Shown here: positions 1 to 64,000 of the stretch, piece after piece | How positions within the stretch are numbered: the first letter of the stretch is position 1 | Layout of the letters: the number at the start of each line of letters is the position of its first letter | DNA from: Syntrophotalea carbinolica DSM 2380 | GTDB lineage: Bacteria > Desulfobacterota > Desulfuromonadia > Desulfuromonadales > Syntrophotaleaceae | Length of the DNA stretch: 64,000 nucleotides | Direction of reading: 5' to 3' | NCBI RefSeq assembly: GCF_000012885.1 | Contig: NC_007498.2 | Span: 3,566,001 to 3,630,000, forward strand | The notes under the pieces: model-generated | The model's input: only the letters and a program-made list of their open reading frames with translations | Told to the model about the DNA's origin: nothing | The model's database searches: none | Program-made: the position numbers and the translations under genes

Positions 1-632
1 AGGGGATTGTGGCCGAGCACCCGGTCTTTGACGGCCAGCACGGTGCAGGGGGCTTCGGCATACTTCAGGAACAGGGAATCATGCCCCACACACAGACCCA
101 GCAACACGTTGAAATCGGTTTTGCCCTCGTTCAAAATCATGGCCTGCATAATGGGATTGCACATGACCTCGGTTCCCTTGGGATCGACCTGCTGTTCTTT
201 GCTCAGACCGATGCACTCTTTGGAGATCCCGCCGACCTTGCAGATGGCCGAAACCACCTCGAAACCTCGGGAGGATAAGAGTTTCTCCACCACCTGGGCC
301 TCTTTTCTCAACCCCATGCAAAAGGCCAGACCGAGGCGCTTGTAGCCCATCTTGGCGGCAAACTCCATGATCTCTTCCATGCGGGTTTTTGAACCCCGAA
401 CAGCTGCATGACCAAGCTCGCGATTGATGTATCCGTCCGCTTCCTGGATGGAGGCTTGTTTGGCGAAGTTGCTGACAGCCGGGTCATCGTTGTATTGCTT
501 CAGGCTCTCCTGCGCCAGATCGGGCATATTCAAAGTCGGGCAGAATACCGGAGCCTTGCCGTTTTTATCCCGGCAGATCCGGTCGGAGGCTTCATAGGGG
601 CAGCTGGCGCAACGGGGATCTTTATCAGTCAT
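1..632 (-). CDS. DUF1847 family cysteine-rich protein (partial, 3' end outside window)
   Basis: This gene runs off the left edge of the window, so only about the first 210 residues are seen. The N-terminus carries CASCPYEASDRIC followed by a third cysteine in APVFCPT, a probable metal-binding cluster. Further motifs are YKRLGLAFCMGLRKEA, VSAICKVGG, MCNPIMQA and LLGLCVGHDSLFLKYA, which match my memory of DUF1847, a family common in anaerobes. The start is the ATG at 632, shortly after a GGAACC-like stretch. The biochemical role of the family is not established. The many conserved cysteines suggest metal or Fe-S binding, which is inference. The adjacent small Cys-rich gene on the same strand may belong to the same transcript. 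Confidence 0.75.
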   Translation of the reverse strand, partial: MTDKDPRCASCPYEASDRICRDKNGKAPVFCPTLNMPDLAQESLKQYNDDPAVSNFAKQASIQEADGYINRELGHAAVRGSKTRMEEIMEFAAKMGYKRLGLAFCMGLRKEAQVVEKLLSSRGFEVVSAICKVGGISKECIGLSKEQQVDPKGTEVMCNPIMQAMILNEGKTDFNVLLGLCVGHDSLFLKYAEAPCTVLAVKDRVLGHNP

Positions 633-710
633 GAAAGGTTCCTTTTACGGTTTCTTACCAGAGGCTGTTTCAGCCGTTGTTACTCACTACATGGAAGCGG
701 TCGGTTCAGG

Positions 711-1010
711 CTACGTCGGGCAATCGCAGGCCCCACAGGTACAGACCCTTAAGCCGCAGGTCTCACAGGGGGGATTTTTAGGATCGCGACCGTCGATGGT
801 GGCACCGCAGGCGCTGCACTGGTAACGGAAAAAAGCAAAGCCGCAGTTGCGGCAGACCAGCTTATAGGGGTTGCCCTCCATGGGAACGATATGGATTGAT
901 TCGCAGATCAGGCAGATGGAGGCCATTTCCGGGCAATTTCGGATGCCGTCCCGGTTTTTACGGTAATGTTTGTACAGTTTCTTGGCTGTGTCTCTGTCAA
1001 GAGGCTCCAT
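711..1010 (-). CDS. small cysteine-rich zinc-ribbon protein, unknown function
   Basis: A 99-residue protein with four CxxC-type knuckles: SICLICE, LVCRNCGF, QCSACGA and the C-terminal PCETCGLRVCTCGACDC. This layout suggests two zinc ribbons or rubredoxin-like folds. The start at 1010 has a GGGAGAA ribosome-binding site about 7 bases upstream. It lies about 80 bases upstream of the DUF1847 gene on the same strand and may be co-transcribed with it. I do not recognise a named family. The final CTCGACDC is unusually cysteine-dense for so small a protein and could bind metal by itself. Confidence 0.6.
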   Translation of the reverse strand: MEPLDRDTAKKLYKHYRKNRDGIRNCPEMASICLICESIHIVPMEGNPYKLVCRNCGFAFFRYQCSACGATIDGRDPKNPPCETCGLRVCTCGACDCPT

Positions 1011-1196
1011 TTCTGTTCTCCCGGCGGCAAAGAGGGTTTAGTCAAGGATAAGTATTCATGAAGAATACATAAACAGCTTGGCTAACAACAGTTAAAAAGG
1101 CAGGTTCCAGGGATATCCGTCGACAAAGCGCCCCATTCTTTTCATTTTGCGCAGCGGGTTCCGGGATCGACGGCAGACAGAGACTGATGATGACAT

Positions 1197-3740
1197 TCAA
1201 AGCGACAGCGTTGCCATCAGGGCTTTAAAAGGCTGGGGCTTGCCGAAAAGATAGCCCTGGGCGAGGCCACAACCCAGTTTTTGCAGAGAGGCCGACTCGG
1301 ATACGGTCTCCACACCTTCCGCCACAATCTGCATTTCGAGGTTGGTTCCCAGGGCGATGAAGACCTTGACCAGGCCGACCTTGCAGGGGTCGGTGTCGAT
1401 ATGGTTGATAAACGAGCGGTCTATTTTGAGGACGTCGATGGGAAACCGGGAGAGATAATTCAAGGCCGAATAACCGGTACCGAAATCATCGATGGCGATG
1501 GTGATGCCGAGAGAGCGCAGGGCTTCGAGAGTCTTCGCTACCTGGGGGTTGTCCTCGATCATCAGGCTTTCGGTGATCTCGCACTCCAGCCATTCCCCCC
1601 GACAGCCGGTGGTTTTCAGAATGGCCTCGATGGTAGCGGCCAGATCATTCTGCAGAAACTGCCGGCAGGAGAGGTTGACCGCCACCTTGAACGGGGCGGT
1701 GGCATTCCGGTTGAAATCAACCGCCGCCTGGCAGGCGGTTTTCAATACCCATTCGCCGATTTCGACGATCAGGCCGGTCTCCTCGGCAATGGAGATGAAG
1801 CGATCCGGCGTCAACATGCCCAGCACGGGATGCCACCAGCGCAGCAAAGCCTCCACACCGACAACCCGACCATCCTTCAGTTGAACCTTGGGCTGATAAT
1901 AAAGCTGCAGTTCATGGTTGACACAGGCATAGCGCAGCGAAGCGCCAAGGGACAACTTCGCGGAGACATGGCGGGTGAGTTCCTGGTCGTAGCACTGGAA
2001 ATTGTTGCGTCCCTTGTGCTTGGCGCTGTACATGGCGGTATCGGCGTAGGTGAATAACTCGTCAAGATTGGCACTATCATGGGGAAAGAAAGCGATGCCG
2101 ATGCTGCCGGAGATGAACAGTTCCTGAGATTCGATGAAAAAAGGCTGGGCCAGTGTGCTGAGAATCAGATCCGCGACCTGGCCGGCCTCATCGCTGCCTC
2201 GGCTCTCAGCCAGTAGAATGGCGAACTCATCCCCGCCCATGCGGGCAATGGTATCGCATTCGTTGACACAGTGGGACAGGCGCGCGGTCACCTGACGCAG
2301 CAGCTCATCCCCGCAGTTATGGCCCAGGGAGTCATTGACATCTTTGAAATGATCGAGATCCAACATCAGCAGAGCAAAGGGACAGTCGGTACTTTTCGCT
2401 TCGGCGGCAGCCTCTTTAAAACGCTTTTCAAACAAGGCCCGATTCGGCAGCCCGGTCAGCATATCGGTAAACGCCAGGTGTTGCGCCAGTTCCCGCTGCT
2501 CGACCAGCTCGGTGATATCGCGAACGATGCCCATAACGGATTTAACGGTTGCATCCTCGGCAAATTCCGGCTCAAAACGCGCGTGAAACCAGCCGAGCGT
2601 ACCGTCAGGCAGGGGATACTGAACCTCGGTCACTTGCTGGAGGCCGGTTTGGAAAGTCTTTTCAAGAGCATCCTGATAAGCCGTCATATCCACAGGCGCA
2701 TGGTTTTCAAAGGGCTTACCGAGCAGAGTTGCTTTATCCTGACCGAGCAGACGCTCAAGAACCGGATTGATATACAGACGACGCAATTGGCGGTCATAGC
2801 GCACGATGGCATCGGGGGCATTCTCGGCCAGGCTGCGAAAGTCCTGTTCCCTGGCAAGCAAAGCTTTATTGGCCTCGCAGCGTTCCGTGATGTCCCGACA
2901 GAGGCAAAAAACATGTTTTCTATCGCCCACCATCATGGGCAGACTGTTCACCTCCACATTCCGCAGAGTGCCGTCTTTGCGTTTCATGATGGTTTCAAAG
3001 AAGTATTCTTCGTAGGAAACCTGAGAGGAGAATGCTCTCGATTCTATTTGCGCACGACTGCGGCATGCGTCCCATTCCCAGGGGTGCATACCCAGCATCT
3101 CCCCCGGTTCATAGCCGAGCATCTCAGCAAAAGCGGGATTGACATCGAGAACCTTTAGGGTTTCCCCATCAATAACAGCGATGCCCCCCTTGCTGCGTTC
3201 CATCAGCAACTGCCACAGGGTGAGTTCCTGTTGCAGTCTCTGCTGTTGGAGCTTTTGTTGGCTGATATCTTTGACGACACAAAAAACAAAGAGCTTGTCC
3301 AACCATTGGATTTTGGTGGCACTGATCTCCACATCCAGAATCTGCCCGTCTTTACGCCGATGCCGGGTTTCGAACCGCTGATTCGAAAAACCGGTATTTG
3401 CAATGATCAATCGGAGTTCGTCCTTGGACCACTGGGCATCCCAATCCCAGACATGCAAGCGACGAAGTTCTTCCATGCTGTAGCCGAGCATTTCGGCGAA
3501 GGCCGCATTGGCCTCGACGACACCGCCGGATGCACCATCCATAATGACGATGCCATCGATGGAAGACTCCATAAAAGCCAGATGCAGCGCGCCAGTTTCT
3601 TGGAAGGTCCCTTCAGAGACACCTGATCCGGCAAAATCACGCGCACAAATCGGACATTCAAACGACCCGGTGGGCACCTGGGATGTGTGAGGGGCGGGTT
3701 CTTCGGGACGCAAGGACTTTTTGGCAGGAGAATCACTCAT
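1197..3740 (-). CDS. PAS-GGDEF-EAL cyclic-di-GMP signalling protein
   Basis: An 847-residue cytosolic signalling protein. After a short N-terminal region with a CPIC pair, three PAS domains follow (about residues 55-170, 180-290 and 300-420), each with PAC-like ends such as VVKDISQQK, LCRDITERC and IVRDITELV. Next comes a GGDEF domain with intact ARMGGDEFAILLAE, then an EAL domain with EALLRW, CEITESLMI, IDDFGTGYSALNYL and VLKIDRSFI. Both catalytic cores look complete. The product-inhibition RxxD site before GGDEF is not obvious (NECD occupies that place). It could therefore be a diguanylate cyclase, a phosphodiesterase, or both. I chose the ATG at 3740 over an upstream TTG because the extra 22 residues show no domain. 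No membrane segment is seen. Confidence 0.9.
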   Translation of the reverse strand: MSDSPAKKSLRPEEPAPHTSQVPTGSFECPICARDFAGSGVSEGTFQETGALHLAFMESSIDGIVIMDGASGGVVEANAAFAEMLGYSMEELRRLHVWDWDAQWSKDELRLIIANTGFSNQRFETRHRRKDGQILDVEISATKIQWLDKLFVFCVVKDISQQKLQQQRLQQELTLWQLLMERSKGGIAVIDGETLKVLDVNPAFAEMLGYEPGEMLGMHPWEWDACRSRAQIESRAFSSQVSYEEYFFETIMKRKDGTLRNVEVNSLPMMVGDRKHVFCLCRDITERCEANKALLAREQDFRSLAENAPDAIVRYDRQLRRLYINPVLERLLGQDKATLLGKPFENHAPVDMTAYQDALEKTFQTGLQQVTEVQYPLPDGTLGWFHARFEPEFAEDATVKSVMGIVRDITELVEQRELAQHLAFTDMLTGLPNRALFEKRFKEAAAEAKSTDCPFALLMLDLDHFKDVNDSLGHNCGDELLRQVTARLSHCVNECDTIARMGGDEFAILLAESRGSDEAGQVADLILSTLAQPFFIESQELFISGSIGIAFFPHDSANLDELFTYADTAMYSAKHKGRNNFQCYDQELTRHVSAKLSLGASLRYACVNHELQLYYQPKVQLKDGRVVGVEALLRWWHPVLGMLTPDRFISIAEETGLIVEIGEWVLKTACQAAVDFNRNATAPFKVAVNLSCRQFLQNDLAATIEAILKTTGCRGEWLECEITESLMIEDNPQVAKTLEALRSLGITIAIDDFGTGYSALNYLSRFPIDVLKIDRSFINHIDTDPCKVGLVKVFIALGTNLEMQIVAEGVETVSESASLQKLGCGLAQGYLFGKPQPFKALMATLSL

Positions 3741-4238
3741 GGAATAGCGTTCGTTCTTTTTGTCCGGGTCAAACAACTGACGGAAAAACACGCATCGGCG
3801 CAACAAACCGGCCTACAGTCGCACGGTTCCAGCAACCTTCTTCTGCCAACGGCGTGCCAAGTCCATATTCCTGACTCTGTACGCCTATGTCTTCAAGGAA
3901 GAAAAAGTATTTGAAGCAAAAATCGATGTCATAAAGCGTCAGGATACCTTTCTTCGCCTTGGAGAGGAAGGGCATTCTTGCCCAAGGGGTTATCTTCCAT
4001 CAGGCATTGCGATTGCCGTGGATCCTCTCGTTGCATTTTCCGTGTACCAGACACCGTGGTGGGACAAGACCGTGGCGGGGCAAATATGGGTACCACGGAA
4101 GAGTTCATCCAAGCTTAAATATTGCGATATGCCAGAGTGATGATTACCGGACACAATCCGTTTTTGAATAAAAGACAATCCTGTTCATCTGAGTCCCCCT
4201 TATCCAAAGGGATAGTTATGTAGACTGCATGGCCGAAC
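3741..4238. other. non-coding gap (~500 bp) without a convincing gene
   Basis: Between the GGDEF/EAL gene and the end of the importer operon I find only short overlapping frames with no family resemblance or ribosome-binding site. The stretch must hold the promoter of the GGDEF/EAL gene, but I could not pick a clear minus-strand -35/-10 pair. I looked for the GCAAA and GACGCAAAGCC signatures of c-di-GMP-I (GEMM) riboswitches and did not find them. Confidence 0.5.
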
Positions 4239-5348
4239 TCATAGGGGAGATGTTTTCAAAAAGGGCGCTGTTTGGCCGATGGGTCCGTAATCCTTTTGCA
4301 TGCTTGCATATACGGGTTTCCCAACCAGAAAGGTGTAAATTTCATCCGCCTTGTGCTGAGAATCGATATCCTTAAATGGTTTTTCGTATAGGATTTTCCC
4401 GATCGCATAGGCGTCGGCCAGGGCCGTACCGATGTTGGTCGTGTACCAGTTGAACGGATGCAGCGTATATACCCGGCGGGTCGAAAATGCTTTCAAGGCA
4501 TGGTAAAATTCCGGCTTTTTGCGATAATCCTCCCGCACACGACTCAATCCGCCGCCGTCGATAAAGACAACCTCCGGATTCAGCTTCAACAGTATCTCCT
4601 TGTCCATGGCCACATGGCTGCCGATGCGGGCTGTTACCTTCTTTGCAACGTTATCCGCCCCCACCCAGTCAAACGGAATATAGCGTTGTTCCGTGCTTTC
4701 GATGCCATGGGCGCCGCGATAACCGATACCACCGATATAGACGGTCGGTTTTGTATCCTCGGGAATATCCCTGGTGCGCATGCGCAGATCCTCGCGCAGG
4801 GATTCGATATAGGAGACAACTTCTTCGGCGCGCTTTTCGCGGTTCAGGATCTTCCCCGCAATGCGCATGGCATCGTAAACCGCTTCATCGAAGGTCGCCA
4901 AGGCGCCATAATTCAACACGATCAGTGGGATGTTCAGGGTTCGCTGCACCTCATCCGCCAGGGACGCATCCATGTAGGTGGCGAATATCACCTGAGGCCT
5001 TACGGCGAGCAGGGCTTCAAGGTCCGGTTTCTTGTTAATGCCGGCAGGACCGCCCGGGCCGCAACGCGGCAGCATGGAAAGTTCCGGGTGGGCAATCCAG
5101 TATGGCCTGCCGCCGGGGTTCATCTTTTCCATATCTTCCACGCCGGCAATTTTCGATGCAGCCTGCAGATACACCATCAATCGCAAGGCGCCGGGTCCGA
5201 TACAAACAATCCTCTCTGGATCAAAAGGGACGGTCACCTGCCGCCCGGCCATATCGGTAACCCTTAGCGTCCGAGCGGCCATGCAGTGGGAAGACAGAAC
5301 CAGAAAACCGGCAAGGATACCTAACATCATCATATATGTTCTCTTCAT
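4239..5348 (-). CDS. periplasmic substrate-binding protein of a BtuF/FepB-type ABC importer
   Basis: A 369-residue protein with a signal peptide (MKRTYMMMLGILAGFLVLSS, then HCMAA). The mature part opens with TLRVTDMAGRQVTVPFDPER, the usual start of type II (TroA/BtuF-like) binding proteins for iron chelates, corrinoids or molybdate/tungstate. Conserved-looking stretches include GIGYRGAHGIESTEQRYIPF and IDGGGLSRVREDYRKKPEF. The ATG at 5348 has a strong GAGGAGAAAC site; the longer frame lacks this. It is the last gene of the permease-ATPase-binding protein operon, 14 bases after the ATPase stop. The substrate is not decided by sequence. No cobalamin riboswitch box or convincing Fur box precedes the operon, so neither B12 nor iron can be assumed. 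Confidence 0.85.
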   Translation of the reverse strand: MKRTYMMMLGILAGFLVLSSHCMAARTLRVTDMAGRQVTVPFDPERIVCIGPGALRLMVYLQAASKIAGVEDMEKMNPGGRPYWIAHPELSMLPRCGPGGPAGINKKPDLEALLAVRPQVIFATYMDASLADEVQRTLNIPLIVLNYGALATFDEAVYDAMRIAGKILNREKRAEEVVSYIESLREDLRMRTRDIPEDTKPTVYIGGIGYRGAHGIESTEQRYIPFDWVGADNVAKKVTARIGSHVAMDKEILLKLNPEVVFIDGGGLSRVREDYRKKPEFYHALKAFSTRRVYTLHPFNWYTTNIGTALADAYAIGKILYEKPFKDIDSQHKADEIYTFLVGKPVYASMQKDYGPIGQTAPFLKTSPL

Positions 5349-5362
5349 GTGTTTCTCCTCGC

Positions 5363-6115
5363 TTACATCGGCACAACCACGGTATGACCGGCGAATTCCC
5401 GAAGAGCCACCCTGACACCATAAACCTGCCAAATCATCTCCGAATCGAGATCCTCCCTGGTCGATACCGCATGGACGCTCTGTTCTTTCAGGAAAACGAA
5501 TCTGTCCGCAAAGCGCAAGGCGATATTCAAATCGTGGATGGCAACCACCGCCGACAAGTTTTGGGTTTCAACAATGCGGCAAATCAGCTCCATCACTTCG
5601 AGCTGGTTTTTCAAATCGAGATTGCTGGTCGGTTCGTCCAGCAGTAGAACGGCAGGCGACTGGGCGAGCGCCCGGGCGATGATCACCTTCTGGAGTTCGC
5701 CGCCGCTCAGATCGCTGACCGACCGCATGGCCAGATCCGAGATCCCCATCTGCGTAATGATGTCTTCCACCAAGGCGTAATCCTCTGCGCCAAGCGACCA
5801 GCGAATGTGCGGTTTGCGCCCCATGAGCACCGCCTCGAAAACCGACAGCCGCGTTTCCGGGTGACGCTGCGGGACATATCCCACGCGTCGAGCCACATTG
5901 TTCTGGCTCATGCGCAACAGGTCGTCTCCATCCACAAGCACCGATCCCCGATGGGGTGTAAGGATACGATTCAGGCACTTGAGCAACGTGGACTTTCCCG
6001 CACCGTTAACGCCCAGAACACACATGACCTGTCCCCGGTCCAGGGAAAAACTCACATCCGACAACACCGGATGGCTGTTATAGGAAAAATCGACATTGGC
6101 CACCGTCAGCTTCAT
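5363..6115 (-). CDS. ABC transporter ATP-binding protein (FecE/BtuD type)
   Basis: A 250-residue ATPase of a type II importer. It shows Walker A GVNGAGKSTLLK, the signature LSGGELQKVIIARAL, Walker B VLLLDEPTSNLD and the switch histidine in AIHDLNIAL. It would power uptake through the neighbouring BtuC/FecD-like permease. The ATG at 6115 overlaps the permease stop (ATGA), which implies translational coupling; an upstream GTG adds two residues and is less likely. The FecE/HmuV/BtuD subfamily carries iron chelates, haem, cobalamin or molybdate, and nothing in the ATPase itself tells these apart. Confidence 0.92.
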   Translation of the reverse strand: MKLTVANVDFSYNSHPVLSDVSFSLDRGQVMCVLGVNGAGKSTLLKCLNRILTPHRGSVLVDGDDLLRMSQNNVARRVGYVPQRHPETRLSVFEAVLMGRKPHIRWSLGAEDYALVEDIITQMGISDLAMRSVSDLSGGELQKVIIARALAQSPAVLLLDEPTSNLDLKNQLEVMELICRIVETQNLSAVVAIHDLNIALRFADRFVFLKEQSVHAVSTREDLDSEMIWQVYGVRVALREFAGHTVVVPM

Positions 6116-7152
6116 CGGCACCCCCGAACGAGCAGATAGAGAAAGAGCGGCGCCCCCAGAAACGAGGTGATAACGCCCACCGGCAGAGCTCCTGAACCGA
6201 TGACTAACCGGCCCACCGTGTCAGCCGTCAGCAGCAGCAATGCGCCCAAAACCGAAGAGAAGGGGATCAACAGACGATGATCATCGCCCACAAGACGCCG
6301 GGCCATATGGGGCGCAATCAAGCCGATAAAGGCGATGACACCGTGAAAAGCGGTTGCCATGGCGGATACCAGTGCTGCCGCCACCATGCCGGACACCCGG
6401 ATGCTCCCGATATTCACCCCCAGCCCTTTGGCCGTCTCTTCCCCCGAGGCCAGAGCGTTGAGGTCCCATCGAATGGCCATCAGGTAAAGGGATGCGAGCA
6501 AAACCACGCCGGTCATGATCCCGATTTCCATCCAGTTGGAACGAGCCACATCGCCGAACGCCCAGAAAACGACCATGGCCAATTCGGTTTCCGTCGCCAG
6601 ATATTGGATCAGAATAGTTGCCGATACAAACAAGGATGACAGGGCCACCCCCGCCAGAATGACAGCTTCGGAGGAAAGACGCTTCAATCCCGATAAAACA
6701 AGCACAACCAGGGTCGCCGCCATAGCCCCGATAAAGGCAAAGGTGGTCACCGAGAACATCCCGGAGCCCCAAAAGACGATAGCTGCCGCCGCCCCGAAGG
6801 CCGCCCCTTGGCTGATGCCGAGTGTTGACGGTGAACCCAGCGGGTTTTTAAGCAGGGACTGGATGCTCAGGCCCGACAACGAAAGCCCCCATCCGCACAC
6901 GATGGCGGCAATCACCCGCGGCAATCGTATATTGGTAATCACCACACCGGTGGCAGCGTCGGCGGTGCCCGTCAACGCGCTGAATACACCCTTGATCGGG
7001 ATAGGGTAAGCACCCCGCGAAACCGCAAAAACGGCACCGACAAGCATCGTCCCGATCAACAGGGAGAGCAGAAGAAGCTTGCGGCGGAAATGCTCCAGAT
7101 AAGCGGAGGTCATAGCTCCGGAAGGGGCCGCGTGTAACCTTTTATCCGACAT
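6112..7152 (-). CDS. ABC importer permease (FecCD/BtuC family)
   Basis: A 346-residue polytopic membrane protein with about ten hydrophobic segments. FecCD-family hallmarks are seen: AVSRGAYPIPIKGVFSAL near the N-terminus, LPRVIAAIVCGWGLSLSG, NPLGSPSTLGISQGAAFGAA, the coupling-helix region GEETAKGLGVNIGSIR, and FIGLIAPHMARRLVG near the end. It forms the translocation channel for the ATPase and binding protein encoded just downstream. The ATG at 7152 is the preferred start; an in-frame TTG seven codons upstream is possible. It is the first gene of the operon, about 180 bases after a good promoter. Confidence 0.9.
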   Translation of the reverse strand: MSDKRLHAAPSGAMTSAYLEHFRRKLLLLSLLIGTMLVGAVFAVSRGAYPIPIKGVFSALTGTADAATGVVITNIRLPRVIAAIVCGWGLSLSGLSIQSLLKNPLGSPSTLGISQGAAFGAAAAIVFWGSGMFSVTTFAFIGAMAATLVVLVLSGLKRLSSEAVILAGVALSSLFVSATILIQYLATETELAMVVFWAFGDVARSNWMEIGIMTGVVLLASLYLMAIRWDLNALASGEETAKGLGVNIGSIRVSGMVAAALVSAMATAFHGVIAFIGLIAPHMARRLVGDDHRLLIPFSSVLGALLLLTADTVGRLVIGSGALPVGVITSFLGAPLFLYLLVRGCR

Positions 7153-7531
7153 CGTCTTTGAAAATTTGTTCAATGGGGTTCAGTCCTATCCTCTAAAAAC
7201 GCAAGCAGTTTTCACATGCCTATGCGACCCCCCCTGACGAAAATTGATTCGGCGCATATAAGGGCGATGGGGTTTCTGCAATAGTGAGACGTAATCCGGA
7301 AGCGATGCCCGTTCGATTTTTCCATACCGCATATTAGGCCTCTCTATAAAGCCTTACAAGGTCTTATTTGTTTTACCGGAATCCACATAAAAAAGGGGCG
7401 CTATAATTTGCAGGTCAGCTCTGGAATACGTTGCCGCTTTTGTAATACAATAAGGCCAACTCTTGCCTCGGCGCGCAAAGATGGGTCGTTTGCAGGGATC
7501 TTGAATTGAAGATCATCAAGGGGAGGTATGT
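7153..7531. other. divergent regulatory region between the importer operon and a zinc-ribbon gene
   Basis: This 379-bp gap separates the minus-strand importer operon from the plus-strand small gene. It holds the importer promoter described separately and a perfect plus-strand -10 hexamer TATAAT at 7402-7407 with only a weak -35. The importer leader is about 180 nt long and could be regulatory. I searched it for a cobalamin-riboswitch B12 box (GCCACTG) and for a Fur-type palindrome and found neither. Confidence 0.5.
7331..7359 (-). promoter_or_regulatory. sigma-70-type promoter of the ABC importer operon
   Basis: On the minus strand the sequence reads TTGTAA, 17 bases, TAATAT (-35 at 7359-7354, -10 at 7336-7331). 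Spacing is ideal and both hexamers are near consensus. It would give a leader of roughly 170-180 nt before the permease ATG at 7152. Confidence 0.6.
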
Positions 7532-7777
7532 ATGCTTCGAAGAATATGCAAGATATGTGGTCACGAAACTATCCCGGAGTTAACCCCCGAGGGTACCAAA
7601 TTTCATTGTAAAACCTGTAACGACTACCCCATATATGACGAGTTCGACATGGAGCCCCACTGTCCTGAATGTGGGGAGCTACTCGAGGTGCACGTCAAAT
7701 GCGGCACCGGGTTTTTCTGCAACCGATGCCGCTCTCTGAAATCCAGAAAGAATATCGTCTGGAAGGAAAAACCCTAG
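7532..7777 (+). CDS. small double zinc-ribbon protein (YfgJ-like)
   Basis: An 81-residue soluble protein with two or three zinc-binding modules: RICKICGH, HCKTCNDYP, HCPECGELLEV and VKCGTGFFCNRCRS. The second half (CPECGELLEVHVKCGT, then FFCNRCRSLKSRKNIVW) resembles the YfgJ-type zinc-ribbon family by memory. The function is unknown. The ATG has a good site (GGGGAGGTATGT). It stands alone and is closed by a strong intrinsic terminator, so it is probably a monocistronic gene expressed in its own right. Confidence 0.7.
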   Translation: MLRRICKICGHETIPELTPEGTKFHCKTCNDYPIYDEFDMEPHCPECGELLEVHVKCGTGFFCNRCRSLKSRKNIVWKEKP

Positions 7778-7823
7778 TCACTTTTCCAGAGAAAAGGATA
7801 TGAGATTCTGCGAAACTATGGCG

Positions 7824-7860
7824 AAAAGACCCACCCCAAAAACAGGGTGGGTCTTTTTCT
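7824..7860 (+). terminator. intrinsic terminator of the zinc-ribbon gene
   Basis: A perfect stem AAAAGACCCACCC / GGGTGGGTCTTTT with an 8-base loop, followed by a T run. It lies about 47 bases after the stop codon. The A-rich left arm could let it also work for transcripts arriving from the other strand. Confidence 0.9.
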
Positions 7861-8003
7861 GTTTTGGAAGGCTGCCCTTTTATTCATCAAAAGGCATCGT
7901 GATCATAAATCCGCCACGGTAACGCCTGAAGTCATTTGTCTTTCTCTGCGGACGCCGGGTACCCGGCGGTTAATCTGCTTATGGCCTAAAGGGGATGCTT
8001 CGC

Positions 8004-9287
8004 TCACCCCTTGTACCCCGCCAGCAGCTTTTCCACCTCTTTACGCTGCCGTGCGCTGAAGGGACCGACAAACGCCACGGCCAGAGCTTTAGGATCAAAC
8101 AGTTGCGCGGCGACTTCACGAACCTGGGCAGCGGTGAGGGCCTGCACCTGGCGGCATTCCTCCGCCAGAGTCAGGGGATAGTCGACCAGTTCGCCCCAGC
8201 CGAAACGGCCGGCCCGGGTGTCGGCCTGGTCGAGGCTGAATTCCTGTTCGTAGACAAACGCGCGCACCACCCGCTGCAGTTCCTCTTCGCCGGCGGGGTT
8301 GCAGCGCAGATCGTCCAACATCTTCAGGAGCTCCTGCAGGGCCTGCAGCAGGCTGGCCGGAGCGACAGCCAGGTCGATGGAAAACGCACCGCAGTCGTCG
8401 TACAGGCCGAGATTGGCTTCGGCATGGTAGGTGAGTCCGAGCTGCTCCCGCAGCCGCACCATCAGCCGCGCGCTGCTGCCGGACAGGATGCGCCGCAGCA
8501 AACGCAACGCCGGAGTGCGCGGATCTTTGCGTCCGGGGACATTAAACGCCAGTTGCAGATGAATCTGCGAGGTGGCGTCCCGCGTCCAGACGGTAAGAGG
8601 ACCCTCTGCTGCAGGCGGCGGCGCGGGTAGCGCCGTCGGCACGGGGTAGCTCACCCAGTCGCCAAAGGCGGCCTCGACGGCGGCCAGTGCCTGGGCGCGT
8701 GTAACGCGACCGGCGATAGCAACCACGATATTGCCCGGAGTGTACCAGGTTTCAAGATGTTGGCGCAGATCCTCGCGGGTCAGGCTCTGCACCGATTCGT
8801 GGGTACCGACGGTCGGCAGGCTCAGAGGATGCCCCGGCCAGATCAGGCGGCTGGTCAGATTGTCGGGATTGATCTCCTCACCGGCCTCGTTAAGATCTTC
8901 GAGAGCTTCCTCAATGATGATCCGGCGCTCGATATCGATGTCGTCCAGCAGCGGGCGACGCAGCAAAGACGCGAACAAGGCGGTACCTTCGGCCACATGC
9001 TCGGGATGCAACCGCGAATGGTAGCAGGTGGTTTCGCCGTCGGTAGCGGCATTGACGGTGCCACCGAGAGCCTCAAAGGCCGACTCCAGGGCCAGCCCCG
9101 TGGGGTAGTCTTGACTTCCGCGAAACAGCATATGTTCGAGAAAGTGGGAGATCCCGGCCTTATCGGCCTGTTCATGGCGACCGCCGACCCCGACGTGGCA
9201 AACCATCTCGACACTGTGCAGATGCGGCATTTCCACCGTAACCAGGCGCAAACCGTTGGCCAGGGTGTCCTTAAAATATTCAGTCAT
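8004..9287 (-). CDS. M16 family zinc peptidase (insulinase/PqqL-like)
   Basis: A 427-residue single-chain M16 peptidase. The inverted zinc motif HFLEH lies at residues 48-52, with the distal glutamate in IIEEALEDLNEAGEE near residue 128. The C-terminal half has the usual structural M16 repeat (LRLLRRILSGSSARLMVRLR; LTYHAEANLGLYDDCG). The length fits the 410-450 residue processing-peptidase-like bacterial proteins. No signal peptide is visible, so it is likely cytosolic. The bacterial family degrades or processes peptides; the substrate is not known. The start at 9287 follows GGAAGTAACTTGC. Confidence 0.92.
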   Translation of the reverse strand: MTEYFKDTLANGLRLVTVEMPHLHSVEMVCHVGVGGRHEQADKAGISHFLEHMLFRGSQDYPTGLALESAFEALGGTVNAATDGETTCYHSRLHPEHVAEGTALFASLLRRPLLDDIDIERRIIIEEALEDLNEAGEEINPDNLTSRLIWPGHPLSLPTVGTHESVQSLTREDLRQHLETWYTPGNIVVAIAGRVTRAQALAAVEAAFGDWVSYPVPTALPAPPPAAEGPLTVWTRDATSQIHLQLAFNVPGRKDPRTPALRLLRRILSGSSARLMVRLREQLGLTYHAEANLGLYDDCGAFSIDLAVAPASLLQALQELLKMLDDLRCNPAGEEELQRVVRAFVYEQEFSLDQADTRAGRFGWGELVDYPLTLAEECRQVQALTAAQVREVAAQLFDPKALAVAFVGPFSARQRKEVEKLLAGYKG

Positions 9288-9336
9288 GCAAGTTACTTCC
9301 AGGGAATTGTGGTGTCAGGTAGGGCAAGAAGCAGCT

Positions 9337-10023
9337 TCAACCGCTCTGCCGGGGATAGATCAGGTCGCGACCGCCTTTGGCCTGGCGGCCGAGATAACGC
9401 AGATAAATAAGATGCGCAACAAACGCCGCCATAAACAGCAGGGTCCAGATGCCGGGCAGTTCGCCGATCGCCGCCTGCTGCAGGTACTGGCGCCAGGATC
9501 GCGCAATAAGCGGATGCAGTTTGATTTTCAGCAACCAGCCGGCCAGCAGCACCGCAAACAGGTAGATGTAATTGGCGTGGATGCGCTGACCGATGGCCTG
9601 CAGCGGTCCCATTTTGTAGCGCGGATGCAGCAGATCCTCGGCCAGATCGATACGCCAGGGCGCATCGGGCGAGAAATCGAGCCGCCCTTTGAGAAGGTTG
9701 GCAACAAACTCCTGATGCAACAGACGCACCCGGTATTCATAGGCGTCGTAAAAACGAAAGCGCCGCGCCTCGACGAACAACAGGATATACACCATGGCCA
9801 GACCGAATAAAAACGCGGCATGGGTGATTTCCGGATGACTGAAAGCGAATCCCAGAAACGCCGCGGTAGCGGCGACCGCCCAGTTGGTGGTGCGGTCGAG
9901 GCGTTCCCGCCAGGCCAGCGCCCGCGCCGATTCCGCCCGATAGTAATGAATCACTGCGGTAATGGTTTCGGTACGATTCAGAGATTTATCGTCGCGTGGC
10001 GTATCCGGCATGGTCGGTGCCAT
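9337..10023 (-). CDS. DUF2270 family integral membrane protein
   Basis: A 228-residue protein. The N-terminal region (TAVIHYYRAESARALAWRER) and the following hydrophobic pair with FVEARRFRFYDAYEYRVRLL are the features by which I recognise DUF2270. Four membrane segments are seen, near residues 47-65, 68-85, 160-178 and 188-210. The function is unknown. Two in-frame ATGs (10023 and 10011) compete: AGAGG abuts the first and lies about 12 bases before the second, so either is possible. It is followed by the M16 peptidase on the same strand with a 50-base gap. Confidence 0.75.
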   Translation of the reverse strand: MAPTMPDTPRDDKSLNRTETITAVIHYYRAESARALAWRERLDRTTNWAVAATAAFLGFAFSHPEITHAAFLFGLAMVYILLFVEARRFRFYDAYEYRVRLLHQEFVANLLKGRLDFSPDAPWRIDLAEDLLHPRYKMGPLQAIGQRIHANYIYLFAVLLAGWLLKIKLHPLIARSWRQYLQQAAIGELPGIWTLLFMAAFVAHLIYLRYLGRQAKGGRDLIYPRQSG

Positions 10024-10033
10024 CCTCTGTTAT

Positions 10034-11011
10034 TCAAGCATGGTTCAACAGCTTAGCCGCTTCCTTGGCGTGATAGGTAATGATCAGATCGGCTCCGGCA
10101 CGCTTCATACCGGTCAGCAGTTCCAGCATCACCTTGTCATGGTCGACCCAGCCCTGCTGCGCCGCAGCCTTGAGCATGGCGAATTCCCCGGAGACGTTGT
10201 AAGCCACCAGCGGCAGATCGAAACGTTCCCGCAGATCGCGCAGGATGTCGAGATAGGCCATGGCCGGCTTGACGATGAGAAAATCGGCGTTTTCGTTCAC
10301 ATCGAGCTGGGCTTCGCGCAGGGCCTCGCGGCGGTTGGCCGGGTCCATCTGATAGGAACGCCGATCACCGAATTGAGGGGCCGACTCCGCCGCTTCGCGA
10401 AAGGGTCCGTAAAACGCGCTGGCGTACTTAACAGCATAACTCATGATCGGCAGATGGTCGAATCCTTCGCTATCGAGGGTGCGGCGGATGGCCGCCACCC
10501 GCCCGTCCATCATGTCGCTCGGCGCGATGATGTCAGCACCGGCACGAGCATGGGCCAGGGCCTGCAGGGACAACAGACGAAGCGTCGGATCGTTGACCAC
10601 CTCCTCGTCACGGATCAGGCCGCAATGGCCGTGGTCGGTATATTCGCACATACAGACATCGGTAACCACAATCAACTCCGGCACCGCCGCCTTGATGGCA
10701 CGGATGGAGCGGGGAATGATGCCGTCTTCGTTGGTGCCCTCGCTGCCCTCGGCGTCCTTATGATCCGGAATGCCGAACAGGATCACCGCAGGAATGCCGA
10801 GATCCCGGATCTCGCGGGCCTCCGCCGCCAACCGGTCCACGGACATCTGGCTGACGCCGGGCATGGAACTGATGGGATTGCAGACGTCGGTACCCTCGAC
10901 GCAGAACAGCGGATAGATAAAGTCGTCCACCGCCAGCTGGGTCTCGCGAACCATGTTGCGCAAAATCGGAGTGCGGCGCGTGCGACGGGCCCGGTATTCG
11001 GGAAATTTCAT
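10034..11011 (-). CDS. hemB: porphobilinogen synthase (delta-aminolevulinic acid dehydratase)
   Basis: Condenses two 5-aminolevulinate molecules to porphobilinogen in the cytosol. The 325 residues are full length. A zinc-type cysteine triad is present at C120, C122 and C130 in [13 protein letters not shown], the same positions as in the E. coli enzyme. The two active-site lysines are in [14 protein letters not shown] and [11 protein letters not shown]. The start has a strong AAAAGGAGTATCCC site. It lies on the same strand as the other haem genes but is separated from cobA/hemD by a 1.2-kb repeat region, so it probably has its own promoter. Confidence 0.97.
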
Positions 11012-11070
11012 GGGATACTCCTTTTATGCTTTAAAACTTTTCGTCTTTTTGGAAGATAAAACCTTTAATT

Positions 11071-11290
11071 TCAACACCGCGGGGTCGCGCCCCCGCACGG
11101 CGCATTACTCTTTTAATACGCCTCAAAAGAGTAATCAGAAAAGGGCGCCCCGATTCCTGGCCCGCCTGCGGCGGGTTCCCTGCGCTACGCAACCGTCGGG
11201 CGGGCGGACAAGATTCGCTACGCTCAGTCGTCCGCCTGTTTCGCCCGCCGCTCGCTTCGCTCCGGCTGCGTCATGAGGGGATTAACGGCA
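11071..11290. repeat. 220-nt structured repeat, copy 1
   Basis: The unit begins TCAACACCG and ends GGGGATTAACGGCA. Its parts are hairpin GCGGGG/CCCCGC, hairpin ATTACTCTTTT/AAAAGAGTAAT (11104-11135), hairpin CCCGCC-tgc-GGCGGG, a long stem GGGCG-GGCGGAC/GTCCGCC-CGCCC, and a GC-rich tail. Copies 2 and 3 have exactly the same length. Differences between copies fall as paired changes in the first two hairpins, which suggests the folded form is maintained. Confidence 0.85.
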
Positions 11291-11482
11291 CGGCCATAAT
11301 AAAACAAATGAGCAAGGTCGATATCTGCAACAGCTACGCAGATAGCAGCGAAACCATTTCCGTTCCGCAAGTAAGACAGACGAAGATATTCATGGCTCTT
11401 AAGTGGCAGCAGCGGTGACCCGAAGCCCCGCCTCTGGCGAATCCAAGTCATGGCGGCAGCCGACCTTACGTCCATTCTTTGG

Positions 11483-11512
11483 TTACTTTCTTTAGACGAG
11501 TAAAGAAAGTAA
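11483..11512. repeat. perfect 12-bp hairpin in the spacer between repeat copies 1 and 2
   Basis: TTACTTTCTTTA, a 6-base loop gacgag, then TAAAGAAAGTAA. There is no T tract beyond a normal terminator position, so it looks like part of the repeat family rather than a terminator. The equivalent spacer between copies 2 and 3 lacks it. Confidence 0.75.
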
Positions 11513-11585
11513 GCCGGCTGCCGGCCGGGACCGGCGGGGTTGAAGTTGACGTAAAGGTTTTAACTCTTTGGACTTAGCACCTACT

Positions 11586-11805
11586 TCAACACCGCGGGGT
11601 CGCGCCCCCGCACGGCGCCTTACTCTCTTTTCACACCAAAAGATAGTAAGCAGAGAAAGGTGCCCCGATTCCTGGCCCGCCTACGGCGGGTTCCCTGCGC
11701 TACACAACCGTCGGGCGGGCGGACAAGATTCGCTACGCTCAGTCGTCCGCCTGTTTCGCCCGCCGCTCGCTTCGCTCCGGCTGCGTCATGAGGGGATTAA
11801 CGGCA
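11586..11805. repeat. 220-nt structured repeat, copy 2
   Basis: Same length and boundaries as copy 1. The second hairpin here reads CTTACT-c-TCTTTT / AAAAGA-t-AGTAAG. Its outer pair is C-G where copies 1 and 3 have A-T, a compensated change. The small hairpin loop is tac instead of tgc. Confidence 0.85.
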
Positions 11806-11929
11806 CCGCCGTTATAAAACAAGTTAGTAGCGCCGCCCCTGGCGAATCCAAGTCATGGCGACAACCGGCCGGGACCGGCGGTGTTGAATTTGAAGTAAAT
11901 GTTTTAGTTCTTTACACCAAACACCAACT

Positions 11930-12149
11930 TCAACACCGTGGGATCGCGCCCCCACACGGCACATTACTCTTTTAATACGCCTCAAAAGAGTAATCAGAAA
12001 AAGGCGCCCCGATTCCTGGCCCGCCTGCGGCGGGTTCCCTGCGCTACGCAACCGTCGGGCGGGCGGACAAGATTCGCTGCGCTCAGTCGTCCGCCTGTTT
12101 CGCCCGCCGCTCGCTTCGCTCCGGCTGCGTCATGAGGGGATTAACGGCA
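11930..12149. repeat. 220-nt structured repeat, copy 3
   Basis: Same length as the others and closest to copy 1. In the first hairpin the second pair is T-A (GTGGG/CCCAC) where copies 1 and 2 have C-G (GCGGG/CCCGC), another compensated change. It ends 74 bases before the stop of cobA/hemD. Confidence 0.85.
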
Positions 12150-12223
12150 AAACCAAGCTTAAAAGCGTTTGGCAATTCCAGCAGAACCGGTGTCTGCAGC
12201 AGCTATTCAGTTAAAAAGGCTAT

Positions 12224-13765
12224 CTATGCCTCCAGCTCGCCAAAATACCCCTGCAAAGCCTCAATCAGCATCTCCACCGTCGGCACCGCAGCCTCCACGG
12301 CAACCTCCAGACCGTGTCGGCGGACGGTGTCACTGGTCAGAGGGCCGAGGCTGGCGATCGTCACCCCTGCCAGCAGCCGCTGACCGTCATCGCCAAGAGC
12401 CTGCAGGCAATGATCCACCGCCGAGGACGAGGCAAAGGTCACGGCATCGACACCCTGCTCGAGGGCTTCACGCAGCTGCTCGGCAGCACCGACGGCGGCA
12501 CGGGTATGATAGGCCACCGGGGCACAGACCTCGGCACCGGCAGCGGACAGTTCCGTAACCAACAGATCGCGGGCCCGTTGGCTACGGGGGTAGAGAATGC
12601 GCTTGCCGGTCACGCCCCTGTCAAGAAGCACCTCCAGCACCCCTTCGGCGCGTTGCTCATCGGGCAGCAGATCGGCGCGCAGGCCATACTGCCGAAGAGC
12701 GGCAGCGGTTTTGGGGCCCACCGCGGCGATACAAACATCATGAAGAAGGCGACTGTCGTGCCCCAGGGCAAACAACCGTTCGAAGAAATAGTTTACCGCA
12801 TTAACGGAGGTCAGCACCAATACATCGGTACCGGGCAGCTGCTGCAAGGCGGCATCCAGCTCCTGCCAGTCGGGAGGCGGCACGATCTCCAGGGTCGGAC
12901 AGCAGATGGCCTCGGCCCCGGCGGCCTGCAAGCCCTCGGTCAGGACACCGGCCTGGCCGGCGGCCCGGGTCACCAGAATGCGCCGCCCGAACAGCGGCCG
13001 GTTGTCGAACCAACGCAACTGCTTGCGCAGTGCCACGATTTCACCGACCACGATGATGGCCGGCGGGCCCAGGCGGGCCTGCTGCACGCGTTCGGTGATA
13101 TCGGCCAGCGTGCCGACCAAGGTCTGCTGCCGCGGGGTGGTGCCCCAGCGTACCACGGCCACCGGAGTGTCGGGCGCGCGACCGTGTTGCACAAGCTTTT
13201 TGGTGATGGTGGCCAGATTGCCCATGCCCATGTAAAACAGCAGGGTACCGACCCCGGTGGCCAGTTTCGACCAGTCGAGACTCGACACCTTCTTTTTCGG
13301 ATCTTCATGGCCGGTGATCAAACCCAGACTGGTGGTGTAATCACGATGGGTCAAGGGAATCCCGGCATAGATGGCGGCGCCGAAACCGGCGGTGACACCC
13401 GGCACGATCTCGAAAGGCAAACCCGCTTCGGCCAGTTCGCAGGCCTCTTCGCCGCCCCGACCGAAAAGACAGGGATCACCCCCCTTGAGACGCACCACCA
13501 CCTTGCCCAGACGCGCTTTTTCGACCAGCAGCGCGTTGATCTTCTCCTGAGGCAGGTGATGGTGGCCAGCCGTTTTGCCGACATAGATGCGTTCGGCCGT
13601 GGCCGGTGCCTCATGCAGCAGCTGCGGATTGGCCAGGTAATCGTAGACCACGACTTCGGCACGGCGCAGGCACTGCAATCCCCGCACGGTCAGCAAGCCG
13701 GGATCGCCGGGACCGGCTCCGACCAGATAAACGATGCCTGTGGCGCTGTTTTCGCAACGGTTCAT
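12224..13765 (-). CDS. cobA/hemD: uroporphyrinogen-III C-methyltransferase / uroporphyrinogen-III synthase fusion
   Basis: A 513-residue two-domain enzyme. Residues about 8-245 are the SAM-dependent methyltransferase making precorrin-2 ([43 protein letters not shown]). Residues about 260-505 are the uroporphyrinogen-III synthase domain that cyclises hydroxymethylbilane ([17 protein letters not shown] near its start, [16 protein letters not shown] near its end). The fusion is usual in this bacterial group. It places the branch point between haem and sirohaem/corrinoid synthesis in one polypeptide. The start follows the hemC stop by two bases, so the two are translationally linked. Confidence 0.95.
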
Positions 13766-13767
13766 GC

Positions 13768-14715
13768 TCAGGGCACCAACGGGGTCGGAGTGATATCGAG
13801 AGCCGCAAGGATACGATCGGCACCACGTGCCAGCAGCGTCTCCGCCAATTGGCAGCCAACGGCTTCGGCCTGTGCCACCGGGGCCGCAAGGGTTTCCTTG
13901 ATCAAACTACCCCCATCGACTTCGGCCACCAGACCGACCATAGTCAGGGTCTGCTCGGCAACCGTGGCATGCGCCGCCAACGGCACTTGGCAACCGCCAT
14001 TCAAACGCCGCAGAAACGCACGTTCGGCGCGCACCGCTACGGCGGTATCGGCATCATGCAAAGGCGCGATCAGCTCCAGGGTGCGGTCATCGCCTTCGCG
14101 GCACTCCAGTCCCAACGCCCCCTGACCGATGGCAGGCAGGCTTACATCGACAGACAGATACTCGGCGATACGTTCCGCCAGTTCCAGGCGCTTGAGACCG
14201 GCGGCGGCCAGTACGATACCGTCCATGTCCTCTTCTTCCATCTTCCGCAACCGGGTCTCGACGTTGCCGCGCAGCGAAACGATGTCCAGGTCGGGGCGGC
14301 GATGCAGCAACTGGGCCTGGCGCCGCAGGGCCGAAGTACCGATGCGCGCACCTTGGGGCAGCTGCGCAAAACTGCGGCCATCCGGTGTGACCAGGGCATC
14401 GCGCGGATCCTCGCGTGGCGGAATGCAGGGCAGAATCAGCCCCGGCGGCAACACGGAAGGGACATCCTTCATGGAATGCACCGCCAGATCGATGCTGCCG
14501 TCGTACAGAGCCTCCTCGATCTCCTTGACGAAAAGCCCCTTACCACCGACCTTGGCCAACGGCACATCGAGAATTTTGTCGCCTTTGGTGGTGATCGGCA
14601 CCAGGACGACGGACAAGCCCGGATGCAGGGTTTCCAGTTGCTGCTGCACCCACTCGGCCTGCCAGAGGGCCAGTCGGCTGGCGCGGGTACCGATACGCAA
14701 TGCGCTAGAACTCAT
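13768..14715 (-). CDS. hemC: hydroxymethylbilane synthase (porphobilinogen deaminase)
   Basis: Polymerises four porphobilinogen units to hydroxymethylbilane. The 315 residues match the family length. Motifs seen are RIGTRASRLALWQAEWV at the N-terminus, KGLFVKEIEEALYDG, LRGNVETRLRKM, and the dipyrromethane cofactor cysteine in QGALGLECREGDD. The start overlaps the hemA stop (ATGA), and cobA/hemD follows after two bases, giving the compact order hemA-hemC-cobA/hemD. Confidence 0.97.
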   Translation of the reverse strand: MSSSALRIGTRASRLALWQAEWVQQQLETLHPGLSVVLVPITTKGDKILDVPLAKVGGKGLFVKEIEEALYDGSIDLAVHSMKDVPSVLPPGLILPCIPPREDPRDALVTPDGRSFAQLPQGARIGTSALRRQAQLLHRRPDLDIVSLRGNVETRLRKMEEEDMDGIVLAAAGLKRLELAERIAEYLSVDVSLPAIGQGALGLECREGDDRTLELIAPLHDADTAVAVRAERAFLRRLNGGCQVPLAAHATVAEQTLTMVGLVAEVDGGSLIKETLAAPVAQAEAVGCQLAETLLARGADRILAALDITPTPLVP

Positions 14716-16043
14716 GAAGTTAGATCCTGTTTGGAATCGGCGTCTTTTTCGACGGAATCCCCGCCAGTCTGCTGCGAATCGGGGTTCAGATCGAACAGGC
14801 GCCGTACGGCTTCGAGATAGATTTCACCGGTAATGTCGTCACCGGCGCGTTTGAGTACGCTTAAAGGGGAATGCAACACCTTGTTGACAATGGCGCGGGT
14901 CAGCGCCTCGACGGCACGGCGATCGCCAGCATCGAGGTGCTGCAGGCTGCCAAGGGTCTTTTCCGTTTCGGTGCGGCGGATATCTTCCACCTGCCGACGC
15001 AGAGCAACAATCATGGGAGTGGCTTCGAGGCTGCGCAGCCAGCTGTAAAAACGCACGATTTCCTGCTCGATAATATCCTCGGCCTTTTTGGCCGCCTTGC
15101 GCCGCTCGCGCAGATTGGTCTCGATGACGCCGTTGAGATCATCGATATCGTAGAGATAAACGTTATCGATGTGATTGACTTCGGGATCGATGTTGCGCGG
15201 CACGGCGATATCGATGAGAAACATGGGGCGGTTTTTGCGCTGGCGGATGATCTGCTCAAGCTGAGCCCGGGTCAGCAACAGCCCCCCGGCGGCTGTGGAA
15301 GTCAGGACAATATCCGCCTGGTTGAGATACAGGGGAAATTCCGCAAACGGTATCGCCCGTCCGCCGAACTGTTCGGCCAACGACTGGGCGCGGGCCAGGG
15401 TACGGTTGGTGACCAGCACCTCGCCGATGTTCTGCCCGGTCAGGTGCCGGGCCGCCAGTTCGCACATTTTGCCGGCACCGACAATCATGACGCTCTTACC
15501 TGCCAGGTCGCCGAAAATCTTGCGCGCCAGTTCCACCGCCGCATAGGACACGGAAACCGCGTGCTGGGCGATGGCGGTTTCATTGCGCACCCGCTTGGCG
15601 GCCGCAAAGGCCCGCGGCAACAGCCGGTTTAAAACCGGCCCGGCGGTACAGCTCGATTCGGCCAGGTTGTAGGCTTCCTTGAGCTGACCGAGAATCTGCG
15701 GTTCGCCAAGGATCATGGAATCGAGACTCGACGCCACCCGGAACAGGTGGCGAATGGCGTCCCGCCCGCTGTGGATATAGAGGTGCGGTTTGAGTTGCGC
15801 CTCATCGAGCCCATGGTGCTCGGCCATGAACCGTTGCAGACAGGCACAACCGCCGGCAGGATCCCCGCTGGCCGCATACACCTCGACCCGGTTGCAGGTC
15901 GACAGGATCATACCCTCGCTGATCCCCGGCAGCGCGGTGATGGCACGCAATACGCCGCCCGGATCATCAGAGCTGAAACTGATACGTTCGCGCAGCTCGA
16001 CCGGAGCGGTTTTATGGCTGAGACCTATGACCAGAAAATTCAT
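14712..16043 (-). CDS. hemA: glutamyl-tRNA reductase
   Basis: First enzyme of the C5 route to 5-aminolevulinate: it reduces glutamyl-tRNA to glutamate-1-semialdehyde. The 443-residue protein has GLSHKTAPVELRE, the catalytic cysteine in ILSTCNRVEVYA, the NADPH site MIVGAGKMCELAARHL, and the C-terminal dimerisation region. Use of this enzyme rather than ALA synthase fits a deltaproteobacterium. hemL, the next enzyme, is not in this window. The start is 28 bases after the ccsA stop, with a site near AGGATTCC. Confidence 0.97.
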   Translation of the reverse strand: MNFLVIGLSHKTAPVELRERISFSSDDPGGVLRAITALPGISEGMILSTCNRVEVYAASGDPAGGCACLQRFMAEHHGLDEAQLKPHLYIHSGRDAIRHLFRVASSLDSMILGEPQILGQLKEAYNLAESSCTAGPVLNRLLPRAFAAAKRVRNETAIAQHAVSVSYAAVELARKIFGDLAGKSVMIVGAGKMCELAARHLTGQNIGEVLVTNRTLARAQSLAEQFGGRAIPFAEFPLYLNQADIVLTSTAAGGLLLTRAQLEQIIRQRKNRPMFLIDIAVPRNIDPEVNHIDNVYLYDIDDLNGVIETNLRERRKAAKKAEDIIEQEIVRFYSWLRSLEATPMIVALRRQVEDIRRTETEKTLGSLQHLDAGDRRAVEALTRAIVNKVLHSPLSVLKRAGDDITGEIYLEAVRRLFDLNPDSQQTGGDSVEKDADSKQDLTS

Positions 16044-16070
16044 GAAAAGCCAGGATTCCTTGTGAAAATG

Positions 16071-16907
16071 TCAGAGGGTCCCCAGAGAAACGTAGCTGTG
16101 CAGTCCCGAAAGCAGCAGATTGACCCCCAGGAAGGTGAACAACAGCAAGGCGAAACCGACGATGGCCAGCACTGCGGCCTTGCGACCACGCCAGCCGATG
16201 GCCAGCCGGCCATGCAGCAATGCCGCGTACAGAAACCAGGTGATCAGGGCCCAGGTCTCCTTGGGATCCCAGCTCCAATATGCGCCCCAGGCGCGGTCGG
16301 CCCAGATCGCCCCGGTAATGATACCGAGGGTCATCAGGGGAAAACCGATGGTCAGACAGCGATAGTTGAGATTATCCAGAACCTGCAAGGACGGAAGCCT
16401 GTAAAACAGGGAAGATACCTTCTTTTTTTTGAGCATCCGCTCCTGCAGCAGGTAGAGACAACCGGCGACCGCCGCCAGAGCGAAAACCGCGTCGCCGAGA
16501 AACGCCAGAGCCACGTGCACCGGCAACCACCAGCTCTGCAGGGCAGGGGGTGGCGCGGCCGTTGCGCTGGAAACGGCGCTGCCGAAAATCATCAGCACCA
16601 GCGCCAGCGGAGAGACAAAGGCGCCGAGCACCGCCAGACGGTAGCGCAGGTGAAACAACAGGAAGGTGCCTATAATGGCCCAGGCGAAAAACGACAGGGA
16701 TTCGTGCAGACTCGACAGAGGCGGAAACCCCGTCGCCAGATAGCGGCTGGCCAGGCTCAGGCTGTGCAGAGTAAAGCCGCTCCACAGCAGGATACGACCA
16801 TGGCGGCCGAGGATCGGTCGACGCCACAGAATATCGGCCAGAGCCAGCCCCGTCGCCAGGGCGTAAACCGCCAGAGTCGTGCGGAACAGCAGGATATCGA
16901 TGGTCAT
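16071..16907 (-). CDS. ccsA: cytochrome c biogenesis protein CcsA/ResC-type haem handling protein
   Basis: A 278-residue integral membrane protein with about eight hydrophobic segments. The tryptophan-rich haem motif WGAYWSWDPKETWALITW is intact, and conserved histidines lie nearby (TLHSLSLA, VHVALAF, LLHGRLA). System II cytochrome c maturation proteins of this family present haem outside the membrane. Its place directly upstream of hemA is typical of Geobacter-like genomes. The ATG at 16907 overlaps the stop of the preceding gene (ATGA) and has a GGAAAGGAATTC site; the longer frame is discarded. No CcsB partner is in view. Confidence 0.88.
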   Translation of the reverse strand: MTIDILLFRTTLAVYALATGLALADILWRRPILGRHGRILLWSGFTLHSLSLASRYLATGFPPLSSLHESLSFFAWAIIGTFLLFHLRYRLAVLGAFVSPLALVLMIFGSAVSSATAAPPPALQSWWLPVHVALAFLGDAVFALAAVAGCLYLLQERMLKKKKVSSLFYRLPSLQVLDNLNYRCLTIGFPLMTLGIITGAIWADRAWGAYWSWDPKETWALITWFLYAALLHGRLAIGWRGRKAAVLAIVGFALLLFTFLGVNLLLSGLHSYVSLGTL

Positions 16908-17569
16908 GAATTCCTTTCCGGCAGGGAGATCCCCAGCGAGGCCAGGCACCAGGATGGTCCGAAAACCTGTTGCAGCAGACGGTCGATCCCTGCCACATCC
17001 CGAGCGGCCAGCAGTTCAAGCAACGCACCATCCAGTAAACAACGCAATGTATCGCGGCTGTAATCGAGATCGTCCGCGCCGTCCAGAGCGTGCCGGCGCA
17101 GGGCGGCGGCAATCTTCACCACCACGGCCCAGGATTCCGGCAGTAAATCCGCCAGCAGATCGCGCACCTCCGCGGCCAATGCGGGGCTACGTCCGCCGGT
17201 GGTGACCGCGACATTCAGATCGCCCCGACGTAACACCGCGGGCAGACCGAAATCCCCTTCCTCGGGCAAGCCCGCCAGACACACGGGAATGCCGAGACGC
17301 CGGGCTTCGGCGGCCACGGCACGATCGCTGCGGTTATCGCCGGTGGCGGCAAAGACCAGGCTGGCGCCGTCAAGATCACCGGCCCTGAAGGCGCGGGGGA
17401 TCGTTTCAACACCTTCCGGACAGTTCTGAGACGACACCGTGGGACTGATCAGGCAGACCCGTGCATCGGCTGCCAGCAGTCCGCGCACCTTGCGCATGCC
17501 AACGGGGCCGCTGCCGATCACCACACAGCGCTTGCCGGCCAAGCGCAGCAGAATGGGGTATTCAGGCAT
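16904..17569 (-). CDS. precorrin-2 dehydrogenase / sirohydrochlorin ferrochelatase-like (CysG N-domain, Met8 family)
   Basis: A 221-residue protein corresponding to the N-terminal part of CysG. It starts YPILLRLAGKRCVVIGSGPVGMRKVRGLL, a Rossmann NAD-binding motif, and shows LVFAATGDNRSDRAVAAEARR and DLNVAVTTGGRSPALA, hallmarks of the family. It would oxidise precorrin-2 to sirohydrochlorin, and perhaps insert iron to make sirohaem. The substrate is made by CobA, encoded three genes downstream. It is translationally coupled to ccsA. Whether the ferrochelatase activity is retained cannot be read from sequence. Confidence 0.88.
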   Translation of the reverse strand: MPEYPILLRLAGKRCVVIGSGPVGMRKVRGLLAADARVCLISPTVSSQNCPEGVETIPRAFRAGDLDGASLVFAATGDNRSDRAVAAEARRLGIPVCLAGLPEEGDFGLPAVLRRGDLNVAVTTGGRSPALAAEVRDLLADLLPESWAVVVKIAAALRRHALDGADDLDYSRDTLRCLLDGALLELLAARDVAGIDRLLQQVFGPSWCLASLGISLPERNS

Positions 17570-17631
17570 AGCTGATTCCTCGCCGGCCTCCGGCTCTTAA
17601 ATAGAAAAGGTTTAGCTCGGCGCGATGCCCC

Positions 17632-18210
17632 TCAAAGACCGAACAACTCACCTTCGACCAGTTCGCACAGCAGATGACCGAAAAACAAGCCGGTTTCCGC
17701 CGCGCGGCCGATGGAATCGGTAGCCAGGCGGAACAGAAAGTGGGGACCATCGCCTTGAATCTCTTCTTTTTCCGGCAACAGGGCGGCAGTGATACAGCCG
17801 CGCTCGCGCGCTTCGGCCAGACCTTCCAGAATCGCCTCGTTTTGCGAAACATCCCCCAAGGCCAGCACCGCATCGCCTTCGCTGGCGACAAGTTGCAGTT
17901 GCTGGGCGAAAAAAGCGCCACTACGCCCCTCCTTGGCCAAAGATGCGGCCAATGCAAGGTCCTGACACAGGGACAGCGCCGGCAAAGCCGGCCGCTCGAT
18001 GTTCAGCCGGTAGCGGAACAGATTGGCCACCAGGTTGGCGATGGAACATAGCGGCCCGCTGCCAACCACCATCAGGCGCCCGCCCCGGTTGAAGATTTCC
18101 GCCACCTGGCCGGCAAAAGTCACCAGCTCATTGGCCTGCATGAGAAAGGTTTCTTCCAGAACCGCGGTGTGCTCCCGCAGCGATTTACTGATTTTATCCT
18201 GTAGCATCAT
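17632..18210 (-). CDS. SIS-domain protein (phosphoheptose isomerase-like)
   Basis: A 192-residue protein with the general layout of GmhA/DiaA-type SIS proteins: an N-terminal helical part (HTAVLEETFLMQANELVTFA), then GGRLMVVGSGPLCSIANLVANL. The usual serine-rich sugar-phosphate loop is altered (ALGDVSQNEAILEGLAEARE in place of the common SxSGxSxN). It may therefore bind a different ligand or act structurally. Two adjacent ATGs start it; the one at 18210 follows AAGGGCACACG. It heads the minus-strand haem/cytochrome run, 62 bases before precorrin-2 dehydrogenase. A role in lipopolysaccharide heptose synthesis is possible but unsupported by its neighbours. Confidence 0.65.
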   Translation of the reverse strand: MMLQDKISKSLREHTAVLEETFLMQANELVTFAGQVAEIFNRGGRLMVVGSGPLCSIANLVANLFRYRLNIERPALPALSLCQDLALAASLAKEGRSGAFFAQQLQLVASEGDAVLALGDVSQNEAILEGLAEARERGCITAALLPEKEEIQGDGPHFLFRLATDSIGRAAETGLFFGHLLCELVEGELFGL

Positions 18211-18306
18211 ATCGTGTGCCCTTGCCTGCGAATTTCGAAGAATGATAGGGTGGGCCATGCAGCGTGTCAAGGACAAGCTGTAGACAGCCTGCGAAGAACA
18301 AGACTC

Positions 18307-18334
18307 TTGCTTTTTTCTTAGGCTCTTCTATGAT
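18307..18334 (+). promoter_or_regulatory. sigma-70-type promoter of trxA
   Basis: TTGCTT (18307-18312), 16 bases, TATGAT (18329-18334), ending 65 bases before the thioredoxin ATG. It is the only good plus-strand pair in the divergent gap. Confidence 0.6.
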
Positions 18335-18399
18335 GGGATAGTTCAAGGTACTTTACTTAGGGTGATTCGTTAACTTTTAATTTAAAGGAGAGCATATCG

Positions 18400-18729
18400 A
18401 TGGCAAGCGACAAGATTGTACATCTTTCCGATAACAGTTTCGATGCCGATGTCCTGAAATCCTCCGAACCGGTACTGGTTGACTTCTGGGCCTCCTGGTG
18501 CGGCCCCTGCAAGGCGATTGCTCCGGCAATCGACGAACTGGCCGAACAGTTCGACGGACAGGTCAAAATCGGCAAGATCAACGTCGATGAAAACCCCGCA
18601 ACTCCCAGCAATTACGGTGTGCGCGGCATTCCGACGCTGATTCTGTTCAAAGACGGCCAGGTCGTCGACCAGGTCGTCGGCGCTGTGCCCAAAGGGCAGC
18701 TCGAAGCCCTGATCAAAAAGGCCCTCTGA
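18400..18729 (+). CDS. trxA: thioredoxin
   Basis: A 109-residue cytosolic disulfide reductase with the active site WCGPC (cysteines at residues 34 and 37) in VLVDFWASWCGPCKAIAP, and the cis-proline region GVRGIPTLILFKDGQ. The length is standard. It has a strong AAAGGAGAGC ribosome-binding site, its own promoter and its own terminator, so it is monocistronic. The reducing partner, thioredoxin reductase, is not in this window. Confidence 0.97.
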   Translation: MASDKIVHLSDNSFDADVLKSSEPVLVDFWASWCGPCKAIAPAIDELAEQFDGQVKIGKINVDENPATPSNYGVRGIPTLILFKDGQVVDQVVGAVPKGQLEALIKKAL

Positions 18730-18753
18730 GTCCGGGCCGGCCAACCGCCGAAT

Positions 18754-18787
18754 AAAAAGACCGATGTGCTGCATCGGTCTTTTTTTG
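18754..18787 (+). terminator. intrinsic terminator of trxA
   Basis: Stem AAAAAGACCGATG / CATCGGTCTTTTT with a 5-base loop and seven T residues, 24 bases after the stop. Confidence 0.92.
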
Positions 18788-18851
18788 TTCATAAAGCTTT
18801 TGTCGGCACTCCGTCAGCGTTTCCCTGCCCTGAAAGCGCGTTATTGCCCCT

Positions 18852-19355
18852 TCAAAGTTGTTCCGGATAGGCCGCCTTGAGCAACCGAAACAGTTCCCGG
18901 AAGGCGCGCTTATCCTTATGTAGCCGCGCACTTTCCGCCAGCCGCCGAATCTTGCCGAGATCGGCAGCGGGCATTTTCCGGCGAATCTCTTCCAGCGCGG
19001 CATCGAAACCCTCCGGATCGCAGAGGCGCTCACGCAACGCCTCCAGTTGATGAAAATCGGCAGCGGCTTGTTGCCGGCCATGCTGGATATCCGCAAGAAA
19101 CGCTTCCGCAACCTGCACGCTGTCTTCGTCCCGCCGGAACATGCCGGCCAGATGTTTAAGTTGCCGCTTACGGGCGCCAAAGGCTTTGATGCGGCGCGTC
19201 TCTTCGATAGCCTGCAGAATTTCGCCGGTAAGGGGCAAACGACGGAAATCCGCGTCCCCCAGTTCGACCAGATGCGCGGCCATGTCTTCCACGGCCTTGG
19301 CGGCACGTTTCTTGGCACTGCGGCTGGGCTGCCGTTCCTGTACAATATCGTCCAT
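18852..19355 (-). CDS. darP: DUF615 / DarP (YjgA) ribosome-associated protein
   Basis: A 167-residue, highly charged helical protein. The sequence PSRSAKKRAAKAVEDMAAHL and the motif LPLTGEILQAIEETRRIKA are characteristic of the YjgA family. E. coli DarP binds late 50S assembly intermediates. It is the last gene in a tight minus-strand run (HAD phosphatase, nfo, dtd, darP), and its ATG overlaps the dtd stop by one base (TGATG). Confidence 0.85.
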   Translation of the reverse strand: MDDIVQERQPSRSAKKRAAKAVEDMAAHLVELGDADFRRLPLTGEILQAIEETRRIKAFGARKRQLKHLAGMFRRDEDSVQVAEAFLADIQHGRQQAAADFHQLEALRERLCDPEGFDAALEEIRRKMPAADLGKIRRLAESARLHKDKRAFRELFRLLKAAYPEQL

Positions 19356-19804
19356 CAGAATACCTTATGGCTGTCGAGAAGAAAAGTAACCGGGCCATCG
19401 TTTACCAGGTGCACCTGCATCATGGCTTGAAAACGTCCGGTGGCCACCGTCAGCCCGCGCTGTCGCAGCTGTTCGATGTAGTCCAGATACAGGCTATTGG
19501 CCGTGTCGGCGGCGGCGGCGCGGGAAAATCCGGGGCGGCGCCCCTTGCGGCAATCGGCCGCGAGGGTAAATTGGGAGACCACCAGCAATTGCCCGCCGAT
19601 ATCCTCCACCGAACGGTTCATCTTTCCCTCGGCGTCCTCAAACACCCGCAATTCGGCAGTTTTTTTGGCCAGTTGCGCGGCATCCTGAGGCCCGTCCCCC
19701 TGTTCCACGCCGAGCAGCACCATCAGCCCCGGGCCGATCGCACCGACGATCTCCTCGTCGACGCTGACATGGGCCTGCGTTACCCGTTGCAGCACCGCCC
19801 TCAC
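19355..19804 (-). CDS. dtd: D-aminoacyl-tRNA deacylase
   Basis: A 149-residue enzyme that hydrolyses D-amino acids from mischarged tRNAs. It begins [18 protein letters not shown] and has the two active-site motifs [21 protein letters not shown] (close to the family's SQFTL) and the C-terminal [15 protein letters not shown] (family NDGPVT). I chose the GTG at 19804, which overlaps the nfo stop (GTGA) and gives the normal family length. A longer upstream frame lies wholly inside nfo and is not needed. Confidence 0.95.
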
Positions 19805-20649
19805 GCGCGCTGCTCCGCCAGTTGCCGCAACAGGGCCAACTCTTTCAGATGAAAGCAGTTGTGATCCCCGGGTGCGGTTTCGAGAATCTTGGGAACGCTC
19901 TCGAACCGGACATCCTGCATCAAGGCGGCAAAAGCCTCCAAAGCGATGCACCCCTCGCCGATATGGGCATGCCGGTCGACTCGGGAGCCTTGCTCCTTTT
20001 TGGAATCGTTAAGGTGAAAAGCGGCGATGCGCCCGGTACCGAAAAGATGCTCGCATTCCTCCATCACTTTTTGATACCCGTTTGCCGAGCTCAGATCGTA
20101 ACCGGCGGCAAACGCATGGCAGGTGTCGAAACAGACGCCGAAACGCCCTTCGGGAACCCGCTCCATGATGGCGGCCAGGTGCTCCAGGCGATAGCCCAGA
20201 TAGCTGCCCTGACCGGCGGTATTTTCCAGCAGTACCGTAACCTGCGGCGGCGCCGCCGCGAAGATGCTGCGAAACGCTTCGGCAATGCGCTGCAGACCGA
20301 TATCTTCGCCGGCATCGAGATGGGCGCCGGGGTGCATGACCAAGCCACCGATCCCCAGGGCGGCACAACGCTCCATTTCATCGACAAATGCGGCCAGGGA
20401 GCGATGGCGTTTTTCGCCGTCGGCTGCCGCCAGATTGATAAGATAGCTGTCATGGGCGATGACCGAGGCTACGTTGCAGTTTTCCCGGGCCGCGGCGAAG
20501 GCCTTTATCTCCTTGTCGGGCAAGGGCTTGGCCTGCCACCGGTTGGCATTTTTGGTAAAGATCTGCATGGCGGTGGCACCGATCTCCTGTGCCCGCGAAA
20601 AAGCGCGACTGACCCCGCCGGCGATGGATACATGGGCTCCAAGCAGCAT
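19801..20649 (-). CDS. nfo: endonuclease IV (AP endonuclease)
   Basis: A 282-residue zinc-dependent AP endonuclease for base-excision repair. It opens with [17 protein letters not shown] and shows [54 protein letters not shown] and [10 protein letters not shown], which supply the zinc ligands. The ATG at 20649 has a strong GGGAGGAGAG site. It lies between a HAD phosphatase gene (stop 2 bases upstream) and dtd (overlapping), so the run is one transcript. Confidence 0.97.
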
Positions 20650-20651
20650 AC

Positions 20652-21314
20652 TCACTCTCCTCCCACCGTCGCGCAGCCACCGATGGCTGCCCAATTCGCC
20701 AGCACCTCGGGCAATTGCACCACTTCGGCCAACTGCCGGTCGACAAAGGGCTCGACGGCTGCGTTGCCTACCAGAATGGTGGTCATCCCCAGCGCCTTGG
20801 CCGGCTTGAGATTGGCAACGCTGTCTTCCACCATAACGCACTGGCTGCCGGTCAAGCCAAGATGCTCAAGCACTCTGTGATACGGCTGGACATAGGGTTT
20901 TGGCATATAATCGGCCACCCGGATATCGAATACCTGGTCGAACAGATCGGCGATCCCCAGAGCGCCGAGCACCCGGTCGGTATGCGCGCGACTGCTGTTG
21001 GTAAAAATCACCTTGGGCTGCGCCAGGGAAACCAGCGCCTGTCGCAGTTCGGGTTCGGCCTGCAAACGGCTGGCGACATCCACGTCGTGCACATAGTGCA
21101 GATAGTCCTCGGGGTCGACATGGTGATGGCGCATGAGACCCTGCATGGTGACGCCGTAATCCTGCCAGTACCGGCGGCGTAAAGTATCGACCTCGTCCAG
21201 GGGGATACCCACCACCTCGTGCATGTAGCTGTTGATCCGCTTGTCGATGAGCCCGAACAGATTGCAGCGGGGCGGATAGAGGGTATTGTCAAGATCGAAC
21301 AGGATGCATTCCAT
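20652..21314 (-). CDS. HAD-superfamily pyrimidine 5'-nucleotidase-like phosphatase
   Basis: A 220-residue HAD hydrolase. The nucleophile motif is FDLDNTLYPP; motif II is VIFTNSSRAHTDRVL; motif III/IV is PYHRVLEHLG to CVMVEDSVANLKPAKALGM. The opening and the DYLHYVHDVD cap region resemble the SDT1/SSM1 type pyrimidine 5'-nucleotidases. Substrate choice in HAD enzymes is hard to read from sequence. It leads the nfo-dtd-darP run. Confidence 0.85.
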   Translation of the reverse strand: MECILFDLDNTLYPPRCNLFGLIDKRINSYMHEVVGIPLDEVDTLRRRYWQDYGVTMQGLMRHHHVDPEDYLHYVHDVDVASRLQAEPELRQALVSLAQPKVIFTNSSRAHTDRVLGALGIADLFDQVFDIRVADYMPKPYVQPYHRVLEHLGLTGSQCVMVEDSVANLKPAKALGMTTILVGNAAVEPFVDRQLAEVVQLPEVLANWAAIGGCATVGGE

Positions 21315-21336
21315 AACGCTTCGTGTATCCTCGTGG

Positions 21337-21756
21337 TTAGTCTATCAGCCCAAGCGCGGCGCGGATGCTGCGAATCGCCTGGACATACCGATCATCGGAC
21401 AGCAGGCAATCTTCGTGGGGCTCGCTCCAGATGGGGCGCGGCCACAGCGGATCGGTGGTCTGGCGCGGCACCAGGTGCCAGTGCATATGGGGCACCATAT
21501 TACCGAGCAGCTCGTAATTCATCTTGGCCGGATTATAAACGGATGCCAGGGCTGCCGCCATGCGGCTGACCTCTTCCATGACCGCCTGCCGAACGGCCGG
21601 CTGCAGGTGAAACAGCTCGGTCACATGCCGCTTGGTAAACAGCAGGGTATAACCCGGGAAGAACTGATCGCCGTTGAGCATGGCGTAGCAGTGCTCGAAC
21701 TCGGCGATCCGCAACTGCGGCTGATCCTGCCAGCGTGTACACATGGGACAATTCAT
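21337..21756 (-). CDS. HIT-family nucleotide-binding protein
   Basis: A 139-residue histidine-triad protein with the catalytic motif HMHWHLVPR. The N-terminal MNCPMCTRW could bind zinc, as in several Fhit/Hint relatives. The family hydrolyses nucleoside phosphoramidates or dinucleoside polyphosphates. The ATG at 21756 overlaps the dapF stop (ATGA), so the long upstream extension in this frame is rejected. Confidence 0.88.
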
Positions 21757-22592
21757 TGGGGATCGAAAACCCCCTCGAAAACCTGCACCGCCGGGCCGGT
21801 CATATAGACGCTGCCATCTTCGGCCCATTCCATCTCCAGATCGCCGCCCAGCAGATGATTGAGCAAACGGCGCTCGGTACGCTCGTTCAGAACGCAAGCG
21901 ACGGTGACCGCCGAGGAACCGGTACCGCAGGCCAAGGTCTCGCCGGCGCCGCGTTCCCAGGTGCGTTGCTTGATTTCCGTGGTCGAGACGATTTCGATGA
22001 ACTCGACGTTGGTGCGATTGGGAAACATGGGATCGTTTTCGATGATCGGGCCGTATTTGGCGACCGGGAATTCATCCACATTATCCACAAAAATGATGCA
22101 ATGGGGATTGCCCATGGAAACGCAGGTGATATGAAAGGTGCGGTCGAGAACTTTCAGCTCCGCATTGATGACCTGCTCTTCGGGACTGCCGGTCATGGGA
22201 ATTTCACCACGCGTCAACCGCGGCTTGCCCATATTGACCCGCACCCGCTCGACCTTATCGCGGTCGTTGGTAAACAGCTGCAGGGTAAGAATACCTGCGC
22301 CGGTCTCCGCGGTGATTTCTTTCTTTTCCACCAGGCCGTGGTCATAAGCGTATTTGGCAACGCAACGGATACCGTTGCCGCACATCTCCGATTCGCTGCC
22401 ATCAGAGTTGAACATGCGCATGCGCACATCGGCGACTTCGGAGGGAAGAATCAGAATCAGACCATCCGAACCGATACCGAAGTTGCGATTGCTGACCTTG
22501 CGAGCCATTTCTGCGGGGTCATCGATGGTTTGCTCGAAGCAGTTGACGTAAACGTAGTCATTGCCGGCTCCGTGCATTTTTGCAAATTTCAT
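21753..22592 (-). CDS. dapF: diaminopimelate epimerase
   Basis: Interconverts LL- and meso-diaminopimelate in the lysine/peptidoglycan pathway. The 279 residues contain both catalytic cysteines: C71 in [12 protein letters not shown] and the second in [15 protein letters not shown]. It begins with [17 protein letters not shown], as usual. The start is preceded by GAGAGAAAGGC, and a good promoter lies about 50 bases further up. Confidence 0.98.
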
Positions 22593-22640
22593 GGCAAAAG
22601 CCTTTCTCTCTTATCTATGATCAAATTAACCGGAACCGGA

Positions 22641-22669
22641 ATTATAGAAAAATCCGACTTTTACCACAA
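22641..22669 (-). promoter_or_regulatory. sigma-70-type promoter of dapF
   Basis: Minus strand TTGTGG (22669-22664), 17 bases, TATAAT (22646-22641). The -10 is perfect. It drives dapF-HIT and stands back to back with the promoter at 22682. Confidence 0.7.
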
Positions 22670-22681
22670 GGCCCATCTCGA

Positions 22682-22710
22682 TTGACCAAAGCTGTCGCCT
22701 AACGTATGAT
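22682..22710 (+). promoter_or_regulatory. sigma-70-type promoter of the small protein/MBL hydrolase pair
   Basis: TTGACC (22682-22687), 17 bases, TATGAT (22705-22710), 35 bases before the ATG at 22746. Both hexamers differ from consensus by one base only. Confidence 0.75.
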
Positions 22711-22745
22711 GATGACACATTTATTCACAAAGGAGAGCCTTTTGC

Positions 22746-22964
22746 ATGGCATATAATTTGAAAACCAAGATCTGGCAGACCGGCGCTCTGGAGTGGTGGG
22801 GAATGATTGACGGCGAGGATGTCTATCTTGGCAGCCGGGAATTTCCCCTGCCTCCCGAAGAGGGCGACCGTTGGGTTGCACGTGCCACCGGCGAGGCTTT
22901 TTGTATTGTGGATGGCGAAATCAGGCGCTCCTGCGCGGAGACCGACACGGAGTCCTGTCCATGA
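22746..22964 (+). CDS. small conserved-looking protein of unknown function
   Basis: A 72-residue soluble protein (MAYNLKTKIWQTGALEWWGM...). It has a very good ribosome-binding site (AAAGGAGAGCC) and promoter, and its stop overlaps the next ATG (ATGA), so it is almost certainly expressed. I do not recognise a family. It is rich in tryptophan and acidic residues and has a C-terminal CAETDTESCP pair of cysteines. Translational coupling to the MBL hydrolase suggests a joint role, for example as a small partner subunit; that is inference. Confidence 0.7.
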   Translation: MAYNLKTKIWQTGALEWWGMIDGEDVYLGSREFPLPPEEGDRWVARATGEAFCIVDGEIRRSCAETDTESCP

Positions 22965-23584
22965 AAGTGGGAAACCTGGAAATTGTGCAGATTCCGGCCG
23001 GGGAGATGAAAAACTTCTCCTACCTGCTGTACTGCCCCGTCAGCCGTCAGGGCCTGGCCGTCGATCCGTCGCTGGAACCCCAGCGACTGCTCGATGCTAT
23101 CGAAGCACACAACGTCAAACTGACCTGGCTGGTCAACACCCATGGACACCGCGACCACGTGGCCGGCAACGGCCTGATCCTGGAGGCCACCGGCGCTGCG
23201 CTGGCAGCGCATCCGCTGGCCTTGCCGAAGCTGGATCGGTCTCTTGCGGATGGGGACGTGCTTACGGTGGGCGATACGGCGGTAGAAATCGTGCACACTC
23301 CGGGTCATACGCCGGCGGATATCACCCTGCACCTGCCTGGCGCACTGTTGACCGGGGACACCCTGTTTGTGACCAAGGTCGGCCGGGCCGACATGGCGGG
23401 CAGCGATCCGGCGGCCCTGTATGCCAGTTTACGGCGGCTGGCCGCTTTTCCCGGAGAGACCCTGGTCTTTCCGGGACACGACTATGGGCCCCAGCCCCAT
23501 TCCACCATAGCGTTTGAACGGCAGCACAATCCTTACCTGCGCTGCCCCGACCTGGAGAGTTTTCTGGCTTTACGCATGGGTTAA
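22961..23584 (+). CDS. metallo-beta-lactamase fold hydrolase (glyoxalase II-like)
   Basis: A 207-residue MBL-fold enzyme. The zinc motifs are THGHRDHVAGN, HTPGHTPADITLH, TGDTLFVTKVGRADM and the terminal FPGHDYGPQPHST. This pattern fits the glyoxalase II / persulfide dioxygenase (ETHE1-like) group, which act on thioester or glutathione-type substrates. The ATG at 22961 overlaps the preceding small gene. Substrate unknown; if the organism lacks glutathione, another low-molecular-weight thiol is likelier. Confidence 0.88.
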   Translation: MKVGNLEIVQIPAGEMKNFSYLLYCPVSRQGLAVDPSLEPQRLLDAIEAHNVKLTWLVNTHGHRDHVAGNGLILEATGAALAAHPLALPKLDRSLADGDVLTVGDTAVEIVHTPGHTPADITLHLPGALLTGDTLFVTKVGRADMAGSDPAALYASLRRLAAFPGETLVFPGHDYGPQPHSTIAFERQHNPYLRCPDLESFLALRMG

Positions 23585-23676
23585 TTCGATTTGACGGGGA
23601 TTCCCTGTCTTGGATGCGCATGGTATCGGAGGAGGCATGACAGTCCGGTAATTAACCGCCTGTCGTGGTGATTTTT

Positions 23677-24729
23677 ATGGCAAGCAACCTGCTGAAGCTG
23701 CTGGTACGCACCGGTATGCTTCCCAAAAATATGGCCGCCAAGGTGCAGGCACATGCCAGGCATGCCGGAATCGCCGCCAGTACCAGCACGCTCATCCTGA
23801 TCCCCCTGGGTGAAGACCGCCTTGCGCAGCTGCTCAGCAGACAGCTCGACCTTCCCTGCTTCGAACCCCGCCAGCTACAAAACCTGCCGCCTGTTATGCG
23901 TGAATTCCTGTCCATGGAGCAAGCGCTGAAATTTCGGGCCTTACCGATACGACTGGGACAGCAGGGACTGGTCGTCGCCATGGCCGACCCGAGCGACCGG
24001 GAAAACATGCAGGCGCTGGCCAGCCTGATCGGTTATCCGCTGGCCCCCCTGGTGGCGCCTGAATGCCGGCTGATACAAGCCATCGAACGCTGCTACGACC
24101 GGCAGCTGCCCGATCGGGAGCAGTTGTTGTTGGAAAAGATGCGGCCTGCAGCCGCTATGTTCGGCCCGCCCGTGGAAGAGGACATCGACGAAGCCATGTT
24201 GGAAGAGGCGGAGGTGATCGACGACGAGATCCCGCCGAAAACCGCGATAACCCTCGCCGAATTGAGTGAAAAACTGGCTGCGGCTCGCTGCCGTGATGAC
24301 GTGGCGGACACGCTTATCGACCACCTGTCCGGACAATTCGATCGCATGGGACTGTTTCTGTTGAAGAATGGAGAATTACGCGGCTGGCGGGCTCTGGTCG
24401 GGCATCGGTTACACCCCGAATTTCACAATGTTAAAATCACGGTGACAGGCAGCAACCTGCTGCATGCGGTGCTGTCGGAGCAAAACCCGTTTCTTGGCCG
24501 TGTACCCGAACCGCGGTTGTTGAAACAGCTGGTTAACGCCTTGGGTGCCTCCTGCGAAAAAGCCATCATGCTGCCATTGATTCTGGCCGGGCGATCGGTA
24601 GGCATGCTGTTCGCGGAAGAGGCCGGTCAAACCGGCAGCGAACGGGTGACGGAGCTGCAGAATCTGTTGGCCAAGACCGCCTGCGCTTTGGAGATCCTCA
24701 TTCTGCGCAACAAGCTCACCCGGCCATAA
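23677..24729 (+). CDS. GspE N-terminal (MshEN-like) domain protein with C-terminal GAF-like region
   Basis: A 350-residue protein with no ATPase domain. The first 150 residues resemble the N-terminal domain of type II secretion / type IV pilus ATPases (LLVRTGMLPKNMAAKVQAHA; LSRQLDLPCFEPRQLQNLPP; LPIRLGQQGLVVAMADPSD). In other proteins this domain docks on partner subunits and, in the MshEN form, binds cyclic di-GMP. Residues about 215-345 look like a GAF-type fold (DHLSGQFDRMGLFLLKNGELRGWRAL; PLILAGRSVGMLFAE), joined by an acidic linker. I suggest a signal-binding regulator of pili or secretion; function unproven. The ATG at 23677 is preferred over GTGs just upstream. Confidence 0.6.
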   Translation: MASNLLKLLVRTGMLPKNMAAKVQAHARHAGIAASTSTLILIPLGEDRLAQLLSRQLDLPCFEPRQLQNLPPVMREFLSMEQALKFRALPIRLGQQGLVVAMADPSDRENMQALASLIGYPLAPLVAPECRLIQAIERCYDRQLPDREQLLLEKMRPAAAMFGPPVEEDIDEAMLEEAEVIDDEIPPKTAITLAELSEKLAAARCRDDVADTLIDHLSGQFDRMGLFLLKNGELRGWRALVGHRLHPEFHNVKITVTGSNLLHAVLSEQNPFLGRVPEPRLLKQLVNALGASCEKAIMLPLILAGRSVGMLFAEEAGQTGSERVTELQNLLAKTACALEILILRNKLTRP

Positions 24730-24761
24730 CCGCCGGACTTACGCAAAATCCCAACCAGTCC

Positions 24762-25982
24762 TTACTCGTCCCCCTGAAACAACACACCGTCTTCGGCAGC
24801 AACCACTATACTGCCTGCCAAACGGTCGTTCCATCCTCGCCCTTCGCGGTTCAGCAGCATGCTGCAGAAACCCAGCCCCCCCGGCAACAAGCAGATCAAC
24901 CCGCCGACGGTGCGCAAAAAGGCCTGGGAAAGCTGCAAGGGTTCGCCGCTGATATCGACAACCAGCAGTTTGCCGGCCATTTTGCCCGGCGTCTGGCCGC
25001 CGAGATAATGAAACAGGGTGAAATAACCGAAGGACAATCCGAAAAACACCAGGAAATAGGGCCCGACCTGATCGGCTAATTGCTGTGGTTGCGGCCACTC
25101 GAAAACGCCCGTCCCGCGCCGCAGATATTCCCCCGCCATGACAAACAGGGCAAGGAGCAGGGCCAACAACCCCGTATCGAGCACAAACGCCAGCATCCGA
25201 GCGGCTACCGATGCCTTCTTCATATCGTTTTCGAAGGGCAGTTCGGTCTGTTGCAGATCGTCGAACGGGGGAAAATCGCCACCCACCGAAGCAGAACCGA
25301 AATCGTCCCCGAGGGGGTCCGCCAGGTCTGCCTCCGAAAGAGGCTCCGGCACGGCCCGACGCCAGGAGGGCTCTTCTCCATCGAGCAGCCAGGCATCGAG
25401 ATCCGCATCATCCTCGAAGTCTAAATCGTTGGTGGAAAAATCGGAGGCCTCTTCGACCGTCGCCATATCCTCAAAGCTTTTCTCGGACCGCTGCTCCGCT
25501 GCGTAAACCGGCACGGCTTCAGGCTCCGGATCAGCAGATCCGGCAGGTTCGATGGTATCATCGGCCAGCTTCGGCAAAGACTCTTCTTCAGACAGAACGG
25601 GTTCGGCCAGCTCGTCACCCAGGTCGAACGAGTCGACAGTCACCCCCTCCGCACTCCAGTCCATATCCGGATCCAGGGTTTCCGCAAGCTCCGGATCCAC
25701 GGTGTTTATGTCCTCGATGTACTCGGACAATGCCGTGTCCGTCTCTTCATCCGGCAGGCTGGCCAGATTGGCGGCGGTCGAGATGTCTTTTTCGTCCGGC
25801 AACAGGGTTTCAAACGGGTCTTCGGGCATGGGCGGCGCCGCCGCCGGATGGCTGTCAATCGTTTCAGGCAGGACAGGGTCGCCAAGGCGGAATTTGTCAC
25901 GTATCTGGGACAGATCCCGACCACATTTCTTACAGGTGGCCAGGTAGTTAAAACTCTGAAAACCGCACTTGGGACACTTCAT
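24762..25982 (-). CDS. zinc-ribbon / RDD-domain membrane protein
   Basis: A 406-residue protein in three parts. Residues 1-25 form a zinc ribbon (MKCPKCGFQ...CKKCGRDL). Residues 30-260 are a long acidic, low-complexity linker rich in D, E and P. Residues about 265-400 are an RDD domain with three membrane segments, RMLAFVLDTGLLALLLALFV, a second near YFLVFFGLSFGYFTLFHYLG, then GQTPGKMAGKLLVVD and a third near GGLICLLPGG. The role of RDD proteins is mostly unknown; some act in ion transport. The start has a GGAGGAG site. It is the third gene after prmA-rsmE. Confidence 0.82.
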   Translation of the reverse strand: MKCPKCGFQSFNYLATCKKCGRDLSQIRDKFRLGDPVLPETIDSHPAAAPPMPEDPFETLLPDEKDISTAANLASLPDEETDTALSEYIEDINTVDPELAETLDPDMDWSAEGVTVDSFDLGDELAEPVLSEEESLPKLADDTIEPAGSADPEPEAVPVYAAEQRSEKSFEDMATVEEASDFSTNDLDFEDDADLDAWLLDGEEPSWRRAVPEPLSEADLADPLGDDFGSASVGGDFPPFDDLQQTELPFENDMKKASVAARMLAFVLDTGLLALLLALFVMAGEYLRRGTGVFEWPQPQQLADQVGPYFLVFFGLSFGYFTLFHYLGGQTPGKMAGKLLVVDISGEPLQLSQAFLRTVGGLICLLPGGLGFCSMLLNREGRGWNDRLAGSIVVAAEDGVLFQGDE

Positions 25983-26015
25983 ATCAACTCCTCCACATGG
26001 GCTCCATCGGAACCT

Positions 26016-26750
26016 TCAAACTCTGCCAGCCAGGTCGCCATAACGGTATTGCAGTATGGTTGCAGCAGCGAATCCGGCGGTCTCGCTGCGCAAAATACGC
26101 GGACCGAACAAGACCGGGACAAACCCGTGCTGTCTGGCCGTCTCGGCTTCTTCCCGGGAAAATCCGCCTTCCGGTCCGATCAGGACGGCTGCTCCGGCCG
26201 GAATCCGCTCCGGCAGCACCGCATCCAGGGGTTGGCTGCCTTCTTCCCACAGCATCAGACGCAGTTCGCTCCGACATTGGCCAAGGGCCTCATCCAGCGG
26301 GCGGATCGCAGCCAGGGACGGCAACAGCGGCCGCCGGCATTGACGCGCCGCTTCACGAATGATGCGCAGCCAGCGTTGATGCCGTTGTGTCTCGCGCTCG
26401 GGTTTAAGTCTTGGAACGCTGCGACTGGTCTGCAGCGGGGTGAACCCTGTAATGCCCAATTCGGTGCCCTTTTGCAGCACCAGCTCCATTTTGTCAGCCT
26501 TGGGCAGGGCCTGCATAAGCTCCACGGGAAAAGCCGTCTCCTGCTGAGTGCAACGGCTCAGCACCATGGCCGAACCGGATTTGCGGTCCAGATGATCGAT
26601 GCGGCAATGACAGAGATTACCGAGGCCGTCAAGCAACAGAATTTCCGCTCCCCTGGCAAGGCGCAGTACCGCCATGTGCCGCAGAATCTCATCGGTCAAA
26701 GCGATGTGATCGTGCCGCAAGACATCCGGAGCGATAAAAAAGCGGTGCAT
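26016..26750 (-). CDS. rsmE: 16S rRNA (uracil-1498-N3)-methyltransferase
   Basis: A 244-residue SPOUT-class methyltransferase. It has an N-terminal PUA-like part (RFFIAPDVLRHDHIALTDE) and the knotted C-terminal motif VLIGPEGGFSREEAETARQH followed by LGPRILRSETA-like FGPRILRSETAGFAA. It methylates U1498 of 16S rRNA. The ATG directly follows the prmA stop, so the two are one transcript. This pairing is common. Confidence 0.96.
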   Translation of the reverse strand: MHRFFIAPDVLRHDHIALTDEILRHMAVLRLARGAEILLLDGLGNLCHCRIDHLDRKSGSAMVLSRCTQQETAFPVELMQALPKADKMELVLQKGTELGITGFTPLQTSRSVPRLKPERETQRHQRWLRIIREAARQCRRPLLPSLAAIRPLDEALGQCRSELRLMLWEEGSQPLDAVLPERIPAGAAVLIGPEGGFSREEAETARQHGFVPVLFGPRILRSETAGFAAATILQYRYGDLAGRV

Positions 26751-27674
26751 TCAGGCTTCCTTGATATAGCACAGACAAGACCATTCGTCCTGCCGGCGAA
26801 TATCGGGCCCCGTCAATCCGCGGCCGGCGAAAGCGTCTATAACCAGTTGTTCTTTTTCGTTCAGAATGCCGGACAGGATCAACACGCCGCCGGGCGCCAG
26901 CCGATGCACCAGTTCGGGGGCCAGCCGCGCATTTTCCTCGGCCAGGATATTGGCCAGCACAACATCAAAATCCCCCCCCAGTGTTTCCAGCGGATCCAGG
27001 GTCACGGCGATCTGCTCGATCACACCGTTTTGCCGGGCATTGTCCAGCGCTACCTGGCACGCCGTTTCGTCGATATCGCAGCCCAACACCTGGCCAGCCC
27101 CGAGCAGCGCAGCCGCCACCGCCAGAATACCGGAACCGGTACCCACATCGAGAACCCGCTGCGGGCCCGGTGGGGTTTCATACAACTCGGCAAGAGCTTC
27201 GAGGCACAGACGGGTGGTGGCATGGCTGCCCGTTCCGAAGGCCATGCCGGGATCGAGGGTCAGAACGGCGTCCTGAGGATCGGGACTGAAGGCCTCCCAG
27301 GTCGGGCGGATGACCAGACGCGAACCGATACGCTGAATGCCAAAATGCTGCTTCCAGTTCTCCGCCCAATCTTCGGCGCGTACCCGGCTGATTTCCGGCG
27401 TAACCACCTCCAGGCCGGGGATCAGGGGCGCAAGCCAGGCCAAGCGCTCGGCAACCTGCCGTGCAAGTTGCTCCGGTTCGATCTCCGGAGGGAAATACAC
27501 CTTCAGGATGAGGGTTTCCGGAATATCGGCATCCGGGTCGGGGACCACGAAAGTATCCAGGGCACGCTCTTCCACGGTAATGCCGGCAGAACCCAGTTCG
27601 GTCATTTCATGACACACCAGATCGATACCGGCGGCCGGTACGATAATATTGATTTGCAACCAGAATTCATTCAT
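26751..27674 (-). CDS. prmA: ribosomal protein L11 methyltransferase
   Basis: A 307-residue SAM-dependent methyltransferase that modifies ribosomal protein L11. The N-terminal substrate-recognition domain is followed by VLDVGTGSGILAVAAALLGA (SAM motif I), GCDIDETA and DVVLANILAEENARLAPEL (motif with NIL). The start ATG at 27674 has a weak site. It leads the prmA-rsmE-RDD run. Confidence 0.96.
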   Translation of the reverse strand: MNEFWLQINIIVPAAGIDLVCHEMTELGSAGITVEERALDTFVVPDPDADIPETLILKVYFPPEIEPEQLARQVAERLAWLAPLIPGLEVVTPEISRVRAEDWAENWKQHFGIQRIGSRLVIRPTWEAFSPDPQDAVLTLDPGMAFGTGSHATTRLCLEALAELYETPPGPQRVLDVGTGSGILAVAAALLGAGQVLGCDIDETACQVALDNARQNGVIEQIAVTLDPLETLGGDFDVVLANILAEENARLAPELVHRLAPGGVLILSGILNEKEQLVIDAFAGRGLTGPDIRRQDEWSCLCYIKEA

Positions 27675-28199
27675 GCGCTCTGTTTACCAAAGGACTGGGG
27701 GGGAAGGCAATAAAATACTTGACAAAAACCTTGTTAGTAGAGTGTAATCCCGCCAACGCTTAATGAGCATTATACCTTTAATGGTAGTTTCGTCCCAGAT
27801 TGTATATCCAGCAACGCGTGCCGCTCATACCCGGAACTGTGCACTATAAAGACTTGTGCATTTGGTACAATGAAATACTTGCGGGATCGTATTTTGTTGC
27901 TACCATTTTAATGTAAAATTCATGAAGTGAATCCGGGCACATTTTATTGTACGTTGGCCAGCCACGCAGCGGAATCCAACAGGGGGACATGGTCCTGCCC
28001 GGCCAGTCCCGGCTGGCATCAAGCCCCGGTGAGGGTCTCGACAACCACGGAACCTCAAAAACTCACCGGGCAACGAGCCGTACGCTGGGCCAGGCCCCGC
28101 GAAGAGGGGGGCGAGGCGGGGATACAGTTAAACCCTTTACCGGAAACAGTGCGAATCAAAGACCTGACCGTTTCCACCGCAGGCAGAAAGGAAGCGACT
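27675..28199. other. 525-bp gap with AT-rich promoter part and GC-rich structured leader
   Basis: The left 260 bases are AT-rich and contain a plus-strand TTGACA (27719) with TGTAAT 18 bases on. The right 250 bases are GC-rich and can fold: CCCGGTGAG (from about 28024) pairs perfectly with CTCACCGGG (to about 28070), and CCCCGC (28095-28100) with GCGGGG (28116-28121). I see no protein-coding logic in it. It lies immediately before the response-regulator ATG and may be a long structured 5' leader or contain a small RNA. Confidence 0.5.
27719..27748 (+). promoter_or_regulatory. possible promoter for the regulator-kinase operon or a leader RNA
   Basis: TTGACA (27719-27724), 18 bases, TGTAAT (27743-27748). 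The -35 is perfect and the -10 is fair. Transcription from here would give a leader of more than 440 nt before the regulator. Confidence 0.4.
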
Positions 28200-28871
28200 A
28201 TGCGTGTACTCGTGGTAGAAGACGAAAAAAAAGTAGCCAGCTTTATCAAACGGGGTCTGGAAGAGGAAGACTTCACCGTAGATGTAGCCTTTGATGGTGA
28301 AGAGGGGCTCTACCTGGCTGAAAATAATCCTTACGATATCATCCTGATGGACCTCATGCTGCCCAAGAAAGACGGCCTTGAAGTCATCAAGGAATTGCGA
28401 ACCAAGGACGTAACCACTCCGGTATTGTGCCTGACCGCCAAGGACGCTGTTGAAGATATCGTCTCCGGCCTCGATTCGGGCAGCGACGACTATCTGACCA
28501 AGCCCTTTGCCTTCAGCGAACTGCTGGCTCGCGTCAAAGCCCTGCTGCGGCGCAGCGCCAAGGATCGTGGTGCGGAGATCTATTTTGCCGACCTGCGCCT
28601 TGACCCTGTTTCGCACAAGGTCTGGCGATCCGATCAGGAGATCGATCTGACAGCCAAGGAATACGCTTTGCTCGAATACTTCATGCGCAATCCCAATCAG
28701 GTGCTCACCCGGGCCATGATCGCCGAGCACGTATGGGACTACACCTTCGATTCTTTCACCAATATCATCGATGTGTATGTCAATTACCTGCGCAAGAAAG
28801 TCGACCGGGATTTCGACAAAAAGCTTATTCACACCGTGCGCGGCGTGGGGTACGTCCTCAAGGAGGGCTGA
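28200..28871 (+). CDS. OmpR/PhoB-family response regulator
   Basis: A 223-residue two-domain regulator. The receiver has VVEDEKK acidic residues, phospho-acceptor D51 in IILMDLMLP and the lysine in CLTAKD. The C-terminal winged helix has TAKEYALLEYFMRNPNQVLTR and TNIIDVYVNYLRKKVD, as in CusR/MprA-like proteins. The ATG at 28200 has an AAAGGAAGCG site; a much longer in-frame upstream extension through the GC-rich leader is rejected. It is followed without gap by its kinase. Confidence 0.95.
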   Translation: MRVLVVEDEKKVASFIKRGLEEEDFTVDVAFDGEEGLYLAENNPYDIILMDLMLPKKDGLEVIKELRTKDVTTPVLCLTAKDAVEDIVSGLDSGSDDYLTKPFAFSELLARVKALLRRSAKDRGAEIYFADLRLDPVSHKVWRSDQEIDLTAKEYALLEYFMRNPNQVLTRAMIAEHVWDYTFDSFTNIIDVYVNYLRKKVDRDFDKKLIHTVRGVGYVLKEG

Positions 28872-30305
28872 TTGTTTTTTCACTCCCTGCGATTCCGGCT
28901 TACCGCCTGGTATACCCTGACCATCGTCGTGGTACTGGCGGTAAGCGGCTGCATCTGGTACCAGCAGCTGTCCACCAGCCTGCTGGAGCAAACCGACCGC
29001 CGCCTGATGAAACTGACCGAAGAAAGCCCTGCGTTACTGCAGGGCTTTTCCGGACCGGATCGCTGCCGCGCATTTTCCAAGTTCGTGCGCCGCCATCGCC
29101 AGGGCAATTTTTATCGCCTGGTCGATGCTGCCGGCCAACCGCTGTGCAGCGAAGTCAACAGTATCGGAAACGCCCCGGACATCGACCTCCGCACCCTGGA
29201 GGCCGCCGCTGAAAAGGGGCTGGTGATACAGAGCTCCAGGCTCAAGAATGGCCCCTATCCCATGCGGTTTCTGACCATGGCCATGGAACTCAAGAATGGC
29301 GAGGTCATTTTTCTGCAGGTCGGCACCGGCTTGGGGATGGTTCGGGAACCGCTACGGGAACTGCGCACGCTGTTGCTGATATTCAGCCCCATAGCTTTAC
29401 TGGCCGTATCCATTCTCGGCTGGTTTCTGGCCGGCCGTACCCTGGCGCCGGTCGAAAACCTGACCCGGGCCATGCGCCGCATCAATGTGGAAAATCTCTC
29501 GCAGCGCCTGCCGCTTCGCTCCTCCGGCGATGAGTTGGCCCGCCTGGTCGACACCTTCAACTCCATGCTGGGACGCCTGGAAGAATCCTTCCGCAAAATC
29601 AAGCAGTTTTCCGGCGACGCCTCCCACGAGCTGCGTACTCCCCTGACCATCCTCAAGGGCGAAACCGAAGTCGCCCTGCGCTGGGCCAAAACCCCTGAAG
29701 AATTCCGCAAAATGCTCATATCCGGCATGGAAGAAATCGACCGGATGAGCCGCATCATCGACGACCTGCTGCTGCTGGCCAAAAGCGAAGGGGGGCAGAA
29801 ACCGCTGACCATCAAGGAAATGAGCCTCAGCGACCTGTTGCAGGAGCTGTATCTACAGGGCCGTTCCCTGGCTCAACCGAAATCCATCGAACTGGTACTG
29901 CATCCCAATGTTACCGAGGAGATCCGGATCCTGGCGGATAAAATGCGACTGCGCCAGGTATTTCTCAACCTGATCGCCAATGCCATCAATTACACCCCTG
30001 ATGGCGGCCAGGTGGAAATCTCCTTGTCCGTGGACGGGGAACAGGATGAGGTCATCGTCAAGGTCAGCGATACGGGTATCGGCATCCCTGCGGAGCATCT
30101 GCCGCATATCTTCGATCGTTTTTACCGGGTCGACCGAGCCCGCAATCGGGAAGACGGCGGTACCGGCCTGGGACTGGCCATCGTCGACTCCTTCGTCAAG
30201 GCTCATGGAGGACGAGTCGAGGTTTTCTCGGTTCCCGAAAAGGGCACTACCTTTACCGTCTTTCTGCCACGCAAAGGACCGCAAACGCCCCCGGCGACCC
30301 CTTAG
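28872..30305 (+). CDS. membrane sensor histidine kinase
   Basis: A 477-residue class I sensor kinase starting at a TTG one base after the regulator stop, with GGAGGG just ahead. It has a first membrane segment (residues about 10-30), a periplasmic part of some 135 residues, a second segment (FSPIALLAVSILGWFLAG), HAMP, the dimerisation motif ASHELRTPLTIL with the phospho-histidine, and the ATPase motifs LIANAINYTPDGG, DTGIGIP and GGTGLGLAIVDS. It is the cognate partner of the regulator upstream. The signal is unknown; the downstream HtrA suggests envelope stress or metals, as inference. Confidence 0.95.
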   Translation: MFFHSLRFRLTAWYTLTIVVVLAVSGCIWYQQLSTSLLEQTDRRLMKLTEESPALLQGFSGPDRCRAFSKFVRRHRQGNFYRLVDAAGQPLCSEVNSIGNAPDIDLRTLEAAAEKGLVIQSSRLKNGPYPMRFLTMAMELKNGEVIFLQVGTGLGMVREPLRELRTLLLIFSPIALLAVSILGWFLAGRTLAPVENLTRAMRRINVENLSQRLPLRSSGDELARLVDTFNSMLGRLEESFRKIKQFSGDASHELRTPLTILKGETEVALRWAKTPEEFRKMLISGMEEIDRMSRIIDDLLLLAKSEGGQKPLTIKEMSLSDLLQELYLQGRSLAQPKSIELVLHPNVTEEIRILADKMRLRQVFLNLIANAINYTPDGGQVEISLSVDGEQDEVIVKVSDTGIGIPAEHLPHIFDRFYRVDRARNREDGGTGLGLAIVDSFVKAHGGRVEVFSVPEKGTTFTVFLPRKGPQTPPATP

Positions 30306-30394
30306 ACCTGTGGCAATCAAAGCGATCGGCTGAGGCGAGACCGACATTTCGACCGGGCGGGACATATCCGCACCGGCATATGCCTTTCTGCACA

Positions 30395-30423
30395 TTGACA
30401 CACCCCCTCTGAATGATTACCTT
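30395..30423 (+). promoter_or_regulatory. possible promoter of the HtrA gene
   Basis: TTGACA (30395-30400), 17 bases, TACCTT (30418-30423). The -35 is perfect and the -10 weak, which would suit an activator-dependent promoter, for instance one served by the adjacent response regulator. Confidence 0.35.
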
Positions 30424-30498
30424 TTCCGGCATGACCATGAATCTGGCGCGATTCATCGCACGGTGCCGGAGTCGCCGAATACCCTACGGAGGATAACC

Positions 30499-31887
30499 AT
30501 GAAGCTCAAGTCTCGTATGCTGTTAAGTTGCCTGACGTTACTGCTGATCGCCGTCCCGGCTTTGGCGGTTCCCGACTTCGCTGACCTGGCGGTCCATCTC
30601 AAACCGTCGGTAGTCAACATCAGTACCTCCAAGACGGTACGCTCCCAGCGTCCCGTCTTTCCCGGGCAACCTTCCCCTTACGACGAATTCTTCGAGGATT
30701 TTTTCGATCGCTTTTTCCGAGGCCAACCGATGCCGCGTAAAGAACGCTCCCTCGGTTCCGGCTTTATCATTTCCGCCGATGGCTACATCCTGACCAACGA
30801 TCACGTGGTGGACGGTGCCGACGTCATCAAGGTGCGACTGGCCGACGGCCGTGAATTCAGCGGAACGGTGCAGGGCCTCGATCCTAAACTGGACCTGGCC
30901 CTGGTAAAAATCGATGTCGGCCAGGAACAGTTGCCGGTCGCCGAACTCGGCGATAGCGAAAAACTCAGGGTCGGCGAATGGGTCATGGCCATCGGCAACC
31001 CCTTCGGACTGGAGCAGACGGTCACCGTCGGCATCGTATCGGCCAAGGGGCGCGTCATCGGCGCGGGGCCTTATGACGATTTCATCCAGACCGACGCCTC
31101 CATCAACCCCGGCAACTCCGGCGGCCCCCTGTTCAACGAGTCCGGCCAGGTGATTGGCATCAATACGGCGATCGTGGCCGGCGGTCAGGGCATCGGTTTC
31201 GCCATCCCGGTCAACGCCGCAAAATCCATTATTCCCCAACTGCGCGACACGGGCCATGTGGTGCGTGGCTGGATCGGCGTTACCGTGCAGGAAGTCACCC
31301 AGGAACTGGCGGAATCTTTCGGCCTGAAAAAAGCCCGGGGCGCTCTGGTTACCGATGTCCAGAAGGACTCCCCCGCTGAAAAGGCCGGCCTGCTCCGGGG
31401 AGACATCCTCCTTGCACTCAACGGTAAAGAGTTGAAAACCCTTGGCGATCTACCCAAAATGGTCGCCTCTTTGCCCGTCGGGAAAAAAGCCAAGCTGACC
31501 TTGTTCCGGGAGGGCCGCGACAAAACCGTCCATATCACCATAGGAACCCAGGATAAGGCACAGTCGTCCTCCAAGGCGACAAAACCCGCTAAAGTAGAAA
31601 ATGCCGAGAAGGCTCTGGGACTGTCGGTCCTCGACATTACCCCGGAAGTCGCCAGCCGTTATCGTCTGTCCGTCGAACAAGGGGTGCTGGTCACCGCCGT
31701 CGAACCGGATGGCCCGGCCAGCGAAAAAATCCGCGCTGGCGATGTGCTGCTGGAAATTAACGGCAAAGCCGTCGTATCGACCTCTCAGCTACGTACCCTG
31801 CTTACCGACATAGAAGGCGGGAAAGTCGTACGGGTGCTGATTCAACGCCGTGACCAGACCCTCTATACCACGGTAAAATCGAAGTAA
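30499..31887 (+). CDS. degP: HtrA/Deg-family periplasmic serine protease with two PDZ domains
   Basis: A 463-residue protease/chaperone. The signal peptide is residues 1-24 (LLSCLTLLLIAVPALA). The protease domain has the triad His in ILTNDHVVDGAD, Asp in DLALVKID and Ser in NPGNSGGPLF. Two PDZ domains follow (about residues 265-350 and 380-460). It would degrade or refold damaged envelope proteins. The ATG at 30499 has a strong ACGGAGGATAAC site. It directly follows the regulator-kinase pair, an arrangement that recalls CpxAR/DegP-type control. The symbol degP is by family; a DegQ-like role is equally possible. Confidence 0.93.
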   Translation: MKLKSRMLLSCLTLLLIAVPALAVPDFADLAVHLKPSVVNISTSKTVRSQRPVFPGQPSPYDEFFEDFFDRFFRGQPMPRKERSLGSGFIISADGYILTNDHVVDGADVIKVRLADGREFSGTVQGLDPKLDLALVKIDVGQEQLPVAELGDSEKLRVGEWVMAIGNPFGLEQTVTVGIVSAKGRVIGAGPYDDFIQTDASINPGNSGGPLFNESGQVIGINTAIVAGGQGIGFAIPVNAAKSIIPQLRDTGHVVRGWIGVTVQEVTQELAESFGLKKARGALVTDVQKDSPAEKAGLLRGDILLALNGKELKTLGDLPKMVASLPVGKKAKLTLFREGRDKTVHITIGTQDKAQSSSKATKPAKVENAEKALGLSVLDITPEVASRYRLSVEQGVLVTAVEPDGPASEKIRAGDVLLEINGKAVVSTSQLRTLLTDIEGGKVVRVLIQRRDQTLYTTVKSK

Positions 31888-32058
31888 TCTCTCGGTTTCG
31901 GCAGATGCCGCGAAGAGCGTTTTGCTTCCCACCGACTCCTCGATGGCCGAACCCTTTTCGAAGCTGGCGGTTCCTCCGGGAATCTGCACAGCACAACAAA
32001 AGGGTTCGGCTGTATCAAGCTGCTTCATCCGCTCAAAGACCCCAGGGAGGCACAACCG

Positions 32059-33072
32059 ATGCGTTCGGTATTTTTCCCCCGCCTGGTCAACGGCCCTTTC
32101 GGTGACCCCGCCCTCCATGTACGCCTCGCTTACCGGGGCGAAGCGCTGCTGTTCGACTGCGGCGATCTGCATGCCTTGCCCCCCGGCGAACTGCTCAAAA
32201 CCCGTCTGTTGTTTCTGTCCCACGCGCATATCGATCACCTGGTCGGCTTCGATCTGCTGCTGCGCACCTTTCTGGCGCGGGACCTTTCCCTGCTGATGTA
32301 CGGCCCGGCCGGGCTGGCCGATCAGATGGCGGCCCGCCTGCAGGGCTATACCTGGAACCTGGTCGATGGTTACCCTTTTGCGCTCACCGTACGCGAGTGG
32401 CTCCCCGAAGGGATCCGCGAGGTGTCTTTCCCGGCGGGCCGGGCCTTTCGCCCCCAAGCCGAGCGGCTGCTGCCCTGCGAGGACGGCGTCCTGCACACCA
32501 CCCCCTGGTATCGGGTGCGGGCCACACCGCTTATCCACGGCGATATCGTATCGCTGGCTTTTGCCCTGGAAGAGCCGCTGCACATCGCCATTCACAAGGA
32601 TGCCCTGGAACGCTTCGGCTTCAAGCCCGGCCCCTGGCTGGGGCACTTCAAGGATCTGGTCCTGCAGAAAGCCGATCCCCGGACGCCGGTCAGGATACCT
32701 TTATTGCGCGGCGGTTTGCAGACCGCGCCGCTGGGCACTTTGCTGAAACAGATCGCTTCCACGGAACGGGGCATGAAAATCGTCTATGTCACCGATTGTT
32801 CTCCTGTCTTCGGCAATTTCCGACGCATTCTGGAAATCGCGGCCGATGCCCACCTGCTGTCCATCGAGGCGGCTTTCGCCCATCGGGATCTGCAGCGCGC
32901 GCGCCTTCGCAACCATCTCACGGCCTGGCAGGCAGGGCGTCTGGCCCGTCTGGCGCGGGCGGCACGCCTGCAGGTCTTTCACCATTCCCCGCGCTATCAG
33001 CGCGAGCCGCATGCCCTGAGCCGGGAAGCACGGGCCGCGTTTGACGGGGGAACAAAGCCCGCCGCACCTTAG
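32059..33072 (+). CDS. RNase Z-like metallo-beta-lactamase fold protein
   Basis: A 337-residue MBL-fold protein. It begins FFPRLVNGPFGDPALHVRL and then shows LLFDCGD, the zinc motif LLFLSHAHIDHLVGFD, IVYVTDCSP and the C-terminal FHHSPRYQ. These fit the RNase Z/ElaC branch, which cuts tRNA 3' trailers, but the sequence between motifs is longer and divergent, so a different phosphodiester or small-molecule substrate is possible. The start has a CAGGGAGGCAC site. The single gene follows HtrA after 171 bases. Confidence 0.78.
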   Translation: MRSVFFPRLVNGPFGDPALHVRLAYRGEALLFDCGDLHALPPGELLKTRLLFLSHAHIDHLVGFDLLLRTFLARDLSLLMYGPAGLADQMAARLQGYTWNLVDGYPFALTVREWLPEGIREVSFPAGRAFRPQAERLLPCEDGVLHTTPWYRVRATPLIHGDIVSLAFALEEPLHIAIHKDALERFGFKPGPWLGHFKDLVLQKADPRTPVRIPLLRGGLQTAPLGTLLKQIASTERGMKIVYVTDCSPVFGNFRRILEIAADAHLLSIEAAFAHRDLQRARLRNHLTAWQAGRLARLARAARLQVFHHSPRYQREPHALSREARAAFDGGTKPAAP

Positions 33073-33146
33073 AGGGATTTATATACACTATCGGCCTGTG
33101 CTGAAGCACAGTGCATCGCCTCAACGTTTGTGGTATCTTTGCCCTC

Positions 33147-34550
33147 ATGCGACTGACTCTCAAACATCAGATATTGATTGCACCGGCGGCGGTTCTGTTG
33201 CTGATGACCCTGCTGCTGAGCTTTCTGCAATATACCTACATCGACCTGTCCCGCAAACGCGATCATGCCGAAGGGGTCGGGGCGATCCTCATGGGTATCA
33301 CCGAAGCCAACATCGCCGCCCGCGTCATGGACGACTCGGTCCGCCAATACCAGGTTCTGGTAAAGAACGGGCAGGCCGGTTACGAAAACCTGGAAGCCCT
33401 GCTCAGCGATCTGGACCAGGCCTATGCCCACCTGCTCAGCGGTCTGGAACGCCTGCAACAATACATGCCACTGCCCGAAACTCAGGCCCAGGAACTGGCA
33501 CGAGCCGTCGAAGCCCTGTATCCCGATAAAGACGCATTCAATATCTGGGTTTATACCGCGGGCCTCGAGCAGTTGCGCCCCAAACTCGTCAAGCTCAACG
33601 AGCAGACCAAACGGATGCGCAAGGACTCGCCGCCGCCCAACAGCAAGGATCTCGACAAATTGACAGATCGGGCAGCCCTGGTGTCCGTCATCGTGCTCGG
33701 TGCGGCGATTCCCATCGGGGTGCTGCTATCGCTGTTCTTTGCGCGCGGTATTCTGCGACGGGTGCAGACCCTCAGCGACAGCGCCGGCCGCATCGTTCGC
33801 GGCGATCTGGCGCCACCGCCGGCACCCAATCCGGTACGGGACGAGCTCGACGATCTGGCCCTGTCCATCAACCACATGACCGACCAGCTGATCCGGGTGG
33901 TGGGCACGGAAAAACTGCTCGAAGGCGCCGAAGAAGAGCGTCGCCGCATTGCCATGGATATCCACGATCAAACCCTGTGCGACCTGTCGGGCATCCTGCG
34001 CGGCCTTCAAAGTCTGCCGGCAGAGGCTGAATTCAGGGACGAAGTCTGCATTCTGGAAGAGGACCTGCTGCGGGCCATTGCCAACCTGCGCCAACTGATG
34101 GACAACCTGCATCCCCAGACCCTCGACATTCTTGGCCTGGGGGCGGCCCTCGAGTCCCATCTCGAGCGGCACCTCGGCAAGGGTGATATGCCGGAGTACC
34201 ATCTCTATATTGCTCCCGAGGTCGACGCCTCCGGTCTATCACGGCTGCAGAAACTGACTATTTACCGCATAGCGGTGGAAGCCATCCACAATGTCATCAA
34301 ACATGCGCGGGCTTCGCGCTACGAGGTGAACCTCGACCTATGCGGCGACCAGGTCGTGCTGTCCATTGAAGACAACGGCATCGGGTTCAATCTTGAGCAG
34401 GTGGCGATGCGCGCCGGGCGGGGATTGAACAACATTCGCGAGCGTGCGCGAACGATCGGCGCCCAGGTACGCTGGAGCGATTCCCGATTTTCAAGCGGTA
34501 CCCGCTTTGAACTGACCCTGCCAATCCCGGCAGGAACCCAGGAGGCCTGA
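33147..34550 (+). CDS. NarX/LiaS-type sensor histidine kinase (HisKA_3)
   Basis: A 467-residue kinase with a first membrane segment (ILIAPAAVLLLMTLLLSFL), an extracytoplasmic helical region of about 150 residues, a second segment (ALVSVIVLGAAIPIGVLLSLFF), a HAMP linker, the phospho-acceptor histidine in RRIAMDIHDQTLCDL, and an ATPase part with AVEAIHNVIKHARAS, IEDNGIGF and GRGLNNIRERARTIGA. The ligand-binding part lacks a named domain. ATG at 33147 is used; the longer frame adds 12 unremarkable residues. The regulator gene follows after five bases. Confidence 0.92.
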   Translation: MRLTLKHQILIAPAAVLLLMTLLLSFLQYTYIDLSRKRDHAEGVGAILMGITEANIAARVMDDSVRQYQVLVKNGQAGYENLEALLSDLDQAYAHLLSGLERLQQYMPLPETQAQELARAVEALYPDKDAFNIWVYTAGLEQLRPKLVKLNEQTKRMRKDSPPPNSKDLDKLTDRAALVSVIVLGAAIPIGVLLSLFFARGILRRVQTLSDSAGRIVRGDLAPPPAPNPVRDELDDLALSINHMTDQLIRVVGTEKLLEGAEEERRRIAMDIHDQTLCDLSGILRGLQSLPAEAEFRDEVCILEEDLLRAIANLRQLMDNLHPQTLDILGLGAALESHLERHLGKGDMPEYHLYIAPEVDASGLSRLQKLTIYRIAVEAIHNVIKHARASRYEVNLDLCGDQVVLSIEDNGIGFNLEQVAMRAGRGLNNIRERARTIGAQVRWSDSRFSSGTRFELTLPIPAGTQEA

Positions 34551-34555
34551 CACGA

Positions 34556-35305
34556 ATGACGGATGTGCACATCGTAATCGCAGAAGACAATCCGCGGGAT
34601 TTCGAGTTTCTGGAACAGTTGCTCAAAGGCTGGGAGGAAGCCTGCCAGATCGACCGGGCACCGAACGGCATGGCGGCACTGGAAATGGCCCTGCAGCAGG
34701 AGCAGCCGCTTCTGATCAGCGACATCCAGATGCCGGAAATGAACGGCATCGAACTGGCCCGCAATCTGTGGCAGCGCAAGCCTGAGGCTCGCATCGTTTT
34801 CTGGAGCCAGTTCAAAGATGAAATGTATGTGCGAACTCTGTCGCGTATCGTTCCGCCAGAAACCGTGTACGGATACATTCTCAAATCCAATCCCCGCGAC
34901 CGCATTATGTCCGCCATTCGCACCGTACTGCTTGAAGAACAGTGCTGGATCGACCCGGAAGTGCGCAAAGTCCAGGGCCGTGCCGGCCACAGCCAGACCG
35001 CTCTGTCCGACATCGAATTCGAAGCGCTTCTCGATATTTCTCTGGGGCTGACCGATAATCTCATCGCCCAGCGACGCTATCTGTCGCGGCGCGGCGTTCA
35101 GAGCCGCCTCAATTCCCTCTACACCAAGCTCGGTGTCGATCAGGAACAATTTCATACCGAAAAGTACGGGGACGCCTTCAATCTTCGCAACCGCGCCGTC
35201 GCCGTGGCCCTGCGGCGCGGCCTGATCAATGCCTTCGAACTGGAACACGAAGAAAAGGATTTCCAGGCCTGGTTAAAACGTTTCAAATCAGGACGCGGTG
35301 CCTGA
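34556..35305 (+). CDS. NarL/FixJ-type response regulator with atypical LuxR HTH
   Basis: A 249-residue regulator. The receiver domain has VIAEDNPRD, phospho-acceptor D56 in LLISDIQMPEMNG and the lysine in YILKSNPRD. The C-terminal DNA-binding part reads LSDIEFEALLDISLGLTDN and continues to RRGVQSRLNSLYTKLGV, which is LuxR-like but with an altered helix-turn-helix core (extra arginines and a longer span). The start has an AGGAGGCC site. It pairs with the kinase just upstream. About 30 charged residues after the HTH are unusual for the family. Confidence 0.88.
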   Translation: MTDVHIVIAEDNPRDFEFLEQLLKGWEEACQIDRAPNGMAALEMALQQEQPLLISDIQMPEMNGIELARNLWQRKPEARIVFWSQFKDEMYVRTLSRIVPPETVYGYILKSNPRDRIMSAIRTVLLEEQCWIDPEVRKVQGRAGHSQTALSDIEFEALLDISLGLTDNLIAQRRYLSRRGVQSRLNSLYTKLGVDQEQFHTEKYGDAFNLRNRAVAVALRRGLINAFELEHEEKDFQAWLKRFKSGRGA

Positions 35306-35329
35306 GCGGGCCGCAAGCCATCGATTTCC

Positions 35330-35896
35330 ATGTCCATCCCGGCCACTCTCCTTGAACGGTTCTGTCAAACAGCCGCCCGGGCAGGCGCGGAGGTGGTGCG
35401 CTGCGTTTCGACGTCAGCTGCCACCGACTACCTAGTCCGGCATGCCGGCGGCACCATTCTTGTGCCCGATTTCGCCGATGCCCGCCGACTCGCCCTGGTC
35501 GGACGCCTGCAAGACCGGGGCGGCAAGGTTGTCTGCGGCGACCTGTTCCGTACCACCGCCACGGCTGCCGCCGGTGTCAGCTGCGCCAATTTCGGCCTGG
35601 CCGATACCGGCACCCTGGTGCTGGAGGCCAGCGCGCAGGACGTGCAGCTGACCTGCACCTTGCCCGAACGGCATTTCGTCTTGCTGCATCCGACAAAAAT
35701 CCTTCCCGACCATATGGCTGCCACTCCCCTGTTGCGGCGTCTGCACAGCCGTCAGAGTCCTGATTTCATTGCGTTTATCACCGGGCCCAGCCGCACCGCC
35801 GATACCAAGCGGATGTTGCCCGCCGCCCCCCGTGGACCGCGTGAACTGCATATCCTGCTGCTGGAAACCCTCTCCGACGATTTCCTCCACTCCTGA
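35330..35896 (+). CDS. LUD-domain protein (LutC/YkgG family)
   Basis: A 188-residue protein of the LutC family, recognised by SCANFGLADTGTLVLEAS and LPERHFVLLHPTKILPDHM. LutC is one subunit of the L-lactate oxidising LutABC system, but lutA and lutB are not next to it here. It may serve a complex encoded elsewhere, for example with a separate LutB-type Fe-S protein. It starts 24 bases after the regulator stop, so it might be in the same transcript; no strong ribosome-binding site is seen. Confidence 0.85.
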   Translation: MSIPATLLERFCQTAARAGAEVVRCVSTSAATDYLVRHAGGTILVPDFADARRLALVGRLQDRGGKVVCGDLFRTTATAAAGVSCANFGLADTGTLVLEASAQDVQLTCTLPERHFVLLHPTKILPDHMAATPLLRRLHSRQSPDFIAFITGPSRTADTKRMLPAAPRGPRELHILLLETLSDDFLHS

Positions 35897-36096
35897 AAGG
35901 GATTGCCGTCCGCCATCGTGAGAACCGTTATCGATGCCGCCGATGAAAACACCTTTCTCCGTGTTCGCCTCCTTGCCAAAAAGCGTTAGACATAGAAAAT
36001 TAAGGCATGCTATTCTTTATTGACCGCCACGTTCCCTGTCCCGGCAAACCCCGGTCCCGATGGGCAACGGCGGGGGCACCCCTTTTCGGAGCAATC

Positions 36097-36489
36097 ATGA
36101 GAGAAAAACTCTTCAATGTGATCTTCACCGGTCGCTTCTCACCAACGCTGAGTCAGCACCAGGTTCGATCCAACCTGGCCAGAACGACAGGCTTTACCGA
36201 CCATGAAATAGGCCGTCTTCTATCCCCAGGCGCCATTGTCCGCTCCGGGGTCGACCGCAAAGCCGCCTGGCGCTGTTGGGAACATTTCAGAAGAGCCGGG
36301 GCCTTATGCAGCGTCGAACCCATGGAGCAACTCGCGTCGGCCCGCCGCGTCGATCGAAAAATAACCGGAAGCACCGGTTGGGGGGATACCTGTCCATGCT
36401 GCCGTACTCTGCTTGAAGATACGACCATCTGTTCTTCTTGCGGTGTCGATATGGCCATCTACCGGCTGGCCTCGCATCCCGACACCTGA
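36097..36489 (+). CDS. small protein with a C-terminal zinc ribbon, unknown function
   Basis: A 130-residue protein. The first 80 residues (LFNVIFTGRFSPTLSQHQVR, then AAWRCWEHFRRAGALCSVEP) resemble a short domain of ferredoxin-like size that I know from the N-termini of proteobacterial membrane proteins, where it reads like V-x-F-x-G followed by 'A-G-A-x-C-x-V/L-E'. The end carries DTCPCCRTLLEDTTICSSCG, a four-cysteine zinc ribbon. The ATG at 36097 has TTCGGAGC as its site. No named function. Confidence 0.6.
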   Translation: MREKLFNVIFTGRFSPTLSQHQVRSNLARTTGFTDHEIGRLLSPGAIVRSGVDRKAAWRCWEHFRRAGALCSVEPMEQLASARRVDRKITGSTGWGDTCPCCRTLLEDTTICSSCGVDMAIYRLASHPDT

Positions 36490-36843
36490 AGCAGCAACAC
36501 CTGCAAATTTCTCCCATTCGGTGAAATCACCGACCCCGGCAACACAAACAGGCACCTCAACCGCAAACCCTGCCGGTGCCAACCCACCTTTGTCCATGAT
36601 GCATTAAGCTTGCTCCCCTCTGCATGACTCTACCTGCCGTTCTTCACCACCGGCCTTCGTTCCGCATGCCGTTATCGAACAATCCTCTCTACGCTGCCGC
36701 TTGCTCACGGATTAAAAACATGGCCGTTCCTGTAAAAAACACGGCAACCGCAAAGCCCTACCGCTCTGCAAAGAATATCTAATGATTCAGGCATGTTCCC
36801 TGCATATTCAACGCAGAACAAAAAGCATCAAAAGGAATCCTTC
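36490..36843. other. 354-bp non-coding gap
   Basis: No gene is visible. It contains a perfect 6-bp palindromic hairpin CGGTGA-aa-TCACCG (36519-36532) without a T tract, and a GCCGT/ACGGC pair near 36722-36745. GCAAAGCCCTACCG near 36750 superficially recalls a GEMM riboswitch but lacks the rest of that motif. The promoter of the following gene should lie here, but I cannot name hexamers with confidence. Confidence 0.4.
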
Positions 36844-37458
36844 ATGAAGATCGACGACCTGCTCACCTTTCCCCTGTTTTCCGAAGAACTCGGTATCGAC
36901 TTACAAAGCTCCTGCGATCAGGAACTTTTCAAATGGTTGCTGGCCGCCACGCTGTTCGGAGGCCCGGTTTCGCGGGATATCGCCCGCAAAACCTATCGCA
37001 CATTCCAGAAGTACCAACTCCTCGACCCGGAAAGTATCAGCCGTGCAGGCTGGAGTTACCTGGTGCATCCGGTCATGCAGGAAGGCGGTTATGTGCGGTA
37101 TGACGGCATAGCGGCAACCAATGTCATGGACATCTGCAACACCTTGCAGAATTACTACCAGGGCAGCCTTACCCAATTGCATGATACCGCCGCCAATGCC
37201 GAGGATCTGGAAGGGCGTCTGACCGCCATGCACGGTATGGAGCCCGATGTCGCCAACATCTTCTTGCGCGAATTACGTCCCGTGTGGACCAAGGCCGACC
37301 CCGAACCCCTGCCGGTGGTGATGGAGATGGCCAAAAAATACAAGCTGGACCTTTCCAGTTTGAACCGCAAGGGTCCCGATTTTGCCCGGATCGAATCCGC
37401 CCTGATTCGCTTGAAGCGAACCCGTAGCAAACGTACCAGACGTACGGCCCCCATCTGA
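36844..37458 (+). CDS. uncharacterised protein, possible helix-hairpin-helix (endonuclease III-like) fold
   Basis: A 204-residue basic protein. The pattern KWLLAATLFGGPVSRDIARKTY, later LEGRLTAMHGMEPDVANIFLRELRPVW, recalls the helix-hairpin-helix GPD superfamily of DNA glycosylases, in which a G-x-G-P turn is followed by an aspartate. The catalytic lysine and the Fe-S cysteines of Nth are not seen, so activity is doubtful. The C-terminus is strongly basic (RLKRTRSKRTRRTAP), consistent with nucleic-acid binding. The ATG at 36844 follows AAAAGGAATCC. Confidence 0.5.
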   Translation: MKIDDLLTFPLFSEELGIDLQSSCDQELFKWLLAATLFGGPVSRDIARKTYRTFQKYQLLDPESISRAGWSYLVHPVMQEGGYVRYDGIAATNVMDICNTLQNYYQGSLTQLHDTAANAEDLEGRLTAMHGMEPDVANIFLRELRPVWTKADPEPLPVVMEMAKKYKLDLSSLNRKGPDFARIESALIRLKRTRSKRTRRTAPI

Positions 37459-37592
37459 TCCCGGCACCTCCTTAAAGAACACCGATTCGCCGGTAGCGGC
37501 CCGCTTCTACTGCAAAGCGTTTCCCATCATCGGCCGGCCGCCCTGTGGCGACGTTCCGCAAAAAGTCAGCCGACCGTCTGCACCCTGCGGCA

Positions 37593-37621
37593 TTGCGGTT
37601 TCCGCTCGAAACGATTATTAT
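37593..37621 (+). promoter_or_regulatory. sigma-70-type promoter of the AI-2E-family permease
   Basis: TTGCGG (37593-37598), 17 bases, TATTAT (37616-37621), about 100 bases before the ATG at 37724. Confidence 0.5.
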
Positions 37622-37723
37622 TTCTAAAATTCCGGTCCGCAGGAAAACATGCCGAGCCACGCTTTCCGATAACCTGCACGCCGTTAATTCACTGTCTGCA
37701 GCATTCGCCATGTGTGAGGAAAT

Positions 37724-38776
37724 ATGTCCAACCGCCCCCTGAGCGTTTCTCAGGTTTTCATAACTCTGGCCGCCCTGGTCATCGTTGCAGCGGGTTTAAA
37801 TGCCGGCAAGGTGATTCTTGTGCCCTTTCTGCTGGCAGGCTTTATCGCCATTTTAAGCGCATCCCCCATGTTCTGGTTGCAGCGCCGCGGGCTGCCATCA
37901 TGGCTGGCATTGCTTGTGGTTATCCTAACGGTAGTGCTGGCCGGGCTGATGCTCGCCGGCCTGATAGGCTCCTCGGTCAGCGCTTTTTCGGAAAACCTGC
38001 CTCTCTACGAATCGAGGCTACGCCAATACGCCGATGTGCTCACCACCTGGCTGGAACGCAAGAACATCAGCATATCGGGGCAGGTCCTTACGGAGATTTT
38101 CGATCCCGGCGCCGCCATGAAGCTTGTCGCTTCGCTGTTTAATGCCCTGACCAACGTGCTGGCCAACGGCTTTCTGGTCCTTATGACGGTTATTTTCATG
38201 CTGCTTGAAGCTTCGGGCATGCCGGGAAAACTGCGTGCCATTCTCGGCCCGTCGAAGAGTCTCTCGGGTTTCGACCACTTTGTACAAAACGTTCAGCATT
38301 ATATGGCCATAAAAACCATCATCAGCCTCATCACCGGGGCGCTGATCACCCTGTGGCTGCTGGTGCTGGGCGTCGATTTTCCCTTGCTATGGGGTGTCCT
38401 GGCCTTTTTGCTCAATTACGTCCCGAATATCGGGTCGATCATCGCCGCCGGCCCCGCCGTGCTGTTGGCCCTGGTTCAGCTGGGCCTGTTGCGGGCACTG
38501 CTGGTGGGTGTCGGCTTTCTGGTGGTCAACCTGGTCATGGGCAGTGCCGTCGAACCGCGCTTCATGGGCAGGGGGCTTGGCCTGTCGCCTTTGGTGGTCT
38601 TTTTATCCCTGCTGTTCTGGGGATGGCTGCTCGGTCCGGTCGGCATGCTGCTGTCGGTGCCACTGACCATGACAGCCAAAATTGCCCTGGACAGCCACGA
38701 GGATACCCAGTGGGTTGCCACGCTGCTCGGTCCGGCGACAGTATCGGCCGTTCCCCGGGAAGCTCAAACCGACTGA
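37724..38776 (+). CDS. AI-2E family (PerM/YdiK-type) membrane protein
   Basis: A 350-residue protein with about seven to eight membrane segments and a soluble region after the third (residues about 85-140). Family hallmarks are ITGALITLWLLVLGVDFPLLWGVLAFLLNYVPNIGS (positions about 205-240) and VNLVMGSAVEPRFMGRGLGL. Members export autoinducer-2 or act as ion antiporters; the substrate here is unknown. The ATG at 37724 follows TGAGGAAAT. Confidence 0.88.
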   Translation: MSNRPLSVSQVFITLAALVIVAAGLNAGKVILVPFLLAGFIAILSASPMFWLQRRGLPSWLALLVVILTVVLAGLMLAGLIGSSVSAFSENLPLYESRLRQYADVLTTWLERKNISISGQVLTEIFDPGAAMKLVASLFNALTNVLANGFLVLMTVIFMLLEASGMPGKLRAILGPSKSLSGFDHFVQNVQHYMAIKTIISLITGALITLWLLVLGVDFPLLWGVLAFLLNYVPNIGSIIAAGPAVLLALVQLGLLRALLVGVGFLVVNLVMGSAVEPRFMGRGLGLSPLVVFLSLLFWGWLLGPVGMLLSVPLTMTAKIALDSHEDTQWVATLLGPATVSAVPREAQTD

Positions 38777-39078
38777 TCCGTTCTGCCCCTCTATGAATCA
38801 ATCGAACCATGCAGCACCCGACAACCGGGAATCCTGGCGTTTACGTAAAAATATCACTGAAAAAGTCATTTATGTCTGTTATATGTAATGTCGGGTCTGC
38901 CCATTGAAATCCGGATCCAGACCCTTTTCCAAACCGAACTTTATGGCATGTTGACTCCGATGTTCACAGGCATGAAACCAGGCTTCAATCGCACCGGTCA
39001 TTTCGTTTTCAGGGGGCAGGCGCCCCGACACACCGTCCGTTAGCAACACAGGGGGACTCAAAAAGGAGGGGCTTTTCG
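38777..39078. other. 302-bp gap upstream of cydA
   Basis: Must carry the cydA promoter. It has a 10-bp palindrome TTTACGTAAA (38840-38849) and AT-rich sequence around 38850-38890 (TTATATGTAAT). No FNR-type TTGAT-N4-ATCAA site is apparent. No credible gene; a 60-codon minus frame lacks a ribosome-binding site. Confidence 0.4.
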
Positions 39079-40413
39079 ATGGATGTGGTTACCTTAAGTC
39101 GGCTGCAGTTTGCCATCACCACCTTGTTTCACTTCATGTTTGTGCCCTTGACCCTGGGCCTGTCTATCCTGGTGGCCTGGATGGAAACCCGTTATGTGCG
39201 TACCGGCGATGAGCTGTACCGGCGCATGACCCGCTTCTGGGGCAAATTGTTTCTGGTCAATTTCGCCCTCGGCATCGTCACCGGCATCACCCTGGAATTT
39301 CAGTTCGGCATGAACTGGGCGGAATACTCCCGCTATGTCGGCGACATCTTCGGCGCACCCCTGGCCATCGAGGCAACGGCGGCGTTTTTCCTTGAATCGG
39401 TCTTCATCGGCCTGTGGATCTTCGGCTGGAACAAGGTCTCCAAAAAAGTGCACTGTTTTGCCATCTGGATGGTGGTATTGGGTTCCAACATGTCGGCCCT
39501 GTGGATTCTTCTGGCCAACGGCTGGATGCAGAATCCGGTCGGTTATGTCCTGCGCAACAACCGCGCCGAGATGGTCGATTTCGTCGCACTGCTGACCAAC
39601 CCCTACGGGCTGATCAAATTTTTCCATACGGTTATTTCCGCGCACCTGCTGGCGGCGTTCTTTGTCATGGGCGTTTCGGCCTGGCATCTGTTGCGCAATT
39701 CGGAGCCGGAATTTTTCCGGCGCTCGTTTCGCATGGCCGCGCCCTTCGCCCTGGTGGCCGCCTGCCTGGTCATGTTCAGCGGCGATATGCAGGCCAGCGT
39801 GGTGGCGCGCTTCCAGCCGACCAAATTCGCGGCACTGGAATCGACCTGGGAAACCCGCAGCGGCGCGCCCATGAACCTCATCGTCTGGCCCGATGCCGCC
39901 AACGAACGCAATGCGGTGCAGGCTCTGCCCATCCCTAAAATGCTGAGTTATCTGGCGCATAAGAATTTCAACTCGGAAGTGAAGGGGCTGAAGGAATTCC
40001 CCCCCGAAGAGCGCCCGCCGGTATTGCCGGTGTTCCTCAGTTTCCGGGCGATGGTCGGGCTGGGGGTGTTCTTCGTGCTGGCCGGCATGGCCGCCGTAGT
40101 GCTATCGCGGCGAGGCTGGCTCGATCGGCACCGGTGGTTCCTGCGCATGATGTTCTTCGCCATCCCCCTGCCTTACCTGGCCAATCAGTTGGGATGGATT
40201 GCCGCCGAGGTCGGCCGCCAGCCCTGGATCGTCTACGGACTTATGAAGACCAGCGCCGGCGTCTCCTCGAATCTCACGCCGGGACATGTCATCGGCTCCC
40301 TGATCGGCTTTACACTTTTATATGGCGGGCTGGGAGTCCTTGATTTCTATCTGCTCACCAAAATCGCGGCCAAGGGCCCCGAGCTTGCGGTGGCCGAACA
40401 ACGGGAGGCGTAA
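39079..40413 (+). CDS. cydA: cytochrome bd quinol oxidase subunit I
   Basis: Haem-bearing subunit of a bd-type oxidase that reduces O2 with quinol. The 444 residues give the short Q-loop form. Motifs are LSRLQFAITTLFHFMFVPLTLG (haem b595 histidine), GMNWAEYSRYVGDIFGAPLAIE with conserved acids, FFLESVFIGLWIFGWNKV, and GWIAAEVGRQPWIVYGLMKT. About nine membrane segments are present. It has a very strong AAAAAGGAGGGG site. cydB follows after two bases. In a mainly anaerobic lineage this oxidase would scavenge oxygen. Confidence 0.96.
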   Translation: MDVVTLSRLQFAITTLFHFMFVPLTLGLSILVAWMETRYVRTGDELYRRMTRFWGKLFLVNFALGIVTGITLEFQFGMNWAEYSRYVGDIFGAPLAIEATAAFFLESVFIGLWIFGWNKVSKKVHCFAIWMVVLGSNMSALWILLANGWMQNPVGYVLRNNRAEMVDFVALLTNPYGLIKFFHTVISAHLLAAFFVMGVSAWHLLRNSEPEFFRRSFRMAAPFALVAACLVMFSGDMQASVVARFQPTKFAALESTWETRSGAPMNLIVWPDAANERNAVQALPIPKMLSYLAHKNFNSEVKGLKEFPPEERPPVLPVFLSFRAMVGLGVFFVLAGMAAVVLSRRGWLDRHRWFLRMMFFAIPLPYLANQLGWIAAEVGRQPWIVYGLMKTSAGVSSNLTPGHVIGSLIGFTLLYGGLGVLDFYLLTKIAAKGPELAVAEQREA

Positions 40414-40415
40414 CG

Positions 40416-41444
40416 ATGACACTTCAGGTGATCTGGTTTGCCCTGTGGGGTTTGTTGTGGGCCCTGTACTTTATGCTCGACGGATTTACCCTCGGGGCCG
40501 GTATGCTGCACAAATTCATCGCCCGCGACGACGCGCAGCGTCAACAGGTGATCCGCACTTTCGGCCCGGTCTGGGACGGTAACGAGGTCTGGCTGATCAC
40601 GGCAGGCGGCGCCACCTTCGCGGCCTTTCCCACCACCTATGCGCTGATGTTCAGTTACCTGTATGCCCCGTTGCTGCTGTTGCTGTTCGGCCTCATCGTG
40701 CGCGGCGTCTCCTTTGAGTTTCGCGGCCTGAACCCCGGACCGGGCTGGAGAAACGGTTGGGACTGGGCCATCGTTCTGTCCAGTCTGGTCATTACCCTGC
40801 TGTTCGGAGTGGCCTTCGGCAACATCTTCCGGGGGTTGCCCATGGATGCCGCCGGCTATCACGGCTCGCTGCCGGCGCTGCTCAACCCTTATGGGCTTTT
40901 GACCGGGGTGCTTTTCATCATGCTGTTTCTGCAGCACGGTGCGCTGTATCTGGCCATCAAGACCAGCGGCGATCTGCAGGAAAGGGCAAAACGCACAGCC
41001 CGCACCCTTTGGCCCTATATGCTGGCGACCGCCGTCGCCTTTCTGGCCTTCACCGCGCCGGCTACGGCCTTGTACGAAAACTTTCAAGCCTCGCCGTCGT
41101 TATGGGTGGTGCCGCTGATGGCGGCATTGGAACTGCTGGCGGTGCGCCTTTTGGTCGCGCAGAACAAATGGCTGCAGGCCTTCGCCGCATCCTGCGCCGC
41201 CATCGTGCTGGTGGTGGCAACCGGCATCATCGGGCTGTTCCCGAACCTTATCCCCTCCAGCCTCGATCCGGCCTACAGCCTGAGCCTGTCCAACTCCTCC
41301 TCAAGCCCTTACACCTTGCATATCATGACGGTGGTGGTGGCCATCTTTGTGCCCATCGTCATCGCCTACAAGATCTGGATCTACCGCATCTTCCGCGGCC
41401 CGGTCAGTGACGCAGCCGAAGAAGGTATCGGCGGTAATTACTGA
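40416..41444 (+). CDS. cydB: cytochrome bd quinol oxidase subunit II
   Basis: A 342-residue partner of CydA with eight or nine membrane segments. Recognised by LYFMLDGFTLGAGML, FGPVWDGNEVWLITAGGATFAAFPTTYA and FRGLNPGPGW near the start. It completes a two-gene operon closed by a strong terminator at 41475. The small third subunit CydX is not encoded between cydB and the terminator. Confidence 0.96.
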   Translation: MTLQVIWFALWGLLWALYFMLDGFTLGAGMLHKFIARDDAQRQQVIRTFGPVWDGNEVWLITAGGATFAAFPTTYALMFSYLYAPLLLLLFGLIVRGVSFEFRGLNPGPGWRNGWDWAIVLSSLVITLLFGVAFGNIFRGLPMDAAGYHGSLPALLNPYGLLTGVLFIMLFLQHGALYLAIKTSGDLQERAKRTARTLWPYMLATAVAFLAFTAPATALYENFQASPSLWVVPLMAALELLAVRLLVAQNKWLQAFAASCAAIVLVVATGIIGLFPNLIPSSLDPAYSLSLSNSSSSPYTLHIMTVVVAIFVPIVIAYKIWIYRIFRGPVSDAAEEGIGGNY

Positions 41445-41474
41445 GTTTTTCCTTCCGCAGCTCTTTTTGCAGCC

Positions 41475-41507
41475 CCGGGTACGACAGACGCCGTACCCGG
41501 TTTTTTT
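41475..41507 (+). terminator. intrinsic terminator of cydAB
   Basis: Perfect 9-bp stem CCGGGTACG / CGTACCCGG with an 8-base loop, followed by seven T residues. It insulates cydAB from the efflux operon whose promoter begins three bases later. Confidence 0.93.
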
Positions 41508-41509
41508 AT

Positions 41510-41538
41510 TTGATCGCAAAAATACGTTCGTGTATGTT
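41510..41538 (+). promoter_or_regulatory. promoter of the RND efflux operon
   Basis: TTGATC (41510-41515), 17 bases, TATGTT (41533-41538), 38 bases before the ATG at 41576. The spacer and -10 lie inside a palindrome described as an operator. Confidence 0.6.
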
Positions 41539-41540
41539 TG
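41517..41540. promoter_or_regulatory. probable TetR-type operator of the RND efflux operon
   Basis: A 24-base inverted repeat CAAA-a-ATAC, six bases, GTAT-g-TTTG: eight of nine positions per arm are matched. It covers the promoter spacer and -10. The arm content (TATG/TTTG) is like the AcrR box of E. coli as I recall it. The TetR-family gene at 47497 is the obvious candidate repressor. A bound repressor here would block RNA polymerase. Confidence 0.55.
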
Positions 41541-41575
41541 TTCTTCTCTCAATGTATTATCCCAACGAGGCCACC

Positions 41576-43087
41576 ATGACAGTTGAAAAAATCGATGCGG
41601 AAAATAAAGGCTGGCGGAGCCACGGTCACCGTCTGACAGGTTTTTTTGCCGGGATGCTGGGGCTGTTGCTGCTTAGCAGTTGCATTGCCGTCGGTCCCGA
41701 TTATGCCCCTCCCGATATCAAAACGCCCGATGACTGGCGCTCCGGACAGGACCCCGCCCTGGTGCCCGACCAATCCGTTACGGTCGACTGGTGGGCAACC
41801 TTCGAAGATCCGCTCCTCGACCAATATATCGAACAGGCCGGCCGGAACAATCTGGATATCCGCCAGGCGGTATCGAGAATCCGGGAAGCACGGGCCAGCC
41901 TCGGCGCCGCGCGCGGAGCCTGGTGGCCGGAAGCGAATGCCAAGGGTAGCGCCATACGGCAACGCAGCAGCGAAAACGGCATGTACTCGACCGGCGGCAA
42001 AACCGAGACCTTGTACAATACAGGGCTCGATGCCAGTTGGGAAATCGACCTGTTTGGTCGCATCCGCCGGTCGGTAGAGGCGGCCCAGGCCGATTATCAG
42101 GCCAGCGAGGAGGACCGCCGCGATGTGCTGATCAGCGTTTTTGCGGAAGTGGCACGCACCTATTTCGATATTCGCACCTACCAGGCTCGCCTGGCGGCGG
42201 CGCAAGGGAATATCGAATCCCAGCAGCAGGTTCTGAAACTGACCCGCTCGCGTTTCAGAAACGGACTTGCCACCGGTCTCGACGTGGCCCAGGCCGAACA
42301 GGTACTGGCTGCATCCCAGGCGGAAATTCCGCCGCTGCAGGTCGGCTTGACCCGCTCCGTCAATACCCTGGCGGTATTGCTGGGCCAGGCGCCCGGCAGC
42401 CTCTCCGAGCAACTGGAGAAACCGGCACCGATCCCGGTGCCGCCCGCCCGGGTTGCCGTCGGGGTTCCCGCCGACCTGCTGCGCCAGCGGCCCGACATCC
42501 GCCGCGCCGAACGCCAGCTCGCCGCCCAGACCGCACGGATCGGCGTGGCGACGGCCGATCTCTATCCGAGCCTGTCGCTGAGCGGCACCTTCGCCTTTGA
42601 AGCCATCGATGCCGGTAACCTGCTGAAAGGCAGCAGCCGGGCCTTCGGCTTCGGGCCGACCCTGCGCTGGATGCTGTTCGATGGCGGACGGGTCCGGGCC
42701 CAGATCGCCGTGCAGGACGCCAAAACGGAGCAGGCGCTTTTATCTTATGAACAGAGCGTGCTGGAGGCCCTGAACGAGGTTGAAAACGCCCTGAGCCAGT
42801 ATCTGAACCAGCGCAACCGTCTGTCGGCCCTGGAACGCTCGGTACAGGCGGCGCAACGCTCCCTGAAGCTTGCGACCCGCCTGTATCGCGACGGCCTGGT
42901 CGATTTTCAGAACGTCCTCGATGCCCAGCGGTCCCTGTTCGACAACGAGAACCAGCTGGCCGCCGCGCGCGGCGATACCTCCATCTACCTGGTGCAGTTG
43001 TATAAGACCCTGGGGGGAGGCTGGAACCCTGCGGACAATCTTCAAACCGGCAAAACTGCGGACAACACCCCTGAGGAGAACAAGTAA
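41576..43087 (+). CDS. outer-membrane efflux lipoprotein (OprM/NodT family)
   Basis: A 503-residue outer-membrane channel. The N-terminus has a hydrophobic stretch and lipobox LLLSSC (FFAGMLGLLLLSSC), so it is likely lipidated. Two OEP repeats are seen; typical phrases are VDWWATFEDPLLDQYIEQA, LDASWEIDLFGRIRRSVEAA, LLRQRPDIRRAERQLAAQTA and the helical FLDGGRVRA-like LFDGGRVRAQI. ATG at 41576 follows ACGAGGCC. Its stop overlaps the adaptor start (TAATG). Confidence 0.94.
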   Translation: MTVEKIDAENKGWRSHGHRLTGFFAGMLGLLLLSSCIAVGPDYAPPDIKTPDDWRSGQDPALVPDQSVTVDWWATFEDPLLDQYIEQAGRNNLDIRQAVSRIREARASLGAARGAWWPEANAKGSAIRQRSSENGMYSTGGKTETLYNTGLDASWEIDLFGRIRRSVEAAQADYQASEEDRRDVLISVFAEVARTYFDIRTYQARLAAAQGNIESQQQVLKLTRSRFRNGLATGLDVAQAEQVLAASQAEIPPLQVGLTRSVNTLAVLLGQAPGSLSEQLEKPAPIPVPPARVAVGVPADLLRQRPDIRRAERQLAAQTARIGVATADLYPSLSLSGTFAFEAIDAGNLLKGSSRAFGFGPTLRWMLFDGGRVRAQIAVQDAKTEQALLSYEQSVLEALNEVENALSQYLNQRNRLSALERSVQAAQRSLKLATRLYRDGLVDFQNVLDAQRSLFDNENQLAAARGDTSIYLVQLYKTLGGGWNPADNLQTGKTADNTPEENK

Positions 43088-44268
43088 TGGCCAAGATCAT
43101 CAAAACCCATAAAATCCTGTTGGGCTTGCTGCTGGCAGCGCTACCGCTAACCGCCGGATGTCGCGATCAGAACAAGTACGTCGCACCGCCGCCGCCTACG
43201 GTGACCGTCGCCTGCCCGCAACAGCGGGACATCACCCACTATGCCCAGTATTCCGGATTGACCGACGCTGTCGAATCGGTGGAAATCCGCGCCCGTGTGG
43301 AGGGCTATCTGCAAAGCATCCATTTCAACGACAGCGCCATGGTCAAAAAAGGCGACCTGTTGTTCGTTATCGATCCCAAACCGTACCAGGCCCGCCTGGA
43401 CGAAGCCGAGGCGACCCTGGCCATGCGGCAGGCCGAACTGCGTCTCGCCGAAGCGACACTCAAGCGCAAGGAGAGCGCCTTCGAGGATCAGGCGGTCAGC
43501 GAAGTGGAAGTCATCGAGGCCCGGGCGCAAAAGGACCAGGCGGTCGCCGCTATCGCCGCCGCCAAAGCCGCCATCGAAACGGCCCGCCTGGAACTGTCCT
43601 ACACCCGTGTCACCGCGCCGCTGAGCGGGCGCATCGGCCGGCGCCTGGTCGATGTCGGCAACCTGGTCGGTGCCGGCGAAAATACCCTGCTGGCCACCAT
43701 CGTCAGCATCGATCCGATCTATGTCTACTTCAACGTCAACGAGCGCGATCTGCTCGATTTCCAGAGCCATCGTACCGGACAACAGGGCCCGACCAATGGC
43801 AATGGCCATACCGTCATTAATCTGGGCCTGTCCAATGAGAAGGGCTATCCCCACACAGGCAAGGTCGATTATGTCGACAACCGGGTCCAGGCCGAGACCG
43901 GTACCATCCAGGTGCGCGGCGTGCTCGACAACGCCGACGGCAGTCTGTTGCCGGGGCTGTTTGCCCGGGTGCAGGCACCGATCCGTACCATCGAAAAGGC
44001 CTTGCTGGTACCCGAGTCGGCGCTTGGAGTCGACCTGCAGGGGCATTACCTGCTGACCGTCAACGGCAAAAACGAAGTTGAATACCACGCGGTGAGCATC
44101 GGACCCAAAGTCGATGGGTCCCGCGTGATAGAGACCGGCGTACAGGCCGGTGACAGGGTCGTTGTCAAGGGCCTGCAGAAGGTCCGAGCCGGGGTCGTGG
44201 TGCAGCCGGTCACAGAAACCGCTCAGAATCCCGCCAACGGGACGGAGACCAAGCAGGGAGGGGCCTGA
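43087..44268 (+). CDS. RND efflux periplasmic adaptor (AcrA/MexA type)
   Basis: A 393-residue membrane fusion protein with an N-terminal lipobox (LPLTAGC), a lipoyl-type domain split by a helical hairpin (VEIRARVEGYLQSI; ELSYTRVTAPLSGRIGRRLVD), then barrel domains ending in GDRVVVKGLQKVRAG. It links the inner-membrane pump to the outer-membrane factor. Start and stop overlap with both neighbouring genes by one base, so the three subunits are translationally coupled. Confidence 0.95.
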   Translation: MAKIIKTHKILLGLLLAALPLTAGCRDQNKYVAPPPPTVTVACPQQRDITHYAQYSGLTDAVESVEIRARVEGYLQSIHFNDSAMVKKGDLLFVIDPKPYQARLDEAEATLAMRQAELRLAEATLKRKESAFEDQAVSEVEVIEARAQKDQAVAAIAAAKAAIETARLELSYTRVTAPLSGRIGRRLVDVGNLVGAGENTLLATIVSIDPIYVYFNVNERDLLDFQSHRTGQQGPTNGNGHTVINLGLSNEKGYPHTGKVDYVDNRVQAETGTIQVRGVLDNADGSLLPGLFARVQAPIRTIEKALLVPESALGVDLQGHYLLTVNGKNEVEYHAVSIGPKVDGSRVIETGVQAGDRVVVKGLQKVRAGVVVQPVTETAQNPANGTETKQGGA

Positions 44269-47200
44269 TGTTCAGCCGATTTTTCATTCACCGCCCCATC
44301 TTCGCGGCGGTTATTTCGATTATCATTGTCATCGCCGGGCTGGTGGCGGCCCGCACCTTGCCCGTTTCCCAGTATCCGGAAATCGCCCCGCCGACGGTAA
44401 GGGTTACCACCTCCTATCCGGGGGCCAATGCCAATGTCGTCGCCGAGACCGTGGCACAACCGATCGAGGAGCAGGTCAACGGTGTCGAGGGGATGCTCTA
44501 CATGTCGAGCACCTGCACCAATAACGGCGAATATACCCTGACCGTCACCTTCGAGGTCGGAACCGATCTGGATATGGCCGCGGTGCTGGTGCAGAACCGC
44601 GTGGCCATCGCCGAACCGTCGCTCCCCGAGGAGGTCAAGCGCAACGGCATATCGACCAAGAAGCAGTCGACTAACATTTTGTTGATCGCAAGCCTGTTTT
44701 CCCCCGACAGCCGTTTCGATACCCTGTATCTGAGCAATTACGCCTCCTTGCGCATCAAGGACGAACTGGCCAGGGTCGACGGCGTGGGCGATGTCACGAT
44801 TTTCGGGGCCCGCGACTACAGCATGCGCATCTGGCTCGATCCGGATCGACTGCGAGCCCGCAGCCTGACCACCGCCGATGTCATCGACGCCCTGCAGGAG
44901 CAAAACGTGCAGGTCGCCGCCGGCCAGATCGGCCAGGATCCCGCCCCCGCCGGACAGAGTTTTCAATTTACCGTCAATACCCTGGGCCGACTCAAGGATG
45001 CCGGACAATTCGAAAACATCATCGTCAAGGCCGGCAAGGAAGGCCGCCTGATCCGCCTGCGGGATATCGCCCGGGTGGAACTCGGGGCCAAAAACTATTC
45101 CAGCCTTTCCCAGCTTAACGGCACGCCCAGCGTATCTATCGGTATTTACCAGTTGCCGGGCGCCAACGCCCTGGAGGTGGCGGAACGGGTCGAAGCCAAA
45201 ATAGCGCAACTGTCAAAGACCTTTCCCGATGGTCTGGAGTACAAGATTCCGTTTAACACCACCATGTTCGTCGACACCGCCATCGACGAGGTGGTGATGA
45301 CCCTGTTGATCGCCGTGTTGTTGGTTTTCCTTACCATCTACGTGTTTCTGCAGGATTGGCGGGCCACCGTCATCCCGGCCCTGACCATCCCGGTGTCGCT
45401 CATCGGTACCTTCGCGGTCATGGCCGGCATGGGGGTCAGCATCAATATGTTGTCGCTGTTCGGTATCGTGCTGGCCATCGGCGTAGTGGTCGACGATGCC
45501 ATCGTGGTGGTGGAGAATACCGCGCGTAACATCGACGACCACGGTCTGACGCCCCGCGAAGCGACCATCCGGGCCATGCAGGAGGTGACCGGACCGATCA
45601 TCGCCACCACCCTGGTCCTGCTGGCGGTGTTTATCCCCACGGCGTTTCTGGGGGGCATCACCGGTCAGCTCTATCGCCAGTTCGCCCTGACCGTGGCGGT
45701 GGCTACGGTATTCAGTTCGATTAATGCTCTGACCCTGAGCCCGGCCCTGTGCGCTTTATTGCTGCGTCCGACAAAAACCGCTCACTGGGGCTTTTTCCGG
45801 CTGTTCAACTGGACCTTCGAGCGTACCAGTAATCTCTATGCCCGCCTGCTCGGCGGTCTGGTGCGACGGGCCGTTCTGACCCTGGTCTTGTTCGTGGCTC
45901 TGGCCACAATGGCCTTCTGGGGATTCGTGCGCCTGCCGACGGGGTTTGTGCCGAGTGAGGACCAGGGTTACTGTTTCGTCAGCATTCAATTACCCGATGC
46001 CGCATCGTTAGAACGTACCGGGGCGGTGGTCGAGCAGGTCAACCAGCGACTTGCCGCTATGGACGGCATCGGTGACTGGGTGTCGATCATCGGTTTTTCC
46101 CTTATCGACGGTGCCGCCAGTTCCAACATGGCCACGATCTGGGTCGTATTCGATCCCTGGGAAAAGCGCATGTCCGCGGATCTCAGTCAGGATGCCCTGG
46201 TCGGGCGAATGGCCGGAGAATTTTCCGGCATCCAGGAAGCCCGCATCTTTCCCTTCGTACCGCCATCGATCCGCGGCCTGGGTTTTGCCGGCGGCTTTCT
46301 CATGGAATTGCAGGATCGTAGCGGCGTCGGCCTGAATACCCTGCAAAATGTCGCTGCCGACATGGTTCAGGATGCCAACGCCCAATCGAAGTTGCAGGGG
46401 GTCTACACGACCTTCCGTGCCAACGTGCCGCAGCTGTTTGCGGATGTCGATCGCACTCAGGCCAAGACCCTGAATGTTCCCCTGTCCAACGTCTTCAATA
46501 CCCTGCAGGCTTTCCTCGGATCGGTCTACGTCAACGATTTCAATAAATTCGGGCGTACTTACCAGGTCAAGGTGCAGGCCGACGGAGCCTTCCGCAGCGA
46601 TGTGGAGGACATCCGCCGCCTGGAGGTGCGCGACACGGCGGGACGCATGATCCCCCTGGGCACCCTGGTATCGGTGAACGAAACCGTCGGGCCGCAATTG
46701 ATCCGGCGTTACAACATGTACCCTTCGGCCACCATCAACGGCCGTGCGGCAGCGGGGCGCAGCTCGGGCGAAGCCCTGGGCGTTATGGAAAGCCTCGCCG
46801 CGGCCAAGCTTCCCGCCAGCATGGGATTCGAATGGACCGGCATGTCCTATCAGGAAAGCACCACGGCAGACCAGGGATTGTTTATTTTCCTCCTGGCGGT
46901 GGTTTTCGTCTACCTGGTGTTATGCGCCCAGTACGAAAGCTGGTCGAGCCCGCTGGCCATCATTCTGTCGGTACCGCTGGCGCTGCTGGGCACGGCATCG
47001 GCAGTCATGATGCGGGGCATGGAGGTCAACGTCTATACCCAGATCGGTATCGTGTTACTCATTGCCCTGTCGTCCAAAACCTCCATCCTCATCGTCGAGT
47101 TCGCCAAGGCCAAGCGTGACGCCGGCGAGGATATCGCGGATGCGGCGCTGGAAGCGGCGCGCCTGCGCTTCCGGCCGATCCTGATGACCGCACTGACCTT

Positions 47201-47396
47201 CGTTCTCGGGGTCGCGCCGCTGGTTGTCGCCACCGGAGCCGGTGCCGCCAGCCGCCAGGCCCTCGGTACGGCGGTGTTCGGCGGCATGCTGTCGGCAACC
47301 TTCCTGCTGATACTGTTCGTTCCGGTTTTTTATGTGGTGATTCAAAGAGCCAGCGAAGCACTGCGGGCAAAATGGTTGGACAGAAATGACGAATAA
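44268..47396 (+). CDS. RND multidrug efflux pump (HAE1/AcrB type)
   Basis: A 1042-residue inner-membrane transporter with 12 membrane segments and two large periplasmic loops. Proton-relay residues are present: the aspartate pair in GVVVDDAIVVVENTARN near residue 405 and the lysine in LIALSSKTSILIVEFAKAK. It begins FSRFFIHRPIFAAVISI, normal for HAE1 pumps, which export hydrophobic drugs, dyes and solvents. The operon order (channel, adaptor, pump) is not the common adaptor-pump-channel order. Confidence 0.97.
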   Translation: MFSRFFIHRPIFAAVISIIIVIAGLVAARTLPVSQYPEIAPPTVRVTTSYPGANANVVAETVAQPIEEQVNGVEGMLYMSSTCTNNGEYTLTVTFEVGTDLDMAAVLVQNRVAIAEPSLPEEVKRNGISTKKQSTNILLIASLFSPDSRFDTLYLSNYASLRIKDELARVDGVGDVTIFGARDYSMRIWLDPDRLRARSLTTADVIDALQEQNVQVAAGQIGQDPAPAGQSFQFTVNTLGRLKDAGQFENIIVKAGKEGRLIRLRDIARVELGAKNYSSLSQLNGTPSVSIGIYQLPGANALEVAERVEAKIAQLSKTFPDGLEYKIPFNTTMFVDTAIDEVVMTLLIAVLLVFLTIYVFLQDWRATVIPALTIPVSLIGTFAVMAGMGVSINMLSLFGIVLAIGVVVDDAIVVVENTARNIDDHGLTPREATIRAMQEVTGPIIATTLVLLAVFIPTAFLGGITGQLYRQFALTVAVATVFSSINALTLSPALCALLLRPTKTAHWGFFRLFNWTFERTSNLYARLLGGLVRRAVLTLVLFVALATMAFWGFVRLPTGFVPSEDQGYCFVSIQLPDAASLERTGAVVEQVNQRLAAMDGIGDWVSIIGFSLIDGAASSNMATIWVVFDPWEKRMSADLSQDALVGRMAGEFSGIQEARIFPFVPPSIRGLGFAGGFLMELQDRSGVGLNTLQNVAADMVQDANAQSKLQGVYTTFRANVPQLFADVDRTQAKTLNVPLSNVFNTLQAFLGSVYVNDFNKFGRTYQVKVQADGAFRSDVEDIRRLEVRDTAGRMIPLGTLVSVNETVGPQLIRRYNMYPSATINGRAAAGRSSGEALGVMESLAAAKLPASMGFEWTGMSYQESTTADQGLFIFLLAVVFVYLVLCAQYESWSSPLAIILSVPLALLGTASAVMMRGMEVNVYTQIGIVLLIALSSKTSILIVEFAKAKRDAGEDIADAALEAARLRFRPILMTALTFVLGVAPLVVATGAGAASRQALGTAVFGGMLSATFLLILFVPVFYVVIQRASEALRAKWLDRNDE

Positions 47397-47496
47397 CGAT
47401 AACCTTTTAGCGGCCGGATGGCGTCTTGACGCCTCCGGGCCAAACGTTTCCCGCCGATGCGGCGAGACTTTGAACCGATTTTAGGAAGGAGATGGA

Positions 47497-48105
47497 ATGG
47501 CCCGAAAAACCAAGGCAGAAGCCGAACAGACCCGCCGGGACATCCTTGAGGCCGCGCTGGAGCTGTTTCACGCCAAAGGTTATACCCGGACCACACTGGA
47601 AGAAATCGCCCGCAGCGCCGGCGTCACCAGGGGCGCCATCTACTGGCATTTCAAAGACAAGGTCGACCTTTTCAACGGTCTCAAGGACGAGATCGAATGT
47701 TCCACCGAAACCCGCCTGGAGGATCTGCTGCTGGTTTCGGTGAACGAACTTTCGGATTTTCGCGACAACATTCTGCGACTGTATCGCAACCTTGAAAACG
47801 ACGAACATTTCAAAAAGTTCTTCGAATTAATCTTTTTACGAGCGGAATTTACCGAGGAACTTCAGCCGGTATTGAACCAGTTCAAAATAAAACTGCACCG
47901 GCTGCAGCAAAAGGACACGGATGATTTTTCCCGCCTGCAACAAGCGGGGAAGATTTCGGCGAATCAAGATTGCGTACAATGTGCATTCGCCCTGCGTTGC
48001 CTGATCATAGGAAGCCTTAATTCCTGGCTGATAGAGGAGGGAACGTTTTCGATTGTGGAACGAGGCGGCGCACTGATAGACCACTTCCTGAATTCCTTAC
48101 GCTGA
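47497..48105 (+). CDS. TetR/AcrR-family transcriptional regulator
   Basis: A 202-residue repressor. The N-terminal HTH is complete: ETRR-like QTRRDILEAALELFHAKGY, TTLEEIARSAGVTRGAIYWHFKDKVDLF. The C-terminal ligand domain resembles AcrR/TtgR regulators of RND pumps (HFKKFFELIFLRAEFTEE). It has a strong AGGAAGGAGATGG site 100 bases after the pump gene and is probably the operon's own repressor, acting at the palindrome at 41517. That last point is inference. Confidence 0.92.
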   Translation: MARKTKAEAEQTRRDILEAALELFHAKGYTRTTLEEIARSAGVTRGAIYWHFKDKVDLFNGLKDEIECSTETRLEDLLLVSVNELSDFRDNILRLYRNLENDEHFKKFFELIFLRAEFTEELQPVLNQFKIKLHRLQQKDTDDFSRLQQAGKISANQDCVQCAFALRCLIIGSLNSWLIEEGTFSIVERGGALIDHFLNSLR

Positions 48106-48137
48106 CAACAGATAGTATCTTTCAGAAAGGAATGCCC

Positions 48138-48506
48138 ATGAGCGACGAACAAACCGCCGAGCAAAGAGTGGCAGCCTGCCTGCAACTCAGCGAAAAAGGC
48201 GAAGAAATGCTGAAAATCGTCCTTGAGGAAAAACTTCCCGAAGCGGCACAGCAACAGCTGTGGCTGGACTTCGACACCCGCTTCCGCCAGGGGTGTATCA
48301 AGGAGACGAACGGCAACGTGGCCCTCGACAATGAGGCTTTTGCCGCATTTGCCGACGATTCCCATGCGATACCGATCAACACGGGAGTGGAGATTTACAA
48401 CGGTTGTTCAAAAGCGTTGGCGGGACTGGAAGGTCACGACTGCCGCGTCCTGAGATGCCTGGCCCAGATCTACCTGGCGGCAAAAATGGCATTGAAGTTC
48501 AAATGA
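48138..48506 (+). CDS. small protein of unknown function downstream of the TetR gene
   Basis: A 122-residue soluble, acidic, helical protein (EQRVAACLQLSEKGEEMLKI; RVLRCLAQIYLAAKMALKF). The ATG at 48138 has AAAGGAATGCCC spacing; an ATG two codons upstream overlaps the ribosome-binding site. I do not recognise a family. Its position 30 bases after the regulator suggests cotranscription with the efflux regulator. Confidence 0.55.
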   Translation: MSDEQTAEQRVAACLQLSEKGEEMLKIVLEEKLPEAAQQQLWLDFDTRFRQGCIKETNGNVALDNEAFAAFADDSHAIPINTGVEIYNGCSKALAGLEGHDCRVLRCLAQIYLAAKMALKFK

Positions 48507-48555
48507 CAGGCAAGCAGAAGCGGGCCTAAAAGATCCGGAACCCGCCGTCTTCAGA

Positions 48556-48915
48556 TTAGACCTCGTTCTCCAGCACCCATGCATCGATGGCTTGCGCTGT
48601 TTCCTCGTCCAGATCGATAAACCGCATCCCCATACCGGGATCGTAAGGGGAATTGTGGGAAAAGTCGCGTTTCCAGATGACCTCGCAAAGGCAGGTTACG
48701 TAGCGTCCCAGAGGCGGGATGGGGATTTCCAGATCGAAGCGGCTGCCCGGCTCACGGGGGTTGACGGTGCTTATGTACAAGCCGCCGCGACTGATGTTGC
48801 GCGCATAACCGAAAAATACGCAGCTGTCGGAAGGACGGCTCTGGTGCACCACCAGCAAGGGGCACGAAAGGTATCTGCGACGCATGGACGTTCTTGAGAG
48901 GGTTTCCGTTGTCAT
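48556..48915 (-). CDS. PilZ-domain cyclic-di-GMP receptor
   Basis: A 119-residue single-domain protein with the two PilZ c-di-GMP motifs: RRRYLSC (RxxxR) and NISRGGLYI (D/NxSxxG). Such proteins bind cyclic di-GMP and alter motility, polysaccharide or pilus function. The ATG at 48915 is chosen over an upstream frame that overlaps the glycosyltransferase gene. It lies downstream of that glycosyltransferase on the same strand and may modulate surface polysaccharide; inference. Confidence 0.88.
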   Translation of the reverse strand: MTTETLSRTSMRRRYLSCPLLVVHQSRPSDSCVFFGYARNISRGGLYISTVNPREPGSRFDLEIPIPPLGRYVTCLCEVIWKRDFSHNSPYDPGMGMRFIDLDEETAQAIDAWVLENEV

Positions 48916-48959
48916 GACAGCTCTCTCTTTGATGGGGCCGGCAATCGGGCAGGGCAGGA

Positions 48960-50267
48960 TCACGCCACCCTACAACAATTCGATTTTTCAGACAACCTGC
49001 AAGAAGCACAAGGCGTGCCGATTTGCCGCTGCCGTAATAGCATCAGCTGTTTTTGCGGCTCGTCAACCGCTGGCAGACCGACCCGCCGCAACAGAGGCGC
49101 TATGGCCTCGGCTGCCGCTTGGCGTGGCCAGCCGGCATCGGTCAGATAGTGGATCAGTCGCGTCGTTTTCAATCCGTCGAACCAGCCATGGAATGCCTTC
49201 AGACGGCTTTGGCGATCGGCATGATTGCGACACAGCCGCGGCCACGTCTCCTGAAAGTTCTCTTTACGCAAAAACCCCGCCAGCAATTCACTGATAACTC
49301 CTGCCTGCTCAAGGATTTCCCCACCGTCGGTTTGCCAGTGGGCAGACACCAGCTGCAGCCAGTCATGCAGCATCTCGTAACAGCGAGGATCGTAGTAAAG
49401 CCGTGGCGCACTCCCATCCGACGCCAGCTGCGCCACGCTACGCCCGGTGCCAAAAGGCGTGCGCTGCGAAATCCGCGCCGAGGGGTAAACCACCGTATCG
49501 ACGACACCGCCAACCCCCGAGGTTTTGGCCAGTTGCTGTAAAAAATAGAAATCTTCGCCGGCCTGGCGGCGGTTCATGCCACCGGATCGCACATAGTCGT
49601 CAGCACGACAGACCATGGTGCTGCCGACGGTGTGAAAAGCATAGGGCGAGCCGGCCCATTGCAGACCGAGCACATGCCCGCGCAGATAGAGTTCGTAGGC
49701 TATCATGGCCTGCTGCTGCGCCTTTTCGCCGGTGACCGGATGACAAAAGGGCACCACCGCTCCGCCGGCTTCGGCGATGGCGAAATGGGCCTTTAAAGCC
49801 GGCAGGTAATCGTCTCGGACCAGGGTGTCGGCATCGAGATTCGCCAGGATCGGACCCGCCGCCCAGTCCAGTCGCTGCAGCACCAGATCGAGACCGATTT
49901 TGCGCGCCAGCCCCACACCGCCTTTGCCAGGCAGTTCCAACCCGTCGGCAGCAGCATCGACCCAACCCAGATGGGGCAAAAACCCGAGCGACTCCCTCAA
50001 TTTCCGTAAGGTCAGGTCATTATCCTGTTTATCGCTTGCGGCAGCGTCCTGTCGCTGATTGACCACCACAACCACCAGAAACTCTTCAAGCACAGAGGCC
50101 GGATTGGCCTGCAGGCTGGCCAAGGTGGCGAACAGATGGGCGCTTTCGGCCAGTGCCGGGATCACCACCGCGCCCCGATAGTCGTGGCGCAAAGCCCCCT
50201 CAATACGCCACGGGTGGGTTAGCGCACGTTTTTCCAGGTAGCGTTGGACAGCGACAGGCAAGGACAT
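48960..50267 (-). CDS. family 2-like glycosyltransferase
   Basis: A 435-residue protein with a GT-A type fold: AVVIPALAESAHLFATLASL at the start, DxD motif in ILANLDADTLVRDDYL, and GGMNRRQAGEDFYFLQQLAK (acceptor-side ED motif). No membrane segments stand out. The donor and acceptor sugars are unknown. The C-terminal part ends in CASCRLSEKSNCCRVA, a cysteine-rich tail that is unusual for the family. miaA lies just upstream on the same strand. Confidence 0.78.
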   Translation of the reverse strand: MSLPVAVQRYLEKRALTHPWRIEGALRHDYRGAVVIPALAESAHLFATLASLQANPASVLEEFLVVVVVNQRQDAAASDKQDNDLTLRKLRESLGFLPHLGWVDAAADGLELPGKGGVGLARKIGLDLVLQRLDWAAGPILANLDADTLVRDDYLPALKAHFAIAEAGGAVVPFCHPVTGEKAQQQAMIAYELYLRGHVLGLQWAGSPYAFHTVGSTMVCRADDYVRSGGMNRRQAGEDFYFLQQLAKTSGVGGVVDTVVYPSARISQRTPFGTGRSVAQLASDGSAPRLYYDPRCYEMLHDWLQLVSAHWQTDGGEILEQAGVISELLAGFLRKENFQETWPRLCRNHADRQSRLKAFHGWFDGLKTTRLIHYLTDAGWPRQAAAEAIAPLLRRVGLPAVDEPQKQLMLLRQRQIGTPCASCRLSEKSNCCRVA

Positions 50268-50282
50268 TGTGATAACCTGTGA

Positions 50283-51179
50283 TTAAGACATAAAAACGCG
50301 CAGCAACCCCTGCAGAGGGTCGCCGGCGCCATCCAGCCAATGGATCTGAACGCCCTGACGCTCCATACGGCGGAACCAGGTGTCCTGGCGTTTGGCGAAC
50401 TGATGGATGGCGCTGTTAAGCTTCTGAAACATGTCGTTGCGATTCAGCTCCCCGCGCAAATGCTGCGATACCAGCCGGTATTCGAGGCCATAGTGCTCCA
50501 ACATCCGGTGGGCGACTCCGGCATCAAGCAGCGCCTGAACTTCATCGATGAGCCCTGCGTCGAGACGCTCTTTGAGACGGGCGGTGATACGCCGCCGCAA
50601 CACGGCCCGCTCCCAGCGCACCCCGAACACCAGCGGCCGCAGTCCCGGCAGCACCGGGCCGGTTTCGCCGCAAGCCTTTTCGCCTTCGGCGATTTCGATG
50701 GCGCGCAGCAACCTCTCGCGATGGCCCAGATCGGTGGTGTTGTGCTGTTCCGGTTTGAGGGCCCGAAGCCGCTCTGCCAGTTGATCCATACTCAAGGGGT
50801 CCAGTTCGGCGCGCAAAACGGGATTCTCCGGCACCTTGACGAGACGGTAGTTGCGCAGCACGCAATCGAGGTACAGACCGGTACCGCCGACCAGCACCGG
50901 CAGTCTGCCTCGCTTGCGGATATCGGCGTAAGCCGTACAAAAACGCTCCTGAAAATCGAATACGGAAAACTCGCTGCCCGCCTCGCAGATGTCGATGAGA
51001 TGATACGGAACATCGCCGTATTCGGAGAGGTCTTTGCCGGTTCCGATGTCCATACCGCGAAAAACCTGCCGCGAATCGGCCGAAATGATTTCACCGTCAA
51101 GGGCGCGGGCCGCCGCCACTCCGAGGCGGGTTTTGCCGGAGGCGGTCGGGCCGAGGATGACCAACAGGTTGCATGTCAT
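50283..51179 (-). CDS. miaA: tRNA dimethylallyltransferase
   Basis: Adds the isopentenyl group to A37 of tRNAs reading UNN codons. The 298-residue enzyme has the P-loop ILGPTASGKTRLG, DSRQVFRGMDIGTGK, LVGGTGLYLDCVL and FAKRQDTWFRRM. The ATG at 51179 gives the normal family N-terminus; the frame upstream adds 53 unrelated residues. It is divergent from pcnB. Confidence 0.97.
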   Translation of the reverse strand: MTCNLLVILGPTASGKTRLGVAAARALDGEIISADSRQVFRGMDIGTGKDLSEYGDVPYHLIDICEAGSEFSVFDFQERFCTAYADIRKRGRLPVLVGGTGLYLDCVLRNYRLVKVPENPVLRAELDPLSMDQLAERLRALKPEQHNTTDLGHRERLLRAIEIAEGEKACGETGPVLPGLRPLVFGVRWERAVLRRRITARLKERLDAGLIDEVQALLDAGVAHRMLEHYGLEYRLVSQHLRGELNRNDMFQKLNSAIHQFAKRQDTWFRRMERQGVQIHWLDGAGDPLQGLLRVFMS

Positions 51180-51326
51180 AAAAAAACCTGGGAACGGGTT
51201 GGATAAACGGGTATCGCCGCATGATAGGATTTTTGACAGTCCTTTGCAACGGTATGAACACATCGATGCTTTCCTTTGCGCACAAACTCTGATAAATTGG
51301 ATCGCATTTTGAAAGAACCTTATTCC

Positions 51327-52655
51327 ATGAAAATTCAAGCAGTTGAGCCTATGATTATGACTGAACCGGACAAGGAAATGGATACCGGCGCACAGGGCCC
51401 TGTAATCGTGCCCCGTTCACAACATTCCATTTCCCGCAAACACATCAACGAACATAGTCTCAAAGTCCTGTACCGGCTGCGCAATCACGGTTTCAAGGCT
51501 TATCTGGTCGGCGGAGGCGTACGTGACCTGCTTCTGAATCGGCGCCCCAAGGATTTCGATGTAGCGACCGATGCCACCCCGTCGCAGGTCAAAAAACTGT
51601 TCCGCAACTGCTTCCTGGTCGGCCGGCGGTTTCGCCTGGCCCATATCCGGTTTGCCGAAAACTACGTCGTCGAAGTCGCCACCTTCCGGCGGCAACCGCG
51701 CCCCGAGGAACTGCCGGACGATCCGGCGGAACATTTCTTCTTTACCGAAAACGTGTTCGGCACGCCGCGCGAAGATGCCTTTCGCCGCGACTTTTCCATC
51801 AACGGACTGTTTTACAACATCGACGATTTTTCCGTCATCGACCACGTCGGCGGGCTCCAGGATCTGGAAGCCAGACGCTTGCGGGTCATCGGCGATCCGT
51901 TGGTGCGATTCACCGAGGATCCGGTCCGCATGTTGCGGGCTCTGGAGTTTGCCGCGCGCCTGGGCTTTTCCCTCGACGAAGGGATTCGGGAAGCCATCTA
52001 TCTGCGCGGCCCCCTGATTGCGGAAGCAGCGCCGGCCCGGATTCGCGAGGAAGTGATGGAACTGTTTCGGCACGCGGTGGCGGGGCCGGTGTTCCGCGAA
52101 GCCCAGGCCATGGGGCTGCTGAGCCACCTGCTGGCCGGTTACGAGGTAACCGAGGAAACCCTGGCGCTGCTGGAAGGCGTCGACCGGCGCACCGGCAAAG
52201 GTGCCGCCGTGGAAGAATCGCTGGTACTGGCGACCCTGTTTCTGGCACGCTTTCGCCATGCCCTGCCGACAGACGATGAAGCCACGATAGGCAACGCCTT
52301 GCAGCTGGCCAATCTGCTGCTCACCCCCATGTGCGCCTATTTCCGCATCGCCCACGGAACCCGTGCCCGTGCCCGGGACCTGCTCATCGGTTTCTTCCGT
52401 CTCAGCCGAGGCCGCGGTCGGCGGGGCGAGGCCCGCTTCCTGCGTCACACCAGCTCCGTGCAAGCACTGGAGTTCTTTGCCCTCTGGTGCGAAACCACGC
52501 AGCAGCAACTCGATCTGCTGGCGGACTGGCGGCTGGCTTTTGCCGGCACCGAGGCCCCGTCCGCCAAAAGTAGCAAACCCAGCCGTCGCCGTCCTCGCCG
52601 CCGGCGGCGAAGCGGGCAACGACGGTCGCCTAAGCCGGCTCCCAAGGCGGACTAG
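51327..52655 (+). CDS. pcnB: poly(A) polymerase / CCA-adding-like nucleotidyltransferase (PcnB type)
   Basis: A 442-residue class II nucleotidyltransferase. The catalytic head is VGGGVRDLLLNRRPKDFDVATDA, followed by FLVGRRFRLAHIRFAENYVVEVATFRR, typical of PcnB rather than Cca, and the RNA-binding neck with LRALEFAARLGFSLDEG. The C-terminus is very basic (KPSRRRPRRRRRSGQRR), probably for RNA binding. It would add 3' A tails to RNAs for decay. The ATG at 51327 with GAAAGAACC ahead is chosen; a TTG 17 codons upstream is less likely. Confidence 0.92.
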   Translation: MKIQAVEPMIMTEPDKEMDTGAQGPVIVPRSQHSISRKHINEHSLKVLYRLRNHGFKAYLVGGGVRDLLLNRRPKDFDVATDATPSQVKKLFRNCFLVGRRFRLAHIRFAENYVVEVATFRRQPRPEELPDDPAEHFFFTENVFGTPREDAFRRDFSINGLFYNIDDFSVIDHVGGLQDLEARRLRVIGDPLVRFTEDPVRMLRALEFAARLGFSLDEGIREAIYLRGPLIAEAAPARIREEVMELFRHAVAGPVFREAQAMGLLSHLLAGYEVTEETLALLEGVDRRTGKGAAVEESLVLATLFLARFRHALPTDDEATIGNALQLANLLLTPMCAYFRIAHGTRARARDLLIGFFRLSRGRGRRGEARFLRHTSSVQALEFFALWCETTQQQLDLLADWRLAFAGTEAPSAKSSKPSRRRPRRRRRSGQRRSPKPAPKAD

Positions 52656-52702
52656 CCACCAGGAACCACAGACATCGACCCTGCGGCTGAAAAGGAGGAA
52701 CC

Positions 52703-53644
52703 ATGCGCTGTCCCCGTTGTCAGGCGGTTGTTTCGGAACAAGCCAAATTCTGTGAGTTGTGTGGAATAAAACTCGAACGCGATGCCCGATCCCTGCATGA
52801 AGAAGCGGTCGACCTTTACCATCGCGGGCAGGTCGAGCAGGCGCTGTCGCTGTGGAAGGAGGCGCTGAAACTGGAACCCGACTTCAGCCAGGCGCACTAC
52901 TACATCGGGCTGGCGCTGTACGATCAAGGGGATCTGCCCCGCGCTATCAAGGCCTTTCGAGCGGCCCTGGCCGAGTCCCGGGAACCGTTCCGCATCCTCT
53001 TCAAGCTCGGCCTGGCACAGTACGGCCTGGGGGATCTTGCCGCCAGCGTGGCAAGTTTCAAACAGGCCCTGCAAGTCAATCCCGCCAGTGCCGAAACCTG
53101 TTATCGGTTGGGATTGTCCTATCTGCGGCAATCCGACCTGGAGCAGGCCCGTGCCGCCCTCGACGACGCCATCCGGCTCAATCCCAAATATACCCGGGCG
53201 CTTTTTATCCTGGGAATGATCTATTCCCAGCAAGGCAATCCTACCGAGGCCATCCGCCTGTTCCGTCAAGTCGAGCAGGCCAGTCCGGACTATACCGAGG
53301 CCTGTTTCGAGTTGGGGATGGCACTGTTGCGTAACGGCGAACTGGACGAGGCCGCTGCGCAGTTCGAAAAAACAACGGTCAACAGCCCCCGCTTTACGCC
53401 GGCCCATTTTATGCTGGGCGAAGCGCGACGGCGGGCCGGCAAACTGTCGGAAGCCATCAGCGCCTATCGGCAGGCGCTGGAACAGAATCCCCGCGATACC
53501 GAAGGCTGGCTGCATCTGGCGGAATGCCAGGCGCGCCTCGGGCAGACCGATGCCGCCCGCGAAGCCCTCGACAAGGTTCTGTCTCTCCACCCGGAACATC
53601 ACCAGGCAAAAGCCCTGGCAGAGCAGTTGACCAAGACCCTCTGA
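52703..53644 (+). CDS. zinc-ribbon / TPR-repeat protein
   Basis: A 313-residue protein. Residues 1-22 are a zinc ribbon (RCPRCQAVVSEQAKFCELCG). The remainder is about eight tetratricopeptide repeats, e.g. AHYYIGLALYDQGDLPRAIKAF and CFELGMALLRNGELDEAAAQF. No signal peptide or membrane segment, so a cytosolic scaffold. The start has an AAAAGGAGGAACC site. It is 24 bases upstream of hyuA and may be transcribed with it; a scaffold role for the hydantoinase-like subunits is conceivable but unproven. Confidence 0.85.
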   Translation: MRCPRCQAVVSEQAKFCELCGIKLERDARSLHEEAVDLYHRGQVEQALSLWKEALKLEPDFSQAHYYIGLALYDQGDLPRAIKAFRAALAESREPFRILFKLGLAQYGLGDLAASVASFKQALQVNPASAETCYRLGLSYLRQSDLEQARAALDDAIRLNPKYTRALFILGMIYSQQGNPTEAIRLFRQVEQASPDYTEACFELGMALLRNGELDEAAAQFEKTTVNSPRFTPAHFMLGEARRRAGKLSEAISAYRQALEQNPRDTEGWLHLAECQARLGQTDAAREALDKVLSLHPEHHQAKALAEQLTKTL

Positions 53645-53668
53645 CAGGTATGCAAAGGAAAAACTAGC

Positions 53669-55651
53669 GTGAAGAAGCAACCCGAAACATCGCTGCTCGG
53701 GGTCGACACCGGCGGCACATTTACCGACCTGATACTGGTCACAGGCTCCAAAGTGCGTACCCACAAGCTCCCTTCCACCCCGGACGATCCGTCGCGGGCC
53801 GTTCTCGAAGGGATCGCGTTTCTGCTTGGCGAGGATCAGGCCCTGGTGTTCCACGGCTCGACGGTTGCCACCAATGCCCTGCTGGAAGGCACTGGGGCGC
53901 CGGTTGCGCTGGTGACGACCCAAGGTTTCGGCGATGTACTGCACATCGGTCGGCAACAGCGCCCCCGGCTCTACGCTTTGCATCCCGAAGACCGCCGGTC
54001 GCTGGTTGCGCGCGAACATGTGGTGGAGGTGCGGGAACGGATAGAGGCGGATGGCTCCGTGGCCGAGCCCCTTGACGAGGAAGAGATCCGCCGGGTCGTG
54101 AAACAGTTGAAGGCCTGCAACTGCGACTCGGTGGCGCTTTGTCTGCTGCATGCCTACGCCAATCCCGACCATGAACAGCGCCTGCAGAAAGCTCTGGAAG
54201 ACGCCGGTCTTCAGGTATCGGCTTCGCACCGGGTGTTGCCGGAATACCGTGAATTCGAGCGGGCCTCGACCACCGCCGTCAATGCCGCCGTATCGCCGGT
54301 GATGACGCGCTATCTCGACCGCCTGCAAAAGGGCCTCGAACATCGTACCTTGCGCATCATGCAGAGCAACGGCGGTGCCATCCACGCCGAAACCGCCGGC
54401 AGCGAGGCCGTACGCACCATTTTATCGGGACCGGCAGCCGGGATGGTCGGCGCCTATGTTACCGCCAGGGCAGCCGGCTTCGAACGCATCATCACCTTTG
54501 ACATGGGGGGGACCAGTACCGATGTCGGGCTGTGCGACGGCGAGGTGCCGGTCACCTCGGAGACCATGCTGGCCGGTTGGCCGGTCAAGGTGCCGATGAT
54601 CGACATTCATACGGTTGGCGCCGGCGGCGGTTCCATCGCCCGCGTCGATGTCGGGGGCGCGCTTCGCGTCGGCCCGCAAAGCGCCGGGGCCGATCCCGGT
54701 CCGGTCTGTTACGGCAAAGGCTGCGACGTCACGGTGACGGATGCCAACCTCTATCTCGGCAGGCTGTTACCCGACCGGTTTCTCGGTGGCCGTATGCACC
54801 TGGATGAACACCGCTGCCGCCATGCCATGGAACAACTGGCCGAAGGCGCCAAGCTGCCTGCCAGACGCCTGGCCGAAGGTGTGCTGGAGGTAGCGGAAGC
54901 CACCATGGCCGGGGCTTTGCGGGTGGTCTCCGTGGCCAAGGGCTACGATCCGCGCGATTTCACCCTGCTGCCGTTCGGCGGCGCCGGCGGCCTGCATGTC
55001 TGCTCCCTGGCCGACAAACTGGGGATTCCATCCGCCCTGATCCCGGCCCATCCGGGGTTGCTGTCGGCCGTCGGTCTGGTGCTGGCCGACGTGATACGCG
55101 ATTATTCCCTGTCCGTGCTGCGCGCCGGCGAAAGTTCCATGGCCTCCCTCGAAGCCTTGTTTGCCCCCCTTGAAGAACGTGCCCGCCGCGACATGGCCGC
55201 CGAAGGGGTAACCGGCGGGGCGCTGCGTCTGGAACGTGCCCTCGATATGCGTTATCGGGGCCAGTCCTTCGAAGTGACGGTGCCGTTGCAGGAAGGTTTT
55301 CGCGCCACCTTTCATGACCGCTATCAGGATCTGTACGGTTATCACGACAAAGACCGGGAGCTGGAGATCGTTACCCTGCGCCTGCGCGCCGTGGGGGGCG
55401 GCCCCCAACCTGACCTCAACCTCGGCAGCGCCATGCATGGAACACCGCAACCGGTGGCCACCCGACAGGTGGTCTGGAACGGTAGCGAAACGACCTGGCC
55501 CGTCTACCAGCGATCAGACCTGCCTGTCGACAGCATGCTGCACGGACCGGCTCTTATCGTCGAAGAAACCTCCACCCATGTGCTTGCGCCGGACTGGCAG
55601 GCCAGGGTGGACGGCGGCTTCAACCTGCTGCTGGAAAGGGACCAGGCATGA
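53669..55651 (+). CDS. hyuA: hydantoinase/oxoprolinase/acetone carboxylase family subunit A
   Basis: A 660-residue protein of the HyuA superfamily, with the acetate-kinase-like ATP fold. Seen are LLGVDTGGTFTDLILV, VFHGSTVATNALLEGTGA, FDMGGTSTDVGLCDG and GGSIARVDVGGALRVGPQSAGADPGP. Members are N-methylhydantoinases, 5-oxoprolinases and the beta subunits of acetone or acetophenone carboxylases; ATP hydrolysis drives ring opening or carboxylation. Starts at a GTG (53669) with CAAAGGAAAAAC. Its stop overlaps hyuB (ATGA). Substrate not decided by sequence. Confidence 0.9.
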   Translation: MKKQPETSLLGVDTGGTFTDLILVTGSKVRTHKLPSTPDDPSRAVLEGIAFLLGEDQALVFHGSTVATNALLEGTGAPVALVTTQGFGDVLHIGRQQRPRLYALHPEDRRSLVAREHVVEVRERIEADGSVAEPLDEEEIRRVVKQLKACNCDSVALCLLHAYANPDHEQRLQKALEDAGLQVSASHRVLPEYREFERASTTAVNAAVSPVMTRYLDRLQKGLEHRTLRIMQSNGGAIHAETAGSEAVRTILSGPAAGMVGAYVTARAAGFERIITFDMGGTSTDVGLCDGEVPVTSETMLAGWPVKVPMIDIHTVGAGGGSIARVDVGGALRVGPQSAGADPGPVCYGKGCDVTVTDANLYLGRLLPDRFLGGRMHLDEHRCRHAMEQLAEGAKLPARRLAEGVLEVAEATMAGALRVVSVAKGYDPRDFTLLPFGGAGGLHVCSLADKLGIPSALIPAHPGLLSAVGLVLADVIRDYSLSVLRAGESSMASLEALFAPLEERARRDMAAEGVTGGALRLERALDMRYRGQSFEVTVPLQEGFRATFHDRYQDLYGYHDKDRELEIVTLRLRAVGGGPQPDLNLGSAMHGTPQPVATRQVVWNGSETTWPVYQRSDLPVDSMLHGPALIVEETSTHVLAPDWQARVDGGFNLLLERDQA

Positions 55652-57261
55652 ATCCGAACATCGATCCGATCCGCCTTGAAGTGCTCAAAAACCGTTTCGC
55701 CTCCCTCACCGAGGAAATGGGCGCGGTACTGCAGCGTACCGCCTTCTCCCCCAACATCAAAGAACGCCGCGATTTTTCCTGCGCGCTGTTCGACAGCGAC
55801 GGCGAAATGCTCGCCCAGGCGGCCCATATCCCGGTTCACCTGGGATCCATGCCCTTATCCGTCGCCGCGGCCATTCGCCGCATCAATATGGCGCCCGGCG
55901 ACATGGTCATGCTCAATGATCCCTACTGCGGCGGCACCCATCTGCCGGATATTACCCTGGTGATGCCGGTTTTCTGCGGCGGCGCAAAGCCGGCGTTTTA
56001 CCTCGCCAACCGGGCCCACCATGCCGATGTCGGCGGCATCAGTGCCGGCTCCCTGCCGTTATCCACGGAAGTCTTTCAGGAAGGTTTGCGCATTCCGCCG
56101 GTCCGGATCGTGCGGCAGGGGCGGCTCCAAGAGGAAGTGCTGGCGATGCTCTTAGCCAATGTGAGAACCCCGGTAGAACGCGAAGGCGACCTGAATGCTC
56201 AACTCGCCGCCAACCGTGTCGGCGAGCGGCGGTTGCGGGAGATCGTGGCCCTTTACGGTCTGGATGAAACCGACCTTTACGGCCGCGCCTTGCTCAATTA
56301 CGGCGAGCGCATGATGGCCGATGTCATCAGTGCGATACCCGACGGCTGCTATCGCTATGAGGACGCCCTGGACGATGACGGCACCGGCAGCGGACCGATC
56401 CCGATTCGCTGCGAATTGACGGTGGCCGGTCGGCGCGCATCCGTCGATTTTTCCGCCAGCGCTGAGCAAGTCCCTGGCTGCGTCAATGCCGTACGGGCGA
56501 TTACCCTGTCGGCGGTGTTCTATGTGTTTCGCCTGCTGGCGCCGGAAGACATGCCCGGCAGCGCCGGGTGCATGCGCCCGCTGGCGGTGCGTACCGTGCC
56601 GGGCACGGTGGTCGATTGCATCTTTCCGGCAGCTGTGGCCGGCGGCAACGTGGAAACCTCCCAGCGCATTGTCGATGTACTGCTCGGCGCCCTGTCCCAG
56701 GCCCTGCCCGATCGCATCCCGGCCGCCAGTTGCGGTTCCATGAGCAATCTGACCATCGGCGGGGTCGATCCCCGCAGTGGCGATCTGTTCGCTTATTACG
56801 AAACCATTGCCGGCGGAGCCGGCGGCGGGCCCCTGGGGCCTGGCGCCAGCGGCTTGCAGACCCACATGACCAACACCCTCAACACCCCCGCCGAAGCCCT
56901 GGAGCATGCCTATCCGTTGCGGGTAAAGCGCTATGCCCTGCGTGACGGGTCGGGCGGCAGCGGCCGACACCCCGGCGGCACGGGAGTGATCAAGGAGCTG
57001 GAAATCCTAGGCGAGAGCCGGATCACCCTTATCAGCGACCGCCGCAACCTGGGCCCTTACGGCCTGGCCGGCGGCGGGGCCGGACGCCCCGGACGCAATG
57101 CCCTGCTGCGGGAGAACCAACTGACGGAGCTGCCGGGAAAATGTTCCGTGGCCGCACGTACCGGCGATGTCCTCATCATCGAAACTCCCGGTGGCGGAGG
57201 CTGGGGCGACGATCATGCCACCCCCGAAAAGGGCACCCATGAACGATCCGACCGCGATTAA
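55648..57261 (+). CDS. hyuB: hydantoinase/oxoprolinase/acetone carboxylase family subunit B
   Basis: A 537-residue HyuB-type subunit and obligate partner of the A subunit. It starts DPIRLEVLKNRFASLTEEMG and has TAFSPNIKERRDFSCALFD, MVMLNDPYCGGTHLPDI, NRAHHADVGGISAGS and the C-terminal glycine-rich PGGGGWGD typical of the family. Its end overlaps the UbiD gene by about 23 bases in another frame. Together A and B form the ATP-dependent amidase or carboxylase core; a third (gamma) subunit of acetone carboxylases is absent here. Confidence 0.92.
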   Translation: MNPNIDPIRLEVLKNRFASLTEEMGAVLQRTAFSPNIKERRDFSCALFDSDGEMLAQAAHIPVHLGSMPLSVAAAIRRINMAPGDMVMLNDPYCGGTHLPDITLVMPVFCGGAKPAFYLANRAHHADVGGISAGSLPLSTEVFQEGLRIPPVRIVRQGRLQEEVLAMLLANVRTPVEREGDLNAQLAANRVGERRLREIVALYGLDETDLYGRALLNYGERMMADVISAIPDGCYRYEDALDDDGTGSGPIPIRCELTVAGRRASVDFSASAEQVPGCVNAVRAITLSAVFYVFRLLAPEDMPGSAGCMRPLAVRTVPGTVVDCIFPAAVAGGNVETSQRIVDVLLGALSQALPDRIPAASCGSMSNLTIGGVDPRSGDLFAYYETIAGGAGGGPLGPGASGLQTHMTNTLNTPAEALEHAYPLRVKRYALRDGSGGSGRHPGGTGVIKELEILGESRITLISDRRNLGPYGLAGGGAGRPGRNALLRENQLTELPGKCSVAARTGDVLIIETPGGGGWGDDHATPEKGTHERSDRD

Positions 57262-58612
57262 CGACCTGCGTCAATTCCTGGCCTTGCTGGAGGCACAAGA
57301 AGACCTGCGCCGCATATCCGTCGAAGTCGATGCGGAGCTGGAAATCGCCGCCATTACGGACCGCGTCTGTAAAGGCGCGGCCGGAAGACGGGCGCTCCTG
57401 TTTGAGCGCGTACGCGGGTACCGAGCCCCCGTCGCAACCAACCTGTTCGGCGCACCCCGGCGAGCCGCCTGGGCCCTGAACGTGCAACATGCCGATGAAG
57501 CGGCCGGTCGGCTGATACGGGGGCTGGAGCAGGTTCCTGGCGAGGATGCTGAAACCCGCCTGCGCCGCCTGCTGCAACAACCGCAATTTGCCCCGCGCCG
57601 GCAAAGCCGCGGGGATTGTCATCAGGTGGTCATGACCAGGCCGGACCTGTCCCGAATACCGGCTTTGCGCAGCTGGCCCGGTGATGGCGGTCGCTACCTG
57701 AACCTGCCCCAGATCTACAGCCGTCACCCGGACGGCGGCGTGGGCAACTGCGGCATGTACCGGTGCCAGATTCTGGGTCCGCGGCAAATCGCCGTGCATT
57801 GGAAGGAGAGCAGCGATGCTGCGCGCCATTGCAGTGCCTGGCATGCACGCAATCTGCCCATGCCGGTGAGTATCGCCCTGGGCGGCGCCCCGGCCATGAT
57901 GTTTGCTGCAACCTTTCCTCTGCCGCCCGATATCGATGAAGCGGCTCTGGCCGGTCTTCTTTGCGACCGCCCCATGGCCATGGCCACCTCGTTATCCAGC
58001 GACCTGTCGATTCCTGCTGCAGCGGAATATATTCTTGAAGGGCTGGTGCATCCCGGCGAAACGGTTGAAGAAGGCCCGTTCGGCAATCACACGGGCTTTT
58101 ATCAGCCACGCACCCGGGTGCCCCTGCTGCGAGTAACGTCCGTAAGCCATCGTTACGACCCGATCCTGGTCACCACGGTTGTCGGCCCGCCGCCCATGGA
58201 AAACTGCTACCTCGGAAAGCTTGCCGAACGCCTGCTGCTGCCTCTGCTGCGTATCGACCATCCCGCCATCGTCGATATCCACATGCCCGTTGAAGGGATC
58301 TTTCACGGCGCCACCCTCATCGCTGTCCAGCCAGGCACCTCGGGAAAATCCCTGCTGCAGGATCTTTGGCAGAACGGGCCGCTGCACAGTTCCCGTCTGC
58401 TGGTGGTGGCAACCGCAGATGAAATACGGAATCCGGCCACTTTTTTCTGGCGCACCCTGAACCGTCTCGATGCCAAACGCGACCTGCTGGTGCGGGATGG
58501 ACGCCTTGGCATCGATGCCACGCGGGACCCGGCAGGACTGCAGGTGCTACGCCCGGATGCACAGATCCGATCCCTGCTTCAGCGACGCTGGGCCGAGTAC
58601 GGTCTCGACTGA
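57239..58612 (+). CDS. UbiD-family prenyl-FMN-dependent (de)carboxylase
   Basis: A 457-residue UbiD-type protein. The family's core is seen in EEGPFGNHTGFYQ, LRVTSVSHRYDPIL, VVGPPPMEN and YRCQILGPRQIAVHW. Enzymes of this family use prenylated FMN, supplied by UbiX, to decarboxylate or carboxylate aromatic or unsaturated acids. ubiX is not visible nearby. The ATG at 57239 has AAAAGGGCACCC ahead and lies inside the end of hyuB, so the three genes are one translational unit. It is distinct from the haem/quinone genes and probably part of a dedicated pathway. Confidence 0.88.
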   Translation: MNDPTAINDLRQFLALLEAQEDLRRISVEVDAELEIAAITDRVCKGAAGRRALLFERVRGYRAPVATNLFGAPRRAAWALNVQHADEAAGRLIRGLEQVPGEDAETRLRRLLQQPQFAPRRQSRGDCHQVVMTRPDLSRIPALRSWPGDGGRYLNLPQIYSRHPDGGVGNCGMYRCQILGPRQIAVHWKESSDAARHCSAWHARNLPMPVSIALGGAPAMMFAATFPLPPDIDEAALAGLLCDRPMAMATSLSSDLSIPAAAEYILEGLVHPGETVEEGPFGNHTGFYQPRTRVPLLRVTSVSHRYDPILVTTVVGPPPMENCYLGKLAERLLLPLLRIDHPAIVDIHMPVEGIFHGATLIAVQPGTSGKSLLQDLWQNGPLHSSRLLVVATADEIRNPATFFWRTLNRLDAKRDLLVRDGRLGIDATRDPAGLQVLRPDAQIRSLLQRRWAEYGLD

Positions 58613-58710
58613 CCTGCCTGCCGTTCTGTGCCGAAAGATGCAGCAACACGGAAAATGGGATACAATGGGCAAAGAAGACAACCGCCCGGCAGCCTTTAAC
58701 GGAGGATGTT

Positions 58711-59289
58711 ATGACTCGCGGCACCCCGCCTGAAAAAATTGAGCATCTGCAACCGGAAAAGCGTTACGGGCTGACCGTGGTGCTGACCGGCAACGGCAAA
58801 GGCAAGACCAGCTCGGCTCTGGGCATGGTCTTGCGGGCCTGCGGACACGGCATGCGCAGTTGCATTATCCAGTTCATGAAAGGCGACCTGTACGCCGGCG
58901 AGTGGGACGGCATCAAAAAGCTCGGCGACCAGGTTGAGCTCTACCATACCGGCAAAGGCTTTTGCGGTATCCAGGGCAACACCTATCCCTACGAGGAACA
59001 TCGTGCCAACGCCCAGGACGCCATCGACCTGACCCTGGAGAAAATGGTCTCCGGAAAGTTCGATCTTCTGGTTCTGGATGAAATCAACAACGCCCTGCAC
59101 CTGAAACTGGTCGACCTGGACCAGGTACTGGATCTGCTTAACCGCAAGCCGCCGCTGTTGCACATGGTGCTGACCGGGCGCAACGCACACCCCGACATCA
59201 TCGAGCGGGCCGACACGGTCAGCGAAATCCGCGAGATCAAGCATGCCTTCCGGCGCGATATCGAACCGCAGCCCGGCATCGATTATTGA
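58711..59289 (+). CDS. cobO: cob(I)yrinic acid a,c-diamide adenosyltransferase
   Basis: A 192-residue CobA/CobO/BtuR-type enzyme that attaches the adenosyl ligand to corrinoids. It shows the P-loop LTGNGKGKTSSALGMVL, SCIIQFMKGD, DLLVLDEINNAL and the end LTGRNAHPDIIERADTVSEI. The start has ACGGAGGATG. It is 98 bases after the UbiD gene. No other cob genes sit beside it; a TACAAT at 58661 could be a promoter element but lacks a -35. Confidence 0.95.
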   Translation: MTRGTPPEKIEHLQPEKRYGLTVVLTGNGKGKTSSALGMVLRACGHGMRSCIIQFMKGDLYAGEWDGIKKLGDQVELYHTGKGFCGIQGNTYPYEEHRANAQDAIDLTLEKMVSGKFDLLVLDEINNALHLKLVDLDQVLDLLNRKPPLLHMVLTGRNAHPDIIERADTVSEIREIKHAFRRDIEPQPGIDY

Positions 59290-59373
59290 GCCTCCGGCAT
59301 ACCCAATCTCCGAGGCATGCTTTTTCTGTCCAGACAAAACGGCAACAAAGCAGCAACCCCCTAGGAGACGGCC

Positions 59374-59913
59374 ATGAAAAAATCGCTATTCTTGGTGCTT
59401 TTTCCAGCTCTGCTCGGTCTGCTGACAGGTTGTGGATCGGTTCTCTCCAAAGACGCCCTGTACGACGTCAACTACGAAGTGGAATATCCCCAACTGAAAG
59501 CCTCGCCGGAAACGCACCTGGGCAAGACCATCATCCTCGGCGGCTTGATTCTGGAAAACCGGATCACCGACGACGGCTCCACTCTGGAAATCCTCAAATA
59601 CACCCTCGACAAGCGGGACGAACCGCAGGACCCCGATGAGCTGGGTGGACGCTTTTTGGCCCGCAGCGACCGACTGCTCGACCCGAGCATTTATAAGGAA
59701 GGGAAACTTGTCACCCTCACCGGCACCCTGCGCGGCGTCGAGGTCCGGCCTATGCAAAAAGCCCGTTACCACTATCCGGTTTTCGAAATCGGCGAACTTT
59801 ACCTGTGGCCCGAGCAACGCTATGATCGCCCCTATCCCTACTACCCCTACTACGGTCCGTTCCCGTACGGGTACTATTATCCCTATTGGCGTGGACATCC
59901 CTATTGGTGGTAA
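59374..59913 (+). CDS. Slp-family outer-membrane lipoprotein
   Basis: A 179-residue lipoprotein: signal peptide with lipobox GLLTGCG, then the Slp domain (EVEYPQLKASPETHLGKTII; GGLILENRITDDGSTLEIL; RFLARSDRLLDPSIY). Slp proteins are starvation- and stress-induced outer-membrane lipoproteins. The C-terminal 30 residues are almost entirely tyrosine, proline and tryptophan (from YDRPYPYYPYYGPFPYGYYY on), an unusual aromatic tail. It is followed after 39 bases by the SYLF gene. Confidence 0.88.
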   Translation: MKKSLFLVLFPALLGLLTGCGSVLSKDALYDVNYEVEYPQLKASPETHLGKTIILGGLILENRITDDGSTLEILKYTLDKRDEPQDPDELGGRFLARSDRLLDPSIYKEGKLVTLTGTLRGVEVRPMQKARYHYPVFEIGELYLWPEQRYDRPYPYYPYYGPFPYGYYYPYWRGHPYWW

Positions 59914-59952
59914 GGGAAAAGGGGACGCAATCTCTGCTGACAGGAGGATGGC

Positions 59953-60645
59953 ATGTTGAAGCCGAAAGGTTATATACGTCTGCTGGCCGGTATGCTGACC
60001 ATGCTGGGACTGCTCTGGAGCGGTTCGGCACCGGCCGCCGAGCAGGAAACAACCGTCCACCAGGCTGTCGCCGTCCTCGACAAGATCATGGAGATTCCCG
60101 AATCGGCCATACCCCCCAGTCTGCTGGCCAATGCCTACGGGATCGCCATCATTCCCGGGGTGGTCAAGGGGGCCTTCATCATCGGCGGGCGTTATGGGGA
60201 AGGGGTGCTGCTGGTACGTACTCCCGGGGGAGGGTGGAGCAATCCGACCTTCCTGTCCATCGGCGGTGGCAGCTTCGGCTGGCAGATCGGCGGTCAGTCA
60301 ACGGATGTCATCCTGGTGTTCAAGAGCCAACGCAGCATTGAAGACATCAAACGAGGCAAATTCACCCTCGGCGCCGACGCGGCGGTGGCCGCCGGGCCAG
60401 TGGGACGAAGGGTGGAAGGCGCCACCGACGTGATGCTCAAGGCGGAGATTCTATCCTACAGCCGTTCCCGGGGATTTTTTGCCGGCGTTTCCCTGGAAGG
60501 CTCGGTGCTGAATATCCTCTGGCAGGACAATGCCGCCTATTACGGGCGACAAAATGTTACGGTCGAGGATATTTTCTCCGGCCGCGTCCGCGGACCGGCC
60601 TCGGCGACAACCTTGCGCAGGACAGTGGACACGTACGCGCCTTAG
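59953..60645 (+). CDS. SYLF-domain (Ysc84/DUF500) lipid-binding protein
   Basis: A 230-residue protein with a probable signal peptide (LAGMLTMLGLLWSGSAPAAA-like: MLTMLGLLWSGSAPAAEQ). The SYLF core is present: ANAYGIAIIPGVVKGAFIIG, GGGSFGWQIGGQSTDVILVF, LGADAAVAAGPVGRRVEG and SRGFFAGVSLEGSVL. The family binds phosphoinositides or other lipids; bacterial members are exported, of unknown role. ATG at 59953 follows ACAGGAGGATGGC. Probably cotranscribed with the Slp gene, pointing to an envelope function. Confidence 0.88.
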   Translation: MLKPKGYIRLLAGMLTMLGLLWSGSAPAAEQETTVHQAVAVLDKIMEIPESAIPPSLLANAYGIAIIPGVVKGAFIIGGRYGEGVLLVRTPGGGWSNPTFLSIGGGSFGWQIGGQSTDVILVFKSQRSIEDIKRGKFTLGADAAVAAGPVGRRVEGATDVMLKAEILSYSRSRGFFAGVSLEGSVLNILWQDNAAYYGRQNVTVEDIFSGRVRGPASATTLRRTVDTYAP

Positions 60646-60674
60646 GACAACATTTTACAACATGGAAAAACCCC

Positions 60675-60770
60675 GTCCTTGGTCCTTGGTCCTTGGTCCT
60701 TGGTCCTTGGTCCTTGGTCCTTGGTCCTTGGTCCTTGGTCCTTGGTCCTTGGTCCTTGGTCCTTGGTCCT
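60675..60770. repeat. 7-bp tandem repeat (GTCCTTG)x13.7
   Basis: A perfect heptanucleotide tandem array of 96 bases, 30 bases after the SYLF stop and 9 bases before the end of the YkgJ-like gene on the opposite strand. The unit is not a multiple of three and is not self-complementary. It is in the convergent gap, so no protein contains it if my gene ends are right. Confidence 0.95.
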
Positions 60771-60779
60771 CGATTGATT

Positions 60780-61178
60780 CTAGCTCTTACACTGATAGGC
60801 ACAATACCCCGGCCGCGGACCGACCTGCGGGTGATTACGGCAGGTATTGGGGCGCTTTGGGTAAATCGTGCAGCGACGACTTTTCTGATCGAGAAAAATG
60901 CAATCGTCGTTGGCCAGCCGCGCCAGCGTGAAGATTTCGCTTTTGAAATTAAAATGATCGATAAGCCCCTGCTTGCGCAATCGTTTGGCGATCTCCTTGG
61001 CCGGTTCGTCAACCTCGAAGGCATCGACCAGCTCCATACGCACCAGATCCTCAATGGTCACTTCCACCGGCAGGCTGCAACAAACGCCCAGGCAATCGTT
61101 GCACAGCCCCTTGCGATACTTGACCCAGGTCGACGGCATATCGACATGGCAACCCTGTCTTGCGTGATGTCTCATCAT
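60780..61178 (-). CDS. YkgJ-family cysteine-cluster protein
   Basis: A 132-residue protein with the cysteine pattern of the YkgJ/UPF0153 family: LCNDCLGVCCSLPVEVT, CIFLDQKSRRCTIYPKRPNTCRN and GYCAYQCKS. The cluster is thought to bind zinc or an Fe-S centre; function unknown. The stop lies just beside the heptamer array. Two adjacent ATGs begin it, with GAAG ahead. Confidence 0.85.
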   Translation of the reverse strand: MMRHHARQGCHVDMPSTWVKYRKGLCNDCLGVCCSLPVEVTIEDLVRMELVDAFEVDEPAKEIAKRLRKQGLIDHFNFKSEIFTLARLANDDCIFLDQKSRRCTIYPKRPNTCRNHPQVGPRPGYCAYQCKS

Positions 61179-61351
61179 CTGAACTTCGGAAATGGAATAA
61201 ACGGAAAATTTACGGCGGGGTCAGGGAAAGACACTCTTGTCCGAAACTGCCGCTGCTTTTTGCACAACGGCCAAAGACCTTAATAAATGCCGGGAGAATT
61301 TGCAAGGATAGATCGGAGAGAGCACCGAAGAACAAGAGCCGCCCTTCGCGC

Positions 61352-61384
61352 AAAAAAAAAGCCTGCGTCGGTAACGCAGGCTTT
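61352..61384 (-). terminator. intrinsic terminator of the tRNA-Phe transcript
   Basis: Minus-strand stem AAAGCCTGCG / CGCAGGCTTT with a 7-base loop, followed by a long T run (nine A residues on the plus strand at 61352-61360). It ends about 11 bases after the tRNA. Confidence 0.9.
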
Positions 61385-61394
61385 GATATGCAAA

Positions 61395-61470
<76 letters not shown>

Positions 61471-61483
61471 AATGCGAGTTCCG

Positions 61484-61512
61484 TTTATAAAGAATTCGCC
61501 CGCTTCTGTCAA
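61484..61512 (-). promoter_or_regulatory. promoter of tRNA-Phe
   Basis: Minus strand TTGACA (61512-61507), 17 bases, TATAAA (61489-61484). Transcription would start about 7 bases before the mature 5' end at 61470. Confidence 0.85.
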
Positions 61513-61548
61513 GAAAAAACATGGACTTTTTGTAAGCAGCTCGTCAAA

Positions 61549-61576
61549 TTGCCTCTGCCGCAGCTTATGTTATTCT
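61549..61576 (+). promoter_or_regulatory. possible promoter of the DUF5752-trehalose operon
   Basis: TTGCCT (61549-61554), 16 bases, TATTCT (61571-61576), 60 bases before the ATG. Moderate match. Confidence 0.45.
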
Positions 61577-61636
61577 TTCATAGACACCGAACATCAAATC
61601 ATATCCACCATTTAGAACCCGTTTTACAGGAGTTCC

Positions 61637-62311
61637 ATGGCAACGGCTACATCGAACATAGCGCCTTTTGAAGTAAAGGACTGCGCCCTGATTACCCTGT
61701 CGACGGGCACCAAGGTGCAAAACCTCAAGGAATTTCGGGACGCGCTGGAAAGAGTGCCCATCGCCAGCATCGACCATCATTTCTGGGGCCGTCTGCTGCG
61801 CCCCCAATTTGACGAACCGGAATACAACAACGACTTTGCCTCCTGGGCCTATCGGGGCCTGCACGACAAAACTCTGGCAGAGCGCCTCAGCATGACGTTG
61901 CCGACGGACTTTCCCAGCCTGGAGGCCCTGCGTCTGGAACTGGTCGATACCGTGGAGCAACGCCTGGACGAAAGCGAAATGATCCCCTGGGCCCGGGCCG
62001 ACAATCTGTTTTATTTTCTGCATTCCAAGATTGTGGTCTTCGACACGGGGCTGCGCTTTGACAACCCCAAAGACTTGACCGCCTATCTGCCCACACTGTC
62101 CACCGGCTGCATCTTTTACCATTTCATCGACGCGCGCAGCCGCACCGAGCAACGCTGCGACGATTTTTCCGCGTGGCTTGGCGGTTTTGGCGAGTGTTAC
62201 CGGAATCTGCAAGAACGCTTGAGCGGTTTCGACCCCTACTTTTCCTCCCTGGACGAAATACGCACCCATATCGCGACTCTTTTTCAGGCGTTTTTCGAGG
62301 AGCAAAGCTGA
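61637..62311 (+). CDS. DUF5752 family protein
   Basis: A 224-residue soluble protein recognised as DUF5752 by APFEVKDCALITLSTGTKVQNL, FREALE-like LKEFRDALERVPIASIDHHFWG and NNDFASWAYRGLHDKTLAERL. The function is unknown, but these genes commonly stand beside trehalose-type glycosyltransferases, as here. The start has TACAGGAGTTCC. Its stop overlaps the next ATG (TGATG), implying coupled translation and a shared pathway. Confidence 0.75.
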   Translation: MATATSNIAPFEVKDCALITLSTGTKVQNLKEFRDALERVPIASIDHHFWGRLLRPQFDEPEYNNDFASWAYRGLHDKTLAERLSMTLPTDFPSLEALRLELVDTVEQRLDESEMIPWARADNLFYFLHSKIVVFDTGLRFDNPKDLTAYLPTLSTGCIFYHFIDARSRTEQRCDDFSAWLGGFGECYRNLQERLSGFDPYFSSLDEIRTHIATLFQAFFEEQS

Positions 62312-63573
62312 TGTGCCCCCCTCACGACGACCAAAACCGGGATTTCCTTGAACAGTATGCTTCTGTGACGGGGTCCGCCGTCATTCAGCATCTTGAGCAA
62401 CTGGCAGCGCCCCTCAGAGGCGCCCGGGTCGTGCATGTCAATTCCACCCGCGAAGGCGGAGGAGTGGCGGAAATTCTGCAAAAGCTGATCCCATTGAAAA
62501 GGGCCCTGGGTATCGACGCAAGCTGGGAGGTTATCAACGGTTCGCCGGCTTTTTACGAATGTACCAAAAGCTTTCATAATGCCCTGCAGGGCATGCACAT
62601 AAAAATTCCCCGGAATTTGTTATCCGCCTACGAGCAGACCAACGAACAAGGCGCCGAACAGTTAAGAGATGTTCTTGCACAGGCGGATTTCGTCTTCATT
62701 CATGACCCCCAGCCGGCCGCACTGCTGTCCCATTTTCCCGAACGACGCGGCAAATGGATCTGGCGCTGTCATATCGACGCCAGACATCCGTATCGCACAG
62801 TCTGGAAATACCTGCGCCCGTGGCTGGCCGCTTACGATGCCAGTATCTTTTCCCTGCCGGAATTCGCCCAGCCGTTGCCGCATCCCCAATACATCATTGC
62901 ACCGAGTATCGACCCGTTAAGCGAAAAGAACCGCGCCCTGCCCACGGCGGACATCGAAGCGGTGTACGGACAATTCGGCATCGATCCGGAACGGCCCATG
63001 GTGCTGCAGGTCTCCCGCTACGATCGGTTCAAGGACCCTCTGGGCGTTATTCAGGCCTTCAATCTAGCCGCCAAATTGACCCCCCTGCAGCTGGTTCTGG
63101 CTGGTGGTGGGGCGAGCGACGATCCGGAAGGGCAGGCGATTCTTCAGGAGGTACAGCAGGCGGCGGAAGGTCATCCGGATATTCATGTTTTGCTGCTGCC
63201 TTCGGATGCCCACCGTACCATCAATGCTCTGCAGCGAGCCGCAGACATCGTTATCCAGAAATCGATCCGGGAGGGTTTCGGTTTGACCGTAACGGAAGGC
63301 ATGTGGAAGGGCAAACCGGTCATAGGCGGCGACACCGGTGGGATCCGGTTGCAGGTGTTCAATCACTATACCGGGTTTCTGGTTCGCACGCCGGAAGGCG
63401 CGGCTCTGCGCATGCGGTACCTACTTCATCGTACCCACCTGCGCCAACAGATGGGCGAACGGGCCCGCCAGTTCGTCATGGACAATTTTCTCATAACCCG
63501 CCACCTGCGGGAATATCTGACCTTACTGGTCGGCCTGCAAGGCAGTTGTGAGGAGCGGGTCGTTGTCGGTTGA
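62311..63573 (+). CDS. GT4 glycosyltransferase, trehalose glycosyltransferring synthase (TreT)-like
   Basis: A 420-residue GT-B enzyme. Seen are RVVHVNSTREGGGVAEIL, FIHDPQPAALLSHFPERR, WRCHIDARHPYRTVWKYL and the C-terminal nucleotide-sugar part LQVSRYDRFKDPLGVIQAF, REGFGLTVTEGMWKGKPV, GGIRLQVFNHYTGFLV. These match the TreT/trehalose phosphorylase group, which makes trehalose from an NDP-glucose and glucose. It is coupled to DUF5752 upstream, and otsA follows after 59 bases. The ATG at 62311 is used. Confidence 0.85.
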   Translation: MCPPHDDQNRDFLEQYASVTGSAVIQHLEQLAAPLRGARVVHVNSTREGGGVAEILQKLIPLKRALGIDASWEVINGSPAFYECTKSFHNALQGMHIKIPRNLLSAYEQTNEQGAEQLRDVLAQADFVFIHDPQPAALLSHFPERRGKWIWRCHIDARHPYRTVWKYLRPWLAAYDASIFSLPEFAQPLPHPQYIIAPSIDPLSEKNRALPTADIEAVYGQFGIDPERPMVLQVSRYDRFKDPLGVIQAFNLAAKLTPLQLVLAGGGASDDPEGQAILQEVQQAAEGHPDIHVLLLPSDAHRTINALQRAADIVIQKSIREGFGLTVTEGMWKGKPVIGGDTGGIRLQVFNHYTGFLVRTPEGAALRMRYLLHRTHLRQQMGERARQFVMDNFLITRHLREYLTLLVGLQGSCEERVVVG

Positions 63574-63632
63574 CCATCGGAATATCTATTGTGTCCATAA
63601 AAAGATCCATGCAGAAAGAGGAGTGATGCACC

Positions 63633-64000
63633 ATGTCCCCAAGCCTTAGCAAACGTCTGCTGATTATTTCCAACAGATTGCCCACCGTCATCGCACAGAA
63701 TGAGGATGGCTGGTCCATGAAGCCTGGATCGGGAGGCCTGGTTACCGCCCTGGCCCCGATCATGCGCAAAAACCATGGAGTCTGGATCGGCTGGCCCGGC
63801 TGCGGAGATGACGCGCCCCTCGACAAGCTGCTGCGCGAATTCAAGGATCAGCAGGGATACCAGCTGGTGCCGGTGCCTCTCAGCGAGGAAGAGGTGGAAC
63901 TCTATTACCGGGGTTTTTCCAACGCCGCCATTTGGCCGATGTTTCACGACCTGCTCGGTTTTTGCCGTTTCGAGCTGCCCCACTGGCAGGCCTACAATGC
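63633..64000 (+). CDS. otsA: trehalose-6-phosphate synthase (partial, 3' end outside window)
   Basis: The first 122 residues of an OtsA-type GT20 enzyme that makes trehalose-6-phosphate from UDP/ADP-glucose and glucose-6-phosphate. It opens SKRLLIISNRLPTVIAQ, has SGGLVTALAPI, VWIGWPGCG and YYRGFSNAAIWPMFHD. The ATG at 63633 lies 12 bases after GAGGAG; an ATG at 63626 is too close to that site. The rest, and probably otsB, lie beyond the right edge. Confidence 0.93.
   Translation, partial: MSPSLSKRLLIISNRLPTVIAQNEDGWSMKPGSGGLVTALAPIMRKNHGVWIGWPGCGDDAPLDKLLREFKDQQGYQLVPVPLSEEEVELYYRGFSNAAIWPMFHDLLGFCRFELPHWQAYN

Follow-up and report, generated by a model that had tools for sequence, protein, structure and literature searches.

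Repeat units at the hemB locus

The window analysed here is the whole 64,000-nt stretch from position 3,566,001 to 3,630,000 of the Syntrophotalea carbinolica DSM 2380 genome (also Pelobacter carbinolicus, hereafter P. carbinolicus), a single contig of 3,665,893 bp. Within it, an intergenic region separates two genes of the same direction, named by us from their sequences: a cobA/hemD-type fusion gene upstream (12224–13765, minus strand) and hemB, encoding porphobilinogen synthase, downstream (10034–11011, minus strand). Homologues of hemB were found in 17 of 21 genomes, and a cobA/hemD-type orthologue could be placed beside it in 15 relatives. The intergenic region holds three plus-strand repeat units, which an earlier note on this DNA had described as equal in length, and the cores delimited by our covariance model (R1) are indeed 207 nt each, at 11075–11281 (copy 1; 205 bits, E 7.5e-59), 11590–11796 (copy 2; 197 bits) and 11934–12140 (copy 3; 198 bits). 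These cores are embedded in 285-nt direct repeats with 78–100% identity.

A further, partial unit lies on the minus strand at 11442–11540 (37.9 bits, E 3.1e-9), in which hairpins A and B and a pseudoknot are kept and the remainder has diverged. This opposite arm is convergent with copy 1, the two enclosing a middle of 160 nt (11282–11441), and stands head-to-head with copy 2 across a spacer of 49 nt (11541–11589), the modal length of such spacers in other genomes. Reading of the sequence 3' of copy 2 (inverted repeats I6/I8) reveals the tip of a hairpin A, CCGGCCGGGACCGGCGGTGTTGAA, as the remnant of another opposite arm (11866–11892, minus strand). The repeat units match no Rfam family at gathering or relaxed thresholds, the latter giving one chance miRNA match. 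A tRNA gene (61398–61470, minus strand) is the sole match in the window at gathering score.

A conserved fold with two pseudoknots

Among 24 diverse homologues, 85.9% of paired cells are filled by pairs against 74.4% after shuffling, a comparison that flatters the fold in that it was read from the same aligned sequences on which it was then counted. The strength of the evidence is in the changes on both sides of pairs: 38 of the 65 pairs have changed in this way, both pseudoknots included, and the covariation score of 0.310 (0.116 when shuffled) is reached by 0 of 500 shuffles, so the fold is not a product of chance. The selection on a fold proposed in the earlier note is thereby borne out, and the paired differences on which it was based are present, a C-G pair of the first hairpin being T-A in copy 3 and an A-T pair at the base of the second being C-G in copy 2. 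The four hairpins that it described as nested exist but are sequential, except within one multibranch domain closed by CCCC/GGGG.

The architecture can be followed in copy 2. Stem A (GCGGGG/CCCCGC, 11594–11611) carries a loop, GCGC at 11602–11605, that pairs with the bases directly downstream at 11615–11618 (pseudoknot A, 92.6% paired; covariation helices 1 and 2). Stem B follows with 12 bp (11619–11650), and its loop, CACC at 11634–11637, pairs with GGTG at 11659–11662 (pseudoknot B, 93.8% paired, with both-side changes in every pair; helices 3 and 4). Since each loop pairs with downstream bases, both hairpins are pseudoknotted. The multibranch domain (11663–11795; helices 5, 9 and 10) is closed by CCCC at 11663–11666 and GGGG at 11792–11795 and contains hairpin C and the long stem D of about 21 bp; the register of helix C was wrong in the pair count and this helix is not relied on.

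Between stem B and the downstream strand of pseudoknot B lies a purine stretch (CAGAGAAA, 11651–11658 in copy 2) that repeats the purine arm of stem B in mirror order, a signature of a triple helix. Across 47 diverse copies, the mirrored positions of three variable column pairs are both A or both G in 91–98% of cases, against 53–57% when shuffled (91–99% and 52–68% as the widest ranges). Watson-Crick pairing cannot account for such mirror covariation, and base triples can; the triplex would be of the purine motif if it forms on the plus strand and of the pyrimidine motif if on the minus strand.

A probable constraint on DNA rather than RNA

The earlier note left open whether the fold acts as RNA or as single-stranded DNA, and a test of wobble pairing favours the DNA alternative. 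Substitution events placed on a tree number 65 from Watson-Crick to G.U, 80 from Watson-Crick to A.C and 370 from one Watson-Crick pair to another in the element, whereas RNase P of the same order gives 86, 10 and 116 respectively (G.U to A.C 8.6:1), a control whose alignment is less diverged, and alignment error inflates G.U and A.C alike. Cell counts agree: the stems of 47 diverse copies hold 45 G.U and 59 A.C among 2,242 cells, against 11.5% G.U and 0.87% A.C in the RNase P RNA stems of 29 relatives. Neither the tree events nor the cell counts reveal an excess of G.U over A.C on either strand of the element, and because wobble is not tolerated on either strand the constraint looks like one on DNA, or on both strands, rather than on RNA.

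The same test bears on the possibility that the units are a structured noncoding RNA gene or untranslated-region element, dispersed by duplication, whose pseudoknots and triple helix act in RNA, possibly of the minus strand. The architecture is RNA-like in its two H-type pseudoknots with mirror-strand triples, single copies exist, and the mirror strand would also be compatible with a triple helix in RNA of the minus strand, the pyrimidine strand then forming U.A-U triples as in telomerase-type pseudoknots. We nevertheless consider this explanation unlikely, given that neither strand prefers wobble pairs (the ratio is 8.6:1 in RNase P), that copies have no preferred orientation relative to genes (27 sense and 21 antisense) and that Rfam offers no match.

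A coding function finds no better footing. No open frame is conserved, copy lengths being spread 35:31:28 over the residues modulo 3; only 7–12 of 24 P. carbinolicus copies are free of stop codons in a given plus-strand frame, and no frame is uninterrupted in more than half of the copies. The frames inside the units do translate into arginine- and proline-rich peptides, as had been remarked, and such frames may feed spurious proteins into databases. Further copies and covariation were thus both found and codon-level selection was not, the opposite of the outcomes that the earlier note had named as fatal to its reading.

Distribution of the family

The P. carbinolicus genome contains about 25 full-length copies (25 long matches) and four short ones, clustered at 348–402 kb and at the hemD-hemB locus. 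Four copies at 347693–348828 of this genome (G000) stand in tandem with a period of about 308 nt, contrary to the inverted rule seen elsewhere. The expectation of a widespread family proved correct: 26 of 40 Desulfuromonadales relatives carry the unit by DNA search and 37 of 40 by covariance model, which also matches beta- and gammaproteobacteria. A short-motif search led to Thiobacillus, Nevskia, Kangiella, Thiomicrospira and others, and with strict filters the family is present in 49 genomes of a 299-genome sample of the phylum to which Nevskia belongs. Motif matches in Dyella and Pedobacter are probably due to chance, the genomes behind both being without a model match. In genome G004, low-complexity tracts of the CAGCTATCAGC type precede the copies (L071–L073).

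Viral contigs, searched with one motif, and phage records gave no match to the element, and among plasmids only replicons of very large size, from Variovorax and Caballeronia, match. A full-length convergent pair without cargo occupies an intergenic position on a Variovorax paradoxus replicon of 2.48 Mb (L285, 2501–3214).

Inverted pairs and insertion between genes

Copies that neighbour each other within 700 nt are inverted in 81 of 93 pairs, 36 being head-to-head (modal gap 49), 45 tail-to-tail (gap 11–577) and 12 tandem. The tail-to-tail, or convergent, pair is the usual form in beta- and gammaproteobacteria, and the arms of Thiobacillus-group genomes are mostly in such pairs; some single copies have no visible partner, which counts against reading the units as halves of an inverted pair. 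The elements are inserted into intergenic regions. With genes called by a simple ORF script, 96 such regions comprise 35 between convergent genes, 48 between co-directional genes and, fewest, 13 between divergent genes; the 48 co-directional regions hold 27 sense and 21 antisense copies, that is, no orientation bias to genes. A few initial P. carbinolicus loci had hinted at an orientation in which the head faces a start codon, which is gone across the 96 regions.

The hemD-hemB gap, which measures 1,215 nt here and holds three plus-strand copies and one opposite arm, is 14–289 nt in 13 of the 15 relatives with both genes placed and longer than 1 kb in two. The element is absent from the gap in all 15 of these, and in all 16 relatives fetched, and the nearest relative (L208, 91% HemB identity) has a gap of 149 nt with only the tip of an opposite arm. 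Because the gaps of relatives lack the element and are mostly short, the copies were inserted in this lineage. In the L208 gap upstream of hemB, the arm tip is fused as a mosaic to a different palindromic repeat (GATGTGCTGAGG..ACGAAGCGCATC). Two findings count against mobility: the outer ends of 11 elements show no matched 8-nt direct repeats that would mark a target-site duplication, and excision was not observed for any element. Many Thiobacillus arms are accompanied, frequently on both sides, by a REP-like sequence, TTCGCCCTGAGCYTGTCGAAGGGC, located about 45 nt outside the arm (L249–L255). The earlier note overlooked a supported reading, in which each unit is one of the inverted paired arms of a mobile element that was inserted here between hemD and hemB and that encloses genes elsewhere.

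Cargo genes in the Thiobacillus group

Several arm pairs of the Thiobacillus group enclose one gene of low GC content. These single genes differ while the boundaries around them are conserved, and one orthologous locus is among the examples. Ten middles of 295–1,228 nt have a GC content of 0.44–0.50, against 0.56–0.66 outside. One cargo is a HEPN_AbiU2 protein (E 1.3e-28), and most match no Pfam family. Larger middles from Nevskia (2.3 kb) and from a Desulfuromonadales MAG (1.5 kb) contain host-like genes and were excluded from the cargo.

Downstream of a gene that we take to be mpl, a pair is found in nine genomes with middles of 100–884 nt; three of these have no ORF of 50 codons, and the others encode membrane-type proteins, AbiU2 or one further protein, presumably trypsin-like by our inspection. 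Where mpl is followed by a presumed lysR, both flanks are common to three genomes and the middle is a membrane gene, AbiU2 or nothing. The left arms at this site are 91–94% identical, comparable to mpl itself (89–92%), and either the arms or plain homologous recombination between conserved flanks may drive the exchange of middles. The inner boundaries are of two types, and where visual inspection distinguishes them the gene points away from one type and towards the other. For one orthologous pair of cargo genes dN/dS is 0.09, pointing to purifying selection.

All cargo forms found come from the Thiobacillus group, a point against reading the units as arms of a mobile element. No cargo includes a transposase, and our limited search found no autonomous transposon with the same ends among the elements read.

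Comparison with known mobile systems

The nearest described organisation is that of REP, REPIN and BIME sequences (PMC3116915, PMC3733652), which the element resembles in being intergenic, multicopy and folded and in forming inverted doublets and alternating clusters. Its unit, however, is about 205 nt with several helices and two pseudoknots, against a REP hairpin of 20–40 bp; its pairs can enclose genes, unlike those of REP, REPIN and BIME; and at the 12 loci considered it does not accompany Y1 transposase genes, which REP sequences flank. REP units end in an unpaired GTAG or CGTC tag; in a non-systematic look, CGTC was seen in the tail of the element (GCGTCA) and not as a free end. The units might be read as a giant REP/REPIN or a TIRYT-type repeat mobilised by an IS200/IS605-like tyrosine transposase resident in the genome, and such genes do occur in 37 of 40 relatives, alongside the REPIN traits of inverted doublets and intergenic location. 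Copy number is, however, only weakly correlated with Y1 number (Spearman 0.29, p 0.065), three genomes (G019, G024 and G031) carry elements but no Y1 gene, none of the 12 Y1 loci fetched has an element within 1.5 kb, and among the listed Y1 genes one is near a copy by eye, all of which makes this origin improbable.

Unrelated genes are also carried by some copies of MITEs and mobile insertion cassettes, which have inverted ends and no transposase, and the convergent inverted arms and transposase-free cargo of the element recall them. The differences are that the ends of the element are long folded arms conserved more in structure than in sequence, that 11 elements are without an 8-nt target-site duplication and that no autonomous partner is seen among those read.

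Likeness to integron cassettes extends to folded DNA ends conserved in structure and to single low-GC genes in one orientation, but the element has two inverted arms per gene where attC is one direct site, is without an attC core and is not near an integrase. The arms could still be an integron-like recombination site whose cargo is moved by an integron integrase, a gene encoded by 14 of the 15 genomes with elements, among them P. carbinolicus, and by 0 of 14 controls, which did not include element-free relatives. The cargo of single low-GC genes and the presence of an AbiU2 cargo homologue beside an attC-like site would fit, but no element lies around 12 integrases (up to about 8 kb on each side) and the inner boundaries show no attC core, GAAAGTCAAAACCAGG and CCTGGTTTTGACTTTC being by eye a misfit to RYYYAAC and GTTRRRY; we hold this to be very improbable. 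The three integron-integrase genes of G000 lie at 655807–656754, 1615847–1616794 and 3099008–3099865, and the 16 kb stretches fetched around them contain neither attC-like core pairs nor elements. The AbiU2 homologue, 49% identical to the cargo, directly follows the attC-like site (L287, 1408–2172), an arrangement suggesting that integron cassettes may be a second vehicle of the AbiU2 gene family. Neither the REP-transposase nor the integron explanation is supported so far.

Mutation in place of selection is likewise very improbable as an explanation. Replication template switching that perfects quasi-palindromes, and so makes covarying arms in neutral DNA, would fit the Watson-Crick-only covariation and the fact that the two arms of one element are nearly identical in patches (L251, outer flanks). 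It cannot, however, yield the covariation of the purine strand, which is mirrored and not reverse-complementary, and it poorly explains 4–5 nt pseudoknot pairings kept through both-side changes.

The P. carbinolicus genome paper catalogues the multicopy sequences of the species in a supplement (PMC3543383), which probably includes these copies; as far as its main text goes, no fold, mobility or wider family is given. Non-subscription papers, searched for sequence motifs and for inverted cassettes that carry genes, yielded nothing on the family, its fold or its cargo forms, and the family, absent from Rfam, is apparently undescribed in the literature searched.

Conclusions

On balance, we favour a non-autonomous mobile DNA element, of which the units would be the folded inverted arms. 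Each arm is under a Watson-Crick-only, strand-symmetric constraint on one fold, and a complete element would consist of two diverged inverted arms that converge on a middle, which is either short or carries a gene. The arms may fold as single-stranded DNA or as a cruciform, an enzyme supplied in trans may recognise the fold and move the element, and the middle may be exchanged when the arms and the inner boundaries, both conserved, recombine; the window's copies would then be cargo-less, partly decayed forms. Against mobility counts the fact that none of the Y1 transposases and integron integrases checked was identified as the mobilising gene.

A bolder and distinctly tentative proposal is that the family, across Desulfuromonadales and beta- and gammaproteobacteria, constitutes a gene-exchange system apart from integrons. 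Paired inverted arms of DNA pseudoknots and triple helices would then flag the site at which a putative recombinase replaces one single gene by another, in a single orientation and between inner boundaries that are conserved. Gene exchange outside integrons could be put to a direct test at the Thiobacillus loci, and Watson-Crick-only covariation of a pseudoknotted fold would represent an unusual conserved tertiary fold in chromosomal DNA.
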